From contig JAMPHF010000002.1 of the NCBI GenBank assembly GCA_023663525.1, forward strand, positions 409,898-467,086: DNA of 57,189 nucleotides, read 5' to 3'. The notes beneath the pieces are model-generated. The model was not told the origin of the DNA, searched no databases, and worked only from the letters and a program-made list of their open reading frames with translations. A program made the position numbers and the translations under genes. Positions 1 through 57,189 of the stretch are shown in pieces. This DNA is from Bacteroides sp. (GTDB lineage: Bacteria > Bacteroidota > Bacteroidia > Bacteroidales > Muribaculaceae). Positions within the stretch are counted from its first letter, which is position 1, and each line of letters opens with the position of its first letter.

Positions 1-108
1 ACCGATGCGTCAAGATATTTGGGTGACCCTCCCACGGACTTTTGCGCTTGCCCCACTTTCTCTCCATTGTCAAGCCAAAGGAGAGACAAAGGGAGAAGTG
101 ATCTGCTC

Positions 109-139
109 TTATCAACACTGTTGAAAACGTTGTTGATAA
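109..139. repeat. Inverted pair of DnaA-box-like 9-mers
   Basis: TTATCAACA at 109-117 and its exact reverse complement TGTTGATAA at 131-139 face each other across 13 nt. Each differs at one position from the DnaA box TTATNCACA. A weaker match, TTATTGACA, is at 453-461. It could be a replication-related element or simply a hairpin; no function is shown. Confidence 0.4.
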
Positions 140-283
140 ATGTAGATAATAAAACAATGACTTTTCAAAGACTAATCTTGCATATTTCATCATCAGCGGA
201 GTATACCATTTACTTCTTTTCTCCAAAATAAGTTATGAAGAATCTCTCAAACGGTTTTCAATATCCTTTTCAACATAAAACGG

Positions 284-314
284 TTGGAAATGACATGAAA
301 AGTTTTTAACTTTG
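284..314 (+). promoter_or_regulatory. Bacteroidetes-type promoter, probably for nadA-leuS
   Basis: TTGG at 284-287, 19 nt, then TAACTTTG at 307-314 fits the Bacteroidetes consensus TTTG-N19/20-TAnnTTTG with one deviation in the -33 box. Transcription would start near 320, at the edge of the palindrome at 321-337. Confidence 0.6.
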
Positions 315-320
315 CACATT

Positions 321-337
321 ATTAACACAATGTTAAT
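321..337. promoter_or_regulatory. Operator-like palindrome at the predicted transcription start
   Basis: ATTAACA-CAA-TGTTAAT is a perfect 7-3-7 inverted repeat placed exactly where transcription from the 284-314 promoter should begin. That is a common place for a repressor site. The regulator is unknown. Confidence 0.35.
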
Positions 338-530
338 AAACAACATAACCATCCGAAACAGTGATAGTTACTATGTCAATAACCATGAATACAATGTCAG
401 TCAGACATCAATAACCAATAAAAGCAAGGAAAGAGCCGAAAAGTTATTCCAGTTATTGACAAGCATTATACTTACTCTTTAGGGAGTTTTTTAAAAAATT
501 TTTTTCCACAAAATAAAAAACATAAAATAA

Positions 531-1496
531 ATGAATGTTGAAAAAGGGTTTGTCGATGTCCCTGTCGAAACCGGTCTCGACCTCATGGCTGAGATAAGAA
601 AGCTCAAGGAGGAAAAGAATGCAGTGATTCTCGCCCACTACTATACGATAGGCGAGATTCAGGATCTTGCGGATTTCGTCGGTGATTCACTCGCCCTCGC
701 CCGCATCGCCGAAACTCTCGACAATGACATTATCGTGATGTGCGGGGTTCACTTCATGGGAGAGACCGTCAAGATTCTTTGTCCCGACAAGAAAGTGCTC
801 GTCCCGGATCTCAACGCCGGATGTTCGCTTGCCGACAGTTGCCCTGCCGAAGATTTCGGAAAATTCGTGGAGGAACACCCGGGCTACACGGTGATAAGCT
901 ATGTCAACACATCGGCAGCCGTGAAAGCCCACACTGACATTGTGGTCACCTCAGGCAACGCAATGAAAGTTGTGTCATCGCTTCCTGACGATGAGAAAAT
1001 CATATTCGGTCCTGACAAGAATCTCGGAGGCTACATAAATTCGCAGACCGGGAGAGAAATGCTGCTGTGGGATGGTGCATGTCATGTCCATGAGCAGTTC
1101 TCACTTGAGAAAATCCTTGAGCTCAAGGAGCAGCATCCGGGAGCAAAGGTACTCGTGCATCCGGAATGTCCGAAGCCTCTCCACATCGTGGCCGACAAGA
1201 TTGGATCGACGGCCGTGCTCCTCGAATATGCCGTCAATGATGATGCCGACCAATTCATCGTGGCGACAGAGAGCGGCATACTCCATGAGATGCGTCGCCG
1301 TTGCCCGCAAAAGACATTCATTCCCGCTCCTCCCACCGATTCGGGATGTGCGTGCAACAATTGCTCCTACATGAAGCTCAACACTCTTGAAAAACTCTAC
1401 AACACTCTCCGCTATGAGCTGCCTGAAATAAGCGTCGATGAGGCAATCATCGACAAGGCCCGCAGACCAATCACCCGTATGCTCGAAATAAGCTGA
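531..1496 (+). CDS. nadA: Quinolinate synthase NadA
   Basis: NadA is a cytoplasmic [4Fe-4S] enzyme that condenses iminoaspartate with dihydroxyacetone phosphate to quinolinate, the precursor of NAD. The 321-residue protein has the usual family length. Visible signatures are AHYYTIGEIQDLADF (about residues 35-49), Cys71 in MCGVHFMGETV, HPEC near residue 213, and a C-terminal CACNNC followed by NTLEKLY; Cys from these three places would bind the cluster. The ATG follows an A-rich stretch, as is usual in Bacteroidetes. nadB and nadC are not in the window. leuS follows after 47 nt and may be cotranscribed. The family assignment is very secure. Confidence 0.97.
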   Translation: MNVEKGFVDVPVETGLDLMAEIRKLKEEKNAVILAHYYTIGEIQDLADFVGDSLALARIAETLDNDIIVMCGVHFMGETVKILCPDKKVLVPDLNAGCSLADSCPAEDFGKFVEEHPGYTVISYVNTSAAVKAHTDIVVTSGNAMKVVSSLPDDEKIIFGPDKNLGGYINSQTGREMLLWDGACHVHEQFSLEKILELKEQHPGAKVLVHPECPKPLHIVADKIGSTAVLLEYAVNDDADQFIVATESGILHEMRRRCPQKTFIPAPPTDSGCACNNCSYMKLNTLEKLYNTLRYELPEISVDEAIIDKARRPITRMLEIS

Positions 1497-1543
1497 CAGG
1501 CACAATAATATAAAAAGAGAGTGCCTCACACAACATAGTAATC

Positions 1544-4318
1544 ATGGAATACAATCATAAAGACATCGAATCGCGTTGGCAGAACTACTGGCGCGACAAC
1601 AAGGTCTACAAGACCTCTATCGACACGACAAGGCCAAAGTATTATGTGCTCGACATGTTCCCCTACCCCTCAGGTGCGGGGCTTCACGTGGGTCATCCCT
1701 TAGGCTACATCGCGTCTGACATCTATTCGCGCTACAAACGTCTGCGCGGTTTCAATGTGCTTCATCCCATGGGCTACGATGCCTACGGACTTCCCGCCGA
1801 GCAGTATGCCATCCAGACAGGACAGCACCCCGAGAAGACCACGACTCAGAACATCGCACGTTACCGTCAGCAGCTTGACCGCATCGGTTTCTGCTTTGAC
1901 TGGGACCGCGAGGTGCGCACTTGTGATCCCAAGTTCTACAAGTGGACACAGTGGGCATTCATGAAAATGGTCGAGAGCTACTATGACACCGCTCTTGACA
2001 AGGCTCAGCCTATCTCAAAGCTCATCGAACACTTCGAGAAGGAGGGAACGAAGGGTATCCACGCCGCATGTTCAGAGGAACTTGACTTCACTGCCGACGA
2101 ATGGAAGGCAATGACGGAGAAAGAGAAAAGCGACACCCTGATGAACTACCGCATAGCCTATCTCGGCAACACTATGGTCAACTGGTGTCCCCAACTTGGC
2201 ACCGTGCTTGCCAATGATGAGGTCAGCGAGGGGCTTTCGATCCGTGGCGGCTATCCTGTGGAGCAGAAACTCATGTATCAATGGTGTCTCCGCGTCTCGG
2301 CCTATGCTCAGCGTCTTCTTGATGGTCTTGAGCAGCTTGACTGGACTGATTCGCTAAAAGAGACACAGCGCAACTGGATCGGACGTTCGGAGGGAGCCGA
2401 GATGCGTTTCCCCATCGTAGGGTCTGACCTTGAGCTTGAAATCTTCACCACGAGAGCCGACACAGTCTTCGGTGTGACCTTCATGGTCATGGCCCCGGAG
2501 AGCGAATATGTTGACAAAGTGACCACCCCCGGGCAGCGCAAAGCCGTCGATGACTATCTCGAAAGCATCAAGCACAAGACCGAGCGTGAGCGCATGATTG
2601 ACAAGAAAGTTTCAGGCGTGTTCACCGGAAGCTATGCCGTCAATCCGCTGACGGGTAAGGAAATTCCCATTTGGATAAGTGATTATGTGCTTGCGGGCTA
2701 CGGCACCGGTGCCATCATGGCCGTTCCTGCCCATGATAGCCGTGACTACGCTTTTGCACGCCATTTCGATCTCCCCATCATCCCCCTCATTGAAGGTTGC
2801 GACGTATCGGAGCAGAGCTTTGAGGCAAAGAGCGGAAAGATGATCAACTCCGCTTCAGCCGACTTCTCGCTCAATGGACTCGAAGTGCCCGAGGCGATAG
2901 CCGCCACAAAGAAATACATATCGGAGAAAGGTATAGGCAAAGTAAAGGTCAACTACCGACTCCGCGACGCCATTTTCAGCCGTCAGCGTTACTGGGGCGA
3001 GCCTTTCCCGGTATATTATAAGGATGGGATACCTCATCTGATGGATGAGTCATCGCTCCCGCTGTTGCTCCCGGAAGTTGACAAGTATCTCCCGACAGAG
3101 ACCGGTGAGCCTCCGCTCGGACGAGCAAAGAACTGGGTCACTCCCGAGGGCTACCCTATCGAGCTTAACACCATGCCCGGATTCGCCGGTTCGTCAGCCT
3201 ACTATCTCCGCTACATGGATCCTGACAATGATAATGCTCTCGTGTCAAAGGAGGCGGATGAATACTGGCGCAACGTTGATCTCTACATAGGTGGAACGGA
3301 ACATGCCACAGGCCACCTGATCTATTCGCGCTTCTGGAATAAGTTCCTCTATGACCTTGGCTACGTTGTGGAGCAGGAGCCTTTCAAGAAGCTCATCAAC
3401 CAGGGCATGATCCAGGGACACACCAATTTTGTATATCGCATAAAGGACACTAACACATTCGTATCTCTCGGGCTCAAGGATCAGTATGACACCACTCCTA
3501 TACGCGTGGATGTCAACCGTGTCAGCAACGACATTCTTGATATCGATGCCTTCCGCGAATGGCGTCCGGAGTTCAGGGATGCGGAGTTCATCCTTGAGGA
3601 TGGAAAATATGTGTGTGGATGGGCTGTTGAAAAAATGTCGAAATCCATGTTCAATGTGGTCAATCCCGACGACATAGTGGAGCGTTACGGAGCTGACACT
3701 CTCCGTCTCTATGAGATGTTCCTCGGCCCGATTGAGCAGAGTAAGCCTTGGGACACAAACGGAATCGACGGCGTCAACCGTTTCATCAAGAAACTGTGGG
3801 GTCTCTACTACAAGGGCGACACATGTCTTGTTGACGATTCAAAACCCTCGGCAGAGGCTCTTAAAGCAGTCCACAAGCTGATAAAGAAAGTGACAGGCGA
3901 CATTGAGAATTTCTCTTACAACACATCTGTCGCCGCTTTCATGATCTGTGTCAACGAACTGTCTTCGCTGAAATGTCACAGCCGTGAGGTGCTTGAACCG
4001 CTCGTTATTGTGCTTGCTCCGTTCGCACCGCATGTGGCTGAGGAACTTTGGCACACAGCTCTCGGTCATGACACCACTGTCAACGATGCAAAGTGGCCTG
4101 AATGGAATGAGGATTACCTGAAGGAAAACACTGCCAACTATGCTGTCTCGTTCAACGGCAAAGCCCGCTTCACCATGCAAGTCCCTGCCGATATGCCAAA
4201 GGATGAAGTTGAGAAGGCAGCTCTCGCCCACGAATCCTCAGCAAAATGGCTGGAAGGAAAGACGATAAAGAAAATAATCGTAGTCCCCGGAAAGATTGTC
4301 AATATCGTTGTAGGATAA
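1544..4318 (+). CDS. leuS: Leucyl-tRNA synthetase
   Basis: Class I aminoacyl-tRNA synthetase that charges tRNA-Leu. The HIGH-type motif is HVGH at residues 48-51, inside [16 protein letters not shown], and the KMSKS motif is present near residue 697 (EKMSKSMFN). The CP1 editing domain lies between them ([12 protein letters not shown] and [12 protein letters not shown] are recognisable). At 924 residues it is longer than the roughly 860 of E. coli LeuS; extra segments around residues 150-200 and 630-690 look like Bacteroidetes insertions rather than errors, because the frame is uninterrupted. A long foldback follows the stop codon. Confidence 0.98.
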
Positions 4319-4336
4319 AGAACTATAAAGTATAGA

Positions 4337-4424
4337 TACAAGAAGACAAGAGAGATGCAAGAGTAACAGCATAAAATTTTCTATGATATGCCTGTTTCTC
4401 TTGCATCTCTCTTGTCTCCTTGTA
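4337..4424. repeat. Long foldback element A (27-bp arms)
   Basis: Arms 4337-4363 and 4398-4424 are inverted repeats matching at 26 of 27 positions. Pairing continues inward with one bulge (ACAG-CATA against TATG-C-CTGT), leaving a loop of about 13 nt. It sits just downstream of leuS and could end transcription or stabilise the 3' end. Two structurally similar foldbacks with different arm sequences occur at 37621-37727 and 52129-52286. Confidence 0.8.
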
Positions 4425-4533
4425 CCTAATATTAATGAGTGGCTGAACAACAATCCACACTAAAATAACGTTAAAAATATGAAAGGCGATTGTTGCGTCT
4501 TTCACTTCTTCTCACGTTTGTTACTACTGAAAA

Positions 4534-5049
4534 ATGGATGCCTTATCAATCGTTATATTAGCTGTGGCAGTTGTGTGTATCATCCTGCTGCTCGCCGGTA
4601 TTGTCCTTACGTTCATGTCCAATAAATGGGCAGTTGTAGCGGCATACGTAGGTATGCTCGGCATTGGTCTGACAGTCGCCAATGTGACTTATACTTCATT
4701 GATATTCTGGGGAGTGGCTACGGTGATAGTGCTCATATTGCAGTTTCTTTTGCCTAAGGGCATATCATCATCGCGGCGTGGGGTAGGATATATAGCCGGA
4801 GCCGCTCTTGCCGGGGCATTGGCAGGACTGACGGTGTCACACGGATGGATGATAATTGGTTCGGTCATAGGAGCCGCGTTGGGCGGTGTGGCCTACAGTC
4901 GCACTCCGGCAGGAAAGGTAATGGAATTTCCATCTTCCAAATTTTTAAACTATCTTTGTGCCAAAGGACTTCCTGCAGTCGTCACGATGTGTATTGCCGG
5001 GTCGGTCATTCTGTGGCTCGCTGCAATAATGACAAGACAAACATTATAG
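4534..5049 (+). CDS. Small multi-span inner-membrane protein
   Basis: A 171-residue hydrophobic protein whose exact family I do not recognise. The N-terminal part looks like three membrane segments (about residues 4-28, 31-50, 53-72). A glycine/alanine-rich stretch with repeated GxxxG spacing follows (about 88-122, including GSVIGAALGGVAYSRTPAG), and a last span sits near 148-167. The glycine-zipper-like middle recalls DUF456-type membrane proteins, but the match is loose. The DUF4919 gene starts 29 nt after the stop, so the two may share a transcript. Function unknown. Confidence 0.8.
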   Translation: MDALSIVILAVAVVCIILLLAGIVLTFMSNKWAVVAAYVGMLGIGLTVANVTYTSLIFWGVATVIVLILQFLLPKGISSSRRGVGYIAGAALAGALAGLTVSHGWMIIGSVIGAALGGVAYSRTPAGKVMEFPSSKFLNYLCAKGLPAVVTMCIAGSVILWLAAIMTRQTL

Positions 5050-5078
5050 TCCTTATCAAAAAAAGATAGTTTTCTCCC

Positions 5079-5780
5079 ATGCGCACAATCATAGCCCTCA
5101 TATTTACACTTTTTGTAAGCTTCACCTCCTCATCGCAGGTCAACAAACTCAAACGTGAAAAGCCTGACCTTGAAAAGATACGACTGGAGACACTCGACAA
5201 TACGTCGCCGTACTACTATCCACGTCTCATGCAGGAATTTCAGCGCAACGACACTCTGATGAAGATTGACAAATATCGTCATCTCTATCTCGGCTACATG
5301 TTTCAGGAGGATTATAACCCCTACCGCTCCTCGCAGCGCGACATACACTACAACGTGCTCAACCGTTCGCGAAAACTCACCCGCCAGGAGTGCGATTCAG
5401 TCATCGTATATGCCGAGAAGGCACTTGCCGACAATCCTTTCAACCTCGGCGAGATGGTCATGCTCATCAATGCCCTCCGCGAGAAAGGGAAGACCAATCT
5501 CGCCAATATCTGGCAATATAAGTTGAACTACCTGCTGATGGCGATAGTCTCGACAGGCACGGGAATGGATGATGAGAACGCATGGTATGTCATCGAACCG
5601 CAACACGAATACGTGTTGCTCAATATGATGGACTATACCGTTGATGACCACGTGTTCTATGACCCTGCCTACGAGTATATAACCGTCAAGGATTCCGAGG
5701 GAAAGTCGAAAGGAGGTTTTTATTTCAACATCGAACCGATGCTCAAGGAATACTACCGGAAGCATCCTGATGAGTTATAG
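5079..5780 (+). CDS. Secreted DUF4919-type protein
   Basis: A 233-residue protein with an N-terminal signal peptide (MRTIIALIFTLFVSFTSSSQ, predicted cleavage near residue 20). The mature part resembles the Bacteroidetes family DUF4919: a run of Tyr/Pro-rich conserved blocks (SPYYYPRLMQEF, YLGYMFQEDYNPY) and helical, TPR-like segments in the middle (residues about 110-160). The biochemical role is not known. It lies between a small membrane protein and a GH3-like gene, 35 nt before the latter, probably in one operon. The family call rests on memory of the conserved N-terminal pattern and is moderately secure. Confidence 0.75.
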   Translation: MRTIIALIFTLFVSFTSSSQVNKLKREKPDLEKIRLETLDNTSPYYYPRLMQEFQRNDTLMKIDKYRHLYLGYMFQEDYNPYRSSQRDIHYNVLNRSRKLTRQECDSVIVYAEKALADNPFNLGEMVMLINALREKGKTNLANIWQYKLNYLLMAIVSTGTGMDDENAWYVIEPQHEYVLLNMMDYTVDDHVFYDPAYEYITVKDSEGKSKGGFYFNIEPMLKEYYRKHPDEL

Positions 5781-5815
5781 TTTACAATCATTTACATGGT
5801 TTAAACTCACGTTAA

Positions 5816-7342
5816 ATGGATTTTACGCCTATTGCCCGTCGCCTGTTGAGTAATCGCGTGAAAGAGTCCCGCTCATGGACGGGGCGCACGCGGGAGATAC
5901 AGCTCAACGAATTCAACCGACTGCTCAGGTCCTTACGATCAACCAAATGGGGAGCCTGTCAAGGACTCGACACCGTATACACCTATGATGAGTTTCGGCG
6001 GCTGCTTCCCTCGCCTGTCCCCTACTCTGACCTCCGTCCATTCGTCATGAGGATGATAGCGGGCGAGAAGGATGTCCTGTGGCCCGGGACTATAAGAAAT
6101 TTCGCCCAGTCGTCGGGGACATCTGACGGAAAGAGCAAATACATACCGGTTACGGCTGAATCGTTCAGGCGTTCGCACTACCGTGGAGGTGCCGATGTTG
6201 TGGCCCACTATCTCAGCCTCTACCCTGACAGCCGTCTGTTTGCAGGCAAGAGTTTCATACTTGGAGGGAGTTTTGCCAATGAGCTTACACTCAAACCCGG
6301 AGTGAGGGTCGGTGATCTCTCTGCCAATCTGATTGATAACATCAACCCGGTGGCCAATATGTTTCGTGTGCCGTCAAAAAAGACAGCATTGCTTGAAGAT
6401 TGGGCTGAGAAGCTGCCCGCACTCGTCAAGGCTGCCGCAGGAGCTGATGTGACTAACATCTCGGGAGTGCCGTCATGGTTTCTGACCGTGCTCAAAGAGA
6501 CAGTCAGGAGCTGCGGGGCAACCACCATCCATGACGTTTGGCCGAATCTGGAGGTATTTTTCCACGGAGGCATATCCATGAATCCCTATCGAGAGCAATA
6601 TGACCACATAACCTCGCCCAAGATGAGGTATATGGAGTGCTACAATGCCTCGGAGGGCTTTTTCGCGCTCCAGAATGAGATAGACGACCCATCCATGCTG
6701 CTTCTGCTCGATTGCGGAACATTCTATGAGTTCATAAGGCTCGACGATGTCGATAACGACCGCCCGGAGATCATCCCGTCATGGAAGTTGGAGGAGGGTG
6801 AAGTCTACGCAATGATAATCACATCGTGCAACGGTCTGTGGCGTTATCCGTTAGGCGATACCGTGCGCATTGAGTCGGTTGACCCTTTGAAAATTACCAT
6901 CTCGGGGCGCACGAAAAGTTATATAAATGCTTTCGGCGAGGAGCTGATGGTACAGAATGCCGAGGCTGCACTGTCGAAAGTGTGTCATGAACTTGACTGT
7001 GAGGTGGCCAACTATACGGCTGCCCCCGTCTATGCATCCGACCATTCGCGCGGACGGCATGAATGGCTCATAGAGTTCAACCGCGAGCCGCAGTCAATCG
7101 ATGAATTTGCCTCGCGTCTTGACCTCGCTCTCCAGCAGGAAAACAGCGACTACGAGGCCAAACGCAGCCACGGAATATTCCTCGACCCGCTGACGGTGGT
7201 CAAAGGCCGCCACGGAGTGTTTGACGCATGGCTTGCATCGACCGGCAGGCTCGGCGGCCAGCGCAAGGTACCACGCCTGTCAAACTCGCGGAGTCCGATT
7301 GACGATATACTCAAATTCAACAGTGAAATCGAAAAACAATAG
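5816..7342 (+). CDS. GH3-family (acyl-adenylating) protein
   Basis: A 508-residue protein of the GH3 auxin-responsive-promoter family, a branch of the ANL adenylating-enzyme superfamily. Plant members conjugate amino acids to acyl substrates; bacterial roles are unproven. Diagnostic stretches are FAQSSGTSDGKSKYIPVT (the phosphate-binding loop, about residues 100-117), YNASEGFFALQ (about 278-288), and LWRYPLGDTVRIESV followed by ISGRTKSYINAFGEELMV (about 341-385), which match the core adenylation motifs and the hinge. It has no signal peptide, so it should be cytoplasmic. The alkaline phosphatase gene starts 21 nt downstream. Confidence 0.9.
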   Translation: MDFTPIARRLLSNRVKESRSWTGRTREIQLNEFNRLLRSLRSTKWGACQGLDTVYTYDEFRRLLPSPVPYSDLRPFVMRMIAGEKDVLWPGTIRNFAQSSGTSDGKSKYIPVTAESFRRSHYRGGADVVAHYLSLYPDSRLFAGKSFILGGSFANELTLKPGVRVGDLSANLIDNINPVANMFRVPSKKTALLEDWAEKLPALVKAAAGADVTNISGVPSWFLTVLKETVRSCGATTIHDVWPNLEVFFHGGISMNPYREQYDHITSPKMRYMECYNASEGFFALQNEIDDPSMLLLLDCGTFYEFIRLDDVDNDRPEIIPSWKLEEGEVYAMIITSCNGLWRYPLGDTVRIESVDPLKITISGRTKSYINAFGEELMVQNAEAALSKVCHELDCEVANYTAAPVYASDHSRGRHEWLIEFNREPQSIDEFASRLDLALQQENSDYEAKRSHGIFLDPLTVVKGRHGVFDAWLASTGRLGGQRKVPRLSNSRSPIDDILKFNSEIEKQ

Positions 7343-7363
7343 AAAGAAATATCATTATAACCG

Positions 7364-8752
7364 ATGAAACACAGATTATTTTCAATCATCGCATCGCTCC
7401 TTGTGACCGGGGCAGCCTTGGCAGCATCGCCGAAATATATCTTCTACTACATAGGTGACGGCATGGGAATGGGTCAGGTAATGGGTGCTGAGGCCTATAT
7501 GCGCACCGTTCTTGGCAAGGAAGACCACCTGCTCATGATGCAGTTTCCCGTAAACTCAGTATCGGCCACCTACTCGGCTTCATCGCCGGTCACCGACTCC
7601 GCAGCAGCCGGAACGGCCCTTGCAACGGGACACAAGACAAGAAACGGAATGCTCGGCGTGACGCCTGATTCGGTCGCAGTCACTTCGATTGCAAAGACGC
7701 TTTTTGATGATGGCTATGGAGTGGGTCTGGTCACATCGGTCTATCCCGACGATGCGACGCCGGGTGCGTTCTACACTCATGTACCCTCGCGCCGCATGTA
7801 TTATGAAATTGGCAAGGATGCAGCTTCATGCGGCTATGATTTCATCGGAGGCTCAAATCTGCGTGGCACCACCGACAAGCAGGGAAACAAGACAGACCTC
7901 ATGGAGATTTTCGCTGAGAATGACGTGCGTGTGATTCGTGGGACTGCGGGATTCGACACCATAACATCGCGCAGAGTGCTGATGCTCTCGCCTTTTGAGG
8001 ACAGGATTTCAAACATCGGCTATACAATTGACTCAATCCCCGGTGCGCTCACACTCCCGCTGATGACCGAGGCATGTATTAAACACCTTGAGCGCAACGG
8101 CCGCGACCGCTTCTTCATGATGGTTGAGGGAGGAAATATTGACCATGCAGGCCATGCAAATGACGGTGGCACCATCATCAAGGAAGTGCTCAACTTTCAG
8201 GAAGCCCTGAAACTTGCCTACGACTTCTATCTCGCGCACCCTGACGAGACTCTGATTGTGGTGACGGCTGACCATGAGACAGGTGGTATGGGGCTTGGAA
8301 ATAATCCCATGGGCTATGACCTGCATCTCGGCTACTATGATTATCAGAAGATTTCAAAGGATGAATTCTCGGACTACTGCCGCAGCATAGCCCGCAGCCG
8401 CCGTGCCTACCGCTGGGACGACATGGAGGAATTTCTCAGGGATAACCTCGGTTTCTGGAGCCACGTGCCTCTGACCGCCGAACAGACAGCAATGCTGAAG
8501 GAGGATTTTGAGCGGTGCATCATGCATCAGAACGGAGCTGATCAGAAGACTCTCTACAAGAATTTCGATGAGTTCACCGTCAAAGTTTTCAATGTGCTTG
8601 ACAGCTTTACCGGTTTAGGCTGGACCACCAACGGTCATAGCGGTGGGCTTGTCCCGGTCTATGCGATAGGTGTCGGTGCTGAGAGATTCGCATCGTTCAA
8701 CAACAACATAGACCTTCCGAAAATCATCATGCAGATTGTGAACGGCAAGTGA
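7364..8752 (+). CDS. Secreted alkaline phosphatase
   Basis: An alkaline phosphatase superfamily member of 462 residues that hydrolyses phosphomonoesters, probably in the periplasm. The signal peptide is MKHRLFSIIASLLVTGAALA. Active-site residues can be placed: Asp32 in YIGDGMGMGQ for metal binding, the nucleophile Ser79 in VTDSAAAGTALATG, MVEGGNIDHAGHAND for metal ligands, and VTADHETGGMGL plus NGHSGGLVPVYAIG near the C-terminus. It is somewhat shorter than E. coli PhoA-type enzymes with insertions but has the complete metal set. No Pho-box equivalent was identified. recF begins 42 nt later from its own promoter. Confidence 0.93.
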   Translation: MKHRLFSIIASLLVTGAALAASPKYIFYYIGDGMGMGQVMGAEAYMRTVLGKEDHLLMMQFPVNSVSATYSASSPVTDSAAAGTALATGHKTRNGMLGVTPDSVAVTSIAKTLFDDGYGVGLVTSVYPDDATPGAFYTHVPSRRMYYEIGKDAASCGYDFIGGSNLRGTTDKQGNKTDLMEIFAENDVRVIRGTAGFDTITSRRVLMLSPFEDRISNIGYTIDSIPGALTLPLMTEACIKHLERNGRDRFFMMVEGGNIDHAGHANDGGTIIKEVLNFQEALKLAYDFYLAHPDETLIVVTADHETGGMGLGNNPMGYDLHLGYYDYQKISKDEFSDYCRSIARSRRAYRWDDMEEFLRDNLGFWSHVPLTAEQTAMLKEDFERCIMHQNGADQKTLYKNFDEFTVKVFNVLDSFTGLGWTTNGHSGGLVPVYAIGVGAERFASFNNNIDLPKIIMQIVNGK

Positions 8753-8756
8753 TGAT

Positions 8757-8787
8757 TTTGTTATTAGATATACTCTGAGTATTTTTG
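8757..8787 (+). promoter_or_regulatory. Promoter of recF, predicted near-leaderless
   Basis: TTTG at 8757-8760, 19 nt, TATTTTTG at 8780-8787: a perfect Bacteroidetes-type promoter. The recF ATG (8795) begins 8 nt after the last G, so the expected transcription start lies within a few nucleotides of the start codon. Confidence 0.7.
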
Positions 8788-8794
8788 TAACGTC

Positions 8795-9898
8795 ATGAGG
8801 CTTGAGGAACTATCATTAACGAATTTCAAGAACATTCCGGAGGCTCGGCTGGAGTTTTCGGACAAGGTCAATTGTTTTCTCGGCAATAACGGGATGGGAA
8901 AGAGCAATATGCTTGATGCCATCTATTTCCTCAGTTTCTGCAAGAGTTTCTCGCGCGTACCTGACAGGATGCTGATACGTCGCGGCGAGGAATTTGCCAT
9001 AGCCAAAGGTCATTACGTCCGCAAAGGGATTGACGAGGATCTGATGATGGGATTGTCATCCACACGCCGTAAGACCCTCAAGCGCGGCGGCAAGGAGTAT
9101 GACCGTCTCAGCTCCCACATAGGCAGTTTCCCTCTTGTCATGGTCGCGCCGCAGGACATTGACCTCATCCGTGAGAGCGGAGAGGAACGTCGGCACTGGA
9201 TGGATATGGTCATCTCGCAGAGTGATCCCATATATCTTGACCACCTCATCCGCTACACGCGCGCTCTCGAACAGCGCAACAAGCTGCTGCGCGAGGGAGT
9301 TGTCGATGCCAATCTCTATGCAGCCGTTGAGATTGTGATGGACATGTCGGCTTCCTATATCCACTCGGTCCGTTCATCGAAAATAGCGGAACTCACCGTG
9401 ATATTCGACCGCTACTATAAGGCCATTGCCGGAAGCGGCGAGACAGTCCGCCTCAGCTATGAGAGCGGATTGAATGATGGCGGAGTCACGATGCAGCAGT
9501 TGATTGACGGAGCAAGACGGCATGACGAGATAGTGAAGCATACATCCGTGGGCATACACCGCGATGACATAGGCATGGAACTCGACGGAATGTCGATGCG
9601 ACGCACAGGCTCGCAGGGGCAGTGCAAGACGTTCACAATCGCACTGAGGTTCGCGCAGTATGATTTTCTTCACTCTGCCACCGGGATGCGTCCGCTGCTG
9701 CTCCTTGACGATATTTTCGATAAACTCGACTCGACGCGTGTGGAGCGCATCATGGAGCTTGTGACTTCCGATTCATTCGGACAGATATTCATAACCGATA
9801 CCAACCGCAAGCATCTCGATGAAATCATGCATCGCACGGGTGGCGATTACCGCATGTGGCAGGTCAGCGATGGAATCTTCACATCAATCAACCAATGA
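8795..9898 (+). CDS. recF: DNA replication and repair protein RecF
   Basis: RecF is an SMC-like ATPase that helps load RecA at single-strand gaps during recombinational repair. The 367-residue protein has the family length. The Walker A motif is GNNGMGKSNMLDAIYF (about residues 30-45), the ABC-type signature region is in RTGSQGQCKTFTIALRFAQ (about 270-288), and Walker B is LLLLDDIFDKLD (about 304-315). A promoter sits immediately upstream. The stop overlaps the next ATG by 4 nt (ATGA), so a DUF721 gene is translationally coupled, a common pairing in bacteria. Confidence 0.97.
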   Translation: MRLEELSLTNFKNIPEARLEFSDKVNCFLGNNGMGKSNMLDAIYFLSFCKSFSRVPDRMLIRRGEEFAIAKGHYVRKGIDEDLMMGLSSTRRKTLKRGGKEYDRLSSHIGSFPLVMVAPQDIDLIRESGEERRHWMDMVISQSDPIYLDHLIRYTRALEQRNKLLREGVVDANLYAAVEIVMDMSASYIHSVRSSKIAELTVIFDRYYKAIAGSGETVRLSYESGLNDGGVTMQQLIDGARRHDEIVKHTSVGIHRDDIGMELDGMSMRRTGSQGQCKTFTIALRFAQYDFLHSATGMRPLLLLDDIFDKLDSTRVERIMELVTSDSFGQIFITDTNRKHLDEIMHRTGGDYRMWQVSDGIFTSINQ

Positions 9899-10185
9899 AG
9901 CGCACTTATCCCAAACATATAGCCGGTATAATAGATGAGGCAATGGCGCGTGCCGGTCTCACTGACTCGCTCAACGAGCAGCGGGCAGCAGCAGCGTGGA
10001 TTGACGTGGTGGGTCCTGCCATCAACCGTTACACCACACGCCGCTATGTGGACCACGGTGTGCTTCATGTCTACATGACTTCCGCTCCCCTCAAAAATGA
10101 ATTGTCATTCAACCGTGACCGTCTGATCACAGCCATAAACCGCATAGTCGGGACGGATGTTATCACTGACGTTCAATTCCATTAA
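9895..10185 (+). CDS. DUF721 (DciA-like) protein
   Basis: A 96-residue protein starting at MKRTYPKHIAGIIDE; a longer open frame from 9856 would run back into recF and is not supported. The sequence (AWIDVVGPAINRYTTRRYV, VHMTSAPLKNELSF-like strand pattern) is that of DUF721. Members of this family include DciA, the ancestral loader of the replicative helicase DnaB; whether this short form loads helicase is inference. Coupling to recF through an ATGA overlap fits a DNA-replication role. A thioesterase gene follows after 15 nt. Confidence 0.85.
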   Translation: MKRTYPKHIAGIIDEAMARAGLTDSLNEQRAAAAWIDVVGPAINRYTTRRYVDHGVLHVYMTSAPLKNELSFNRDRLITAINRIVGTDVITDVQFH

Positions 10186-10200
10186 TATCAAAAGAATAAA

Positions 10201-10671
10201 ATGAGCGATACAAATCGTTGTGAGACCGGTATGGACACGTTCCGCCATCGGATGCCTCTCCAGATGAGATTCAATGACATAGACTTGCTCGGACATCTCA
10301 ACAACAGTGTCTATCTGACATTTATGGATCTTGCCAAGGCACGCTACTTCGAGGATGTCAACGGCGGTCCGGTGGACATAAGCCGGATGGGTATTGTGAT
10401 AGTTAACATCAATGCCAATTTCTGTGCACCGACATTCTTCAATGAGGAGATTGAAGTGGAGACAGCAACTGTGGCGATAGGCGAAAAGAGTCTCACTCTC
10501 GAACAGCGCATCTATTCAATGCCAGGACATCAGGTGAAGTGTTCCTGCCGCACAATCATGGCAGGTTTCGACATACGCAGCAATACGTCAATCCCTATTT
10601 CAGACGAATGGGTGAAGAAGTTCGAAACCTATGAAGGAAGACCTCTGCAGAAAAAGAAAAAATCAGAATAA
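10201..10671 (+). CDS. Acyl-CoA thioesterase, hotdog fold
   Basis: A 156-residue member of the 4HBT/YbgC-type hotdog thioesterases, which cleave acyl-CoA or acyl-ACP thioesters. The characteristic MRFNDIDLLGHLNNSVYLTF (about residues 22-41) contains the catalytic-type Asp and the HLNN helix start. The ending is lysine-rich (QKKKKSE). No signal peptide; cytoplasmic. It lies in a tight run with recF, DUF721 and an rRNA methyltransferase gene (23 nt to the next start). The physiological substrate cannot be told from sequence. Confidence 0.9.
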   Translation: MSDTNRCETGMDTFRHRMPLQMRFNDIDLLGHLNNSVYLTFMDLAKARYFEDVNGGPVDISRMGIVIVNINANFCAPTFFNEEIEVETATVAIGEKSLTLEQRIYSMPGHQVKCSCRTIMAGFDIRSNTSIPISDEWVKKFETYEGRPLQKKKKSE

Positions 10672-10694
10672 AAGGTATTGAATAGTAAAAAGTT

Positions 10695-12089
10695 ATGTCT
10701 TCACGCCAACTTCCTGCCGGATTTCTTGAGATGCTCTCGTCATTGGGACTGGATGGACTTGGAAAGGCTCTTTCAGAGGGTGAACCTTGCACGTCAGTGA
10801 GATTCAATGCTCTCAGAGGTGTCACGGCGGCAGATACGGATTTTCGAGGCGCGATGGTGCCGTGGTGTAGCAGAGGGCTTTATCTTGACGAGCGTCCGCG
10901 TTTCACGGCTGACCCTATGTTTCATCAAGGATGTTACTACGTGCAGGAAGCCTCCTCAATGTTCCACGCATATATTGTGGAACAGTTGACCAAGGACATG
11001 ACATCACCAATCCGGCTGCTTGACTCATGTGCCGCTCCGGGAGGCAAGACCACTGCGGCGATTGACTCGCTTCCGGAAGGCTCACTTGTCGTGGCAAATG
11101 AATATGTGCCGTCAAGGGCTGCCGTATTGCGTGAGAACATCATAAAATGGGGCTATCCGTCATGTGTGGTGACACGTGGCGACACGATGTCGTTCAGAAA
11201 GCTCAAGGACAGTTTTGATATTGTGATTGCCGATGTCCCCTGCTCGGGTGAGGGCATGATGAGGAAAGATGAGGATGCGGTGGCTCAATGGTCGCAGGGA
11301 CTGATACGCGATTGTGCCATGCGCCAGCGTGAGATCATCGACAATCTGTGGCCTTCGCTCAAGCCCGGTGGTCATCTGATATACAGTACATGCACTTTCA
11401 ACCGCAGCGAGAACGAGGAGATGGTCAGCCATATCATCAACGAGCTTGGCGGAGAGAGCGTGGAGATTGATATTGATTCCAGATGGGGTATTGCTCCGGG
11501 AATCGATACGGAAGCCCATTGTTATCGCTTTATGCCCGGATGCTTGCGCGGTGAGGGGCTGTTTGTGGCTGTGATACGTAAGGCCGGTGAGTCACGTCAT
11601 GAGAAATTCCCGCAACGGAAAGACAGGGGTGACAGAAACAAGGCCTCGCAGCAGCTTTCGGAGGCTTCGTCATGGCTTTCGGCCGATGCGCGGAGCGAGT
11701 TTGAGGTCTATGTGTCAGATGACCGTATAAATGCTTTCCCGCGAATCCACTCCGACATGTTGAGGAGGATAAAGAAAGAGATTGATGTGATCCATGAGGG
11801 AGTCCTGATAGGTAACATCAAGGGGAAGAACGTAGTGCCCTCGCAGTCACTCGCCCTCTCTCCGTTGCTGAGACCTGATGCGTTCCCGACATGTGGACTG
11901 GACCGGGAAACCGCGCTCAGCTATCTCGCAGGCGAGGCCGTGTGTCTTCCCGATGACACCCCTCGCGGTCTGATTTTGACCACCTATGCCGACCGTCCGC
12001 TTGGTTTCGCCAAGAACATAGGGCGGCACTCCAACAACCTCTACCCCACTCCGTGGAGGATAAAATCGAAGAATTTGATAATCAGTTGA
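10695..12089 (+). CDS. rRNA cytosine-C5 methyltransferase, NOL1/NOP2/RsmF family
   Basis: A SAM-dependent m5C methyltransferase of 464 residues. The SAM-binding motif is DSCAAPGGKTTAAID (about residues 112-126). Motif IV is ADVPCSGEGMMRKD (about 180-193) and motif VI is YSTCTFNRSENEEM (about 233-246); the two Cys are the paired catalytic residues of RsmB/RsmF-type enzymes. The C-terminal third (after about 300) resembles the RNA-binding PUA-like tail of RsmF, including PLGFAKNIGRHSNNLYPTPWRI. The target rRNA position is inference. trmD follows after 22 nt. Confidence 0.92.
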   Translation: MSSRQLPAGFLEMLSSLGLDGLGKALSEGEPCTSVRFNALRGVTAADTDFRGAMVPWCSRGLYLDERPRFTADPMFHQGCYYVQEASSMFHAYIVEQLTKDMTSPIRLLDSCAAPGGKTTAAIDSLPEGSLVVANEYVPSRAAVLRENIIKWGYPSCVVTRGDTMSFRKLKDSFDIVIADVPCSGEGMMRKDEDAVAQWSQGLIRDCAMRQREIIDNLWPSLKPGGHLIYSTCTFNRSENEEMVSHIINELGGESVEIDIDSRWGIAPGIDTEAHCYRFMPGCLRGEGLFVAVIRKAGESRHEKFPQRKDRGDRNKASQQLSEASSWLSADARSEFEVYVSDDRINAFPRIHSDMLRRIKKEIDVIHEGVLIGNIKGKNVVPSQSLALSPLLRPDAFPTCGLDRETALSYLAGEAVCLPDDTPRGLILTTYADRPLGFAKNIGRHSNNLYPTPWRIKSKNLIIS

Positions 12090-12111
12090 AAAATTATAGA
12101 GAATACACGAT

Positions 12112-12786
12112 ATGCGGATAGACATACTCACAGTGCTTCCTGAAATGATTGAATCGCCATTGAACTGCTCGATACTCAAACGGGCGCAGGACAAGGGTCT
12201 GGCAGAAATTGTCGTACACAATCTGAGGGAATACACCACTAACAAGCATCGCAAGGTCGATGACTATCCTTTCGGTGGCGAAGCCGGCATGGTGATGCAG
12301 ATTGAGCCGGTCGACCGTGCGCTGGCTGACCTGAAGTCACAGCGTGACTATGATGAGGTGATTTTCACTTCGCCTGACGGTGAGCAGTTTGATCAACCGA
12401 TGGCCAATTCGCTCTCGTTGGCTCAGAATCTCATAATCCTGTGCGGTCACTACAAAGGCATTGATTACCGTATACGCGAACATCTGATCACCAAGGAAAT
12501 ATCAATAGGCGACTATGTGCTGACAGGCGGCGAGATTCCTGCCGTCGTCATAGCCGATGCAATTGTCCGCCTCATCCCCGGGGCGATAGGCGATGAACAG
12601 AGCGCGTTGAGCGACTCGTTTCAGGACAATCTGCTTGCCCCTCCGGTCTATACGCGTCCTGCTGAATATAAGGGCTGGCGAGTGCCGGACATACTGCTTT
12701 CAGGTCATAAGGCCAAGATTGATGACTGGAAACACGAGCAGGCTCTTGAACGTACACGTCTCCTCCGCCCGGATTTGCTGAAATAA
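12112..12786 (+). CDS. trmD: tRNA (guanine37-N1)-methyltransferase TrmD
   Basis: TrmD, 224 residues, methylates N1 of G37 next to the anticodon and prevents frameshifting. The SPOUT trefoil-knot segments are clear: [17 protein letters not shown] (about residues 106-122) and [20 protein letters not shown] (about 128-147), followed by the C-terminal RNA-binding helices ending [16 protein letters not shown]. Many bacteria encode trmD with rpsP/rimM/rplS; here it follows an rRNA methyltransferase instead. The start codon follows an A-rich stretch. Confidence 0.97.
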
Positions 12787-12817
12787 TCCCTGTAACACAA
12801 AAATCTGAACCATAACC

Positions 12818-13783
12818 ATGTTGAAAAAGTCATTATCACTCTTATTGTTACTCGCGGGCATAGCTTCATCGCTATGTGCCGCCGAACGTCAGTATGATTT
12901 CGTTGTCGCGCAGGATGGCAGCGGTGATTTCACCACTGTCCAGGAAGCAATCAACGCCGTCCCTGATTTCAGAAAGGAGAACCGCACGAACATTTTAATT
13001 AGGAAAGGCAATTACAAAGAGAAACTTATCATCCCCGAATGTAAGATAAATCTGACGCTTGTCGGTGAGGACGGTGCGGTCATAACCAACGATGACTATG
13101 CGTCAAAACCGAACCGTTTCGGTGAGAATATGTCAACGTCCGGCTCATCTTCATGCTACATATATGCACCGGATTTCATAGCTGAGAATCTGACATTTGA
13201 AAATTCCTCCGGACCGGTTGGTCAGGCGGTGGCATGTTTCGTCAGCGGCGACCGTGCAATTTTCCGTAAATGCCGCTTCCTCGGCTGTCAGGACACATTG
13301 TACACCTACGGCTATCCCTCACGTCAATACTATGAGGATTGCTATATTGAAGGAACTGTGGATTTCATTTTCGGTAAAGCCACGGCTGTCTTCAATCGCT
13401 GTCTGATACACAACAGAGGCAACGGCTATGTGACCGCCCCCGCAACTCCCGAGGACAGTAAATATGGCTATGTGTTCCACGATTGCACGCTGACGGCTGC
13501 CGATGGTGTCGATAATGTCCCCTTGTCCCGCCCGTGGCGGCCCTATGCACAGGCCATTTTCATCAATTGCGATCTCGGCAAGCATATTTCCAAGACCGGA
13601 TGGAACAACTGGGGAAAGGAATCAAACGAAAAGACCGTGACATACGCCGAATACAACAGCAAAGGTCCCGGAGCCAATCCGGAGACACGTGCATCGTATT
13701 CTCGCCAGTTGACCGACCCAACCCCCTACTCCATCACAGCCGTCCTCGCCGGTGACGACGGTTGGAATCCGTTGGCAAAATAA
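12818..13783 (+). CDS. Secreted pectinesterase, CE8
   Basis: A pectin methylesterase of 321 residues that demethylates homogalacturonan; it acts outside the inner membrane, as shown by the signal peptide MLKKSLSLLLLLAGIASSLCA. The right-handed beta-helix CE8 motifs are all present: GQAVACFVSGDRAIFRKC, GCQDTLYTYGYPSRQYY with the first catalytic Asp, GTVDFIFGKATAVF with the nucleophile Asp, and LSRPWRPYAQAIF with the catalytic Arg. No polysaccharide utilisation locus (SusC/D) is nearby, so it seems to act as a lone degradative gene. A hairpin terminator follows. Confidence 0.95.
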   Translation: MLKKSLSLLLLLAGIASSLCAAERQYDFVVAQDGSGDFTTVQEAINAVPDFRKENRTNILIRKGNYKEKLIIPECKINLTLVGEDGAVITNDDYASKPNRFGENMSTSGSSSCYIYAPDFIAENLTFENSSGPVGQAVACFVSGDRAIFRKCRFLGCQDTLYTYGYPSRQYYEDCYIEGTVDFIFGKATAVFNRCLIHNRGNGYVTAPATPEDSKYGYVFHDCTLTAADGVDNVPLSRPWRPYAQAIFINCDLGKHISKTGWNNWGKESNEKTVTYAEYNSKGPGANPETRASYSRQLTDPTPYSITAVLAGDDGWNPLAK

Positions 13784-13819
13784 TATTAAGACATTACTCA
13801 AAACATTATTCGAACACAT

Positions 13820-13853
13820 AAAAGTCACGCTTTTGATGAAGTGTGGCTTTTTG
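13820..13853 (+). terminator. Rho-independent terminator after the pectinesterase gene
   Basis: Arms 13820-13830 and 13841-13851 pair over 11 bp (two G-U pairs) around a 10-nt loop, and the right arm runs into a T-tract (13848-13852). Placed 36 nt after the pectinesterase stop. Confidence 0.75.
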
Positions 13854-13870
13854 TGTTGGAAAAAGTTTGT

Positions 13871-13878
13871 ATCTTTGT
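13871..13878 (+). promoter_or_regulatory. Promoter -7 box of the YbhN-like gene
   Basis: TATCTTTG matches TAnnTTTG; a TTTG lies 17 nt upstream at 13850-13853, slightly close. The predicted start leaves roughly 30 nt before the ATG at 13912. Confidence 0.5.
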
Positions 13879-13911
13879 CAGTTGAACAATGTAGAAACAT
13901 AATATTGAATC

Positions 13912-14976
13912 ATGGGTAACGATAACGATGGTCATGCGCTGACACCGAAGACTGCCAGGAAACGGCTCGGTGGCTATCTGCTGAAATACGGGATTCCACT
14001 CGTCATTTCGGTCGGATTGTGCTGGCTGTTGTTTCACAACGAGGACATAAATCCCACCAAAATGTGGGAGATTATCCGCACGGAGTGTAATTTCGGCTGG
14101 ATTGCCCTCAACATCGTGTTTGGTCTCTTGGCGCAGGTGTTTCGTGCGGCGAGGTGGCGCATACAGTTGAGTGCGCTTGACATCCGTCCGTCATTCTGGC
14201 AGCTTGTGCTGAGTATATTCGGCACATATTCGGTCAATCTCGTCTTTCCGCGACTTGGCGAAGTGTGGCGCACGGGCTATATAGCCGGTCGGGAGAAGGC
14301 ACCGTTTACGACCGTCTTCGGCTCGATGGTGGCCGACAGGCTTGCCGACACAATCACCGTGTTCATCCTCTTGCTCCTTACTTTCATTCCTGCTGGTTCG
14401 CAGCTCAAGGTCTATCTCGGGCAGGATGGCGGCATGGTGTCGGGGTTGTTTGATGTTCTTGGCTCTCCGATACTCTGGGGTGCGGTTGCAGCGACGATGA
14501 TCGTCATCTGCTGGCTGTTTATGCGCTTTCCCGAGCATAGGATAATCGTTGCCGTTCGGCGGATATGGTCGGGACTGTGGTCGGGCTTTGCCGTCGTGGC
14601 TAAAATGCGCGGTAAAGGGACTTGGCTACTCTACACACTTCTGTTGTGGGGTTCATATATCATGGCTCTCTACTGCGCGTTGCGTTCATTTCCGTTGACG
14701 GCCGAAATGATGGAATGCCACGGACTTGCATCGCTTGCTGTCTGCTTTGTGTTCACGAGCATATCGATGGGAGTTCCTTCCAACGGAGGTATCGGTCCAT
14801 ATCAATGGGCAATGATTTTCGGCATAACATTGTTTTCAGCCGACATACCCGGTCTCACACGTGAATACTCGCTCACATTTGCCAATTTCCTGATGGGAGT
14901 GCAGACATTGGTGCTTATAATTCAGGGATTTTTCACCTTTGGTTGCATAGCACTGTCAAAACGTCAAAAAAAATGA
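13912..14976 (+). CDS. YbhN/UPF0104-type lysylphosphatidylglycerol synthase-like membrane protein
   Basis: A 354-residue polytopic membrane protein of the lysylphosphatidylglycerol synthase transmembrane (UPF0104) family, often annotated as flippase-like. About eight hydrophobic segments are visible. The conserved family stretch VNLVFPRLGEVWRTGYIAGR (about residues 105-124), then GSMVADRLADTITVFILLLL and SMGVPSNGGIGPYQWAMIF (about 285-303), supports the call. The MprF synthase domain is absent, so lipid movement or cell-surface chemistry is likely but unproven. The next gene begins 4 nt after the stop, so the pair is an operon. Confidence 0.88.
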   Translation: MGNDNDGHALTPKTARKRLGGYLLKYGIPLVISVGLCWLLFHNEDINPTKMWEIIRTECNFGWIALNIVFGLLAQVFRAARWRIQLSALDIRPSFWQLVLSIFGTYSVNLVFPRLGEVWRTGYIAGREKAPFTTVFGSMVADRLADTITVFILLLLTFIPAGSQLKVYLGQDGGMVSGLFDVLGSPILWGAVAATMIVICWLFMRFPEHRIIVAVRRIWSGLWSGFAVVAKMRGKGTWLLYTLLLWGSYIMALYCALRSFPLTAEMMECHGLASLAVCFVFTSISMGVPSNGGIGPYQWAMIFGITLFSADIPGLTREYSLTFANFLMGVQTLVLIIQGFFTFGCIALSKRQKK

Positions 14977-14980
14977 AGAT

Positions 14981-15538
14981 ATGAAATTCGACGATAGCGA
15001 TAAGGACTATTTTCTCCATGATTTTTCAGAGGAGGGAAAGGCGGCAGACACTTCTCCGCGCTCCGAGTCTGCCATCCGGCACAGCGATGAGGGTGCTGAC
15101 GGCAGGCGATCTCCGACATTTGATTTCAGTGGAGGCGGCGGTCCGGCCTCACAGGCGGTCAGCAAGCACCGAAAGAGGGTGAGGAGAGGCATCTACTGTT
15201 TTCTTATCATATTTGTTATCCTTGCCGTCACGGTCGGTATCAGATATTTTGTTCCATACGTAACTGAATCGCAGGTCACCGGCTATGTGACGCTTGTGGA
15301 ACGCCGTGGCATAATTTTCCGCACATTTGAGGGGGAGATGGTGAGCGAGTCGCAGCTCGCCGACAAGGGACACATCTATTCGCGTGACGTTTATTTCAGT
15401 ATTCCGGATGAGAATCTTGCCAGACGATTGCAACAATATCAAGGCACAGGTACTCCGGTGACTCTCACAATGAAGAAATACTACGGCATTCTCCCCTGGC
15501 GTGGAGCTTCAAAAAACATTGTTGTAGAGTTTAAGTAA
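14981..15538 (+). CDS. Single-span membrane protein, unknown function
   Basis: A 185-residue protein I do not recognise. A charged, low-complexity cytoplasmic N-terminus (residues 1-65, rich in Asp, Ser, Arg and Gly) leads into KHRKRVRRG, one membrane span (about 70-90) and an extracytoplasmic domain with strand-like segments (TGYVTLVERRGIIFRTFEGE). Positive residues before the span predict N-in topology. It lies 4 nt after the YbhN-like gene, suggesting a partner of that membrane protein. Confidence 0.78.
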   Translation: MKFDDSDKDYFLHDFSEEGKAADTSPRSESAIRHSDEGADGRRSPTFDFSGGGGPASQAVSKHRKRVRRGIYCFLIIFVILAVTVGIRYFVPYVTESQVTGYVTLVERRGIIFRTFEGEMVSESQLADKGHIYSRDVYFSIPDENLARRLQQYQGTGTPVTLTMKKYYGILPWRGASKNIVVEFK

Positions 15539-15705
15539 TGCATAATTCATAATGCATAATTCATAATATATGCTAAATGGATGGGCTGTCGGATTGACTG
15601 GAGGATGAGGGCATAATCATTTTATCATTAACACTTCATCCTTAATACTTTCTCCTTAATCCCTTATCCTTAATACTTTCTCCTTAACAACACTTCATCC
15701 TTAAA
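15538..15705. repeat. Direct repeats in the aroA leader
   Basis: A 14-bp unit (ATGCATAATTCATA) is repeated head to tail at 15538-15551 and 15552-15565. A 21-bp block repeats exactly at 15639-15659 and 15667-15687. A 16-bp block (AACACTTCATCCTTAA) occurs at 15630-15645 and 15689-15704, ending directly at the aroA ATG. No protein is encoded here. It may be minisatellite-like slippage or a regulator-binding array. Confidence 0.85.
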
Positions 15706-16971
15706 ATGGACTATCGTATACTTCCCCCTGAAGGCTTTCTCGAAGCTCGTCTGAGCCTTCCTCTTTCAAAAAGCATGAGCAATCGTGCTCTCATCATAAA
15801 TGCTTTGACTCCCGGTGCGCGGCGGCTGGAAGAAGTGGCCGTGTGTGACGACACGGATGCAATGCGTGAGGCTCTTGATGCACAGGATGCTGAGGTGATA
15901 AACATAGGTGCCGCCGGAACAACCATGCGCTTCCTGACTGCCTATTTTGCGGCCAAAGAGGGCAGCTCGCTGATTCTCGACGGGAGTGAGCGGATGCGTC
16001 ATCGCCCCATAAAAGTCCTCGTGGACGCTCTGCGCGAGCTGGGTGCTGACATAGAGTATGCCGGTGAGGAGGGTTTCCCTCCCCTGCGCATACGTGGACA
16101 CCGGCTCAATGGCGGTGAGCTTACGCTTGACTCCTCAGTGAGTTCGCAGTACATATCCGCGCTCCTGATGATAGCACCAACGATGAGCGAGGGGCTGAAG
16201 CTGACATTCACCGGCGAGATTGTCTCACGCCCCTACATCCTGATGACACTCAAGATGATGGAGAATGCCGGGATTGAAAGTGATTATGTTGACGATGTGG
16301 TCACGATACGCCCTCAGACCTACAAGCCATTCGATTTCAAGATTGAGGGTGACTGGAGTGCGGCGGCCGCATGGTATGAGATCTCGGCCATTTCGTCAGG
16401 AGCGGTGACGATTGACAATCTTGCGCGTGTGTCGTGTCAGGGCGACCGTCGGCTGGCCGATATGTTCGAGCATCTCGGTGTGGCGACTGAATGGGAGGGT
16501 GAGAACGGAGGGAGTGACCTCGTGCCTTCACCCGATCAGGATGCACGTCTGCGCATAGATTTCTCGGACAATCCCGATCTTGCCCAGTATGTCATCGTGA
16601 CGTGTGTCATGCTCGGCATACCTTTCCATTTCACAGGTCTCTCAACGCTTGCCATAAAGGAAACCGACAGAGTCAGTGCGCTGAAGATTGAACTGCTCAA
16701 GATTGGAATCATGATTCAGCCTGAGAGTCGCGACGCTGTTAGCTGGGAGGGGCAGCGACGCCCGATTGACTCGCTTCCGGTGTTCGAGACCTATGAGGAT
16801 CACCGAATGGCCATGTGTCTCGCCCCGATTGCCATATTTCTTCCCGGAATAATCATAAAAAATGTCGATGTAGTGGCAAAGTCCTATCCCCGATTCTGGG
16901 ACGAACTCCGCGAAGCCGGATTTACGCTCCTCGACGGCGATGCACCCCTGCCCGACCCTGTTGATGAATAG
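15706..16971 (+). CDS. aroA: 3-phosphoshikimate 1-carboxyvinyltransferase (EPSP synthase)
   Basis: AroA transfers enolpyruvate from PEP to shikimate-3-phosphate in aromatic amino-acid synthesis. At 421 residues the length is normal. Conserved stretches are PLSKSMSNRALIINAL (about residues 18-33), GAAGTTMRFLTAYFA (PEP-site loop, about 67-81), SERMRHRPIKVLVDALRELG (about 92-111), KETDRVSALKIELLKIG (about 323-339) and FETYEDHRMAMCLAP (about 362-376). It heads a compact run with a small membrane protein (2 nt gap) and a metal ABC permease. No other shikimate genes are nearby. Confidence 0.96.
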   Translation: MDYRILPPEGFLEARLSLPLSKSMSNRALIINALTPGARRLEEVAVCDDTDAMREALDAQDAEVINIGAAGTTMRFLTAYFAAKEGSSLILDGSERMRHRPIKVLVDALRELGADIEYAGEEGFPPLRIRGHRLNGGELTLDSSVSSQYISALLMIAPTMSEGLKLTFTGEIVSRPYILMTLKMMENAGIESDYVDDVVTIRPQTYKPFDFKIEGDWSAAAAWYEISAISSGAVTIDNLARVSCQGDRRLADMFEHLGVATEWEGENGGSDLVPSPDQDARLRIDFSDNPDLAQYVIVTCVMLGIPFHFTGLSTLAIKETDRVSALKIELLKIGIMIQPESRDAVSWEGQRRPIDSLPVFETYEDHRMAMCLAPIAIFLPGIIIKNVDVVAKSYPRFWDELREAGFTLLDGDAPLPDPVDE

Positions 16972-16973
16972 CC

Positions 16974-17381
16974 ATGACCGGAGCTTTGATAATTCTGGCT
17001 GTGACGGTTGTCACGGGTCTGCTGCTGTGGCTCACACATCGCCCTGATAGCGCAGAGGCGGAAGATAATGCAGCCACATCCTCCGGCTCGGAGGAAAGCG
17101 GAGAGGTGTGCTGCGGGCTTCATGCTGTCTGCGAGAAAGGACTCAGTCCGGATGGCGAGCCGGTCTATTTTGACGATGAGGAACTTGACCGTTTTGCCGG
17201 GCGACAGCCTGATGAATATACTGAGGATGAGGAAGAGGAATTTCGCGAGGTGCTCTACACGCTCATTCCCTCCGACATCTATCCCTGGGGTGTGTCGCTG
17301 ACACGCCGAAACGTTGCTCTCCCCTCAGCCCTGCGTGATGAGTGGCTTATGATGGTCAATGAGATGTCAAAATCTTCATAG
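16974..17381 (+). CDS. Small membrane-anchored protein with paired cysteines, unknown function
   Basis: A 135-residue protein: an N-terminal membrane span (residues 3-22), a short linker, then VCCGLHAVCEKGL (about 43-55) with three cysteines and a His. A strongly acidic middle follows (DDEELD, TEDEEEEFREVL) and a conserved-looking end with SDIYPWGVSLTRRNVALP. The CCGxHxxC pattern could bind a metal, which would fit the metal-transport permease 7 nt downstream; this is inference. It recurs as an uncharacterised protein beside aroA in Bacteroidales as far as I recall. Confidence 0.8.
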   Translation: MTGALIILAVTVVTGLLLWLTHRPDSAEAEDNAATSSGSEESGEVCCGLHAVCEKGLSPDGEPVYFDDEELDRFAGRQPDEYTEDEEEEFREVLYTLIPSDIYPWGVSLTRRNVALPSALRDEWLMMVNEMSKSS

Positions 17382-17388
17382 GATTTGA

Positions 17389-18192
17389 ATGGAACTGTTC
17401 GGATATGATTTTTTTCGCAATGCCTTCATTGGCATTCTGCTGCTGAGTGTGGCCTCGGCAGTGATAGGGACGTACATTGTGACACGCCGGCTTGTGTCGA
17501 TTTCCGGCGGCGTGACTCATGCCTGTTTCGGTGGTCTTGGTCTGGGATATTTCCTCGGTCTTAACCCGGTGTTCATGGCCTCGGTCTTTGCCGTGGCTTC
17601 CTCGCTCGGTGTGCAATGGCTGTCGCGCCATCATCGTGTGCGTGAGGATTCGGCTATCGCCGTCGTCTGGGCTCTCGGCATGGCTTTGGGCACACTTTTC
17701 ATTTTTCTTACCCCGGGCTATGTCCCCGAGCTCAATGCCTTTCTCTTTGGAAATGTGCTGACAATAACAGTGGGCGACCTTTGGATATTCGGTCTGTTCA
17801 CGGTGGTGTTGCTGGTGTTTTTCGCAATGTTTTTCAACAAAATTGTCATCTGTGCCTTCGATCCCGATTTCGCCCGCGTGCGTCATCTGCCGGTCACATT
17901 CATCACCACCGTTATGACAGTACTCGTGGCTGTCTGCATTGTCCTCACTATCCGTCTTGTAGGGGTCATGCTCCTCATGTCGATGCTGGCATTGCCGCAG
18001 ATGGTAGCCGAGACATTCTGCAATCGTTTCAAGTCCATGCTGCTCGTATCGGTGGCGGTATCGTTGGGATGTTGTGTGGGCGGACTGCTTCTCGGGACGG
18101 TCATCGATGTGCCTTGCTCGGCACTGATAGTACTCATAATGACAGTGGCATATATAGTGGCGAAGACGGTGGGATATATACGTTACCGCTGA
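17389..18192 (+). CDS. Metal ABC transporter permease, ZnuB/MntB family
   Basis: A 267-residue polytopic permease of the ABC-3 family that imports zinc, manganese or iron. The family start SAVIGTYIVTRRLVSISGGVTHA is recognisable (residues about 23-45), and about eight hydrophobic segments follow, including TIRLVGVMLLMSMLALPQMVA near the ATPase-coupling loop. Neither the partner ATPase nor the solute-binding protein is encoded in this window, so the transporter must be completed by genes elsewhere. It sits in the aroA run, 7 nt after the small Cys-containing protein. The metal is not predictable from sequence. Confidence 0.93.
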   Translation: MELFGYDFFRNAFIGILLLSVASAVIGTYIVTRRLVSISGGVTHACFGGLGLGYFLGLNPVFMASVFAVASSLGVQWLSRHHRVREDSAIAVVWALGMALGTLFIFLTPGYVPELNAFLFGNVLTITVGDLWIFGLFTVVLLVFFAMFFNKIVICAFDPDFARVRHLPVTFITTVMTVLVAVCIVLTIRLVGVMLLMSMLALPQMVAETFCNRFKSMLLVSVAVSLGCCVGGLLLGTVIDVPCSALIVLIMTVAYIVAKTVGYIRYR

Positions 18193-18239
18193 TAACCTTT
18201 CGAGCTTTCGGAGCGTTATATATATATAACATTCCGACT

Positions 18240-18506
18240 ATGAAAAATAAACATACCTTACGTTTGATGTATGCCGGTATCGCCGGCATAACTGTCGGCT
18301 GTATGCTCAGCGGATGTGCCGGCATGTGGCTCGGTGCTGACACTGATTTGAATTTCACGCAGCCCGGAGGCTTCGGTATTGACATCGGTCTCAGCTCTCC
18401 GAGGATTCCTATCGGCAACCCGTTTGGCGGTCCGGCCACTCCTCCCCCACCCGGACCCGGTCCTTACGGTCCCGGTCCGGGTCCCATGGGTCCTCCACCG
18501 TTCTGA
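18240..18506 (+). CDS. Small proline/glycine-rich lipoprotein
   Basis: An 88-residue lipoprotein starting MKNKHTLRLMYAG, with lipobox LSGC after a hydrophobic stretch. The ATG at 18240 is chosen because it gives a proper signal peptide; a longer frame runs back into the permease gene without support. The mature part has a short conserved-looking segment (DIGLSSPRIPIGNPFGG) and a tail made almost only of Pro and Gly (PPPPGPGPYGPGPGP). Function unknown; probably an envelope protein. It begins 47 nt after the permease. Confidence 0.72.
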   Translation: MKNKHTLRLMYAGIAGITVGCMLSGCAGMWLGADTDLNFTQPGGFGIDIGLSSPRIPIGNPFGGPATPPPPGPGPYGPGPGPMGPPPF

Positions 18507-18539
18507 AAAAAATTTTTTCAGTCGATTCAAAATTCTCAA

Positions 18540-18571
18540 TTTGGTTTGGTTATGGATTTTTAGTACTTTTG
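18540..18571 (+). promoter_or_regulatory. Promoter of the 676-residue protein gene
   Basis: TTTG at 18540-18543, 20 nt, TACTTTTG at 18564-18571 fits the Bacteroidetes consensus exactly. The predicted 5' leader is about 25 nt before the ATG at 18603. Confidence 0.72.
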
Positions 18572-18602
18572 CCATTCAATCCACTGCCAATAATCGATAT
18601 TT

Positions 18603-20633
18603 ATGTCGCAATATCCCTACCTGCACATTGCTCTAAGAGGTGAAGTCCAGGGTACAACACAGACTATCTATGCCTATCCTGCCGAGGGCAGCGATATTGA
18701 TCCGCGCTGGAATTCAACAATGGTTGAGCCCGGGGCGGCTATCCGGCGTTTTCTCAATGCAAACGAATGTTACATACTTCAGTCCTCGCCTCTCGGTCAC
18801 TACTTCTCGCTGATCACCCGCAATCCGCACAGCAATGATCATGACTACATGATGATTTCCATTCTTGTCGAGAATGGCTGTTCGCTCACGGGCCGTCAGT
18901 TGATGAATGTTTTCACCAATCTGAAAAAGGTGTTGATTGAGGAAGGTGTGCACACGGACGAGGGTGTTGACCAAGCTCTTTCCGAAGCCCGGATACCTGT
19001 CGAGCCTCTGCGTCTCGAAGCGTGGACATATCATGCCCCTGACGAGCCAACTGCGGTCTCGGAGGCGGCATACCGCACTTTCATATCGCAGCAGGAGCTT
19101 GAATCGATTTTCTCATTCCCCTGTCAGCCTGACTATCTTGAATATCGCTGCATCATAGTGGTGTCGGCCACAACCTCTCTGCGTCCGGGAGTGAAAATGC
19201 CCCGCATCACGGTCCCAATCCGCAAGCTCTACTCAGTGGTGTGTCCCGAGGGTGTGACATCGTCAGCACTGCAGGTCTATGACGGCGACCGCCTTGAACT
19301 GTCGTTCATGAAAGATGGTTTCTCCACACATAAGGAGAATGTGATTGTCGGCACGCCGTCGGCCTATACAAAATATGACGGCTCAACAGTAATTGTCAGG
19401 ACGGCTGCTCAGACAGGCATACGGTTTGAACGTCGTATACCGTTCAAGGTATTGTCGGTTAAGGGTGCTCCCCTCAATGGCTACACCATCACTCTCAATG
19501 GCCGTCGGGTCAACACGATGGAGCCATACATTGAGCTTTATGAGAAGGATCTTCAGGAGGGTTCGGAGGTTGACATGCTTGTCCAGTCCAATAACTACCG
19601 TCCGCTGAAGCTGAAGAAACCGGCTGAGGAAATGCTTGTCACTGAGGAGCTTGAATTTGTGATGCAGCCGATTGAGCAGGCTGTCACGTTGCGTCTTGAC
19701 TTCGGCGATGGCCGTGTGTTCGAGCAACAGATTTCCATAGAGAAGAACACTCCGGAGTACAATAGACTGCATTCCGGCAATTTCCATGGATTCCGCGCCC
19801 ACCGTCAGGTCACTCAGGATGACAGCGAGGTCTATAATGTTGATGTCCGCATAACGAGTCGTCCCGTCGCGCCTAACTTCGAGTCGGCTCGCGGGGAGTC
19901 GAATCCGTCTGACGGCCAACCGAAAGTCCCGATGTTTGAAAATGTGTCGGCTGAGGCGAAAACCGACCGTCCGAAGATAGATGCCACCCTCCCGACGGCG
20001 GATACGCCGGTTGATGAGGCGGAAAATGACTCTGCGCCCCGTCGCACCATCATCAATCAGGATTTCGATATGGACGATGACGACAGCGATGACAGCAGTG
20101 CTTCATCGCGCAGGAGCGGTGTGATGAAATGGCTTGGAATCGGCGTGGCTGCAATAGCTGTCGTCGTAGCCGCAGTCATCTTTCTCCCGCAGTACATCGG
20201 ATCGTCCGATGACCCCTCTCCTGCCGGAGAAATAGCCTCGGAGGAGACGGTTGATGCCACACCTGAACCTGTCGCGCTCACTGAGGATGAGACCGCTGAC
20301 CTTGCCTATCTCAACACCTACGATGTGTGGGAGGTCGCTAAGATGAAAAGCCCTATGGGCAAGGAGCTGATGGAGGCTATCATTGCCGGCGACATAGACA
20401 AGGTGGTCAACAGCGACTATTATACCGTGGTCGGTCGCGCCACCAATAGCAAGGCTATACTTGTGGCTGACCTGATATGGAAAGCTAAGGGCTCATACAG
20501 CGAGGCGAGCAACCGCCGGGTGATGCGTTCGGCTGTGAAAAACGGTGTGATAGATCTCAAGTTCCTGTCCGACAATCTTGCCAAGCGTCGTCCCGCCGAG
20601 AAAGAGAACACCGCTCCCCGTCCGTCCAAATGA
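18603..20633 (+). CDS. Large single-span protein, unrecognised family
   Basis: A 676-residue protein I do not recognise. Residues 1 to about 175 form a compact globular domain (HYFSLITRNPHSNDHDYMMI, then GRQLMNVFTNLKKVLIEEG). Residues about 180-420 look like repeated beta-rich modules (for example LNGYTITLNGRRVNTMEPYI). A disordered acidic linker (about 420-505, with DMDDDDSDDSSASSRR) precedes one membrane span (about 514-535, WLGIGVAAIAVVVAAVIFLP). The extracytoplasmic end carries helices (LAYLNTYDVWEVAKMKSP). With no signal peptide, the large N-terminal part should be cytoplasmic. It has its own promoter; an OmpA-like lipoprotein gene follows after 110 nt. Confidence 0.85.
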   Translation: MSQYPYLHIALRGEVQGTTQTIYAYPAEGSDIDPRWNSTMVEPGAAIRRFLNANECYILQSSPLGHYFSLITRNPHSNDHDYMMISILVENGCSLTGRQLMNVFTNLKKVLIEEGVHTDEGVDQALSEARIPVEPLRLEAWTYHAPDEPTAVSEAAYRTFISQQELESIFSFPCQPDYLEYRCIIVVSATTSLRPGVKMPRITVPIRKLYSVVCPEGVTSSALQVYDGDRLELSFMKDGFSTHKENVIVGTPSAYTKYDGSTVIVRTAAQTGIRFERRIPFKVLSVKGAPLNGYTITLNGRRVNTMEPYIELYEKDLQEGSEVDMLVQSNNYRPLKLKKPAEEMLVTEELEFVMQPIEQAVTLRLDFGDGRVFEQQISIEKNTPEYNRLHSGNFHGFRAHRQVTQDDSEVYNVDVRITSRPVAPNFESARGESNPSDGQPKVPMFENVSAEAKTDRPKIDATLPTADTPVDEAENDSAPRRTIINQDFDMDDDDSDDSSASSRRSGVMKWLGIGVAAIAVVVAAVIFLPQYIGSSDDPSPAGEIASEETVDATPEPVALTEDETADLAYLNTYDVWEVAKMKSPMGKELMEAIIAGDIDKVVNSDYYTVVGRATNSKAILVADLIWKAKGSYSEASNRRVMRSAVKNGVIDLKFLSDNLAKRRPAEKENTAPRPSK

Positions 20634-20743
20634 TGGAGGGAGACGGAAGCAGTCGTCGCGTATGGATAAAGCCGTATTGATAAAATAGAAATAAAATAAT
20701 TATAAACCGGCATATAGAATTATATGCATAAAATGAATTGATT

Positions 20744-21610
20744 ATGAGACTACGTGCATTGACTATTGCAAGTGCGGTGGCCCTGATAGCGTTCACCGGA
20801 TGCGTAAGCAACAAGAAGTTCGCAGCTCTCCAGACAGAGCATGAGGCACTGAAGAAGGACTACAACACCTCTCAGGTGCAGCTCGCCGAGAGCCGTGCCA
20901 ATGGCAAGAGCCTTGAGACACTGCTCGCTGAAGCTAAGGCCAACAACGAGGAGCTTAAACGCAGCTATGCAGCCCTCCAGAAGTCGCTCGACAACAGTAT
21001 CAGCCAGAACACTCAGGGCAATGTCAACATTTCAAAACTCGTTGACGAGATCAACGCTTCCAACCGCTACATCAAGCAGCTTGTGCAGGCCAAGTCAAAA
21101 TCTGATTCTCTTAATCTCGCACTCACGACCAAACTCACCCGCTCGCTTGATTCCAACGAGCTTGACGAGGTCAATGTCAAGGTGCTAAAGGGTGTCGTAT
21201 ATATCTCGCTTGCCGACAACATGCTTTTCCAGTCGGGTAGCTATGATGTGAACGAGCGTGCTATGGAGACCCTTGGCAAGATTGCAAAAATCATCAAGGA
21301 CTATGGTGATTACGACGTGCTCGTCGAAGGCAATACCGATCCTGTGCCCATCAGCCGCACGAACATCCGCAACAACTGGGACCTCAGCGCATTGCGTGCA
21401 AGCTCAATCGTTCAGGTGCTTCAAAACGATTTTGGTGTCAATCCATCGCGTCTGACCGCAGCCGGACGTGGCGAGTATAACCCCATCGCCGACAACTCTA
21501 CCGAAATGGGCCGTCAGCGTAACCGCCGTACCGAAATCATCATCACTCCCAAACTCGACCAGTTCCTTGACCTGATTGACAAAGCTCCGACTGAAAGCTC
21601 AAATAATTGA
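20744..21610 (+). CDS. OmpA-family lipoprotein
   Basis: A 288-residue outer-membrane lipoprotein. The ATG at 20744 is preferred over a TTG two codons earlier because it gives the signal MRLRALTIASAVALIAFTGC with lipobox FTGC. A long coiled coil follows (about residues 28-115: ALQTEHEALKKDYNTSQVQ and later LKRSYAALQKSLDNS). The C-terminal OmpA domain, which binds peptidoglycan (about 150-278), has LVEGNTDPVPISRTNIRNNW and LTAAGRGEYNPIADNS. The product likely links outer membrane and cell wall. A strong terminator follows. Confidence 0.93.
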   Translation: MRLRALTIASAVALIAFTGCVSNKKFAALQTEHEALKKDYNTSQVQLAESRANGKSLETLLAEAKANNEELKRSYAALQKSLDNSISQNTQGNVNISKLVDEINASNRYIKQLVQAKSKSDSLNLALTTKLTRSLDSNELDEVNVKVLKGVVYISLADNMLFQSGSYDVNERAMETLGKIAKIIKDYGDYDVLVEGNTDPVPISRTNIRNNWDLSALRASSIVQVLQNDFGVNPSRLTAAGRGEYNPIADNSTEMGRQRNRRTEIIITPKLDQFLDLIDKAPTESSNN

Positions 21611-21635
21611 AAATTCTAATTTTAGATATGCGACT

Positions 21636-21673
21636 GCACGCCTGCCGAGTGAAATTCGGCAGGCGTGCTTTCT
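21636..21673 (+). terminator. Rho-independent terminator of the OmpA-like gene
   Basis: A perfect 13-bp GC-rich stem (21636-21648 with 21656-21668), 7-nt loop, followed by TTTCTTC. It starts 26 nt after the OmpA-like stop codon. Confidence 0.9.
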
Positions 21674-21768
21674 TCATTCATGATATAACAATAGGTCGGT
21701 AAAAAATTAAGCGACATCCCCCAAATAGGAGGCTATCATATGGTCAAATTTATTCAAAATATTGTCAT

Positions 21769-22033
21769 TTATACCGTTGTTACGGCATATTCAAGGATGC
21801 GGAGTGCAAATTCCGTGTCCGAGATGGCATTTTTGAGTTGGCCGACAGAGGTCTTAGGGAAATATCGGTCAATTTCGGTTTGCAACAGCCACTGTTCGGT
21901 GGGGTAATATTTCAGCACACAATTGGATTGAAGTCTGCTCACAAGGGTGAATCCAAGCTCAATCATTTTATCGGCAAAGGGTCTTCGGGCGAAGTAGGAA
22001 TCAGCCGCCATAATCTTGGAGACTGCTTGCAGG
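21769..22033 (-). pseudogene. Truncated transposase fragment, DDE type
   Basis: The minus strand encodes about 88 residues without a proper start: LLQAVSKIMAADSYFARRPF and later LGFTLVSRLQSNCVLKY. This looks like the segment around the second catalytic Asp (ADSYF) of IS4-like DDE transposases. The N-terminal part is missing, cut off where the 80-nt repeat begins, and the C-terminal DDE Glu region is absent too. It is inactive debris. The exact IS family is uncertain. Confidence 0.6.
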
Positions 22034-22038
22034 AGTCC

Positions 22039-22118
22039 AATCTCATGAGATTGGATGCGAACAATCTAACTTCCTAAATTCTTAAACAGCCTCAAATGTT
22101 AACTAATTAAAATATTAA
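22039..22118. repeat. 80-nt sequence shared with the MITE (copy 1)
   Basis: Matches 24278-24357 at 72 of 80 positions with no gaps. The left edge contains the perfect 18-nt palindrome CCAATCTCATGAGATTGG (22037-22054). It abuts the truncated transposase, linking the MITE family with that insertion sequence or marking a nested insertion. Confidence 0.8.
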
Positions 22119-22227
22119 AGATTGAGGCGCAAGACAGATGAATAGTGTGAACTCTACACATTATTATATATTAATTAGTGCTTTGATAGAAAAATGTTAG
22201 GAATTTTTGAAAATTTATATCAAAAGT

Positions 22228-22258
22228 TTTGTGAAAATAAAAATAATATGTAAATTTG
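22228..22258 (+). promoter_or_regulatory. Promoter of the glnK-amtB leader
   Basis: TTTG at 22228-22231, 19 nt, TAAATTTG at 22251-22258: an exact match to the Bacteroidetes promoter. Transcription should start near 22263, about 24 nt before the leader-peptide ATG. Confidence 0.8.
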
Positions 22259-22286
22259 CCACTATAAAACTAAATATAAAAGAAAA

Positions 22287-22406
22287 ATGATAGCGATTGC
22301 AACATATTTTGCCCAGCAGCAAGTGCAGCAGCAATACTTGGACAATGTACAAGTAAGATTGTCTGTGTGCATATGCCGCACCAGTCCGGCAAAAGACATG
22401 TTATAG
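22287..22406 (+). CDS. Glutamine-rich leader peptide (candidate attenuator)
   Basis: A 39-codon ORF, too short for routine gene calling: MIAIATYFAQQQVQQQYLDN, then further residues ending in AKDML and TAG. Seven codons are Gln: six within residues 10-16 (CAG CAG CAA GTG CAG CAG CAA) and one at residue 22. It starts about 24 nt after the predicted transcription start, and an intrinsic terminator follows 31 nt after its stop, ahead of the P-II/ammonium-transporter operon. That is the layout of an amino-acid leader peptide; glutamine is the central nitrogen signal. Translation is inferred, not shown. Confidence 0.65.
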   Translation: MIAIATYFAQQQVQQQYLDNVQVRLSVCICRTSPAKDML

Positions 22407-22484
22407 GACATATGAATTAAAACTCATGATTTTTTTGAGAGAGGCTGGTTTCCTGAAAGGGAGATTGGCCTCTCTCGCTTTTTT
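22374..22484 (+). promoter_or_regulatory. Attenuator with alternative hairpins ahead of glnK
   Basis: Three competing pairings are visible. A pause hairpin, TGCCG 22374-22378 with CGGCA 22387-22391. A possible antiterminator, ACCAGTCC 22380-22387 with GGCTGGT 22443-22449 (7 pairs, one bulged T). A terminator, 22437-22445 with 22468-22476. The antiterminator overlaps the 5' arm of the terminator and the pause hairpin. A ribosome stalled at the Gln codons would leave the antiterminator strand free; one at the stop codon (22404-22406) would partly cover it. Hand-drawn pairing only. Confidence 0.55.
22437..22484 (+). terminator. Intrinsic terminator between leader peptide and glnK
   Basis: A perfect 9-bp stem, GAGAGAGGC (22437-22445) with GCCTCTCTC (22468-22476). 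An inner 5-bp stem (22450-22454 with 22458-22462) sits in the loop, and GCTTTTTTC follows. A strong terminator here is unexpected unless it is conditional, since the operon it precedes has no other obvious promoter box. Confidence 0.85.
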
Positions 22485-22537
22485 CAAGAGTTTGCCGACA
22501 TAAGGATGCATCAATAATACATAAAGCCTCAACAAGG

Positions 22538-22611
22538 ACAATTACTAAGGTAGAAAAAACAATCACTAAGGTAGAAAAGACATTTAATAAGGTAAAAAAT
22601 TTTAACAGGTA
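22538..22611. repeat. Tandem 21-bp repeats before glnK
   Basis: Three units start at 22538, 22559 and 22580 with an exact 21-bp period; each contains AAGGTA followed by A-rich sequence. A shorter fourth copy (CAGGTAAAAAA) comes 17 bp later, ending 7 nt before the glnK ATG. The period equals two helical turns. No in-frame start codon serves it, so it is not obviously coding. Confidence 0.8.
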
Positions 22612-22617
22612 AAAAAG

Positions 22618-22965
22618 ATGAAAAAGATTGAAGCAATCATCCGAAAGACAAAGTTTGATGAGCTCAAGGCTGCGCTGCTCGAGTCGGACATCAACTGGTT
22701 TGAGTATCACGATGTGCATGGCATAGGGCAGTCGCGTCAGGAGCGGGTGTATCGTGGCGTGCAGTATAGCACGGATGTGATAGAGCGTGTGCACCTGTCG
22801 ATAGTGTGTCGCGACCAGTTTGTTGAGCCGACCGTCAAGGTGATACTCGACATAGCCCACACCGGCGAGGTGGGCGACGGACGTATCTTTATAAGTGAGA
22901 TACTCGACGTCTACAGCATACGCACCGCCCGCAATGGCGAGGAGGTGATAGCTAACAAGCTCTAA
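22618..22965 (+). CDS. glnK: Nitrogen regulatory protein P-II (GlnK type)
   Basis: A 115-residue P-II signal protein, which senses 2-oxoglutarate and ATP/ADP and controls AmtB. The N-terminus KKIEAIIRKTKFDELKAAL is typical. The T-loop region IGQSRQERVYRGVQY contains Tyr45 and Tyr50; Tyr50 aligns with the residue that is uridylylated (Tyr51) in enterobacterial P-II. The B-loop segment is HTGEVGDGRIFI (about residues 81-92). The amtB ATG lies 27 nt after the stop, the usual pairing. Whether this Tyr is modified is unknown; no uridylyltransferase is in the window. Confidence 0.95.
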   Translation: MKKIEAIIRKTKFDELKAALLESDINWFEYHDVHGIGQSRQERVYRGVQYSTDVIERVHLSIVCRDQFVEPTVKVILDIAHTGEVGDGRIFISEILDVYSIRTARNGEEVIANKL

Positions 22966-22992
22966 TTGTTTGACGATAAAACAACTATAACA

Positions 22993-24201
22993 ATGGAAAC
23001 AAATTTTTTAGGTTCGGTAAGTGGGATAGATACATTATGGGTGATGCTCGGTGCGATATTGGTGTTCTGGATGCAGCCCGGATTTGCTCTTGTCGAGGCA
23101 GGACTGACACGCTCGAAAAACACGGCCAATATTCTGATGAAGAATTTCTGCGACTTCATGTGTGGGACGGTGCTCTTCTGGATAATCGGTTTTTCGATAA
23201 TGTTCGGATCGGGCAACGGTTTCATCGGTTGGGATGGATTTTTTGCCATGAGTAATTTTGGCAATGACAATCTGCCGCCGGCAGCATTCTTTATCTTCCA
23301 GACTATGTTTTGCGCCACTACGGCTACCATAGTCAGTGGAGCTATGGCTGAGAGGACGAAATTTTCGATGTATCTTCTCTACTCGATATTGATTTCAGCT
23401 ATCATTTATCCTATCTCAGGCCATTGGGGCTGGGGTGGCGGATGGCTCTCCGAGATGGGATTTCATGATTTTGCCGGTTCGACCATAGTTCATGCCTGCG
23501 GCGGTACGCTCGCGCTTGCGGGTGCCATAGTGTTGGGACCACGTATCGGTAAGTATGACCGTAACAGAAATAGCCGTGCCATACCGGGACATAATCTCAC
23601 TATCTGTGCTCTTGGAGTGTTCTGCCTGTGGGTAGGATGGTTTGGGTTTAATCCTTGCTCAACTTTGTCGCTTACGGGCGAGGGTGCGTTTGTGGCCTCG
23701 CATGTGTTCATCACCACTAATATGGCAGCTGCGACGGGTGGATTGGCTGCATTGGCTTATACATGGATTGTCGATGGTAAGCCGTCGCTGTCGATGGTGT
23801 GCAATGGTGTGCTGGCCGGGCTTGTGGGCATAACTGCCGGTTGTGATTGTGTGCCTGTATGGGCTGCTGCTCTTATAGGTGTGATAGTGTCGGTAGTGAT
23901 GTGCTGGTCGGTATCGTTTCTCGACAAGAAGCTTAAGGTTGATGATCCCGTGGGCGCAGTAAGCGTGCATGGTGTAGGGGGTGTGGTAGGCACATTGCTC
24001 ACCGGAGTGTTTGCCTTTGAGGATGCCGGAGTGTCGCTCGGTGTGCAGGCTCTCGGTGCGCTCTCGATTGTGGCTTATGCTTTTGTGACCGGTATGTTAA
24101 TCTTTGTGACTATCAATAAGACTCTCGGATTGCGTTGCGGTCGACGCGAGGAGGAGGAAGGCCTCGATGTCTATGAGCATGGAGAGTCGTGCTATAATTA
24201 G
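22993..24201 (+). CDS. amtB: Ammonium transporter AmtB
   Basis: AmtB/Amt-family ammonium channel, 402 residues from METNFLGSVSGID; a TTG-started extension to 22966 would abut glnK and lacks support. About eleven membrane segments are visible. Signatures are WMQPGFALVEAGLTRSKN (about residues 26-43), STIVHACGGTLALAGAIVLG (about 165-184, first pore His) and VSVHGVGGVVGTLLTGVFA (about 324-342, second pore His). The short cytoplasmic tail (GRREEEEGLDVYEHGES) can meet GlnK. A MITE sits 12 nt after the stop. Confidence 0.97.
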   Translation: METNFLGSVSGIDTLWVMLGAILVFWMQPGFALVEAGLTRSKNTANILMKNFCDFMCGTVLFWIIGFSIMFGSGNGFIGWDGFFAMSNFGNDNLPPAAFFIFQTMFCATTATIVSGAMAERTKFSMYLLYSILISAIIYPISGHWGWGGGWLSEMGFHDFAGSTIVHACGGTLALAGAIVLGPRIGKYDRNRNSRAIPGHNLTICALGVFCLWVGWFGFNPCSTLSLTGEGAFVASHVFITTNMAAATGGLAALAYTWIVDGKPSLSMVCNGVLAGLVGITAGCDCVPVWAAALIGVIVSVVMCWSVSFLDKKLKVDDPVGAVSVHGVGGVVGTLLTGVFAFEDAGVSLGVQALGALSIVAYAFVTGMLIFVTINKTLGLRCGRREEEEGLDVYEHGESCYN

Positions 24202-24213
24202 TTTAGGAGTTTA

Positions 24214-24539
24214 AGAGGTTATTTAAAAATAAATGTGAAAGCCAGAGTCCTTATCGCGTGCGCTTTGCTCCGCAAGGAATCTCATGAGATTGGATGCGAA
24301 CAATGTAACTTCCTCAATTTCTAATCAGCCTCAAATGTTAACTAAATAAAACACTAAGGAATGAATCGCCTCATGGATGTCTTTCTGGCTAAATTATCCT
24401 TTCATCGGCTTGCCGCTTTCGAGCTTGATGAGAAAGAATCATCGGTCACATAGCCACGGCTATGCTCCATCTGATTAAGAATAACTTATCTCAAAAATCC
24501 ATCCACTCTGGCTTTCACATTTATTTTTAAACAACCTCT
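24214..24539. mobile_element. MITE with 35-bp terminal inverted repeats
   Basis: The ends 24214-24248 and 24505-24539 are inverted repeats matching at 34 of 35 positions (outer end AGAGGTT, inner end GCCAGAGT). No protein is encoded between them. GAGTTTA occurs immediately left (24207-24213) and 2 nt right (24542-24548), a probable target duplication. An internal 80-nt block is shared with 22039-22118, next to a truncated transposase. All this fits a non-autonomous element moved in trans. Confidence 0.85.
24278..24357. repeat. 80-nt sequence shared with 22 kb (copy 2)
   Basis: Internal part of the MITE; 72 of 80 positions match 22039-22118. It carries the palindromic core AATCTCATGAGATT. Confidence 0.8.
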
Positions 24540-24602
24540 AAGAGTTTAGGCGTTGCCTGCAACTTACTAAAGTGAAGTATCAATTCAAAAAAAATTACGG
24601 TT

Positions 24603-25310
24603 ATGAAAAATATATGTTGCTTAATACTGTCCATAGTGTGTATGATTTCTGCGATGAGTCTGTCGGCTCAGGATAAGGTTGAGGCTGAGATTAAGGCCGA
24701 TTTCGTGAGTCAGTATATATGGCGCGGTCAGGATATGGGCGATTTTTCGTTGCAGCCTACCTTAGGGGTGGCATGGCGAGGATTGTCGCTCACGGCCTGG
24801 GGGAGCACGGGGATTTCTGACTCGGACGATACCAGGGAGTTTGACCTCACGCTGGGCTATAGCATTGGAGGGTTGAGCTTTGGGGTCACCGATTATTGGT
24901 TTGACACTCCCAACTCGAAATATTTCGTATATGCTGCCCATCGCACCTCGCATGTGTTTGAGGCCAATGTAGGTTATGATTTCGGCCCGGTGTCGATAGG
25001 ATGGTACACCAATTTTGCGGGCAACGACGGGGTGACTCGCAGCGGCAAGCGTGCCTATTCATCGTATGTCGAGGTGTCGGCACCGTTCAGTCTCGGCGGT
25101 CTATCGTGGTGTGCCACGCTCGGGGCGGTGCCGTATGCGACAAGTTTCTATGCCGACGTCAACGGTTTTGCGGTGGTCAACGCGTCGCTCTCGGCCACGT
25201 ATGACATTAAGGTGACCGACTCGTTTAGCATACCTATCTTTGCAACCATCAATACTAATCCCTGCACGCAGAAGGCTTTCTTCGTGGCCGGATTCACCCT
25301 GCGGCCATAG
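24603..25310 (+). CDS. Putative porin of the TorF/Gcw_chp type
   Basis: A 235-residue predicted outer-membrane beta-barrel protein. The signal peptide ends near LSAQ (MKNICCLILSIVCMISAMS then LSAQDK). The mature start, DFVSQYIWRGQDMGDFSLQP, is the hallmark of the Gcw_chp/TorF family, and the rest alternates in strand-like fashion and ends with an aromatic-rich strand (VAGFTLRP). Such proteins often sit by amtB-glnK in Bacteroidetes, so diffusion of nitrogen compounds across the outer membrane is a fair inference. A MITE separates it from amtB. Confidence 0.82.
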   Translation: MKNICCLILSIVCMISAMSLSAQDKVEAEIKADFVSQYIWRGQDMGDFSLQPTLGVAWRGLSLTAWGSTGISDSDDTREFDLTLGYSIGGLSFGVTDYWFDTPNSKYFVYAAHRTSHVFEANVGYDFGPVSIGWYTNFAGNDGVTRSGKRAYSSYVEVSAPFSLGGLSWCATLGAVPYATSFYADVNGFAVVNASLSATYDIKVTDSFSIPIFATINTNPCTQKAFFVAGFTLRP

Positions 25311-25438
25311 GGAATTAGATACCTAAGAACTAAAGGTAAGATACATAAGGACAAAAGTATAAGATACAAAAGGACAAAAGCTCCAAAAGAAACATAAGTC
25401 TTTTAATTGCTAATTACTATTGGTATAATGATGCAACA

Positions 25439-26035
25439 CTATTTTGATGTCTGACCGTAGCCATCGGGATGCGGGTCGATGATGGTGATGTTGTCATCCA
25501 TCATTGACAGGAGACGCGAGAGGGTGGCGACGGCGGATGTGCGCGCACGTCTGACATAGCCTTTATCGTAGAATGACGACTTATATTGCTCGGCCATGCG
25601 TTGCTTGATGGCTGTCTCCTCCGCTGCCGTGATTTTGCGCAGATCGAATGGCGATGAATTCCATGTGTCAATCACCTCGTAGGCCTTATCGTTGTCCGAC
25701 TCGTAAATTTCGATTTCCTCTGGAGGAAGTATAATGAACACTGAATCGTTGCGTAGCTGATAGTCAAGTTCCTCGAGATCAAAACGGATGTAGCCGTTGA
25801 CGGTGTTCTTTGCGAAGATCCATTTACCGTTTATTGAATCCTTTATGGCCACATCGTCGCGGATCTCCATGGTGCATAGCTTCATCATCTCCTTGATTTC
25901 CGAAAGTTTTGTCTCGGAGATTGACGTGTTGGTCGAGCCGACGCCGCTGCGCCATATAAGCACGCCTGCCCCTGCGAGGACTATTATAAGAAGGAGGAGT
26001 ATTGTCAGTTGCTGTCCGATATATTTCTTAACCAT
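25439..26035 (-). CDS. Membrane-anchored DUF4230-type protein (first of a pair)
   Basis: A 198-residue protein with one N-terminal membrane span (about residues 9-28). The body resembles DUF4230: strands around GYIRFDLEELDYQLRNDSVFII, then the family-like LPPEEIEIYES, and a helical C-terminal half. The upstream gene on the same strand encodes a second DUF4230-like lipoprotein, 17 nt away, so the two are an operon and perhaps form a complex. The function of DUF4230 is not known. The plus-strand dnaX diverges from this pair. Confidence 0.8.
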   Translation of the reverse strand: MVKKYIGQQLTILLLLIIVLAGAGVLIWRSGVGSTNTSISETKLSEIKEMMKLCTMEIRDDVAIKDSINGKWIFAKNTVNGYIRFDLEELDYQLRNDSVFIILPPEEIEIYESDNDKAYEVIDTWNSSPFDLRKITAAEETAIKQRMAEQYKSSFYDKGYVRRARTSAVATLSRLLSMMDDNITIIDPHPDGYGQTSK

Positions 26036-26052
26036 AGTGAATCCGGTTTTTT

Positions 26053-26643
26053 TCAGTTTTTGAATGTTATCTCGCTCTCGTAGCCTTTGTCTTTAAGAAG
26101 GATTGTGAAGAATCCACGGGCTTTTGCCTGCGCATCGCTGACGAGCAGCGAGCGGTATGCGTCATTGTTCTTCAAATCCTCTTTGAGTGCCTTGCTCATG
26201 GCATCTTTCAGTTGAGCGCGCTCGCGTGCGGTGATTGCCGAGCGCATACCTGTGACTCTGTAATGCTCCTCGGTGACACCGAGGTCGCGTCCGATATATT
26301 GTGTCTGTATGGCCGGGAGTTTGATTTTGACCAGTTTACGCTTCTCGTCAACCGTCACATCATCGTCAGTCAGTTCGGCAAGGTCGATATATGCCTGGAT
26401 ATACGTATGGAATGAGTATGCGGCCACGCGGTCGCCCACTTTCAGTCCGTTGACAAAAGCGTCGAAACCTTTCGCGCCTTCGTCGCTGATAGTTCCGACC
26501 TTATTGAGCGACATTTCGGCAAGGACGAGTTTCTGCACATCGTGCAGTTCATGAAACACGTTGATTTCCTGCTTCTTTTGGCAGGACACGGTCAATAATG
26601 TGACGGTGAATGCGAAAATCAGTCTTCTTAATGTATTGTTCAT
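26053..26643 (-). CDS. DUF4230-type lipoprotein (second of a pair)
   Basis: A 196-residue lipoprotein starting MNNTLRRLIFAFTVTLLTVSC, with Cys21 in lipobox TVSC. A longer frame upstream to 27051 overlaps dnaX on the other strand and is rejected. Body features shared with the neighbour: YSFHTYIQAYIDLAELTDDD and KLVKIKLPAIQTQY, the strand-LP pattern of DUF4230, then a long helix (ITARERAQLKDAMSKALKED). It is the first gene of the two-gene operon. Function unknown. Confidence 0.82.
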   Translation of the reverse strand: MNNTLRRLIFAFTVTLLTVSCQKKQEINVFHELHDVQKLVLAEMSLNKVGTISDEGAKGFDAFVNGLKVGDRVAAYSFHTYIQAYIDLAELTDDDVTVDEKRKLVKIKLPAIQTQYIGRDLGVTEEHYRVTGMRSAITARERAQLKDAMSKALKEDLKNNDAYRSLLVSDAQAKARGFFTILLKDKGYESEITFKN

Positions 26644-26764
26644 AGTCAATGTGTGCTTTGCGTTTTTAGAGTGTGAGTCACATAAATATAACGTGTAAAA
26701 TTTTTTTAAGTGTATCTGATATGTGATTTTTAGAGAATTTTTTCGTTCATGCAGAGATGTTATG

Positions 26765-26796
26765 TTTGGAAAACCGGGGAATTGTGTGTAAATTTG
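26765..26796 (+). promoter_or_regulatory. Promoter of dnaX, predicted leaderless
   Basis: TTTG at 26765-26768, 20 nt, TAAATTTG at 26789-26796. The dnaX ATG (26802) begins 6 nt after the box, so transcription should start at or within a few bases of the start codon. This also argues against the longer frame starting at 26757, which would lie upstream of its own promoter. Confidence 0.7.
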
Positions 26797-26801
26797 TGCA
26801 T

Positions 26802-28718
26802 ATGGAAAACTATATTGTCTCGGCACGAAAATACCGTCCCTCCACGTTTGACAGTGTTGTGGGACAGAAGGCGTTGACGGCAACTTTAAAGAATGCCATA
26901 GCAACCCACAGGCTTGCCCACAGCTATCTGTTCTGCGGGTCGCGCGGAGTCGGCAAGACTTCGTGTGCGCGCATATTTGCCAAGACGATAAATTGTGCCA
27001 ATCCCACCCCCGACGGCGAGGCTTGCAACGAGTGTGAAAGCTGCCGTTCATTCAATGAGGGAAATTCATTGAATATAATTGAGCTGGACGCTGCTTCCAA
27101 CAACGGTGTCGATGACATCCGCCAGCTCGTGGAGCAGGTGCAGATTCCACCATCGCAGGGCAGCTACCGTGTGTTTATCGTCGATGAGGTCCACATGCTC
27201 TCAGCAGCGGCATTCAATGCGTTTCTGAAGACCCTTGAGGAGCCGCCGTCCTACGTGATATTCATCCTCGCGACCACTGAGAAGCATAAGATCATCCCTA
27301 CCATCCTCTCACGCTGTCAGATTTACGATTTCAAGCGAATCACGGTGCGCGATATGATTGACCATCTGTCGTATGTGGCTTCGCAGGAGGGCATGATAGC
27401 CGATCCGGCCGCCCTCAATGTCATAGCGCGTAAGGCCGACGGTGCCATGCGCGATGCTCTATCCATCTTCGATCAGGTGGCAGCCTCGTCGCGCGGAAAT
27501 ATCACCTATCAGAGTGCTATCGACAATCTGAATGTCCTCGACTATAACTACTACAATAAACTTCTCGATTGTTTCCTCAACGGAAAGGTGCTCGACACGT
27601 GGTTGATCTACAAGGAGATTCGCGACAAGGGCTTTGACTCGCACTTCTTCATCAACGGTCTGGCGGATTATATGCGTGACCTCATGGTGGCGCGCGACCC
27701 GTCAACGATTGTACTCCTCGAAGCTGACGATGAAGCCCGGAAAGCAATGGTCGAAACGGCTGTCAAATGTTCGCCGGATTTCATTTACAGAGCCATGAAC
27801 CTTTGTAATGAGGCTGATTTGAACTATCGAGTGGCATCCAACAAGCAATTCCTCATAGAGCTGACGCTCGCAAAAATATGCCAATTGCTAAGCCCCTCCC
27901 CCGATAACGGTGGCGCAGGAGAGGGGCGGTTACAAAAAATCCAGGCCTCCGCTCCGACACAGACGGCAAATGCTCAACCACAAGCGACTTCACAACCGCA
28001 GACTTCGCCTGCGGGCGCATCTTCACGTCAGACAGCGGCTAATATCGCCACCGGTCAGACTTCCAATTCCGGAAGTCAAACAGCTATGAGTCAAGGCGGA
28101 GGAAATGCTCCACAGAATGTACCTCCGATGGCTGCGTCCGGCCGACCGACTGCTGCGCCCTACCCGACTCAGACATCTCAACCATCGCCCATAGCGTCGT
28201 CACCGGCTGCTTCCTACAACAGAACTCCACAAGCCCCCGCCGGTAAACGCCCGTTGAAGCGTCCGGCATCCACATTCTCGATTAATCATAACAAGAACAC
28301 TGCCCCCGGCGAGCAATCGCCTTCAGCGACAGCGACAGCGACTGCAAAGTCGAGAAATTCAGCCTATACGCGCGATCAACTCAACCGGGCATGGCAGGAT
28401 TTCATCAAAGGGCGACCGACGGAGCATATTCTGACCAATACGCTGCGTGCATCGTTTCCATCGCAGATAGAGGGCGATAACTATAAAATGATGGTTGAAA
28501 ACGAGATGCAGCTCAGCGTCATCGAGCAGGCCACACCGGCATTGCTCTCGTTCATACGCAATGCTCTTGACAACGATAATTTCACGCTTGCGGTTGAACT
28601 GAACCAAGGCGAATCATCTCCCCACACGTGGAATGAGCGCGAAGTGCTCTCCCACATGGTCGAGAATATTCCCGCTCTGCGCGGTTTCATTGATGATCTC
28701 GGATTGACTTTAGGCTGA
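26802..28718 (+). CDS. dnaX: DNA polymerase III subunit gamma/tau
   Basis: DnaX is the clamp-loader ATPase of the replisome. The 638-residue protein starts MENYIVSARKYRPSTFDSVV. Walker A is GSRGVGKTSCARIFA (about residues 44-58), the zinc-binding cysteines follow in CANPTPDGEACNECESC (about 64-80), Walker B is VFIVDEVHML (about 118-127) and the SRC motif is LSRCQIYDF (about 167-175). Domain III ends near residue 363. A Gln/Ser/Pro-rich linker follows (about 385-525), then a conserved tau-type C-terminal domain from about 525. A GC-rich palindrome interrupts the linker start (27892-27927). Confidence 0.95.
   Translation: MENYIVSARKYRPSTFDSVVGQKALTATLKNAIATHRLAHSYLFCGSRGVGKTSCARIFAKTINCANPTPDGEACNECESCRSFNEGNSLNIIELDAASNNGVDDIRQLVEQVQIPPSQGSYRVFIVDEVHMLSAAAFNAFLKTLEEPPSYVIFILATTEKHKIIPTILSRCQIYDFKRITVRDMIDHLSYVASQEGMIADPAALNVIARKADGAMRDALSIFDQVAASSRGNITYQSAIDNLNVLDYNYYNKLLDCFLNGKVLDTWLIYKEIRDKGFDSHFFINGLADYMRDLMVARDPSTIVLLEADDEARKAMVETAVKCSPDFIYRAMNLCNEADLNYRVASNKQFLIELTLAKICQLLSPSPDNGGAGEGRLQKIQASAPTQTANAQPQATSQPQTSPAGASSRQTAANIATGQTSNSGSQTAMSQGGGNAPQNVPPMAASGRPTAAPYPTQTSQPSPIASSPAASYNRTPQAPAGKRPLKRPASTFSINHNKNTAPGEQSPSATATATAKSRNSAYTRDQLNRAWQDFIKGRPTEHILTNTLRASFPSQIEGDNYKMMVENEMQLSVIEQATPALLSFIRNALDNDNFTLAVELNQGESSPHTWNEREVLSHMVENIPALRGFIDDLGLTLG
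27892..27927. repeat. GC-rich palindrome inside dnaX
   Basis: GCCCCTC (27892-27898) pairs with GAGGGGC (27921-27927), with an inner CCG-ATAA-CGG hairpin. It encodes SPSPDNGGAGEG at the start of the linker and keeps the frame. A run of six A follows at 27934-27939. It may be a REP-like unit inserted into a tolerant part of the protein. Confidence 0.6.
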
Positions 28719-28749
28719 TAGCCGCCTTTTGCGAAAAAATGCACCTATA

Positions 28750-29418
28750 ATGGATTATAACGTCATCAAGGAGCGTCATTCTGTCCGCTCATACACGTCT
28801 GCACTTATTTCAGAAGAAATTAAGGCTGTTCTCGTCAAAATGATTGACGAGTGTAACGAAAAAGGCGATCTCAACATGCAGTTGGTAACGGATGAGCCGG
28901 AGGCTTTCGGGTCGTCATTGCTTGCCCGCTACGGCAAGTTTTCAAACGTCAGCAACTACGTCTGCATGATTGCACAAAAAGGCAAACAATATGAGGAAAA
29001 AATAGGCTATTACGGCGAGCTGTTCGTCCTGAAAGCGCAGCAGCTTGGATTGAACACGTGTTGGGTCGGCATGACGTTCAGCAAGGGTCATGTCCCGGCA
29101 GAGATAGGGGTAGGGGAGAAACTGTATGCGGTCATTGCTGTCGGCTACGGACAGACATCCGGCTCAACTCATAAAGTAAAGACTTCGCAGCAGGTATGCC
29201 GGAACGTCATGGAAGCCCCCGATTGGGTCAAGCGTGGGGTTGACTGTGCGCTCCTCGCACCGTCCTCCCTCAACAAGCAGAATTTCAGTTTCAAGTGGTT
29301 GGGTGGAAATCGCGTGAAGGCCTCGACATCATGGGGATTCTACAACTATATTGATCTTGGAATTGCCAAGCTCCATTTTGAATTAGGTGCATCTCCCGAG
29401 TCGGTGGAGTGGGAGTGA
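28750..29418 (+). CDS. Nitroreductase-family protein
   Basis: A 222-residue protein from MDYNVIKERHSVRSYTSALI; an upstream TTG adds seven residues without support. The N-terminal KERHSVRSY motif is the FMN-phosphate contact of nitroreductases, and LGLNTCWVGMTFSKG (about residues 98-112) and KLYAVIAVGYGQ (about 121-132) are typical of the family. A second domain carries DCALLAPSSLNKQNF (about 164-178), like the duplicated TM1586-type nitroreductases that fold as one pseudo-dimer. Substrate unknown. It converges on the PpiD-like gene, with a shared terminator between. Confidence 0.87.
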   Translation: MDYNVIKERHSVRSYTSALISEEIKAVLVKMIDECNEKGDLNMQLVTDEPEAFGSSLLARYGKFSNVSNYVCMIAQKGKQYEEKIGYYGELFVLKAQQLGLNTCWVGMTFSKGHVPAEIGVGEKLYAVIAVGYGQTSGSTHKVKTSQQVCRNVMEAPDWVKRGVDCALLAPSSLNKQNFSFKWLGGNRVKASTSWGFYNYIDLGIAKLHFELGASPESVEWE

Positions 29419-29494
29419 GGAGAAGATAAGATAAGCACGGTTATATCCGGCATGTGTCTGAAAAAATCTTCTCTGCATAACCTAAGTGACGATA

Positions 29495-29528
29495 AAAAGC
29501 CGGCTTCCAATTGCGGAAGTCGGCTTTT
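29495..29528. terminator. Bidirectional terminator between convergent genes
   Basis: AAAAGCCGGCTTCC pairs with GGAAGTCGGCTTTT around a 6-nt loop: A-run on the left, T-run on the right, so it can stop transcription both ways, from the nitroreductase gene (plus) and the PpiD-like gene (minus). Confidence 0.9.
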
Positions 29529-29563
29529 GCACTATTATACGTATGACTTTTTTATCGCGTTAC

Positions 29564-31636
29564 TTACTTGTAGAAAGTATTGATATTGTTTGTCACTTTC
29601 TTGTTGCCAAGGAGGATGCGGTCAAGTGAGTTGATCATGCGACCTGCACCGCGCTGCTGATTGAAGCGCACCGAGTTCTCCTCGTAATCGTAGGGACGAC
29701 CCTCATTGTCAATCTCAGTGACCTGAAGAACGATCACGGAGTTGTTGGCTTGCATGGGACCGACGAGAGCGCCTTTCTGAGCGTTTGCAACCTTGCCCTG
29801 TACTGAGCTTTCGCTCATGCCGAGACCGGGAATCATGTACTGACCGAAGTTGACGGTTGTGGTGTCAACCGAGACGTTCATGACCTGTGCATAGCCTGCC
29901 ACATCCTTGGCTTTGCCGTTGTAGTCGGCAAGGAGTTTGGCAGCTTTCTTGTCATTGCGGGCCTGAGCTGTGAGTAGCGCATGAACTTGATTGTCGCGCA
30001 CGGGGACATAGCCACCGTCATAGATGTCATTGACGGCTACGGCGAGGAAGCGGCCGGTCTGGATGTCGCCGAACACGGGTGAAACTTCGCCCTTGTCTGC
30101 ATCCATTGCCCACGCTACGGCAGCGTGTGAGTCGTTAAGATTGCCCACCATGGGTGAAGATGCGTTCACAGAAGCGGGGAAAGTAGTGTAGCCTGCTTCC
30201 TGAGCGTTGTCGGCAAATGCATTGGCGTTCTTATTTTCCTCGACATATTTGCGGAGGGCAGCGTCAAGCTCGTTGATTGTCGCGTTTGACGGTTCAGTGG
30301 TGAAGGTGACTGTTGCGAGGTCATAGACAGTGACGGGAGCCTCACGTTCGCTCACACGGAAGATGCGACCGCCTTCGGCAAGAGTGTCGGGGGTGAAATA
30401 TACACCTGTTGCGCGACCTGCGATAATGTCCTTAACTGAAGCGAAGTTTGCATCGAGGAGTGAAACAGCCATGTCCTTCTGCGACTGGGCCACGAGGGGT
30501 GAAGCGGAGATGCTGTCAAACGAGACTCCGGAGTTGAGCTGAGCCACGAGTGAGTCAACCTGAGCCTTTGAGCCTTGGACGGCAAGGAAATCCATTTTGA
30601 TTTCTGCCACTTCCTGATCTTTGCTGAAAAGTTTGGCTATGGTGTAGTCATTGCCGATTTTGCTGACGAGAGCGGCGTTTCCAACCGAAAGGCTGTCGAG
30701 GGCAGCTCTGAGACGGCTCTGCTTGTTGACCTCATCCTGAGTCATCTTGCGACGGTCTGACACGAATTCAGGCATGTCGGCGAGACCCTGAAGCTCCGGA
30801 CTGGCGTTGAGAGCAACGATAGCGTCCTCAACTTTCTTCTGTCCGGCGAGGATGTCGGCCTCGGAGGGGATGATGTTGACGGCGATATAGTTGATCATTC
30901 GTGTTGGCTCGTTGAGAATGTAGCGGTTCTTGTCCTTGTTGTAGAGGGCGTTGATGTCATTTTCGCTCACCTCAAATTCGTCATCCTTGAGCGATGAGAA
31001 GTCTTTCTTTGCGTAGATGATGTGTGCGGTGGCTGCATTGTCGTCATAGAGAGCCTTTGCGTCAAGTTCGTTGGCCACAAGTGTTCCGACAAAGAGATTC
31101 TGGAATTTCTGCTGGAGAAGCATTTTCTCTACGGATTTCTCAAGGTCGATCCAGTAGGCCTGGAGCTGTTGGGCCTGAGCCTGCTGCATTCCGTATTTTG
31201 TCGGATTGAAGGCCATGTCGTGTGCGGTCTTCGCATCGGGAACACCGAGCTGCTGCTGCACCATGCGGTCAACATACTGTGAGTTTTTGCCGACCATCAT
31301 GTCGGTGAGTTCCTGGTCGGTGACAGTGATGCCGAGATTTTTTATTTCCTCATCGAAAAGTTTCTCGGCTACCATCGAATTGAGCACCTGCTGCTGGAGG
31401 ACGGCATTGTCAATGCGCTGGTTCTGAGCCTGAGCCTGCTGAGATGCATCCTGAACTCGACGTTGGAATTCCTGAATGTCGATTTTCGATCCATCGACTT
31501 TTGCAATGGTTGTGCCGGTGCCGAAAAGAGTGCGTCCCGAAGTGAAGAAGTCACCGATAACGAAAGCCAGCAGACCGGCTCCCACGATGATGAGCAAGAG
31601 GACGGACTTGCTGCGGATTTTTTCTAATGTTGCCAT
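29564..31636 (-). CDS. Periplasmic folding factor, SurA/PpiD-like peptidylprolyl isomerase
   Basis: A 690-residue envelope chaperone. It starts MATLEKIRSKSVLLLIIVGA with one membrane anchor (about residues 11-30) and the PpiD-type IAKVDGSKIDIQEFQRRVQD. A SurA_N-like helical domain follows (about 40-190), then parvulin-like regions (around 330-430 and 440-560) and a C-terminal helical part ending RMINSLDRILLGN. The parvulin signatures are degenerate, so isomerase activity is uncertain. In E. coli, PpiD works at the Sec translocon; the same role here is inference. It has its own strong promoter. Confidence 0.9.
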   Translation of the reverse strand: MATLEKIRSKSVLLLIIVGAGLLAFVIGDFFTSGRTLFGTGTTIAKVDGSKIDIQEFQRRVQDASQQAQAQNQRIDNAVLQQQVLNSMVAEKLFDEEIKNLGITVTDQELTDMMVGKNSQYVDRMVQQQLGVPDAKTAHDMAFNPTKYGMQQAQAQQLQAYWIDLEKSVEKMLLQQKFQNLFVGTLVANELDAKALYDDNAATAHIIYAKKDFSSLKDDEFEVSENDINALYNKDKNRYILNEPTRMINYIAVNIIPSEADILAGQKKVEDAIVALNASPELQGLADMPEFVSDRRKMTQDEVNKQSRLRAALDSLSVGNAALVSKIGNDYTIAKLFSKDQEVAEIKMDFLAVQGSKAQVDSLVAQLNSGVSFDSISASPLVAQSQKDMAVSLLDANFASVKDIIAGRATGVYFTPDTLAEGGRIFRVSEREAPVTVYDLATVTFTTEPSNATINELDAALRKYVEENKNANAFADNAQEAGYTTFPASVNASSPMVGNLNDSHAAVAWAMDADKGEVSPVFGDIQTGRFLAVAVNDIYDGGYVPVRDNQVHALLTAQARNDKKAAKLLADYNGKAKDVAGYAQVMNVSVDTTTVNFGQYMIPGLGMSESSVQGKVANAQKGALVGPMQANNSVIVLQVTEIDNEGRPYDYEENSVRFNQQRGAGRMINSLDRILLGNKKVTNNINTFYK

Positions 31637-31941
31637 TTATGTTTAGATGATTTTTTGATTTAAAGCGGTTACAGTTGTGAAAAATAGTTGCATGAAGCTC
31701 CGCAGACCGGGGCGGTTTGCGGAATTAACGCACAAAAGTACGATAAATTCCATTTAATTCAAAATGAAGCTATTGAAAATCATATTGCGTGGGGGGAAAA
31801 ATGCGTGAAAAAATACAAATAAATTGTAATATTGACTCTTGTGGGAACGTTTCTCTTATGTGATTCCTGTCTTCGTTGGGTCAGTTTACATCAACCGGCA
31901 GGCTATAAGAGTGTGTCAAAATCATAAAAACCAAATTCATC
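31637..31941. other. Divergent intergenic region
   Basis: Contains the minus-strand promoter of the PpiD-like gene (31733-31763). On the plus strand towards the GDSL hydrolase no convincing TAnnTTTG box was seen, and nothing else is recognisable. Confidence 0.6.
31733..31763 (-). promoter_or_regulatory. Promoter of the PpiD-like gene
   Basis: Read on the minus strand: TTTG (31763-31760), 19 nt, TACTTTTG (31740-31733), an exact Bacteroidetes promoter. The 5' leader would be roughly 90 nt. Confidence 0.75.
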
Positions 31942-32643
31942 ATGCGCAAATCAGTCATTATACTCCTCGCGTTCATCTCTCTGTTTTCAATTTATGCAGG
32001 TGCGGTATCTCCAAAAGCCGGTGTGTCGATTCTCGGGGATTCCTATTCGACATTTGAAGGTCACGTGACCCCCGACACAAACTTCGTCTGGTATTTCAAA
32101 GCTCCAAAGCCGGAGAGGACTGATGTGACGGACGTTAAGGAGACTTGGTGGCAGAAGCTCATACGCGACAAGGGGCTGCGTCTCGTGGTCAACAATTCAT
32201 TCTCCGGCTCGACGGTCTCAAACCGTGGTTACAGGGGCGAGGACTATTCTGACCGTTCGTTTCTTACACGTGCGAAAGAGCTTGGCTCACCTGACATCAT
32301 TCTGATTTTCGGTGGCACCAATGACTCCTGGGCGGGAGTCGAAGTAGGGGAGTACCTTGATGAAAACGGCCGCACTGCCGACGGCTCTGCTCCGGATCTC
32401 TATACGTTCCGCCCGGCACTTGACATAATGCTTTCGACCATAAAGGATTATTATCCCGGCACTCAGGTCTATTTCATTGTCAACAATGGTCTGCGACCGG
32501 AAATAACTGAGTCGATTGTGACGCTGTGTGGCCGTCACGAGGTGGAGACCATAATGCTTGAGAATATCGACAAGAAATCAAACCATCCGTCAGTAAAGGG
32601 TATGGCTGAGATTGCCCGTCAGGTTGGCGAGAGATTGAATTGA
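31942..32643 (+). CDS. Secreted SGNH/GDSL hydrolase
   Basis: A 233-residue esterase-type hydrolase with signal peptide MRKSVIILLAFISLFSIYAG. Block I is VSILGDSYSTFEG, with the nucleophile Ser in GDSYS (about residue 33). Block III is ILIFGGTNDSWAG (about 118-130, the Asn oxyanion residue), and the C-terminal SNHPSVKGM (about 213-221) would supply the catalytic His. The gene is alone on the plus strand among minus-strand neighbours. Likely substrates are acetylated or acylated glycans, as for many Bacteroidetes members; the exact one is not predictable. Confidence 0.88.
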   Translation: MRKSVIILLAFISLFSIYAGAVSPKAGVSILGDSYSTFEGHVTPDTNFVWYFKAPKPERTDVTDVKETWWQKLIRDKGLRLVVNNSFSGSTVSNRGYRGEDYSDRSFLTRAKELGSPDIILIFGGTNDSWAGVEVGEYLDENGRTADGSAPDLYTFRPALDIMLSTIKDYYPGTQVYFIVNNGLRPEITESIVTLCGRHEVETIMLENIDKKSNHPSVKGMAEIARQVGERLN

Positions 32644-32687
32644 CCGCTTGCAGGTGTTGGAAACTGGCCAGCTTCCCCGTCGGTCTG

Positions 32688-33035
32688 TCAGTCCGGCTGT
32701 CGGTCGGGCATACTGACGGTGTCGCGTCTTTTTTTCCGTGCCAGGTTTGCCGGGAACCATCCTCGCGCCACCCGTTTTTCCTGCTCGAAAATCTCTCCGA
32801 TTGTCCAAAATGCTGAAAACGAGAATACTCCGAGGATTGATGACCAGAAAACGTCATCAATCAGGAGCGTTCCTGTGATTCCTGCAAGGCCGAGCAGGAG
32901 AAACCACCACCAGCACTGTGTCCCGAAGTGATATTCACATTTTATTGTGATCGGATGGAATACACCTATAATTAGAAATGTGCATAGTCCGATTGCGAGT
33001 CCGAGGAGATGATGTTGCGACAGTATTTCGCTCAT
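32688..33035 (-). CDS. DUF4491 membrane protein
   Basis: A 115-residue integral membrane protein of the Bacteroidales DUF4491 family: GLAIGLCTFLIIGVFHPITI then KCEYHFGTQCWWWFLLLGLA are the family's typical first two segments. A third hydrophobic segment follows (residues about 64-82), then a basic cytoplasmic tail with ARGWFPANLARKKRR. The function is unknown. Its 3' end lies close to that of the convergent GDSL hydrolase gene (44 nt). Confidence 0.87.
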   Translation of the reverse strand: MSEILSQHHLLGLAIGLCTFLIIGVFHPITIKCEYHFGTQCWWWFLLLGLAGITGTLLIDDVFWSSILGVFSFSAFWTIGEIFEQEKRVARGWFPANLARKKRRDTVSMPDRQPD

Positions 33036-33077
33036 TGGAGTTATGTGTTTTGGATTGTTGAATCAGATAAATGACCG

Positions 33078-33617
33078 TTAATCGCCGCCATTTGCGGTGT
33101 CATCGGTCTCTTTAGGCGAAAGCGAGATGTAGCGTGTGACCTCACATGCCACCATGAATGGGGTAACGTTGGAGGTCTTCGGCTTCCGGCTTTTATAATA
33201 ATAGAATGAGTTCTGTACGTCCCATGACCGGAAGTCGATGCGTCGCGTTGTCCCGGCGGGGATTTCCGCGCGTATCAGTTCCGTGGTTTCGTGGAGCATA
33301 CGTCCGTTGAGGTCAGTGTAGGTGAGGTGGATTTCCACGCCGTAGAGACTGCGGTTCAGTTTGTTGGTGACAAACAGGCTCTCTTTGCGCGAATTGAGCG
33401 GTTTGTCGTATCCTGAAAGTTTTATGCCGTCCTGAGTGTTGGCGGTGATTGTGTCATAGACGGCTGTTGGCTGTTGGCTGTTGGCGGGTTGGCGTGTCAC
33501 AAGTGATTTGTTAGTGCGCAGTTTTCCCCTCAGAGTCTTGTCGGCATACGTTGTTCCAACGCCTGTGAGCATTGAAAAAATCAGTATGACGAGTATTTTG
33601 CGTGTGAATGATGTCAT
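33078..33617 (-). CDS. Secreted protein, unknown function
   Basis: A 179-residue protein with signal peptide (MTSFTRKILVILIFSMLTGV, cleavage near TYA). A short low-complexity segment (VTRQPANSQQPTAVYD) precedes one immunoglobulin-like beta domain: KESLFVTNKLNRSLYGVEIH, then LTYTDLNGRMLHETTELIRA, then the arginine-aromatic SWDVQNSFYYYKSR. The fold recalls FxLYD/YcfL-type domains that describe bound-partner envelope proteins, but the family was not recognised. The coding region contains a 7-bp tandem repeat (33462-33485). The next gene upstream is 38 nt away and probably cotranscribed. Confidence 0.75.
   Translation of the reverse strand: MTSFTRKILVILIFSMLTGVGTTYADKTLRGKLRTNKSLVTRQPANSQQPTAVYDTITANTQDGIKLSGYDKPLNSRKESLFVTNKLNRSLYGVEIHLTYTDLNGRMLHETTELIRAEIPAGTTRRIDFRSWDVQNSFYYYKSRKPKTSNVTPFMVACEVTRYISLSPKETDDTANGGD
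33462..33485. repeat. GGCTGTT heptamer repeat inside a coding region
   Basis: Three perfect GGCTGTT copies followed by GGC, within the gene for a secreted protein just after its signal peptide. Since 7 is not a multiple of 3, gain or loss of one unit would shift the frame. The copy number is low. Confidence 0.75.
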
Positions 33618-33655
33618 GGATATGCGGGGGATTATTTTGTTAAAAGCGCACCGAG

Positions 33656-34300
33656 TCAGAGGTAACGCGGTTCGGTCGGGACAGCCGGAGCCGGAAACAC
33701 GCGGACGCAGCCGTCAAGATTTTCGGGATTCCTGTCCCTTCTCGTTATCAGGCGGCTGTACATGTAGGGGAGGAGTCGCCACCAGTTGAATCGGTATGAT
33801 GTGCCGTAGCGATTGATGGAGATGCGACTGTCGTCGTCGCCGAGCGACAGGGTGAATTTCTTGGGCGAGTGGAGGGTGATGCCGGAGTCTGTGCGTCCGG
33901 TGTATATCCGTGCGTCATACATCCCTCGCTTGGCGGTAGGGGAGATGTAGCCCATGATGGTCCCGGGACGCAATGAGAGGTCGGCAGCCCTTACGATGAC
34001 CATACGATATGTGACGGTCCCTGCATCGATCGGCGAAAGCTCGCGGTCATCCATACGTTCGATGGCCATTAGTGTCCCCTCGGCAGCGAAACGCCACAGT
34101 CCTTCAATGCTGTGCAGCGGGAGTGTCGTCAGCCGGTCAATCACATCCTCGGCGGTCTCATATCCGTCCAGTGTTTCTGACAGTTGAGGGGTGTTGTCGA
34201 GTGTCTTTTCCTCGATTCCTTTGGGATTGGCCTTCAGGCTGCATGGAATCAGGAGGCAGAGCGACAGGAGGAATGGAAAGAGGGCAGAGGTTTGTTTCAT
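33656..34300 (-). CDS. Secreted protein, unknown function
   Basis: A 214-residue protein with signal peptide MKQTSALFPFLLSLCLLIPC; the Cys at position 20 is followed by SLKAN, which could be either a lipobox or an ordinary cleavage site. The mature part has strand-rich blocks: GLWRFAAEGTLMAIERMD, then TVTYRMVIVRAADLSLRPGT and IMGYISPTAKRGMYDARIY, ending in a Tyr/Arg-rich helix (FNWWRLLPYMYSRLITRRD). The pattern repeats in Bacteroidales proteins of unknown role. It likely forms a two-gene unit with the 179-residue protein downstream. Confidence 0.75.
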   Translation of the reverse strand: MKQTSALFPFLLSLCLLIPCSLKANPKGIEEKTLDNTPQLSETLDGYETAEDVIDRLTTLPLHSIEGLWRFAAEGTLMAIERMDDRELSPIDAGTVTYRMVIVRAADLSLRPGTIMGYISPTAKRGMYDARIYTGRTDSGITLHSPKKFTLSLGDDDSRISINRYGTSYRFNWWRLLPYMYSRLITRRDRNPENLDGCVRVFPAPAVPTEPRYL

Positions 34301-34347
34301 GTGAAGTCCGGGTGAGGAGAGGATTGATGCATCCGGGAGGGGAGAGA

Positions 34348-35754
34348 TTATATAGATGAGAATTTATAGGCGAATCCGAATGACAGGATTTCCTTTAGCT
34401 GGAATTTACGCCAGTCGCTGTCCTTGTTGGTCGGAGTGGTGGTGTCGTAGCGCATGTGGACGTAGATTTGCGTCGTCAGGAAGCGGTTGATGTTGAACGA
34501 GAGTGTGTTCTCCCAATCTCCGTAGGCATATTCATAGTTGGTGAACATGAACAGGCGCGAGCGGAGGTTGATGTTTTCGGTAATGGCCCAGTAGAGTTTG
34601 GCTTCAGCATTGGAACCGAACTGATTGACTGTCTTGCGTCCCTCCTTTATGTCGAATGAGGTTTCGTTCATGCGGCGGTTTATGCATGTCTTCATGTTCC
34701 ACGAGAGTGGTGAGATGGATGCATCGAGTGTGAAAGTCTTCTTCTTATTGGCATAGTTGTAGGTCATACCGAGACCGACGTTAAGCTCACCGGGTGAGAG
34801 GAACGCGCCTTTAAGGTTGCGGGTATTGGCTTTGTAGTTGTTCAGAAACTGGGTCTTGAACGAGATGTTGGTTGAATAGTACCAGTATTTTGAGGCCTTG
34901 TAACCGGCAAGCAAGTTCCATTGGAACAGGTCTTCCGATATGGAGTAGTTGCGGATGGAGTCGTTCGGGGCATCATTCATGCCGAGTTTATACTGGAAGG
35001 TGGACTCGAACAACAGATTCTTGTGGAATGCCGGGTTGAGCTTGATGTTGTAGAACAGGTTGATGAGCACGTTTATGTTGTTGTTACCACCCTGATACCA
35101 GTTGGGCGACACATAGGCCTGCGAGAACTGTATGGAGCTTGTGAAGGTGCGGAGCCAGTGGCGACGCTCGAACTTCACTTCGTCCATCTTTTTCTTGGGA
35201 GCTTCCTTTACGGGAAGTTCATCGATGACTATCTTGGCGGTCTCGGGGTCGACTTTTGCTTCAAATTTCTTTGGTGGTTCGGGCAGATGAGCTTCGTCGT
35301 AGCGGACAAAGTCGGGGCGGTTGACCACAAACGATTGGCGTGCGCGGCGGATGAGGTTGTTGTGGAAATTGTCTGTTGCGAGCCATCCGAACACAGCATC
35401 GTTGAGCGAGAGGTCGCCCTCATTGAGCGGGAGACGCAATGAGTCGAGCAGTTGGAATGAATCGAACACCACCGGGCGGAAGTAGTAGTCCTCCAGAGGG
35501 GTCGTCGGGACATACATTGTGTTCAGCAGACTGTCGATCGGGAGCGGTCCGAACTGAAGTGAATCAGTCGGGACTGTATCGGCAAATATGTCAGGGAGAA
35601 TCATCAGACCGTCCACATAGATGGTATCCGGCTCGATGTAATTATAGATCTCAGAGCGGGTCAATGGTATCCCGAACGGTGAAACAGCCTGTCCGAAACA
35701 TTGTGTAAGAGATATGACGGTGAGGAATAGTCCTGAAAGAAATGTCCTGAGCAT
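34348..35754 (-). CDS. DUF3078 outer-membrane protein
   Basis: A 468-residue protein from MLRTFLSGLFLTVISLTQCFG (signal peptide); the frame continues upstream to 35847 but that part has no signal or family similarity. The N-terminal third (about residues 20-180) is soluble and Pro/Asp-rich. From about 200 the DUF3078 barrel-like part begins: SIQFSQAYVSPNWYQGGNNN, INVLINLFYNIKLNP, then paired strands up to the C-terminal FGFAYKFSS with the aromatic end expected of an outer-membrane barrel. The function of DUF3078 is unknown. No partner gene is nearby. Confidence 0.87.
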   Translation of the reverse strand: MLRTFLSGLFLTVISLTQCFGQAVSPFGIPLTRSEIYNYIEPDTIYVDGLMILPDIFADTVPTDSLQFGPLPIDSLLNTMYVPTTPLEDYYFRPVVFDSFQLLDSLRLPLNEGDLSLNDAVFGWLATDNFHNNLIRRARQSFVVNRPDFVRYDEAHLPEPPKKFEAKVDPETAKIVIDELPVKEAPKKKMDEVKFERRHWLRTFTSSIQFSQAYVSPNWYQGGNNNINVLINLFYNIKLNPAFHKNLLFESTFQYKLGMNDAPNDSIRNYSISEDLFQWNLLAGYKASKYWYYSTNISFKTQFLNNYKANTRNLKGAFLSPGELNVGLGMTYNYANKKKTFTLDASISPLSWNMKTCINRRMNETSFDIKEGRKTVNQFGSNAEAKLYWAITENINLRSRLFMFTNYEYAYGDWENTLSFNINRFLTTQIYVHMRYDTTTPTNKDSDWRKFQLKEILSFGFAYKFSSI

Positions 35755-35914
35755 GATGGTTGTGTCCCTTAGTATTTTATAAATAGTTGTCAGGCTGCCA
35801 ACGCCACGGCGAGTGCCTAAACTGTTATCAATTGCAAAATTACTCAAAAAATCCCTTAGCTACAAAAATTCTGCATCATTATTGAGGATGAATAACGATT
35901 TTACCGTCGCGAAG

Positions 35915-35966
35915 TAAAAAAGCCATAGAAGTACTGTCCTTGAGTCTGCGGACGGTTTTCTATGGC
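35915..35966 (-). terminator. Terminator of the FadL-like porin gene
   Basis: On the minus strand, 35966-35958 pairs with 35930-35922 (9 bp). An inner 7-bp stem (ACTGTCC with GGACGGT, one G-U) extends it, and six T follow. It lies 30 nt past the porin stop codon. Confidence 0.88.
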
Positions 35967-35995
35967 CGAAGTGTGTTGGAAATATGTGTGTTACC

Positions 35996-37408
35996 TTAGA
36001 AACTGTAGCTTATACCAATTGACGGGATAAAGGCATGGAGTTTGTAGTCGGCTTTGAAAGTCCCTGTCGTTTTGAATCCGAAGCTGTCTATGACGGCTTG
36101 AGGCAATCCGGCTGCGGAAAGTTTACCGAGCATGGTGGCACCGAGAAGGTCGGTGTATTCACACGATGCGTTGTCAACACCGAGACCGGCCACATACATG
36201 AAGGCCAAGTCAATTGACAGAGAGGGGATGGGGCGGAACGAGAGTCCGGCAGTCGGTTCGATTTTTGTCATGCCCGGAGTCTCGGGGTTGTAATAGTTCT
36301 TGTTGACGGGAGATGTGTCCACCATGAGTCCGAGACGTGCGTCGAAACGGTCGGTGACGGCATATTGCGCGCCAAGCGAGTAGCACCATGAATTTTTGTA
36401 TTTCTTGGTTATGTTCTGGTTGTATGGGGTCAGTTGCTCGGCGAGGAACTCGATGTCGAGACGCTTGTAGGCGTGCCAGCCTGTTAGACGTGCGTCAAAG
36501 GCGAGGGTGAGTTTGTCAACGGGTTTGTATGACACTCCGAGTCCGACAACCCACGGACAGGGCATTTCGGCCTTGAAATTTGCTTCGTTGATGAGGTCGA
36601 GACTTTCGCCGAGCACACCCTGGGCAAGCTGATTGGCATACTTGACGTAGGCATCTCCGGCCTTCACTTTCATTGCCATCTGCGAGCGGAAGGACGCTCC
36701 GACGGTCAGACGGTCAGTGATGTTGTACATCGCTCCGACGTTCAACCCCACAACCATGTCGGCTTTGCCGTTGAGGTTGACAGAAGCGGGGGTGGTGTTG
36801 CCGAATGAAGGTGCATCGGCGGGGACACCCGTCCCCGGCAGGGAGGAGAGGACACTGATGGCCTTGTCCATGGTGGAAGCCGTGACAAGCCCCTTGTTCA
36901 GATCGACAGTTCCCCATGAGATCATCGCTCCGGCTCCGATTGAGAATTTCGGAGTGATGGCCCATGCGAGGGTCGGCTGGATGGTGAACACCTTGAGATT
37001 TACGTTCTGGTTGAGCACGGCTCCGGGCCAGTTGTCAGTCCAGTTGATGGATGAGCCGTAGGGGGTGTAGAACGAAATACCACCTTTTAAGTTGTCATAT
37101 ATGGAGAATGCTCCGTGTATGCCGATAGGAGTTGCGACACCGTTGTCAGTCTTGTAGTCAACTCCGTCAACAGTGGCAGTGCATGTGGGCATGATTCCGG
37201 TGACGGAACCTGAGAGGTCGAGAGTCTTGTCCATATAGGCCATGCCTGCGGGATTGAAGAACATGCTTTCCGCACCGAGTTTCAAGGCTATTCCCGTGTG
37301 GCCCATGCCTATCTGTTTGGCCGATAATGAATTGATTTGATAACCTTCAGCCATTGCCGTGCCACAGCCTGCGGCAACCAACAGTGCTGAAATGATATAA
37401 TTTTTCAT
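35996..37408 (-). CDS. FadL/TodX-family outer-membrane porin
   Basis: A 470-residue barrel protein starting MKNYIISALLVAAGCGTAMA (signal peptide); an ATG 60 nt upstream is rejected because it would put the signal peptide inside. The mature start EGYQINSLSAKQIGMGHTGI and the segment AESMFFNPAGMAYMDKTLDL are the OMPP1/FadL hallmark, in which the N-terminal hatch plugs the barrel. Transport of hydrophobic compounds such as fatty acids or aromatics is the family role. The C-terminal strand is FIPSIGISYSF with terminal Phe. It has an exact promoter upstream and a terminator downstream. Confidence 0.92.
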   Translation of the reverse strand: MKNYIISALLVAAGCGTAMAEGYQINSLSAKQIGMGHTGIALKLGAESMFFNPAGMAYMDKTLDLSGSVTGIMPTCTATVDGVDYKTDNGVATPIGIHGAFSIYDNLKGGISFYTPYGSSINWTDNWPGAVLNQNVNLKVFTIQPTLAWAITPKFSIGAGAMISWGTVDLNKGLVTASTMDKAISVLSSLPGTGVPADAPSFGNTTPASVNLNGKADMVVGLNVGAMYNITDRLTVGASFRSQMAMKVKAGDAYVKYANQLAQGVLGESLDLINEANFKAEMPCPWVVGLGVSYKPVDKLTLAFDARLTGWHAYKRLDIEFLAEQLTPYNQNITKKYKNSWCYSLGAQYAVTDRFDARLGLMVDTSPVNKNYYNPETPGMTKIEPTAGLSFRPIPSLSIDLAFMYVAGLGVDNASCEYTDLLGATMLGKLSAAGLPQAVIDSFGFKTTGTFKADYKLHAFIPSIGISYSF

Positions 37409-37487
37409 AAATAAGTGATTAATATTCAGGATAGAAGCGATTATGTCGGCATAATGGCCTGTCCTCATGTTTCTTTGAAATTATCGG

Positions 37488-37519
37488 CAAAGGTAGTTCT
37501 ATGGTGTGAGAAACCCAAA
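37488..37519 (-). promoter_or_regulatory. Promoter of the FadL-like porin gene
   Basis: Minus strand: TTTG (37519-37516), 20 nt, TACCTTTG (37495-37488). The predicted leader is about 75 nt. Confidence 0.75.
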
Positions 37520-37620
37520 TTAATATACAATTTTTAACTAAGAAATTTTACTGAAATTCCTATTTTTTGTTCTGTAATACTCGAAATGTGATGCGTGAGC
37601 GATGGAGGGAAAAGACAGGC

Positions 37621-37727
37621 ACAAGAAGGCAAGGGAGGCAGGCGCAACAAGATTTTTTTAATCAGTTATACGGTCAGTTACTGAAAAAATAATCTTCTTG
37701 TTGCGCCTGCCTCTCTTGTCTTCTTGT
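37621..37727. repeat. Long foldback element B (31-bp arms)
   Basis: Arms 37621-37651 and 37697-37727 are inverted repeats at 29 of 31 positions; both mismatches can form G-U pairs in RNA. The 45-nt loop carries A- and T-runs that extend the stem. It follows the end of yidC. The arms share the ACAAGAAG-type start with foldback A but otherwise differ. Confidence 0.8.
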
Positions 37728-37767
37728 ATCTTATTGTCTTCTTGTACCTATTTGTTATATCGTGAGT

Positions 37768-39855
37768 TTATCTTCTGCCCTGGCGTTTCTGCTGCTCGCG
37801 GAGCATGGCCTGCTGTTTGCGCTGGGCTTCTTCAAGACGTGCCATGAAGCCGGATTTTTTTCTGGGTTTCTTGGCGGCCTCAGCCATCTTGGCTCTCATT
37901 TTTTCCTCGGATACGACCTTGCGGAAGATATAGGTCTGGACGATGGTGATGAGGAGTGAGAGGAAGTAGTAGTAGCTCAGACCTGCGGCATAGTTGTTGA
38001 AGATGAACAGGAACATCACCGGCATGAGATACATCATCCACTTCATGCCCGGCATTCCGGCAGAGTTCTGTGTCTGCATGGTCACACGGGTGTAGATGAT
38101 ATTGGTGATGGTCATCAGGAGGCAGAAAAGACTGATATGGTTGCCGAAAGTGCTTGAAATAAACGGTATGTTGGCAGTCCATGAGATGATGGCGTCAGGC
38201 GCGGAGAGGTCCTTGGCCCAAAGGAAAGGCTCGCCGCGAAGCTCGATGGCTGATGGGAAGAACCAGAACATGGCCACGAGGATAGGCATCTGGAGGAGCA
38301 TCGGCAGACAGCCCGACAGCGGGTTGGCGCCGGCGCGTGAATAGAGTGCCATGGTCTCCTGCTGACGCTTCATGGCATTCTCATTTCCCGGATATTTCTC
38401 GTTGATGGCCTGAATCTCAGGTGCAAGCAGGCGCATACGTGCCTGCGACATCAGGCTCTTGTAGGTGAAGGGGAACAGGATGAGTTTGATGAATATGGTC
38501 AGAAGCAGGATGATAATGCCATAGTTTGAGATGAAACTGCCAAGCAGCGTGAACACCGGGATGATGATGAGGGTGTTGATCCATCTGAAAATCGGCCATC
38601 CGAGGGGGATGAGCTTGGTGAGATGCATGTTTTCATCGGGGAAAATCTCTTTTTCGAGCGAACTCATGACGGGATAGGAGTTCGGGCCGAGATACATGAC
38701 GAATGACGCGGGATTGGCGGCCGAAGCGGTGTATTCGAGAGTCATGTCGAGTGCCATCTTCTTGATGAAGTCGGGATTGTCCTTCAGCTCGACGCTGCTC
38801 AGCTCTCCGCTGCTGAAATTGGTGCGGGCCATGAGCACGGCTGAGAAGAATTGGTTCTTGCAGCTTATCCATTTCAGACGCTGGTTGATTTCTTTGTCGT
38901 CATCGCCGCTCTCGCTGAGGTTATCGACATCGCCGTCGGGGTACATGTAGTAGAGTGCAGAGTTGCGTTCCTCAAACACCCGGCCGGCTTCGTTGCGCCG
39001 CATCATCTGATGCCATGAGAAGTCCATCGATGCCACCGAGGTCGGGATTATCGACTGCATCCCTTCCTGCACAATGTCGATGTTGACGAGATAGCTGTCC
39101 TCCGGGAGCGTGTATTTGATGGCCCACTTGGCACCGTCGCCGAGATCGAGCATCATCATGACCGATGAGTCGCTGAGCTGCACCGGAGTGAAGTAGAATT
39201 CCTTGGTCTCGAAACGCTGCGTGGCGGAGGTGAGGGTGAAGCTATACATGTCGGTCTCCGGCGAGAGGAGCATGACTTTTGTCGAGTCATAGCTGTCATA
39301 GTCGCGGAGAGTCGCGCGGGAGATTACGCCGCCCTTGTTGGCGATCTCAAGGCTGAGGAGTTTGTTCTCAAGTTTGACGGTGGTGCTGTCGCCGGTGAGG
39401 TGGCGTGCAAATCTACGGTAGCGGGCCACTGTGGCGAGTGCCTTGCGGAGATTGTTTGTGGCAGGGACGCCGACTGTGACCGGAAGGGCTGAGGAGTTGC
39501 TGATGATGTCGGCCACGGGGACTGCGCGTCCGTCAGCGTCAACCGTGCCTTCAAGTTCGCCGGATGCGGTGAGATGGAGGTCCACTTTATCGACGCGCAG
39601 AGTTGACACTCCGGTGACGGTGTCGGTCGTGCCGAGTTCGCGGACGGTGCTTTTGATTGTTGCGATTTCGGCCGAAGTGATGGAGTCAAATTTCAAGGCT
39701 CCCGTATCGGCGGCCTTCGCAGCCTCCTGAGCCTCCATCTGCTCGCGCTCTATGCGCTGGCGTTCAAGCTCCTCGGCCGAAGGACGGTTAATATAGGTGA
39801 AACCGAAAACTATTAGCCCCATCAGAAGGAGGCCGATGATTGAATTTTTGTCCAT
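37768..39855 (-). CDS. yidC: Membrane protein insertase YidC
   Basis: YidC (Oxa1 family) inserts and folds inner-membrane proteins, alone or with Sec. The 695-residue protein starts MDKNSIIGLLLMGLIVFGFT. The first span (residues 4-22) is followed by a large periplasmic domain (about 30-400), long even for Gram-negatives. The conserved C-terminal five-span core begins near 430: YKSLMSQARMRLLAPEIQAI (cytoplasmic loop), NPLSGCLPMLLQMPILVAMF, then MKWMMYLMPVMFLFIFNNYA. The tail is basic (KKPRKKSGFMARLEEAQRK), suited to ribosome contact. It lies 39 nt after pyrG, in one operon. Confidence 0.97.
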   Translation of the reverse strand: MDKNSIIGLLLMGLIVFGFTYINRPSAEELERQRIEREQMEAQEAAKAADTGALKFDSITSAEIATIKSTVRELGTTDTVTGVSTLRVDKVDLHLTASGELEGTVDADGRAVPVADIISNSSALPVTVGVPATNNLRKALATVARYRRFARHLTGDSTTVKLENKLLSLEIANKGGVISRATLRDYDSYDSTKVMLLSPETDMYSFTLTSATQRFETKEFYFTPVQLSDSSVMMMLDLGDGAKWAIKYTLPEDSYLVNIDIVQEGMQSIIPTSVASMDFSWHQMMRRNEAGRVFEERNSALYYMYPDGDVDNLSESGDDDKEINQRLKWISCKNQFFSAVLMARTNFSSGELSSVELKDNPDFIKKMALDMTLEYTASAANPASFVMYLGPNSYPVMSSLEKEIFPDENMHLTKLIPLGWPIFRWINTLIIIPVFTLLGSFISNYGIIILLLTIFIKLILFPFTYKSLMSQARMRLLAPEIQAINEKYPGNENAMKRQQETMALYSRAGANPLSGCLPMLLQMPILVAMFWFFPSAIELRGEPFLWAKDLSAPDAIISWTANIPFISSTFGNHISLFCLLMTITNIIYTRVTMQTQNSAGMPGMKWMMYLMPVMFLFIFNNYAAGLSYYYFLSLLITIVQTYIFRKVVSEEKMRAKMAEAAKKPRKKSGFMARLEEAQRKQQAMLREQQKRQGRR

Positions 39856-39894
39856 GAGTCGGTGTTATGCGGGGGATATGGATTAACCGGGTTT

Positions 39895-41529
<1,635 letters not shown>

Positions 41530-41569
41530 TTATGATGTGATTGATATGCTTCTGAGGATTTTTAAAGTG

Positions 41570-41577
41570 CAAAGGTA
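41570..41577 (-). promoter_or_regulatory. Promoter -7 box of pyrG-yidC
   Basis: TACCTTTG on the minus strand, 44 nt upstream of the pyrG start. No clear TTTG was found at the right spacing, so only half of the promoter is supported. Confidence 0.5.
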
Positions 41578-41637
41578 GCAATAAAATACGAAAAATTATA
41601 CTTGACGGGTCGATTGATGTCTAAAAATCTGCGGCGA

Positions 41638-41677
41638 GGATGATGCGCGCTGTGCTCCGCAACGAGCCGGTCAGCCG
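41638..41677 (-). repeat. 40-nt shard of the RHS gene between pyrG and the toxin cassette
   Basis: Matches 44609-44648, inside the RHS coding region, at 39 of 40 positions. On the minus strand it still reads DRLVAEHSAHHP, as in the RHS protein, but without a gene around it. It marks a recombination scar at the far edge of the variable cassette. Confidence 0.8.
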
Positions 41678-41732
41678 TTTTCTTCAGGGAATGCTTAGGA
41701 AAGGTAGCACACATTTTAACAAATTATTTCAT

Positions 41733-42284
41733 TCACAAAATTTTCAGATTGGTCAATTTATAATTGAGCCATTCGCCGAATTCCTTCAACTGTTTTCCTA
41801 ATTTGCTTTCTGGTTCTATGAGGTCATGCTTCTTCCGTATTTCATCAATTACAAGAGATTCAAAAACAGTTTGGATTTCCTGTCGTTCCTTGTCCGGTAG
41901 ATTTCTGAATTGTTCAGAACCTCTAAAATCTTTATCATATGTTCTTCCTAATAGATAAAAACTTGTAGGTGTTTTACTCAAATATATTTCAGTCTTGATG
42001 ATAACGATTGTGTCATTTATTGGTAGACAGAAATGAAAGTACATCCATGTCGGTCGATCTTTATTGGGGACATATTTATCATGATTTTCCATTGTACCAT
42101 TTGAACAGAAAGAGTGCATCAAATCATATTCAGGATGTTTTTCTTTGATTGACTTGATTGTGTTAATGAATTCTATTGGTGAACAATCTATTATGTATTC
42201 CTTTCCATTAACCTCACCATTAGATCCGCACGCACATAGTAATGCTAAAATGCATGCGATGAATAGGATTACTAAATTTTTCAT
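41733..42284 (-). CDS. Small lipoprotein, candidate immunity protein of the RHS toxin
   Basis: A 183-residue lipoprotein with lipobox LCAC (signal MKNLVILFIACILALLCAC), so it is anchored facing the periplasm or cell surface. I recognise no family. Its body mixes charged helices (IKSIKEKHPEYDLM) with strands (WMYFHFCLPINDTIVIIKTE) and ends in a long helix. It starts 7 nt after the RHS stop, on the same strand, and is AT-rich like the toxin tip but unlike the RHS core. That position and a membrane location suit an immunity protein against a secreted phospholipase. This is inference from context. Confidence 0.6.
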   Translation of the reverse strand: MKNLVILFIACILALLCACGSNGEVNGKEYIIDCSPIEFINTIKSIKEKHPEYDLMHSFCSNGTMENHDKYVPNKDRPTWMYFHFCLPINDTIVIIKTEIYLSKTPTSFYLLGRTYDKDFRGSEQFRNLPDKERQEIQTVFESLVIDEIRKKHDLIEPESKLGKQLKEFGEWLNYKLTNLKIL

Positions 42285-42291
42285 AAAATCA

Positions 42292-45200
42292 CTAATTGAA
42301 TTGTTGGGATATAATAAAGAATTTATAGGCTACGATAATCGCGAAGGATGTTCCTGTCGCGAGGGATCGCAATCGATCAGCGGTAGAATTTGTTACGAAT
42401 ATATTTTTAAAATTATCGTATACAAGTCCGGCATCTGCTTTTATCACATCCAGTCTACAATCAATTAATGCCCCTGTAAGTCCCTCAGCTTTGGCTTTGT
42501 CATATAATTGGTCATGTTTCATGGATGCTATTTCGCTTGGATTCCTTGGTTTGTATTGGTAACTCCAGTCATCGCCATAAGTTTTTGGGTTATACGGTCC
42601 GGTATAGCTTGTTCCGAAGTAATTTTTATGAAGAGTCTTTGCATCACAAGAGTTATTAGATGTGCCGAAAATTGTGTAATTGTCACCATAAATAATTTCT
42701 GAATTATCCTGTAATAATCCATTCTTCATGACGGTGCCATATTTATTTTCTTCCAAATCGTTATTGAAAGTATAGTCAAAATTCCCAAGACGTAGTGTTG
42801 AGCCATTTTTTATATAAGATATATCGGAGTTTGCTCCATAAACTTTATTAATATCACTCAGAGATTTAATCTCACGGTCATAATAATATTCATCTATGCC
42901 ATTGACGCGCCGATGCACCCAATCGAGTCCAGTCGGGTCAGTGAAGCGGATTGGGTTTCCGGCGCAGTAGGCGTAGGGGGAGAGCCAGGGGTAGTTTCCG
43001 TTGAGTGGATCCCATGAGGAGAAGGCGGGGAGGGAGGCGACATAGCGGCGGGCGTGGAAGTCGTATTCGTTTATGCCATCGAGACGCAGACGTTCGTTGC
43101 CACTGAAAGTGAACGGATTGCCCTCGCTCTCGCGCCACGGCTCACCGTAGGGATAGTAACCGTACTCCTCTGTGAATCCATTGACGGAATCAACCACGGC
43201 AATGTTGTTGCCCTGATAGTCAGTAATGAAGTAATGCACACCCTCAGAATCGAAGTAGCCTCCGTCAAAGCCCGTCACAAGCGAACTGTTGCCGTCGAGC
43301 GGAGAGGTGGTCTGTATGTGTCCGTCACCGTAATATCTGCGGGTCAGGTATGGAGTTGCGGCTTCTGCACTAAAAAATTCGGTCGAGAGGTGGTTGCCGA
43401 AGCCGTCCCATGAGTCGATCTGCTCATTGCCGGAGTCGAACACCGTGCGGACGGGATGTCCGTCGTTGTCATACTCTATTAGGGTGATCCCGCGCGTCTC
43501 ATCGGAGCATATCCTCCCCGATGCGTCATATCTGATTCTCATGCCGTTTTGGTCAAGTCCGACACCGGTCATGCCGTAGAATGGCAGTGCCTCGCTCGAT
43601 GCATCGACAAGCGAGATCTGATTGCCGGTGTAGCTGAAAGTGAGATCGTCGAGGAGTCCGAACATCTCCCTGTCGATCGCCTTGTCGATGATGCCCTTGC
43701 GCGTGAGCGATGTGACGTTGCCCCGATTGTCGTAAGAGTAGGAGGCCGAGAAATCGGCATTTCCCGACCCGCCTGAGAACTTGGCGGAGGTCAGACGGTT
43801 GGACTTGTCGTAGGCGTAGTCATAGCGACCGGCTGAGGTGACTTTGGCTGATATGTTTCCGTTGTAGCACGGCGTGGTGCCATCGGCATAGAAAAGTGTC
43901 TCGCTGCGCTGCTCCGTCCCTGCCTTTGTCAGCGAGGACTTCAGCCAGCCGTTCGCATCGTAGGTGAAACTCCGCGTGGCGTTGCCAAGGCGCAGCCCTG
44001 CGAGCTGACCGATGGCATTGTAGGTGCGACTGACGGTCGCTCTCCATTTATTGGCGGGAAGTTCGGAACCTAACATGACGGTGGTCGCAGAGAGCCGTCC
44101 TGCATCGTCATAGGAATGGCGGGTGAAGACTGTCGGCCAATTTGTCCCGGGATAGACGGATTCCGTCGCGACAGGCTGTCCGAAATAGCCGTAATACATG
44201 TTGTGTCGTCCGGTATTGAAGCCGGTGGCGCAGTGCTGGATGAGATTTCCATAGACATCGTAGTAATACGCCTCGAATCCCTGCCCGGTGTAGACACCCG
44301 TGAGCAGTCCGAACGAATCGCCACGTTCTCTGTAGGCGGGGGGATAGGGAGGATCCATCCACTTGAAATTAGAGCTGAGCGAATTGGCACTGATGAAATC
44401 ATGACTGTCGTAGTACCTCGCCCACACCACCCCGGCCCCGGCAGGTGCACCCGGCAGCGTGTAGCCCGCATATTCACCTGAAGCCGACAGCGAGGCTGTC
44501 CGGCACGATGCAGCGAACGCAGTGACCTGCGCGTCGGTGGCGGTGCAGTCTACTGCAACCACCTGACGGTCGGCATTGTCATAGCCGTAGAGCCTCCACA
44601 CGCCGTCGGGATGATGCGCGCTATGCTCCGCAACGAGCCGGTCAGCCGGATCATACATATAGCGTGCAGCCTTCACCCCGGGGATCTTTCCGGTGACCAT
44701 CCGTCCGCGCGAGTCATATTCATAACAGTAGGCAAGCTGCCGCATGATCGATTCACCGTGTGCACGTGTACCCGATACTCCGGGCGGGAGGATATACCGG
44801 AGATTGCCCGCATCGTCGTAGACAAACGATGTCAACTGTCTGTTCTCGATTCTTCCTACGGTCAGCCCCCTGATGTCCTTGTAGATCTCAACGGCGTCCC
44901 CATCCTCATCGATGGTCTCCTCGACAGTCAGTGTCCCCGGTGCATGTATGATCTGGGCTTCCACGCCACCCTCTGTGACCCAATATTGCGGACAAGAGTA
45001 TGTATCGGGAAGATAGTTGGTATGATGTCCGATTCTCGTGACTTTCCCCGAATCATGCCATGCGCTCCCACACTTCGACACGGAGACGGGGAGACCACGT
45101 TGTGAAGGCTCATAGGTCATCAGAGAGTAAGCCCCGTCATCTCCGTGATAGCCGACTGCCGCATCTCTCAGAGTTTTCGCGTTGGTCTTGCGTGAGGAGA

Positions 45201-48162
45201 TGGATACAGGAGACCATGAACGTGACTGACGGCCCATCACGTCATATTCGGTCAATGACGCTGCGAATTTCCCGTCAGGCTGCTGAGAGAGTGAGATATG
45301 GTTGCGACCGAGACCATCATAGACTGCTATATCATCACGGTAAGTGGCGGAGGATATGAAACTGCTTGTGGTCACGCTGCTTGTCTGACCGATGGAATAG
45401 GTGTATTTCGTCCTCACATCTCCGTTAACCGAGATTTCGGCGAGACGGCCTGCGTTATCGTAGGCAAACGACTCCTTTGTGCGCGCAGGAGAAGTCATGG
45501 ACTTCACGCCGACAAGATGCTCCCACTCAGCTTTGCTGACCAATGAGCCGGAGGCAACTGACATTGAAAGCGGATTACCGTAGCTGTCGCGAGTCCATTC
45601 GGTCGTGTTGCCAGAGACGGAGGTGAACTTTGTCAGATGTCCCTTGGTGTCATAGGTGTATGTGCCTTTGTTCCATTCCGTGTCGCCACGGCGCAGCCAT
45701 ATCCGCTTCGGGCGGAACGTGGAGCCGAACATACCCATCTCATGGCTGAAGCCGGTGGTCATGGACCGAAATGTCTCCTTTACTCCTGTGACCACGCCGA
45801 GGACGTTGCGCTCTCTCATCAGTGAGGCAATATCAGGGGAGCGGGTATCTGTGTAGGTGTATTCGGTCTGAATGCTGTCGAAACCGTTAGACACCACTTT
45901 AAGCGAGAGCAGTCCAGTTCCGGGCAGATATTCGTAACGCTCCCGGACTGTACTGTTATAGTTGTCGAAATATCGGGTGGTCTTCTTGCCTGTCAATCGT
46001 TCGGATGTGAGGAAAACAGTGTAGTCCTGTCCCTCATACCATTCAATGTCGTCGCGGTTAATCAGACGTGAGTCATCAAATGGCTCCGGAGGATACTCAC
46101 CGGCTTCATATTGCCAACCCATCAGCCCTATTATCATCTGTGTATTCGGTCCAAAATCGGGGGCATAACTCGTGGGATAAAGTAAAAGGCATTTCCTTAC
46201 CGGAGTGAAGCAGTCAAGATAGGGAACAGTTTTATTTTCAGAGAGACCGTATGAGAATACAGTCCTTTCAATTGCGGCATATCCACCGGTAGTGGACTTG
46301 TAGCTTGTGATGCTGGTCTGCACGGGACCGTTTGAAAATATATCATACATCAGTACGGGATATACACATCCCCAATCCCTGTCGACGATATTGGTCGGGC
46401 ATATTTTGTCAAAATCGTATTCAGTCTTGCCCTCCGAGTCGATTTCAGTCACGCGGTCATACCATATCGGTATGCCACCGGAATGACCGGTCATATAATC
46501 AGAAGCTGTATTGATTGACAGAAATTGATCAAATACAGGATATATCAAACCTTTACAGTATTTGAGACAAAAATAAGGTGTCTCTGTCAGAAAGGTATGG
46601 AGCATGGGTGCGGACGTGACTCTTGCAAGTCCGTTACCACCCTGTCCGTAGATGTATGTCTTTATACGGGGATTACTGTCTGAATCATTTTCCCTCAATG
46701 TCATTTTCTTTACACGCAGACCCCCGCCTTCAGACAAGGAATGTTCATTAGTAATATGCACGCCCACCCATACCGGAGAAGTCTGTTCAAGGAATCTGTG
46801 CGTCTCGTATTCCCATTCCACAGACCCGCCTGTCGGATAGGTCGCTTTGGTGAGCATGTAGGCTCTCATTTTCTCGGAGTCAATCTCTCTGTTCGCTTCA
46901 CCGATGACATATCCGTTGTACACATTATTGGTCATTCTGATCTGCGGTGAAAGTCTTAGACTGTTATCCCTGCCATTGTAGAAACCCCACCAATCCACCA
47001 TATCACCGCGACTGAATGTTGTGGGGTCATAATCAAACGAGTATTTTTCAGTTTCCTGCAATGCGACTTCCGACAACAGCTTCGGATCTTTTGAATGAGA
47101 CAACGTGGCTGTGAAGACTTTCCGGCTGCTGTTCGACACTGTCACGGATTTCAGCATATTGACGGAGCCGCCATAAGCACATTCAAGTTTTCCACCCGGA
47201 AAATTTATACAGGCGAGATTTTTCGTGTTATAATAGTCATGAGCCTTCTTGTATGCAGTGTTACCGGCATTGTTGACATGCGAAAACGCCAATGTACCTG
47301 TATTATAATATAATGTTGTAGCCCCGAGGGTCTTGAATCCATGATGGCCATGGTTGGAGAGTTGCCAATCCACTGAAATTGTACTGCCTGATTGTAGTGT
47401 AATGGATGTAAGCAGCCATTCAGTGCGCATATTGAGATAGTCGATGCACTCTCCTTCAGTCCCGAAATTATATATATTACCTTTTGGGTCAGTGACCTTT
47501 ATATATGACAGGAACTTATCGCATTCGACAGCATACTCATTGCAATCCACACCGTGTAATTTCCCATCTTTGTATATCAAAGTCAAAGTCTTGTCTATCA
47601 GATATATCGTATAAATATCATGCTCGGTGTCATATCTATCGGTATACAGCAGTCTGCTTGTTGCGCCTTCCATCGTCAGACAGCCGTAGCCATTCTCATA
47701 GCACTCCTTCACGAAATCTCCCCCACGGTCACCAACGAATGTGAAATACTCATCCGGTCGTCCCATAATCCTGCGCGAGACACGCATAGGAGGAGAAAGT
47801 ATCCATCCGTATCCTATCGGCTGCGGGTCATCTTCCGGCTTTATACCGTTGGACCTGTACTGAAGAGATACAGGCATACTGAAATCTTCAACCTCTATGG
47901 TATATATGGGGATAGAAAATTCACATGCGCCGGTGGCAAGAGCCGGAGACGGCATCATCACTTGCCGTATGCCTCTTGCCTGTGGAGATTCCGGCCACGC
48001 GTTCTGTTCCGGCAATTCAACCTGCTCTGACAAAGCCATGACATCCTGTGACAAAACCTCTGTTTGTATAGAATCTTTTCCAACTGCAGACGTGTCAATC
48101 TCTGCAAGCACCGGGAATGCAAGCAGAAGCAGGAAAGAGAGTATGTTGATCCTGTGTCTCAT
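42292..48162 (-). CDS. Secreted RHS-repeat polymorphic toxin with PLA2-like tip
   Basis: A 1956-residue RHS/YD-repeat protein with signal peptide MRHRINILSFLLLLAFPVLA. Residues about 50-800 form the N-terminal shell-building part. YD repeats (for example YDNAGRLAEI, YDKSNRLTSA) run to the RHS core, ending at GNPIRFTDPTG at residue 1746. The variable tip is 1747-1956: YTGPYNPKTYGDDW (from Tyr1853), then SMKHDQLYD with His1883 and Asp1884, then DVIKADAGL. This Y-x-G-P-x-N plus HDxxY layout recalls phospholipase A2 folds of parvovirus VP1 type. The tip is AT-rich, unlike the core. The candidate immunity gene follows after 7 nt. Confidence 0.82.
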   Translation of the reverse strand: MRHRINILSFLLLLAFPVLAEIDTSAVGKDSIQTEVLSQDVMALSEQVELPEQNAWPESPQARGIRQVMMPSPALATGACEFSIPIYTIEVEDFSMPVSLQYRSNGIKPEDDPQPIGYGWILSPPMRVSRRIMGRPDEYFTFVGDRGGDFVKECYENGYGCLTMEGATSRLLYTDRYDTEHDIYTIYLIDKTLTLIYKDGKLHGVDCNEYAVECDKFLSYIKVTDPKGNIYNFGTEGECIDYLNMRTEWLLTSITLQSGSTISVDWQLSNHGHHGFKTLGATTLYYNTGTLAFSHVNNAGNTAYKKAHDYYNTKNLACINFPGGKLECAYGGSVNMLKSVTVSNSSRKVFTATLSHSKDPKLLSEVALQETEKYSFDYDPTTFSRGDMVDWWGFYNGRDNSLRLSPQIRMTNNVYNGYVIGEANREIDSEKMRAYMLTKATYPTGGSVEWEYETHRFLEQTSPVWVGVHITNEHSLSEGGGLRVKKMTLRENDSDSNPRIKTYIYGQGGNGLARVTSAPMLHTFLTETPYFCLKYCKGLIYPVFDQFLSINTASDYMTGHSGGIPIWYDRVTEIDSEGKTEYDFDKICPTNIVDRDWGCVYPVLMYDIFSNGPVQTSITSYKSTTGGYAAIERTVFSYGLSENKTVPYLDCFTPVRKCLLLYPTSYAPDFGPNTQMIIGLMGWQYEAGEYPPEPFDDSRLINRDDIEWYEGQDYTVFLTSERLTGKKTTRYFDNYNSTVRERYEYLPGTGLLSLKVVSNGFDSIQTEYTYTDTRSPDIASLMRERNVLGVVTGVKETFRSMTTGFSHEMGMFGSTFRPKRIWLRRGDTEWNKGTYTYDTKGHLTKFTSVSGNTTEWTRDSYGNPLSMSVASGSLVSKAEWEHLVGVKSMTSPARTKESFAYDNAGRLAEISVNGDVRTKYTYSIGQTSSVTTSSFISSATYRDDIAVYDGLGRNHISLSQQPDGKFAASLTEYDVMGRQSRSWSPVSISSRKTNAKTLRDAAVGYHGDDGAYSLMTYEPSQRGLPVSVSKCGSAWHDSGKVTRIGHHTNYLPDTYSCPQYWVTEGGVEAQIIHAPGTLTVEETIDEDGDAVEIYKDIRGLTVGRIENRQLTSFVYDDAGNLRYILPPGVSGTRAHGESIMRQLAYCYEYDSRGRMVTGKIPGVKAARYMYDPADRLVAEHSAHHPDGVWRLYGYDNADRQVVAVDCTATDAQVTAFAASCRTASLSASGEYAGYTLPGAPAGAGVVWARYYDSHDFISANSLSSNFKWMDPPYPPAYRERGDSFGLLTGVYTGQGFEAYYYDVYGNLIQHCATGFNTGRHNMYYGYFGQPVATESVYPGTNWPTVFTRHSYDDAGRLSATTVMLGSELPANKWRATVSRTYNAIGQLAGLRLGNATRSFTYDANGWLKSSLTKAGTEQRSETLFYADGTTPCYNGNISAKVTSAGRYDYAYDKSNRLTSAKFSGGSGNADFSASYSYDNRGNVTSLTRKGIIDKAIDREMFGLLDDLTFSYTGNQISLVDASSEALPFYGMTGVGLDQNGMRIRYDASGRICSDETRGITLIEYDNDGHPVRTVFDSGNEQIDSWDGFGNHLSTEFFSAEAATPYLTRRYYGDGHIQTTSPLDGNSSLVTGFDGGYFDSEGVHYFITDYQGNNIAVVDSVNGFTEEYGYYPYGEPWRESEGNPFTFSGNERLRLDGINEYDFHARRYVASLPAFSSWDPLNGNYPWLSPYAYCAGNPIRFTDPTGLDWVHRRVNGIDEYYYDREIKSLSDINKVYGANSDISYIKNGSTLRLGNFDYTFNNDLEENKYGTVMKNGLLQDNSEIIYGDNYTIFGTSNNSCDAKTLHKNYFGTSYTGPYNPKTYGDDWSYQYKPRNPSEIASMKHDQLYDKAKAEGLTGALIDCRLDVIKADAGLVYDNFKNIFVTNSTADRLRSLATGTSFAIIVAYKFFIISQQFN
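44609..44648 (-). repeat. RHS segment duplicated at 41.6 kb
   Basis: Source-like copy of the 40-nt shard at 41638-41677 (one mismatch, at 44623). It encodes ADRLVAEHSAHHPDG within the RHS repeats. Confidence 0.8.
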
Positions 48163-48183
48163 GGATGGGATGATTCCAAGGCG

Positions 48184-49155
48184 TTATATCGTTACTATTA
48201 CTTTGCGGTCGGTTGGTGTTCCTGCGGATACAGTCAGGATATATTTTCCCGGAGGTAAATCCGGTAAGCGGTATTCCCGCTCTATGCCATCTGCCCGTAT
48301 GTCTGTCGGTTCGTGGGAAAATATAGTTCCTTGTATATTGGATACGGACAGTGTCAGCCTCAGATTTTCAGGAAAATCCCCCGTAATATACACTATGCCA
48401 TTATGACATACTATGGTTGATTCATCCAATGCCCGTTGTGACCGAGATGTCCGGGACAGAGGTATCCGGCTGTCAATATCGGGGATTTTCCATTCATGAA
48501 GCACAAATGTGTGTGACTCGGAGGAAATGACCCTTGAATCTGAATATTCCTTCTCTGAAATCTGTATTGCAACCGGGAATGGATCTCCTTCAAGAAACCA
48601 GCGTGTGCGCGTGACCTCCTTGCGGTCGCTCATCGGGCTGTCAATTGAATCTGCATGAGACTGTATGAAATATGAACGGGTCTCACTGATTGCAGATGCA
48701 TCCAGCATATAGTCGTCCGACAATTTCAGACTCCCCTTTATGGGCTTGGAACATTCATAGGTACCACCGAGATCAATTTCAAACGTTCCGCAGTAATGCC
48801 CTGTCATATCCGTGGAATCTCTACCTGAAAACAGGGATGCGCCAAAAGCAGATGTGGGCACTGGCCTGTTCAGCATTGTCCGATGATTTCTGTTCCATTC
48901 TCCGATATAGTACACCATATCATTCTTAACCTTGTACCACTGCCTGTTTCCTTTCCAATACTCCATCATGAGACTATCTATCACATACATCCTGAACAGA
49001 AGCGGAAGTTCAGAATCGTATGTATCCGAGAAATCCCACATGTCACTTCTGACATCAACAGGCATTGTCTCCAGAGAGAATATGCGATCCTCAGCATAGG
49101 TAAGGCTTCCCATCAATCCCCAAAAGATTGCTATTATTTGCACGATGATCTTCAT
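48184..49155 (-). CDS. Secreted protein with T9SS-like C-terminal sorting domain
   Basis: A 323-residue protein with signal peptide MKIIVQIIAIFWGLMGSLTY. The central part has no recognised family. The last 75 residues look like a type A sorting domain of the type IX secretion system: a strand-rich module with LSVSNIQGTIFSHEP and the final PDLPPGKYILTVSAGT then KVIVTI. The RHS gene begins 21 nt after the stop, so both are probably cotranscribed. The domain suggests export across the outer membrane or cell-surface attachment, although no T9SS genes are in the window. Confidence 0.72.
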   Translation of the reverse strand: MKIIVQIIAIFWGLMGSLTYAEDRIFSLETMPVDVRSDMWDFSDTYDSELPLLFRMYVIDSLMMEYWKGNRQWYKVKNDMVYYIGEWNRNHRTMLNRPVPTSAFGASLFSGRDSTDMTGHYCGTFEIDLGGTYECSKPIKGSLKLSDDYMLDASAISETRSYFIQSHADSIDSPMSDRKEVTRTRWFLEGDPFPVAIQISEKEYSDSRVISSESHTFVLHEWKIPDIDSRIPLSRTSRSQRALDESTIVCHNGIVYITGDFPENLRLTLSVSNIQGTIFSHEPTDIRADGIEREYRLPDLPPGKYILTVSAGTPTDRKVIVTI

Positions 49156-49269
49156 GACCGCAATATACGAAACATTTTTTAATACCGCAACAGTAAAGTG
49201 TTAAGATTTGATAAAGTTTGATAGGCGTTTATTGTTGAAGGTTGGGAGTGAATAATATCGCTCTTTGTG

Positions 49270-49301
49270 TTGCGAGTTCTTCAAACAAATTATTAAATTT
49301 G
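49270..49301 (+). promoter_or_regulatory. Promoter of the HAD hydrolase gene
   Basis: TAAATTTG at 49294-49301 is an exact -7 box. A weak -33 element (TTGC at 49270-49273) sits 20 nt upstream. The leader is about 22 nt. Confidence 0.55.
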
Positions 49302-49328
49302 TACGGATAAAAGAAAAACTATTGACTG

Positions 49329-49952
49329 ATGATAAAAAATCTTCTTTTTGATCTCGGAGGTGTGATCATGGATCTTGACCGTGACCGCTGTGTCAGAGCG
49401 TTCGAGAAGTTGGGAATGAAGGATGCCGACAGTTTTCTCGGTGTCTATGGCCAGAAAGGTGCGTTTCTCGCCCTCGAATCAGGCCGGATAGATGCGGCGG
49501 GTTTCCATGAGAGCGTGCGCCCGATGATTGACCGTGAGAATGTGACCGACCGCGAGATTGATGATGCGTTCAATGAGTTTCTTGTCGGTATCCCCGTCCA
49601 CCGGCTCGAATCCCTGCGCGAGCTTCACAAGGACTATAAGGTCTACCTCCTTTCAAACACTAATCCCATCATGATGGAGAGCAAGATTGCCGAGGAGTTC
49701 CGCAAGGAGGGGCTGGAGATGGACGACTATTTCGACGGAGTTTTTACCTCCTACGAGGCGAAATGCTGCAAGCCGGGAAAGGCTATATTTGACTATGCGG
49801 CGAAGATGGGTGGATTTGAGCCTTCGGAGACACTTTTTTTCGATGACTCGCAGTCGAATGTCGATGCCGCCCGCTCGTTTGGCTTCAATGCCGTGCTCGT
49901 GAAACCGGGCGATGAGTTTGTGGACTTGCTCAGTGAGTTTTGCCGCGAATAA
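49329..49952 (+). CDS. HAD-superfamily hydrolase, subfamily IA
   Basis: A 207-residue haloacid-dehalogenase-type phosphatase. Motif I is FDLGGVIMDLDRD with Asp8 as nucleophile; the second Asp of DxD is replaced by Gly, as in many HAD-IA proteins that read DxGGV. Motif II is VYLLSNTNPIM (about residues 106-116), motif III Lys lies in CCKPGKAIFDYA (about 147-158), and motif IV is TLFFDDSQSNVDAA (about 168-181). The cap domain is the small helical one between motif I and II. The substrate is probably a small phosphorylated metabolite. ribF follows after a REP-like element. Confidence 0.9.
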   Translation: MIKNLLFDLGGVIMDLDRDRCVRAFEKLGMKDADSFLGVYGQKGAFLALESGRIDAAGFHESVRPMIDRENVTDREIDDAFNEFLVGIPVHRLESLRELHKDYKVYLLSNTNPIMMESKIAEEFRKEGLEMDDYFDGVFTSYEAKCCKPGKAIFDYAAKMGGFEPSETLFFDDSQSNVDAARSFGFNAVLVKPGDEFVDLLSEFCRE

Positions 49953-49984
49953 ACACCATGCCACTCACGGTTGTTAAAAAAATT

Positions 49985-50102
49985 GTAGGGATATGCCTTC
50001 GGCATGTTTGCAATCGCGTATTGATTGCATAAAAATCATATTTGCAGATACAGAGCCATTGCACAGGCGTATCCGTCCAACATGCCAAAGGCATGTCCCT
50101 AC
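49985..50102. repeat. REP-like double hairpin
   Basis: Arms 49985-50008 and 50079-50102 are inverted repeats at 22 of 24 positions (outer GTAGGGA). Each arm is itself a hairpin (ATGCC-TTC-GGCAT type), and a third hairpin, TGCAATC with GATTGCA, lies between. This nested form is typical of REP/BIME elements. It lies between the HAD gene and ribF. Confidence 0.82.
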
Positions 50103-50139
50103 GACGTTTGACATGTGAAAAAGAAATACGTATTTTAAA

Positions 50140-51066
50140 ATGAGACTTATAACCAAAAGCGACACTTCACGCAGGCGAATAGCCGCCGTAGGGATGTATG
50201 ACGGCGTGCATGCCGGACATAAATTTCTGATTGATTATCTCCGTCTTGAGGCCGGGACACGTGGTCTCACGCCGTCGGTCATCACATTTTCGCGCCATCC
50301 ACTGTCAGTGGTGCGTCCGCTTGAGGCTCCCGGACTGCTGACTTCGCTTGAGGACCGCGTGCGCCGGCTCGGTGCTGCGGGAGTTGATGACATTGTCATC
50401 CTTACGTTCAATGACCGCCTGCGCTACAAGAGCGCGAAGGATTTTCTTGAGATGCTCCATAAGTCGTATGGCATAGACGCTCTTGTGCTTGGTTTCAATA
50501 ACCGTTTCGGTCATGACCGCCCGAAGTCGATTGATGAGTATAAGGCAATTGGCGAGGAGACGGGTGTCGAGATCATTCCCGCTCCCGAATATCATGGTGC
50601 GGGTGCGCCGGTAAGCTCCTCCAACATCCGCCATCATCTCCTCTCGGGTAGCCCCGAGAAAGCGGCCGAGGCGTTGGGCTATCCATACGCCCTGCGGGGG
50701 ATCGTGGTCAACGGTCAGAGGCTGGGGCGTTCGCTTGGTTTCCCCACCGCCAACATAAAGATTTCAAATCGTGAGCTTCTCGTTCCCAAGCCCGGGGCAT
50801 ACGCCGCTATCGTGGTGACCCCCGATGGCGAACGCCGCAAGGCAATGGTCAACATCGGTTTCCGGCCCACCGTCAACATGTCTGATGGTCAAGGAGAGCT
50901 TTCAATCGAGGCCCACATCCTGGACTATACGGGCTATCTCTATGACGAGGAGGTGACGGTCGAGTTTGTGAAGTTCCTGCGCCAGGAGCGCAAGTTCTCG
51001 TCCACTGACAAACTCCGCGAACAGCTCACCCGCGATGCCGCAGATGTCCGCAAGATGTTCGGTTAG
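50140..51066 (+). CDS. ribF: Bifunctional riboflavin kinase/FAD synthetase
   Basis: RibF phosphorylates riboflavin to FMN and adenylates it to FAD. The 308-residue protein has the usual length. The N-terminal adenylyltransferase domain has AAVGMYDGVHAGHKFLIDYL (GxxHxGH-type motif, about residues 15-34) and NNRFGHDRPKSIDEY (about 122-136), plus SSSNIRHHLLSG. The C-terminal kinase domain has RGIVVNGQRLGRSLGFPTAN (about 187-206, with PTAN) and MVNIGFRPTVN, ending in the riboflavin-binding helix RQERKFSSTDKLREQL. A GH43-like gene follows after 38 nt. Confidence 0.97.
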   Translation: MRLITKSDTSRRRIAAVGMYDGVHAGHKFLIDYLRLEAGTRGLTPSVITFSRHPLSVVRPLEAPGLLTSLEDRVRRLGAAGVDDIVILTFNDRLRYKSAKDFLEMLHKSYGIDALVLGFNNRFGHDRPKSIDEYKAIGEETGVEIIPAPEYHGAGAPVSSSNIRHHLLSGSPEKAAEALGYPYALRGIVVNGQRLGRSLGFPTANIKISNRELLVPKPGAYAAIVVTPDGERRKAMVNIGFRPTVNMSDGQGELSIEAHILDYTGYLYDEEVTVEFVKFLRQERKFSSTDKLREQLTRDAADVRKMFG

Positions 51067-51104
51067 CGGACAAATATTCATTTTTTTCATAAAAATCTAA
51101 TAGC

Positions 51105-52121
51105 ATGTCAACAAAGTCAATTTTCAAAATTCTCCTCCTGTCGCTCGGACTGTCGTCCGTCACGGTCATGGCCTCCGAGACGGATCGTGATGTCTATCTT
51201 TTCACGGGTCACCGCGAACCAGCCCTCGACGGGCTGCATTATCTCTACAGCTATGACGGTCTGCGCTGGGACAGTATCCAAGGCTCATGGCTCCGCCCGG
51301 AGATTGGCAACAAGAAAGTGGAGTATTACAACACTCACTCCAAGAGCATGGAGAAGGCGAAGTATGCGCCTGCGTCCATGATGCGTGACCCGTCGATTGT
51401 GCAAGGTCCTGACGGGACATATCACCTCGTGTGGACTTTGGCGTGGTCAGGCGAGAAGGCTTTCGGCTATGCCTCGTCAAAGGATCTCATCAACTGGAGC
51501 GAGCAGCAGATCATCCCGGTGATGGAGGGGGTGGAAACTGACAATGTCTGGGCTCCCGAGATTTTCTATGACGATGTGAAGAAGCATTTCATGATTGTCT
51601 GGTCATCGTCTATCCCTGAGGAACGCTACACCGAGGCTGACCGTCTCGGGTCGAATAACTGCCATCGGCTTTTCTACACCACGACCACCGATTTCAAGAA
51701 TTTCACGCCCTACCGTCCATTCTATGACCCGGGGTTCAATTCGATTGACGGGTTTGTGTTGAAGGAGGATGATGGAAAGTATGTGCTGATTGTCAAAGAT
51801 AACCGAAAGCCGGGCTACAGTGACCTCTTTTGTGTCACGGCCACTGATGCGGAGGGACCGTACTCGGATCCAAGCGTGAAATTTGCCCCGACGTATTCCG
51901 AGGGGGCGTGTGCCATAAAGGTCGGTGATGAGTGGCTGATCTATTTCGATGTCTACCGTCAGTATCGTTTCGGAGCGGTGTCCACCCGCGATTTCAAGAC
52001 GTTCACTCCGATTGATGACCGCATATCTCTCCCGGCGGGTCATAAGCACGGCACTATCATCAAGGTGAAGGAGTCAGACCTCAACGCCATCAAAGCCGAA
52101 GAAGCCCGCAGGTATAAGTGA
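51105..52121 (+). CDS. Secreted glycoside hydrolase, GH43-like
   Basis: A 338-residue five-bladed beta-propeller enzyme with signal peptide (MSTKSIFKILLLSLGLSSV, cleavage near VMA). Typical GH43 features are MRDPSIVQGPDGTYHLVWT (about residues 85-103, with a conserved Asp), SKDLINWSEQQ, DNVWAPEIFYDDVKKHFMI (about 146-164, with a catalytic-type Glu) and SIDGFVLKEDDGKYVLIVKD (about 207-226). GH43 enzymes mainly act on arabinan, xylan or galactan side chains; the substrate is uncertain. A lone pectinesterase at 12.8 kb could act on related plant cell-wall material, but the two are far apart. Confidence 0.85.
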   Translation: MSTKSIFKILLLSLGLSSVTVMASETDRDVYLFTGHREPALDGLHYLYSYDGLRWDSIQGSWLRPEIGNKKVEYYNTHSKSMEKAKYAPASMMRDPSIVQGPDGTYHLVWTLAWSGEKAFGYASSKDLINWSEQQIIPVMEGVETDNVWAPEIFYDDVKKHFMIVWSSSIPEERYTEADRLGSNNCHRLFYTTTTDFKNFTPYRPFYDPGFNSIDGFVLKEDDGKYVLIVKDNRKPGYSDLFCVTATDAEGPYSDPSVKFAPTYSEGACAIKVGDEWLIYFDVYRQYRFGAVSTRDFKTFTPIDDRISLPAGHKHGTIIKVKESDLNAIKAEEARRYK

Positions 52122-52128
52122 CGGGCTG

Positions 52129-52286
52129 AAAGGGCACGGAACGACATAAGGGACAGAAGCAACAGGATTTTATATACTTTTTGTCATGCGTCATTTATCG
52201 TCTGTTTGCCGAAGATGAATGACTGAGGACAAATGGCTAAAATAAATCTCTGTTACTTCTGTCCCTTATGTCGTTATGTACCCTTT
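52129..52286. repeat. Long foldback element C (36-bp arms)
   Basis: Arms 52129-52164 and 52251-52286 are inverted repeats at 32 of 36 positions with an 86-nt loop. It lies between the convergent GH43-like (plus) and PepSY-like (minus) genes. The same layout as foldbacks A and B, with other arm sequence. Confidence 0.8.
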
Positions 52287-52291
52287 TCGTC

Positions 52292-52729
52292 TTAGTGTTC
52301 GGTTTTCACGAAGTTTTCGTCAGAGTCGAAAAGCAGACAGTCGCCATCGGAGAGTTCGATAGCGTAACCCTTTGTGTATTTGAGTATTTTTGTTGCTGAG
52401 GCATCGGGGAATGCCAAGCTCATATAGTCGCGGATTTTTGCGGGGATGAGGTCAGAGTTGATTGCATGACCGGGAGCGGCTGAAATCTTGCGCAAAGTGC
52501 CGTCGTTGTTGAAGTCGAGGTCTGTACCGCTTGTGAGTTCCACCTCATACTCGGTGCCGCGTGCGTTGTAGTCTTTCTCGACGCTTGCCACGGCATCGTC
52601 TGCGAAACATGCTGTGATGAGGTTGCGTGCGCGGCGGGGGAGTTCTGATTCATTGATGTTCTCGCCTGCAAACACTGACGCTGTTGTAGCCATCATAAGG
52701 GCTAATGCTGATAAAACAATCTTTTTCAT
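52292..52729 (-). CDS. Periplasmic PepSY-like (PF11396-type) protein
   Basis: A 145-residue secreted protein with signal peptide MKKIVLSALALMMATTASVFA. Two repeats of about 55 residues make up the mature part: ARNLITACFADDAVASVEKD with TEYEVELTSGTDLDFNNDGT, and IRDYMSLAFPDASATKILKY with GYAIELSDGDCLLFDSDENF. This tandem strand-helix pattern is the PepSY-like/BLIP-like family of Bacteroidetes, often found beside secreted proteases as possible inhibitors. Here two serpins and a C10 protease lie upstream on the same strand. An actual inhibitory role is inference. Confidence 0.87.
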   Translation of the reverse strand: MKKIVLSALALMMATTASVFAGENINESELPRRARNLITACFADDAVASVEKDYNARGTEYEVELTSGTDLDFNNDGTLRKISAAPGHAINSDLIPAKIRDYMSLAFPDASATKILKYTKGYAIELSDGDCLLFDSDENFVKTEH

Positions 52730-52876
52730 ACCTAAAACAATTTAAAAAAACGATAATGTAAATGTGTGTTATTAGAACCTTGAGAATCTCAATATATGTT
52801 TTACAACATGTTTTTAACGAAAATTGTTCAAAGAAAAGAGATTTTTATCATTTTCCGTCTGAATTTCATGATTGTT

Positions 52877-52932
52877 CGTATATGCGCAAAAGGAGGAGTT
52901 TTCAAGAAAACTCCTCCTTTTGCGCATATACG
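52877..52932. terminator. 27-bp perfect palindrome, terminator of the serpin gene
   Basis: Arms 52877-52903 and 52906-52932 are exact inverted repeats of 27 bp with only AA between. The stem contains GGAGGAG with CTCCTCC and T-runs on both sides, so it can terminate in either direction. It lies 24 nt past the serpin stop (minus strand). Confidence 0.85.
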
Positions 52933-52956
52933 GGTGATTTACTCTGAAATTTGTCT

Positions 52957-54195
52957 TTACAACTCCACGATTTTTCCAGCAAATAGGATTGCCCCTGTGC
53001 TGTATTCTTCAATCAGGAACATGAACGGACGATTGATATGAATTTCTCCCTTAATTCCGGGTAAATATTCCATGCCCGTTATTGTAGAGACACCAGCCGC
53101 CTCTGTACCGGATTCGTCAACCGTTATGGCTGCTTTTTGCTTGATTTCAAGTATGTCAATATATTGGTTTGACATGTTGGGTAGTTTCGGCGATGCTGTG
53201 GTCATACCCATGTCTTCCATTATTTTTGTTAAATCCGGTTTGTAAGAGATGTTGAATTTGGGAATAAAGATTTTATACTCATTAACGTGCATCGAATTTT
53301 TAAGATCATTCCACTTGTCGAGATTGAGGTCTGAAATAATGTCATTGATGTCGTTGCCCTCGTCCGCCATGACGAAATACATTGAGTATGCTTCATTTCC
53401 ATAGTTAAGCTGAAGTACGGTCGTCTTGTCATCACCTCCCACAGCGCAATTACCGGTTCTGCTCATTGTCGCCACTTTTGTCTCCGTCACCCCATTATTA
53501 TAGAATGTCTGAGATTTGGTGTTTTCTTCTGGGAATTTCTTAGACCAATCTCCATGGAAATATGTTGCGTCAAGAAGCATGAACCTGATATAATCAGATG
53601 ACTCCAATTGATTAAATATATTTTGTATGACTCCTTTAGTAGCGATCTTACACCAATTGTTGATAGTTTCTTCTGTTGAAGCATTCTTGAAATCAACCTC
53701 TTTTGACTCTGCGTTATAGTCGGCTCTGATAGTGTTCAGATATGATTCCTTGACCGTAAAAGCGTTTGAATACCAGAATGAATTTGCCACGGTCAGTGCA
53801 ACCTGATTGTCGGCATTGAGCAGCGCGTCGAGGAGAGTTCGGTTTAGCTCGTTGAGTTCATCGACACTTCCTCCGTCACCGATATGGAGCATACGCATGA
53901 TTGATTCAAGTGTCTCGTCCGTAGCACCGCAAGCCAGCATTGATAAATCTCTCGCCATGCTAAGAGGGGAGATTACAATATTAGAGTTGGTCGAAGCTAT
54001 CTCCTTTTGATTCACAGCCTTGAAGAAATCGAAAGCAAATCTCGACTCGCTGTCAACGTATGCCTGCTGCGAGCGTGAGAGCTTTATTTCCGCACGCGGT
54101 GTATCCTTGACCGCCGGCTCTTCCGATGAGCAACTGCACATCGCAACTGCCGACACCACGGCAAATGCAATGACTAAATTTGAGAGTATTTTCAT
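52957..54195 (-). CDS. Lipoprotein serpin 1
   Basis: A 412-residue serpin (serine/cysteine protease suicide inhibitor) with a lipoprotein signal: lipobox MCSC near residue 22, then SSEE, an acidic start like Bacteroidetes surface-export signals. Serpin landmarks are NIVISPLSMARDLSMLACGA (about residues 73-92), VANSFWYSNAFTVKESYLN (about 142-160) and ATYFHGDWSKKF (about 210-221). The reactive loop hinge is GTEAAGVST, and the C-terminal INRPFMFLIEEYSTGAILFA. If hinge Gly is P15, P1 would be Tyr in MEY-LP. It is closely related to serpin 2 (174 nt upstream), except in the reactive loop. Confidence 0.93.
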   Translation of the reverse strand: MKILSNLVIAFAVVSAVAMCSCSSEEPAVKDTPRAEIKLSRSQQAYVDSESRFAFDFFKAVNQKEIASTNSNIVISPLSMARDLSMLACGATDETLESIMRMLHIGDGGSVDELNELNRTLLDALLNADNQVALTVANSFWYSNAFTVKESYLNTIRADYNAESKEVDFKNASTEETINNWCKIATKGVIQNIFNQLESSDYIRFMLLDATYFHGDWSKKFPEENTKSQTFYNNGVTETKVATMSRTGNCAVGGDDKTTVLQLNYGNEAYSMYFVMADEGNDINDIISDLNLDKWNDLKNSMHVNEYKIFIPKFNISYKPDLTKIMEDMGMTTASPKLPNMSNQYIDILEIKQKAAITVDESGTEAAGVSTITGMEYLPGIKGEIHINRPFMFLIEEYSTGAILFAGKIVEL

Positions 54196-54288
54196 GAAGA
54201 TATAAATTTTGTTGACTATCTGATGAATAAGCGTGGATGAATGTGTGTACGCTACATATATATGATACCAAATACCACTAATCTTTGC

Positions 54289-54331
54289 ATGAGGGTGTAG
54301 AAAAATTATGAAAAATTTTATACACCCTCAT
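54289..54331. terminator. Hairpin between the two serpin genes
   Basis: ATGAGGGTGTA (54289-54299) and TACACCCTCAT (54321-54331) form an 11-bp stem. A- and T-rich complementary stretches fill the loop. It lies 39 nt past the serpin 2 stop on the minus strand and could attenuate read-through into serpin 1. Confidence 0.6.
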
Positions 54332-54369
54332 AATTATATTATTATCAGTTGATTGCGATTTAAATAATC

Positions 54370-55614
54370 TTACAATTCCACGACTTTTCCTGCAAAGAGT
54401 ATAGCTCCGGTGCTGTATTCTTCAATCAGGAACAAGAACGGACGGTCAATGTGGATTTCTTTATAATCCGGTCCAAAAGACGTGATTCCATTACCTTCGA
54501 TAGTAACAACCGCAGCCTCAGTGCCGTCCTCATCAATTTTAATACTATTTTTTTGATATATATTGAGAAGTTGAATATCACAGTCTGACATATTGTAGAG
54601 TTTCGGGTCATTGCAGCTCAGTCCCATAGTCTGAAAGACGTGTTCAAGATCCGGATTGTATACGATAGAGAACTTTGGGATATATGCCTTAATTTCCTTA
54701 TTTGATATAATAAGTGATTTTTTAAGTTCATTCCACTTATCGAAGTCAATATCCGAAATAATGTCATTGATATCGTATCCCTCGTCAGCAACAATAAAAT
54801 ACATTGAAAATGCCTCGTTTCCATAGGGTATTTGAACTATGGAGACTTTATCATCCCCACCCACGTTGTAATAATGATAGTTAACCATAGTCTGCACATT
54901 CTTAATTTTGCCACTATAGTTATAGAATGGCATTGGTTTGTTTGTCGGTTTAAATTTTTCAACCCATTTCCCATTGAAGTATGTGGCATCAATAAGAGCA
55001 AATTTAATAAAACTTGTATCCATAAATCTATGGAAAATGTCATGGATAAGTCCATTTGTCGAATTTTTACACCAAGAATTGATTGTATCAACCGCAGAAG
55101 CCTCCCTAAAATTAACCTGTCCGGAGATAGCATTGTAGCATTCACTCAACAGATTCGTGTATGACTCTTTGACTGGAAACTCGATATCATACCAAAAAGA
55201 GTTAGACACAGTCAGCGTGACACGGTTGTCAGCGTTTAGTATTGAGTTTAGTAGACTACGGTTAAGCTCGTTGAGATCATCAATTGAGCCATCATTGTCA
55301 ATGTGGAGTATGTGAAGAATGGATTCCAAGGTTTCATCTGTTGCACCGCAACCCAACATCGAGAGGTCTCTTGCCATGCTTAGGGGAGAAATTGCTATAT
55401 TTCCAGATGATTCTTTTATTTCCTGTTGATTTACCGCTTTGAGAAAATCGAAAGCGAATCTCGACTCGTTGTCAACATACTCCTGCTGCGAGCGTGAGAG
55501 TTTTATCTCCGCACGCGGTGTATCCTTGACCGCCGGCTCATCCGATGTGCAACTGCACATCATGACAAACGAAACAACGGCAAAAACCATAATCAAATTT
55601 GAACGTAATTTCAT
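54370..55614 (-). CDS. Lipoprotein serpin 2
   Basis: A 414-residue serpin with signal MKLRSNLIMVFAVVSFVMMC and lipobox MCSC, followed by TSDE. It shares the serpin 1 landmarks nearly unchanged: NIAISPLSMARDLSMLGCGA, VSNSFWYDIEFPVKES, ATYFNGKWVEKF and the C-terminal IDRPFLFLIEEYSTGAILFA. The reactive loop differs: hinge GTEAAVVTI then EGNGITSFGPDYK; P1 would be Thr if hinge Gly is P15. It starts 8 nt after the C10 protease gene and is almost surely cotranscribed with it. The two serpins look like a recent tandem duplication. Confidence 0.93.
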   Translation of the reverse strand: MKLRSNLIMVFAVVSFVMMCSCTSDEPAVKDTPRAEIKLSRSQQEYVDNESRFAFDFLKAVNQQEIKESSGNIAISPLSMARDLSMLGCGATDETLESILHILHIDNDGSIDDLNELNRSLLNSILNADNRVTLTVSNSFWYDIEFPVKESYTNLLSECYNAISGQVNFREASAVDTINSWCKNSTNGLIHDIFHRFMDTSFIKFALIDATYFNGKWVEKFKPTNKPMPFYNYSGKIKNVQTMVNYHYYNVGGDDKVSIVQIPYGNEAFSMYFIVADEGYDINDIISDIDFDKWNELKKSLIISNKEIKAYIPKFSIVYNPDLEHVFQTMGLSCNDPKLYNMSDCDIQLLNIYQKNSIKIDEDGTEAAVVTIEGNGITSFGPDYKEIHIDRPFLFLIEEYSTGAILFAGKVVEL

Positions 55615-55622
55615 ATTGTTAA

Positions 55623-57062
55623 TTATTTAATGTTATATATTTTTGCCGAAACAGCATTATAGTTATACTTTCCGGCATTCCATGAGAAACAGAATGCATC
55701 TAATTCTATATCATTAACTGAAGAATCAGACCAGCCCCAATTTGCTTTATAAATAGTTTTTGAATCATAGACTCTTTCAACAATAATATCTCCAAACATG
55801 GACTCCAATTCCTTAACAGAGGTGTCTGGTCCTATATCAGGCCATTCGGCATCAGCAGGCATGATAGTCGTCGTATAATAATTGTAGAATTCGTAACTAT
55901 CGTTTTGATAATAATCGATAAGAATAGCGTGACCTGTTCTTCTATCTTCCACATGCGAAAGTGCCGTAAATACAGGATATCCCTTTTTTAATATATTATA
56001 GACATATCCTGTATTTATTGTCTTCAGTTCTATATCCAATGACGTTTGGTTTTCAAAATATGACATAACAGATTCTTTTTCAACATTTACGCCTGTTCCT
56101 TCCGATTTAATAGTTCCATCTTAGTTATAATATTTTTTTCCATAAGAAACATTTATGGATTTTCCAATATTTCCTAAGAATATTGCTGTCGATTTCATGT
56201 TAGATAAGTCATACCATCTGTCTGGGTTAGAGTTGAATGAATCCCATACAGTAGAGCTTAATCCAGAAAAAATATAGGTATTGGTCGTGCTATTATACCA
56301 GGCGTCAGTTACAGCATAAACAGGATGACCAAAATTGTAATGCGAATGATAGAAAAATTGTCCGAACGCGACAGGAACACATCCAACGGGTGAATGCGTA
56401 TCAGACATATCCTCATAAAATGGTGTATATAATCTATAAAAATAATTTTGATTCCATTTTGTTATCAAGCGTCCTCCTGCTGGCTCAAGTATTGTTGTCG
56501 TTTCTGTAACATCAGATGAGACCAAGAACGTATAATCTTGATTTTCATCAAAATCATATCTGATAGAGGCCGGATCAACCATCATTTCTCTATTATAGAG
56601 CTTCCATTCATTGCAGATGGTGTCGTTTCCTGCTTCTGTAGAGGTTTTGATATTCCATATCTCTTGAGCAGTGGTTTCAAAAATATCCTGAATAGGTTGA
56701 ATTAAAGATCCGTCATCAGGGTCGAAATGCCCCTTTTCAGACTTCATGAGGAGCATTGGTACTGATGTCTCGTTCGAGAAAACCTCCCAACCATTTTCCT
56801 CGCCATAATTCGCTATGAACATGACGGTATCACCGTTAAGCACATAGGGTTCCAGTGAGATTTCTCCTGCACGCGACTGCGAGGGATGTTTCTTGTTAAT
56901 ATAGTTGCCGATAGCGGTCATCTCCGGGGAGAGTGTGCCGGTATTTTCCGATAAATCATTTTCGGAAAGTGTAGGTGTTACATCTTCTGTGCAAGATGCA
57001 AGCGAAAGAAATCCAACAAGGATTAGAAGTAAGGATCTTTTAATCATCGTGGTAAATTTCAT
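55623..57062 (-). pseudogene. C10 (streptopain-type) cysteine protease broken by a stop codon
   Basis: One reading frame encodes a secreted C10 protease of about 478 residues, interrupted by a TAA at codon 314 (56123-56121); both halves stay in the same frame. Signal/lipobox: SLASC near residue 24; an inner Met (MIKRSLLL) is the likelier start. The Spi-like propeptide runs to about 190. The catalytic Cys228 is in SPVGCVPVAFGQFF. The His378 in GHAILIDYY and the conserved ANWGWSD lie after the stop. The family is like SpeB, interpain and Bfp proteases. A full enzyme needs readthrough; otherwise it is a recent pseudogene. Serpin 2 follows after 8 nt. Confidence 0.85.
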
Positions 57063-57189
57063 GTTTTATTTTAAGAGATGAGTGGTTACTATATATTTGA
57101 TTCGCAATTTACATATTCTTTGCATGAAGGTAGAGTAACTACTCAGGTCTTTTTCGGTGCATAATCTCAAGCCGTACAGAATGAGCCGA

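Follow-up and report, generated by a model that had tools for sequence, protein, structure and literature searches.

A predicted glutamine-reading leader-peptide attenuator ahead of glnK-amtB in a Bacteroides sp. of the Muribaculaceae, and similar elements ahead of nitrogen genes in other Bacteroidales

The window, that is, the whole stretch of 57,189 nucleotides that was analyzed, contains the genes for a P-II protein (glnK) and an ammonium channel (amtB), which are preceded by a short open reading frame (ORF) rich in glutamine codons and by a predicted intrinsic terminator. The features of this locus, in window coordinates, are:

22228..22258, + strand: promoter motif of the Bacteroidetes type, TTTG-N19-TAAATTTG (from the sequence)
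22287..22406, + strand: leader ORF of 39 codons with QQQVQQQ at codons 10-16 and Q at codon 22 (from the sequence and the homologous leaders of loci rL003 and rL004)
22314..22334, + strand: presumed control codons CAG CAG CAA GTG CAG CAG CAA (the Gln run is kept in both relatives)
22374..22391, + strand: putative hairpin P1, TGCCG-CACCAGTC-CGGCA, with the antiterminator segment as its loop (from the sequence, with moderate support from similar hairpins in many of 28 elements)
22380..22386, + strand: segment 2, ACCAGTC, the complement of the terminator 5' arm (from pairing over 26 chosen elements)
22437..22484, + strand: predicted intrinsic terminator, hairpin 22437-22476 and T6 22479-22484 (from folding, a terminator scan and the sequence)
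22443..22449, + strand: segment 3, GGCTGGT, within the terminator 5' arm (from the sequence and pairing conservation)
22538..22600, + strand: three 21-nt tandem repeats (ACAATTACTAAGGTAGAAAAA) in the spacer between the terminator and glnK (from repeat comparison; not seen in rL003 and rL004)
22618..22965, + strand: glnK, P-II protein, the first gene past the element (Pfam PF00543)
22993..24201, + strand: amtB, ammonium channel (Pfam PF00909, TIGR00836)
24603..25310, + strand: porin-like protein, a candidate member of the same transcript, whose homologue in some relatives lies between the leader and glnK (55% identical, over 222 positions, to the porin-like protein of locus L175)

When the sequence was re-read, the promoter, the leader ORF, the terminator and glnK were found to the base where an earlier note on this DNA had placed them, the leader stop codon TAG occupying 22404-22406 and the glnK ATG lying at 22618. 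The identification of glnK and amtB in that note is confirmed by Pfam (P-II, E-value 1.4e-19, and Ammonium_transp, E-value 1.7e-126, respectively); the porin-like protein of the window has no Pfam or NCBIfam match. The terminator hairpin is predicted by folding to comprise 18 pairs and a 4-nt loop (-28.9 kcal/mol), and the 9-bp perfect stem plus T6 described earlier corresponds to its nine outer pairs, all of them perfect, and to the T residues at 22479-22484. A terminator scan of positions 22100-22700 yielded three overlapping sites, compared to a mean of 0.3 in shuffled sequences. Between the terminator and glnK, the window contains no exact copy of the TAnnTTTG box, and Rfam 15, at gathering scores, produced no matches in the window or in nine element-bearing loci.

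The predicted leader peptide of the window, MIAIATYFAQQQVQQQYLDNVQVRLSVCICRTSPAKDML, carries Gln at codons 10-12, 14-16 and 22. When the 400 nt ahead of glnK were dinucleotide-shuffled 2000 times, no ATG-initiated ORF had six Gln within eight residues, and the maximum was four. Genes for a GlnK of this kind are rare in the family of the window, being present in one of the 27 genomes of the genus and in 10 of the 397 sampled genomes of the family (E ≤ 0.001). Three of these 10 family loci, namely, that of the window and those of its two closest relatives, at 90% identity, possess a Gln-rich leader; the Gln runs read QQQVQQQ, QQQGQQQ and QQGIQQQ, and each leader is flanked by a -7 box on its 5' side and a strong hairpin on its 3' side. 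The leader peptides of the relatives, rL003 and rL004, are MTTRFAYFCQQQGQQQGLNNVQVRLLVYGRTSPAKTEL and MNFYYNANRQQGIQQQNLDIVQVGFSVGACHDGWTLEW, and in a three-way alignment with the window the leader and the hairpin are better kept than the spacer to glnK. In the seven other glnK loci of the family, at 53-59% identity, a leader was not found within 450 nt. In the window and its relatives, as in attenuators generally, a short leader ORF repeats the codons of the pathway's end product.

Leaders such as LNNNQQQNNQNQNNNQ precede glnK-amtB in a second family of Bacteroidales, that of the genome of L042, in which 197 of the 399 sampled genomes contain a glnK match. Among the 30 nearest loci of this family, 26 have a leader, located within 450 nt of glnK in 23 cases and, in three, ahead of a porin-like gene that itself precedes glnK, 1.07-1.23 kb upstream of the latter. 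Over all loci, the leader-porin order is seen in L174, L175, L115 and L043. Forty more distant loci of the same family, chosen down the ranking, include seven with a leader and 33 with none within 450 nt. In a named collection of 80 glnK loci, an Asn/Gln-rich leader, e.g. MFIGFKNITAVQLNNNQQQNNQNQNNNQVPMVIPFDRSGM, was found within 450 nt in four (L037, L039, L042 and L044), all from metagenome-assembled genomes of uncultured Bacteroidales, two of which are named as buffalo rumen; L042 and L044 are counted both here and among the 30 nearest loci. No leader was found within 450 nt in the other 76, two of which offered too little sequence and one of which has a leader ahead of a porin. Most of the sampled glnK loci elsewhere, then, lack a leader directly upstream. 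The comparison that the earlier note had proposed, a search of related glnK upstream regions for a Gln-rich ORF before a terminator, accordingly came out positive, with leaders in 3 of 3 close loci (the window being one of them), 26 of 30, 7 of 40 and 4 of 80.

The 35 glnK leaders assembled from these loci, 33 of them distinct, were picked for their Asn/Gln content, and the distinct ones contain 230 Gln and 283 Asn, 513 in all, among 1292 residues. At least six Gln/Asn in 10 residues occur on the sense strand of 39 of 160 glnK loci (a set that includes four duplicates), on the antisense strand of none of the 160, and in two of 800 shuffled sequences. Across an alignment of 22 leaders, invariance is limited to the first Met, with two Gln columns coming close to it. 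For seven of the 35 leaders (L105, rL101, rL104, rL106-rL108 and rL113), the longest ATG frame begins further upstream, and the inner ATG that matches related leaders was used. All 35 have a TAnnTTTG -7 box 26-71 nt ahead of the start codon, compared to 0.6 expected in the whole set from sequence further upstream; the box also lies within 90 nt of the start in all 23 leaders checked from non-glnK contexts. The codon AAT accounts for 224 of the 283 Asn positions of the leaders, whereas AAC accounts for 275 of 326 in glnK and amtB of the same loci; for Gln, CAG is used in 220 of 230 leader positions versus 152 of 177 in the two genes. Theory of attenuators holds that the choice of control codon matters (passages of PMC1183508), and the link of the leader codon choice to attenuation is here only a correlation.

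A terminator-like hairpin is predicted 3' of the stop codon in all 35 glnK leaders, so that each shows the predicted intrinsic terminator that an attenuator includes; several, among them L151, L152, rL154 and rL004, have an imperfect U-tract. Nearly all glnK leaders also have, near their end, a segment of the ACCAGUC type, often in a hairpin loop, that is complementary to the terminator 5' arm (GGCUGGU type). Over 26 elements, the 7-bp helix of segments 2 and 3 is paired in 97.8% of 182 cells, compared to 4.9-52.2% in shifted registers; because these elements were selected for carrying motifs like ACCAGUC and GGCUGGU, the high pairing is partly built in. The variation consists of U-G/U-A/C-G changes plus two A-U to G-C double changes, and both doubly changed cells stem from two related loci. 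Column shuffles of the set were 97.0% paired, with 45 of 500 as high as the real alignment, little worse than the latter because four of the pairs never vary. Pair counts were made without alignment A1, in which MAFFT set segment 2 of the L042-type leaders (L042, L044 and L096-L114) two columns off; these leaders were excluded from alignment A3 and, except for L044, from A4, and rL004 was excluded from A3, A4 and the 26-element count. In rL004, which lacks ACCAGUC, another segment of the leader pairs with the terminator arm (14 bp including G-U, -17.1 kcal/mol), a pairing matched by 0.8% of 500 shuffles.

The proposal that competing pairings can be drawn at 22374-22476 holds in that the pairing of ACCAGTC (22380-22386) with GGCTGGT (22443-22449) exists and is conserved; it is short, and in the window alone, where 39% of 300 shuffles are equally good, it is no better than chance, so that its support is the conservation. 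A match of segments 2 and 3 better than shuffles at the 5% level was obtained for 16 of 28 glnK elements, the window not being among them. In nested minimum-energy folds without the 3' arm of the terminator, the pairing appears in five of 15 elements, including the window, and most of the others give P1-like hairpins. An alternative pairing that would exclude the terminator is indicated by the conservation of segments 2 and 3, with a mixed folding preference. The predicted antiterminator of the window (7 bp, -10.7 kcal/mol) is far weaker than the terminator (-28.9 kcal/mol), so that capture of segment 3 would have to be kinetic.

Hairpins similar to P1, with ACCAGUC in the loop, appear to occur in many elements. 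In a fixed register, 61.3% of the cells of the P1 stem are paired, there is no single register, and the register shifted by one shows more covariation than the fixed one (0.256 versus 0.200), so that P1 is only moderately supported. In shuffling tests of 28 single sequences, an equally good fold was reached by no more than 4% of the shuffles in 17; L002 and L003 were anchored 5 nt too far 3' in this set, and their values are not used. Segment 2 lies in differing reading frames of the leader or past its stop codon. As read by eye, the stop is located from 4 nt ahead of segment 2 to 29 nt past it, the distance being 17 nt in the window and the gltB leaders being an outlier; in most cases, therefore, a terminating ribosome would cover segment 2 or would have just opened it.

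Dozens of other Bacteroidales genomes also have frames rich in Gln and Asn ahead of nitrogen genes, and these are predicted to permit transcription only at a low supply of the two amino acids. We searched for such elements with two covariance models, R1 and R2. R1, built from 13 glnK elements, was applied to the second family (251 genomes) and the order (295 genomes); R2, built from 26 elements, was applied to the family of the window (24 genomes), family f19 (20 genomes), the class (277 genomes) and the 80 named glnK loci. Both models begin mostly 3' of the Gln/Asn codons, so that the presence of an Asn/Gln-rich ORF ahead of a match is a near-blind test, with part of the elements present in the training alignments. 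At E ≤ 1e-5, such an ORF precedes all 24 R1 matches in the second family (five of them being those of rL154 and of the gltB leaders L194-L197) and all nine R2 matches in f19; among the weaker matches with loci, the counts are 5 of 11 and 7 of 21, respectively. At the same threshold, the order search with R1 gave two matches, one of them, the window itself, behind an Asn/Gln-rich ORF, and the class search with R2 gave three, none behind such an ORF. Matches at E ≤ 1e-4 were obtained in 18 of the 277 class genomes, that of the window included, and none of the 19 new loci from this search has an Asn/Gln-rich ORF ending at the match; L303, where a short Gln-rich ORF ends 38 nt ahead of the match, was not counted as an element. 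Among the 80 named loci, R2 recovered five elements in L037, L039, L042 and L044 (two in the last) and one in L043 (3.5e-4, ahead of a porin), and we did not accept eight weaker matches as elements. In the genome of the window, R2 found the one element and no second copy at E ≤ 0.1. Among the matches weaker than about 1e-5, we regard L183, L184, L186, L188, L190, L230, L274, L278, L282, L283, L285, L287, L288, L291 and L292 as real elements; many others were judged on visual inspection to be ordinary gene-end terminators, e.g. behind ribosomal protein genes, and were not counted.

The genes that follow the predicted elements in contexts other than glnK itself, as read by eye, are:

glutamate synthase large subunit (gltB): L194-L197, L200
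GlmS (glmS): L201-L205
asparagine synthetase B (asnB): L206, L207
CTP synthase (pyrG): L208
circularly permuted ATP-grasp protein: L177
porin preceding glnK: L174, L175, L043
amtB alone: L264-L267, L269-L271, L281
type III glutamine synthetase: L274, L278, L282, L283, L285, L287, L291, L292
porin-like gene: L288

One representative each of GltB, GlmS, AsnB, PyrG, type III glutamine synthetase, the ATP-grasp protein and AmtB was confirmed by Pfam or NCBIfam; neither collection gave a match for the porin-like proteins behind elements. In L177 (genome G582), a Gln/Asn/His leader with the element precedes the gene for the circularly permuted ATP-grasp protein, possibly a sign that this protein family has a nitrogen-related function. 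In L206 and L207, a second hairpin, GGCTGG...CCAGCC, lies between the leader terminator and asnB and is possibly a tandem terminator. Beyond the view of the earlier note lay the use of Asn alongside Gln in the leaders, the antiterminator segment often being located in a hairpin loop, and the recurrence of the predicted element ahead of further nitrogen genes.

Taken as a whole, the comparative data make it very probable that positions 22228-22617 are a ribosome-mediated transcription attenuator that senses charged tRNA-Gln and, in the relatives, likely tRNA-Gln together with tRNA-Asn; the reading of the locus as a Gln-leader attenuator is strengthened by the retention of the leader in both closest relatives and by the similar design in the second family. 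The order of the parts along the sequence is the leader ORF with its Gln run, segment 2 (ACCAGUC), segment 3 (GGCUGGU) in the terminator 5' arm, the U-run and the gene. With ample glutamine, the ribosome would reach the stop codon and cover or unfold segment 2, the terminator would form, and the transcript would end at about 220 nt. When charged tRNA-Gln is low, the ribosome would wait in the Gln run and segment 2 would stay free, so that it could pair with segment 3 as the latter leaves the RNA polymerase; the terminator would then be blocked and glnK-amtB transcribed.

The classical ribosome-mediated amino-acid attenuators are the trp, his, leu and thr leaders of enterobacteria. T-box elements likewise read tRNA charging and act by antitermination, with the tRNA binding the RNA directly, whereas the NtrB/NtrC-PII system is a protein cascade that acts on promoters and induces glnK-amtB and glnA in nitrogen shortage. 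The Bacteroid-trp RNA has a name that suggests Trp, not Gln or Asn. With the enterobacterial attenuators (passages of PMC1183508), the elements described here share a leader ORF with control codons, an intrinsic terminator, a competing pairing and target genes of the matching pathway; they differ in combining Gln and Asn codons, in the antiterminator segment that often forms a hairpin loop, in their occurrence in Bacteroidales and in their association with several operons that encompass ammonium uptake, glutamine synthetase (GS), glutamate synthase (GOGAT) and amidotransferase genes. The histidine leader of hisS/hisZ in bacilli (passages of PMC2965389) is similarly an attenuator of the leader-peptide type that comparative genomics brought to light beyond Proteobacteria and Actinobacteria, and it differs in the amino acid, the phylum (Firmicutes) and the synthetase targets. 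The Bacteroid-trp RNA (RF01692), listed as a candidate cis-regulatory RNA of Bacteroidetes in passages of PMC2864571, gave no Rfam matches at gathering scores in the window or the nine loci, and neither did the T-box, with which the present elements would share the read-out of tRNA charging and antitermination; compared to NtrB/NtrC-PII, the element would be a cis-acting RNA with a leader peptide rather than a protein cascade. RNA-seq of B. thetaiotaomicron revealed unspecified short ORFs reminiscent of leader peptides (passages of PMC7366714), and work on Flavobacterium psychrophilum mentions hints of attenuation by leader peptides ahead of operons for amino-acid biosynthesis (passages of PMC9723704). 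In the open PMC literature, with subscription papers outside the scope, we found no attenuator that reads Gln, or Gln and Asn together, no glnK leader of this kind, no Gln or Asn leader peptides and no equivalents in Bacteroidetes, in line with the earlier note, whose author knew of no glutamine leader peptide in this phylum.

Conservation within the element is highest in segment 2 and the terminator, and one could accordingly envisage a metabolite- or protein-binding RNA, such as a glutamine riboswitch, in which the ACCAGUC hairpin and the terminator would sense directly and the ORF would be incidental. The cyanobacterial glnA RNA and Downstream-peptide motif are riboswitch candidates with much the same gene set (PII, GS, GOGAT and ammonium transporters; passages of PMC2864571). 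However, the elements described here include a leader ORF with Gln/Asn codons, the strong model matches in the second family and f19 come with Asn/Gln-rich ORFs of differing peptide sequence, segment 2 lies in differing frames of the leader or past its stop, and the window and nine loci match neither the two cyanobacterial models nor any other in Rfam, which makes such an RNA unlikely. The shifting of the frame and stop of the ORF around the same RNA motif also bears on the possibility that the leader, flanked as it is by a promoter motif and a terminator-like hairpin, is the gene of a small functional protein with its own terminator, glnK having an unrecognized promoter of its own and the association being an effect of neighborhood. 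Given that the peptides have little in common except Gln/Asn content, and that there is no exact -7 box between the window terminator and glnK, we consider this explanation less likely still. ORFs produced mechanically are common and the match of segments 2 and 3 in the window is unremarkable, as would be expected if a CAG-repeat-like stretch merely happened to lie ahead of an ordinary terminator; a chance small ORF is nevertheless extremely improbable, being contradicted by the retention of the leader in relatives, by the result of none in 2000 shuffles and by the recurrence of one design ahead of nitrogen genes of several kinds.

Because the putative attenuator is found also ahead of gltB, glmS, asnB, pyrG, type III glutamine synthetase, amtB and the porin of the glnK operon, the element family probably defines a nitrogen regulon in other genomes. 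On balance, we incline to the broader view that a large part of Bacteroidales might run a nitrogen regulon (ammonium uptake, PII, GS, GOGAT, AsnB, GlmS and CTP synthase) through a family of cis-acting leader peptides by which the ribosome reads the supply of both amide amino acids, with a 7-nt hairpin loop as the antiterminator, in place of a protein nitrogen regulator. Control of nitrogen assimilation in these bacteria is poorly known; if this view is correct, nitrogen status would be gauged by the speed of ribosomes on codons for Gln and Asn, with a single short RNA design joining ammonium uptake, GS-GOGAT and the glutamine amidotransferases. The element is compact, and the list of its targets predicts a regulon. 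In Prevotella ruminicola 23, the ammonium-responsive genes include glnK, amtB, asnB, a neighboring hypothetical gene, gltB, gltD and pyrG (passages of PMC5552732). These expression data are not used here as support because the direction is stated inconsistently, glnK, amtB and asnB being up under limiting ammonium in one passage of that report and under non-limiting ammonium in others.

The surroundings of the unit contain several repeats. A 92-nt direct repeat, 87% identical (22039-22130 and 24278-24369), flanks the leader-glnK-amtB unit; as glnK is also present in only one of the 27 genomes of the genus, the unit may have been acquired as a cassette. Just past amtB, a 35-nt inverted repeat, 97% complementary (24214-24248 and 24505-24539, 256 nt apart), is perhaps a small insertion element, and a short broken frame on the minus strand upstream of the promoter (21740-22045) may, as a guess, be a transposase remnant. 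Directly past the porin-like gene, at 25315-25380, lie three imperfect 21-nt repeats (TAAGATACATAAGGACAAAAG).
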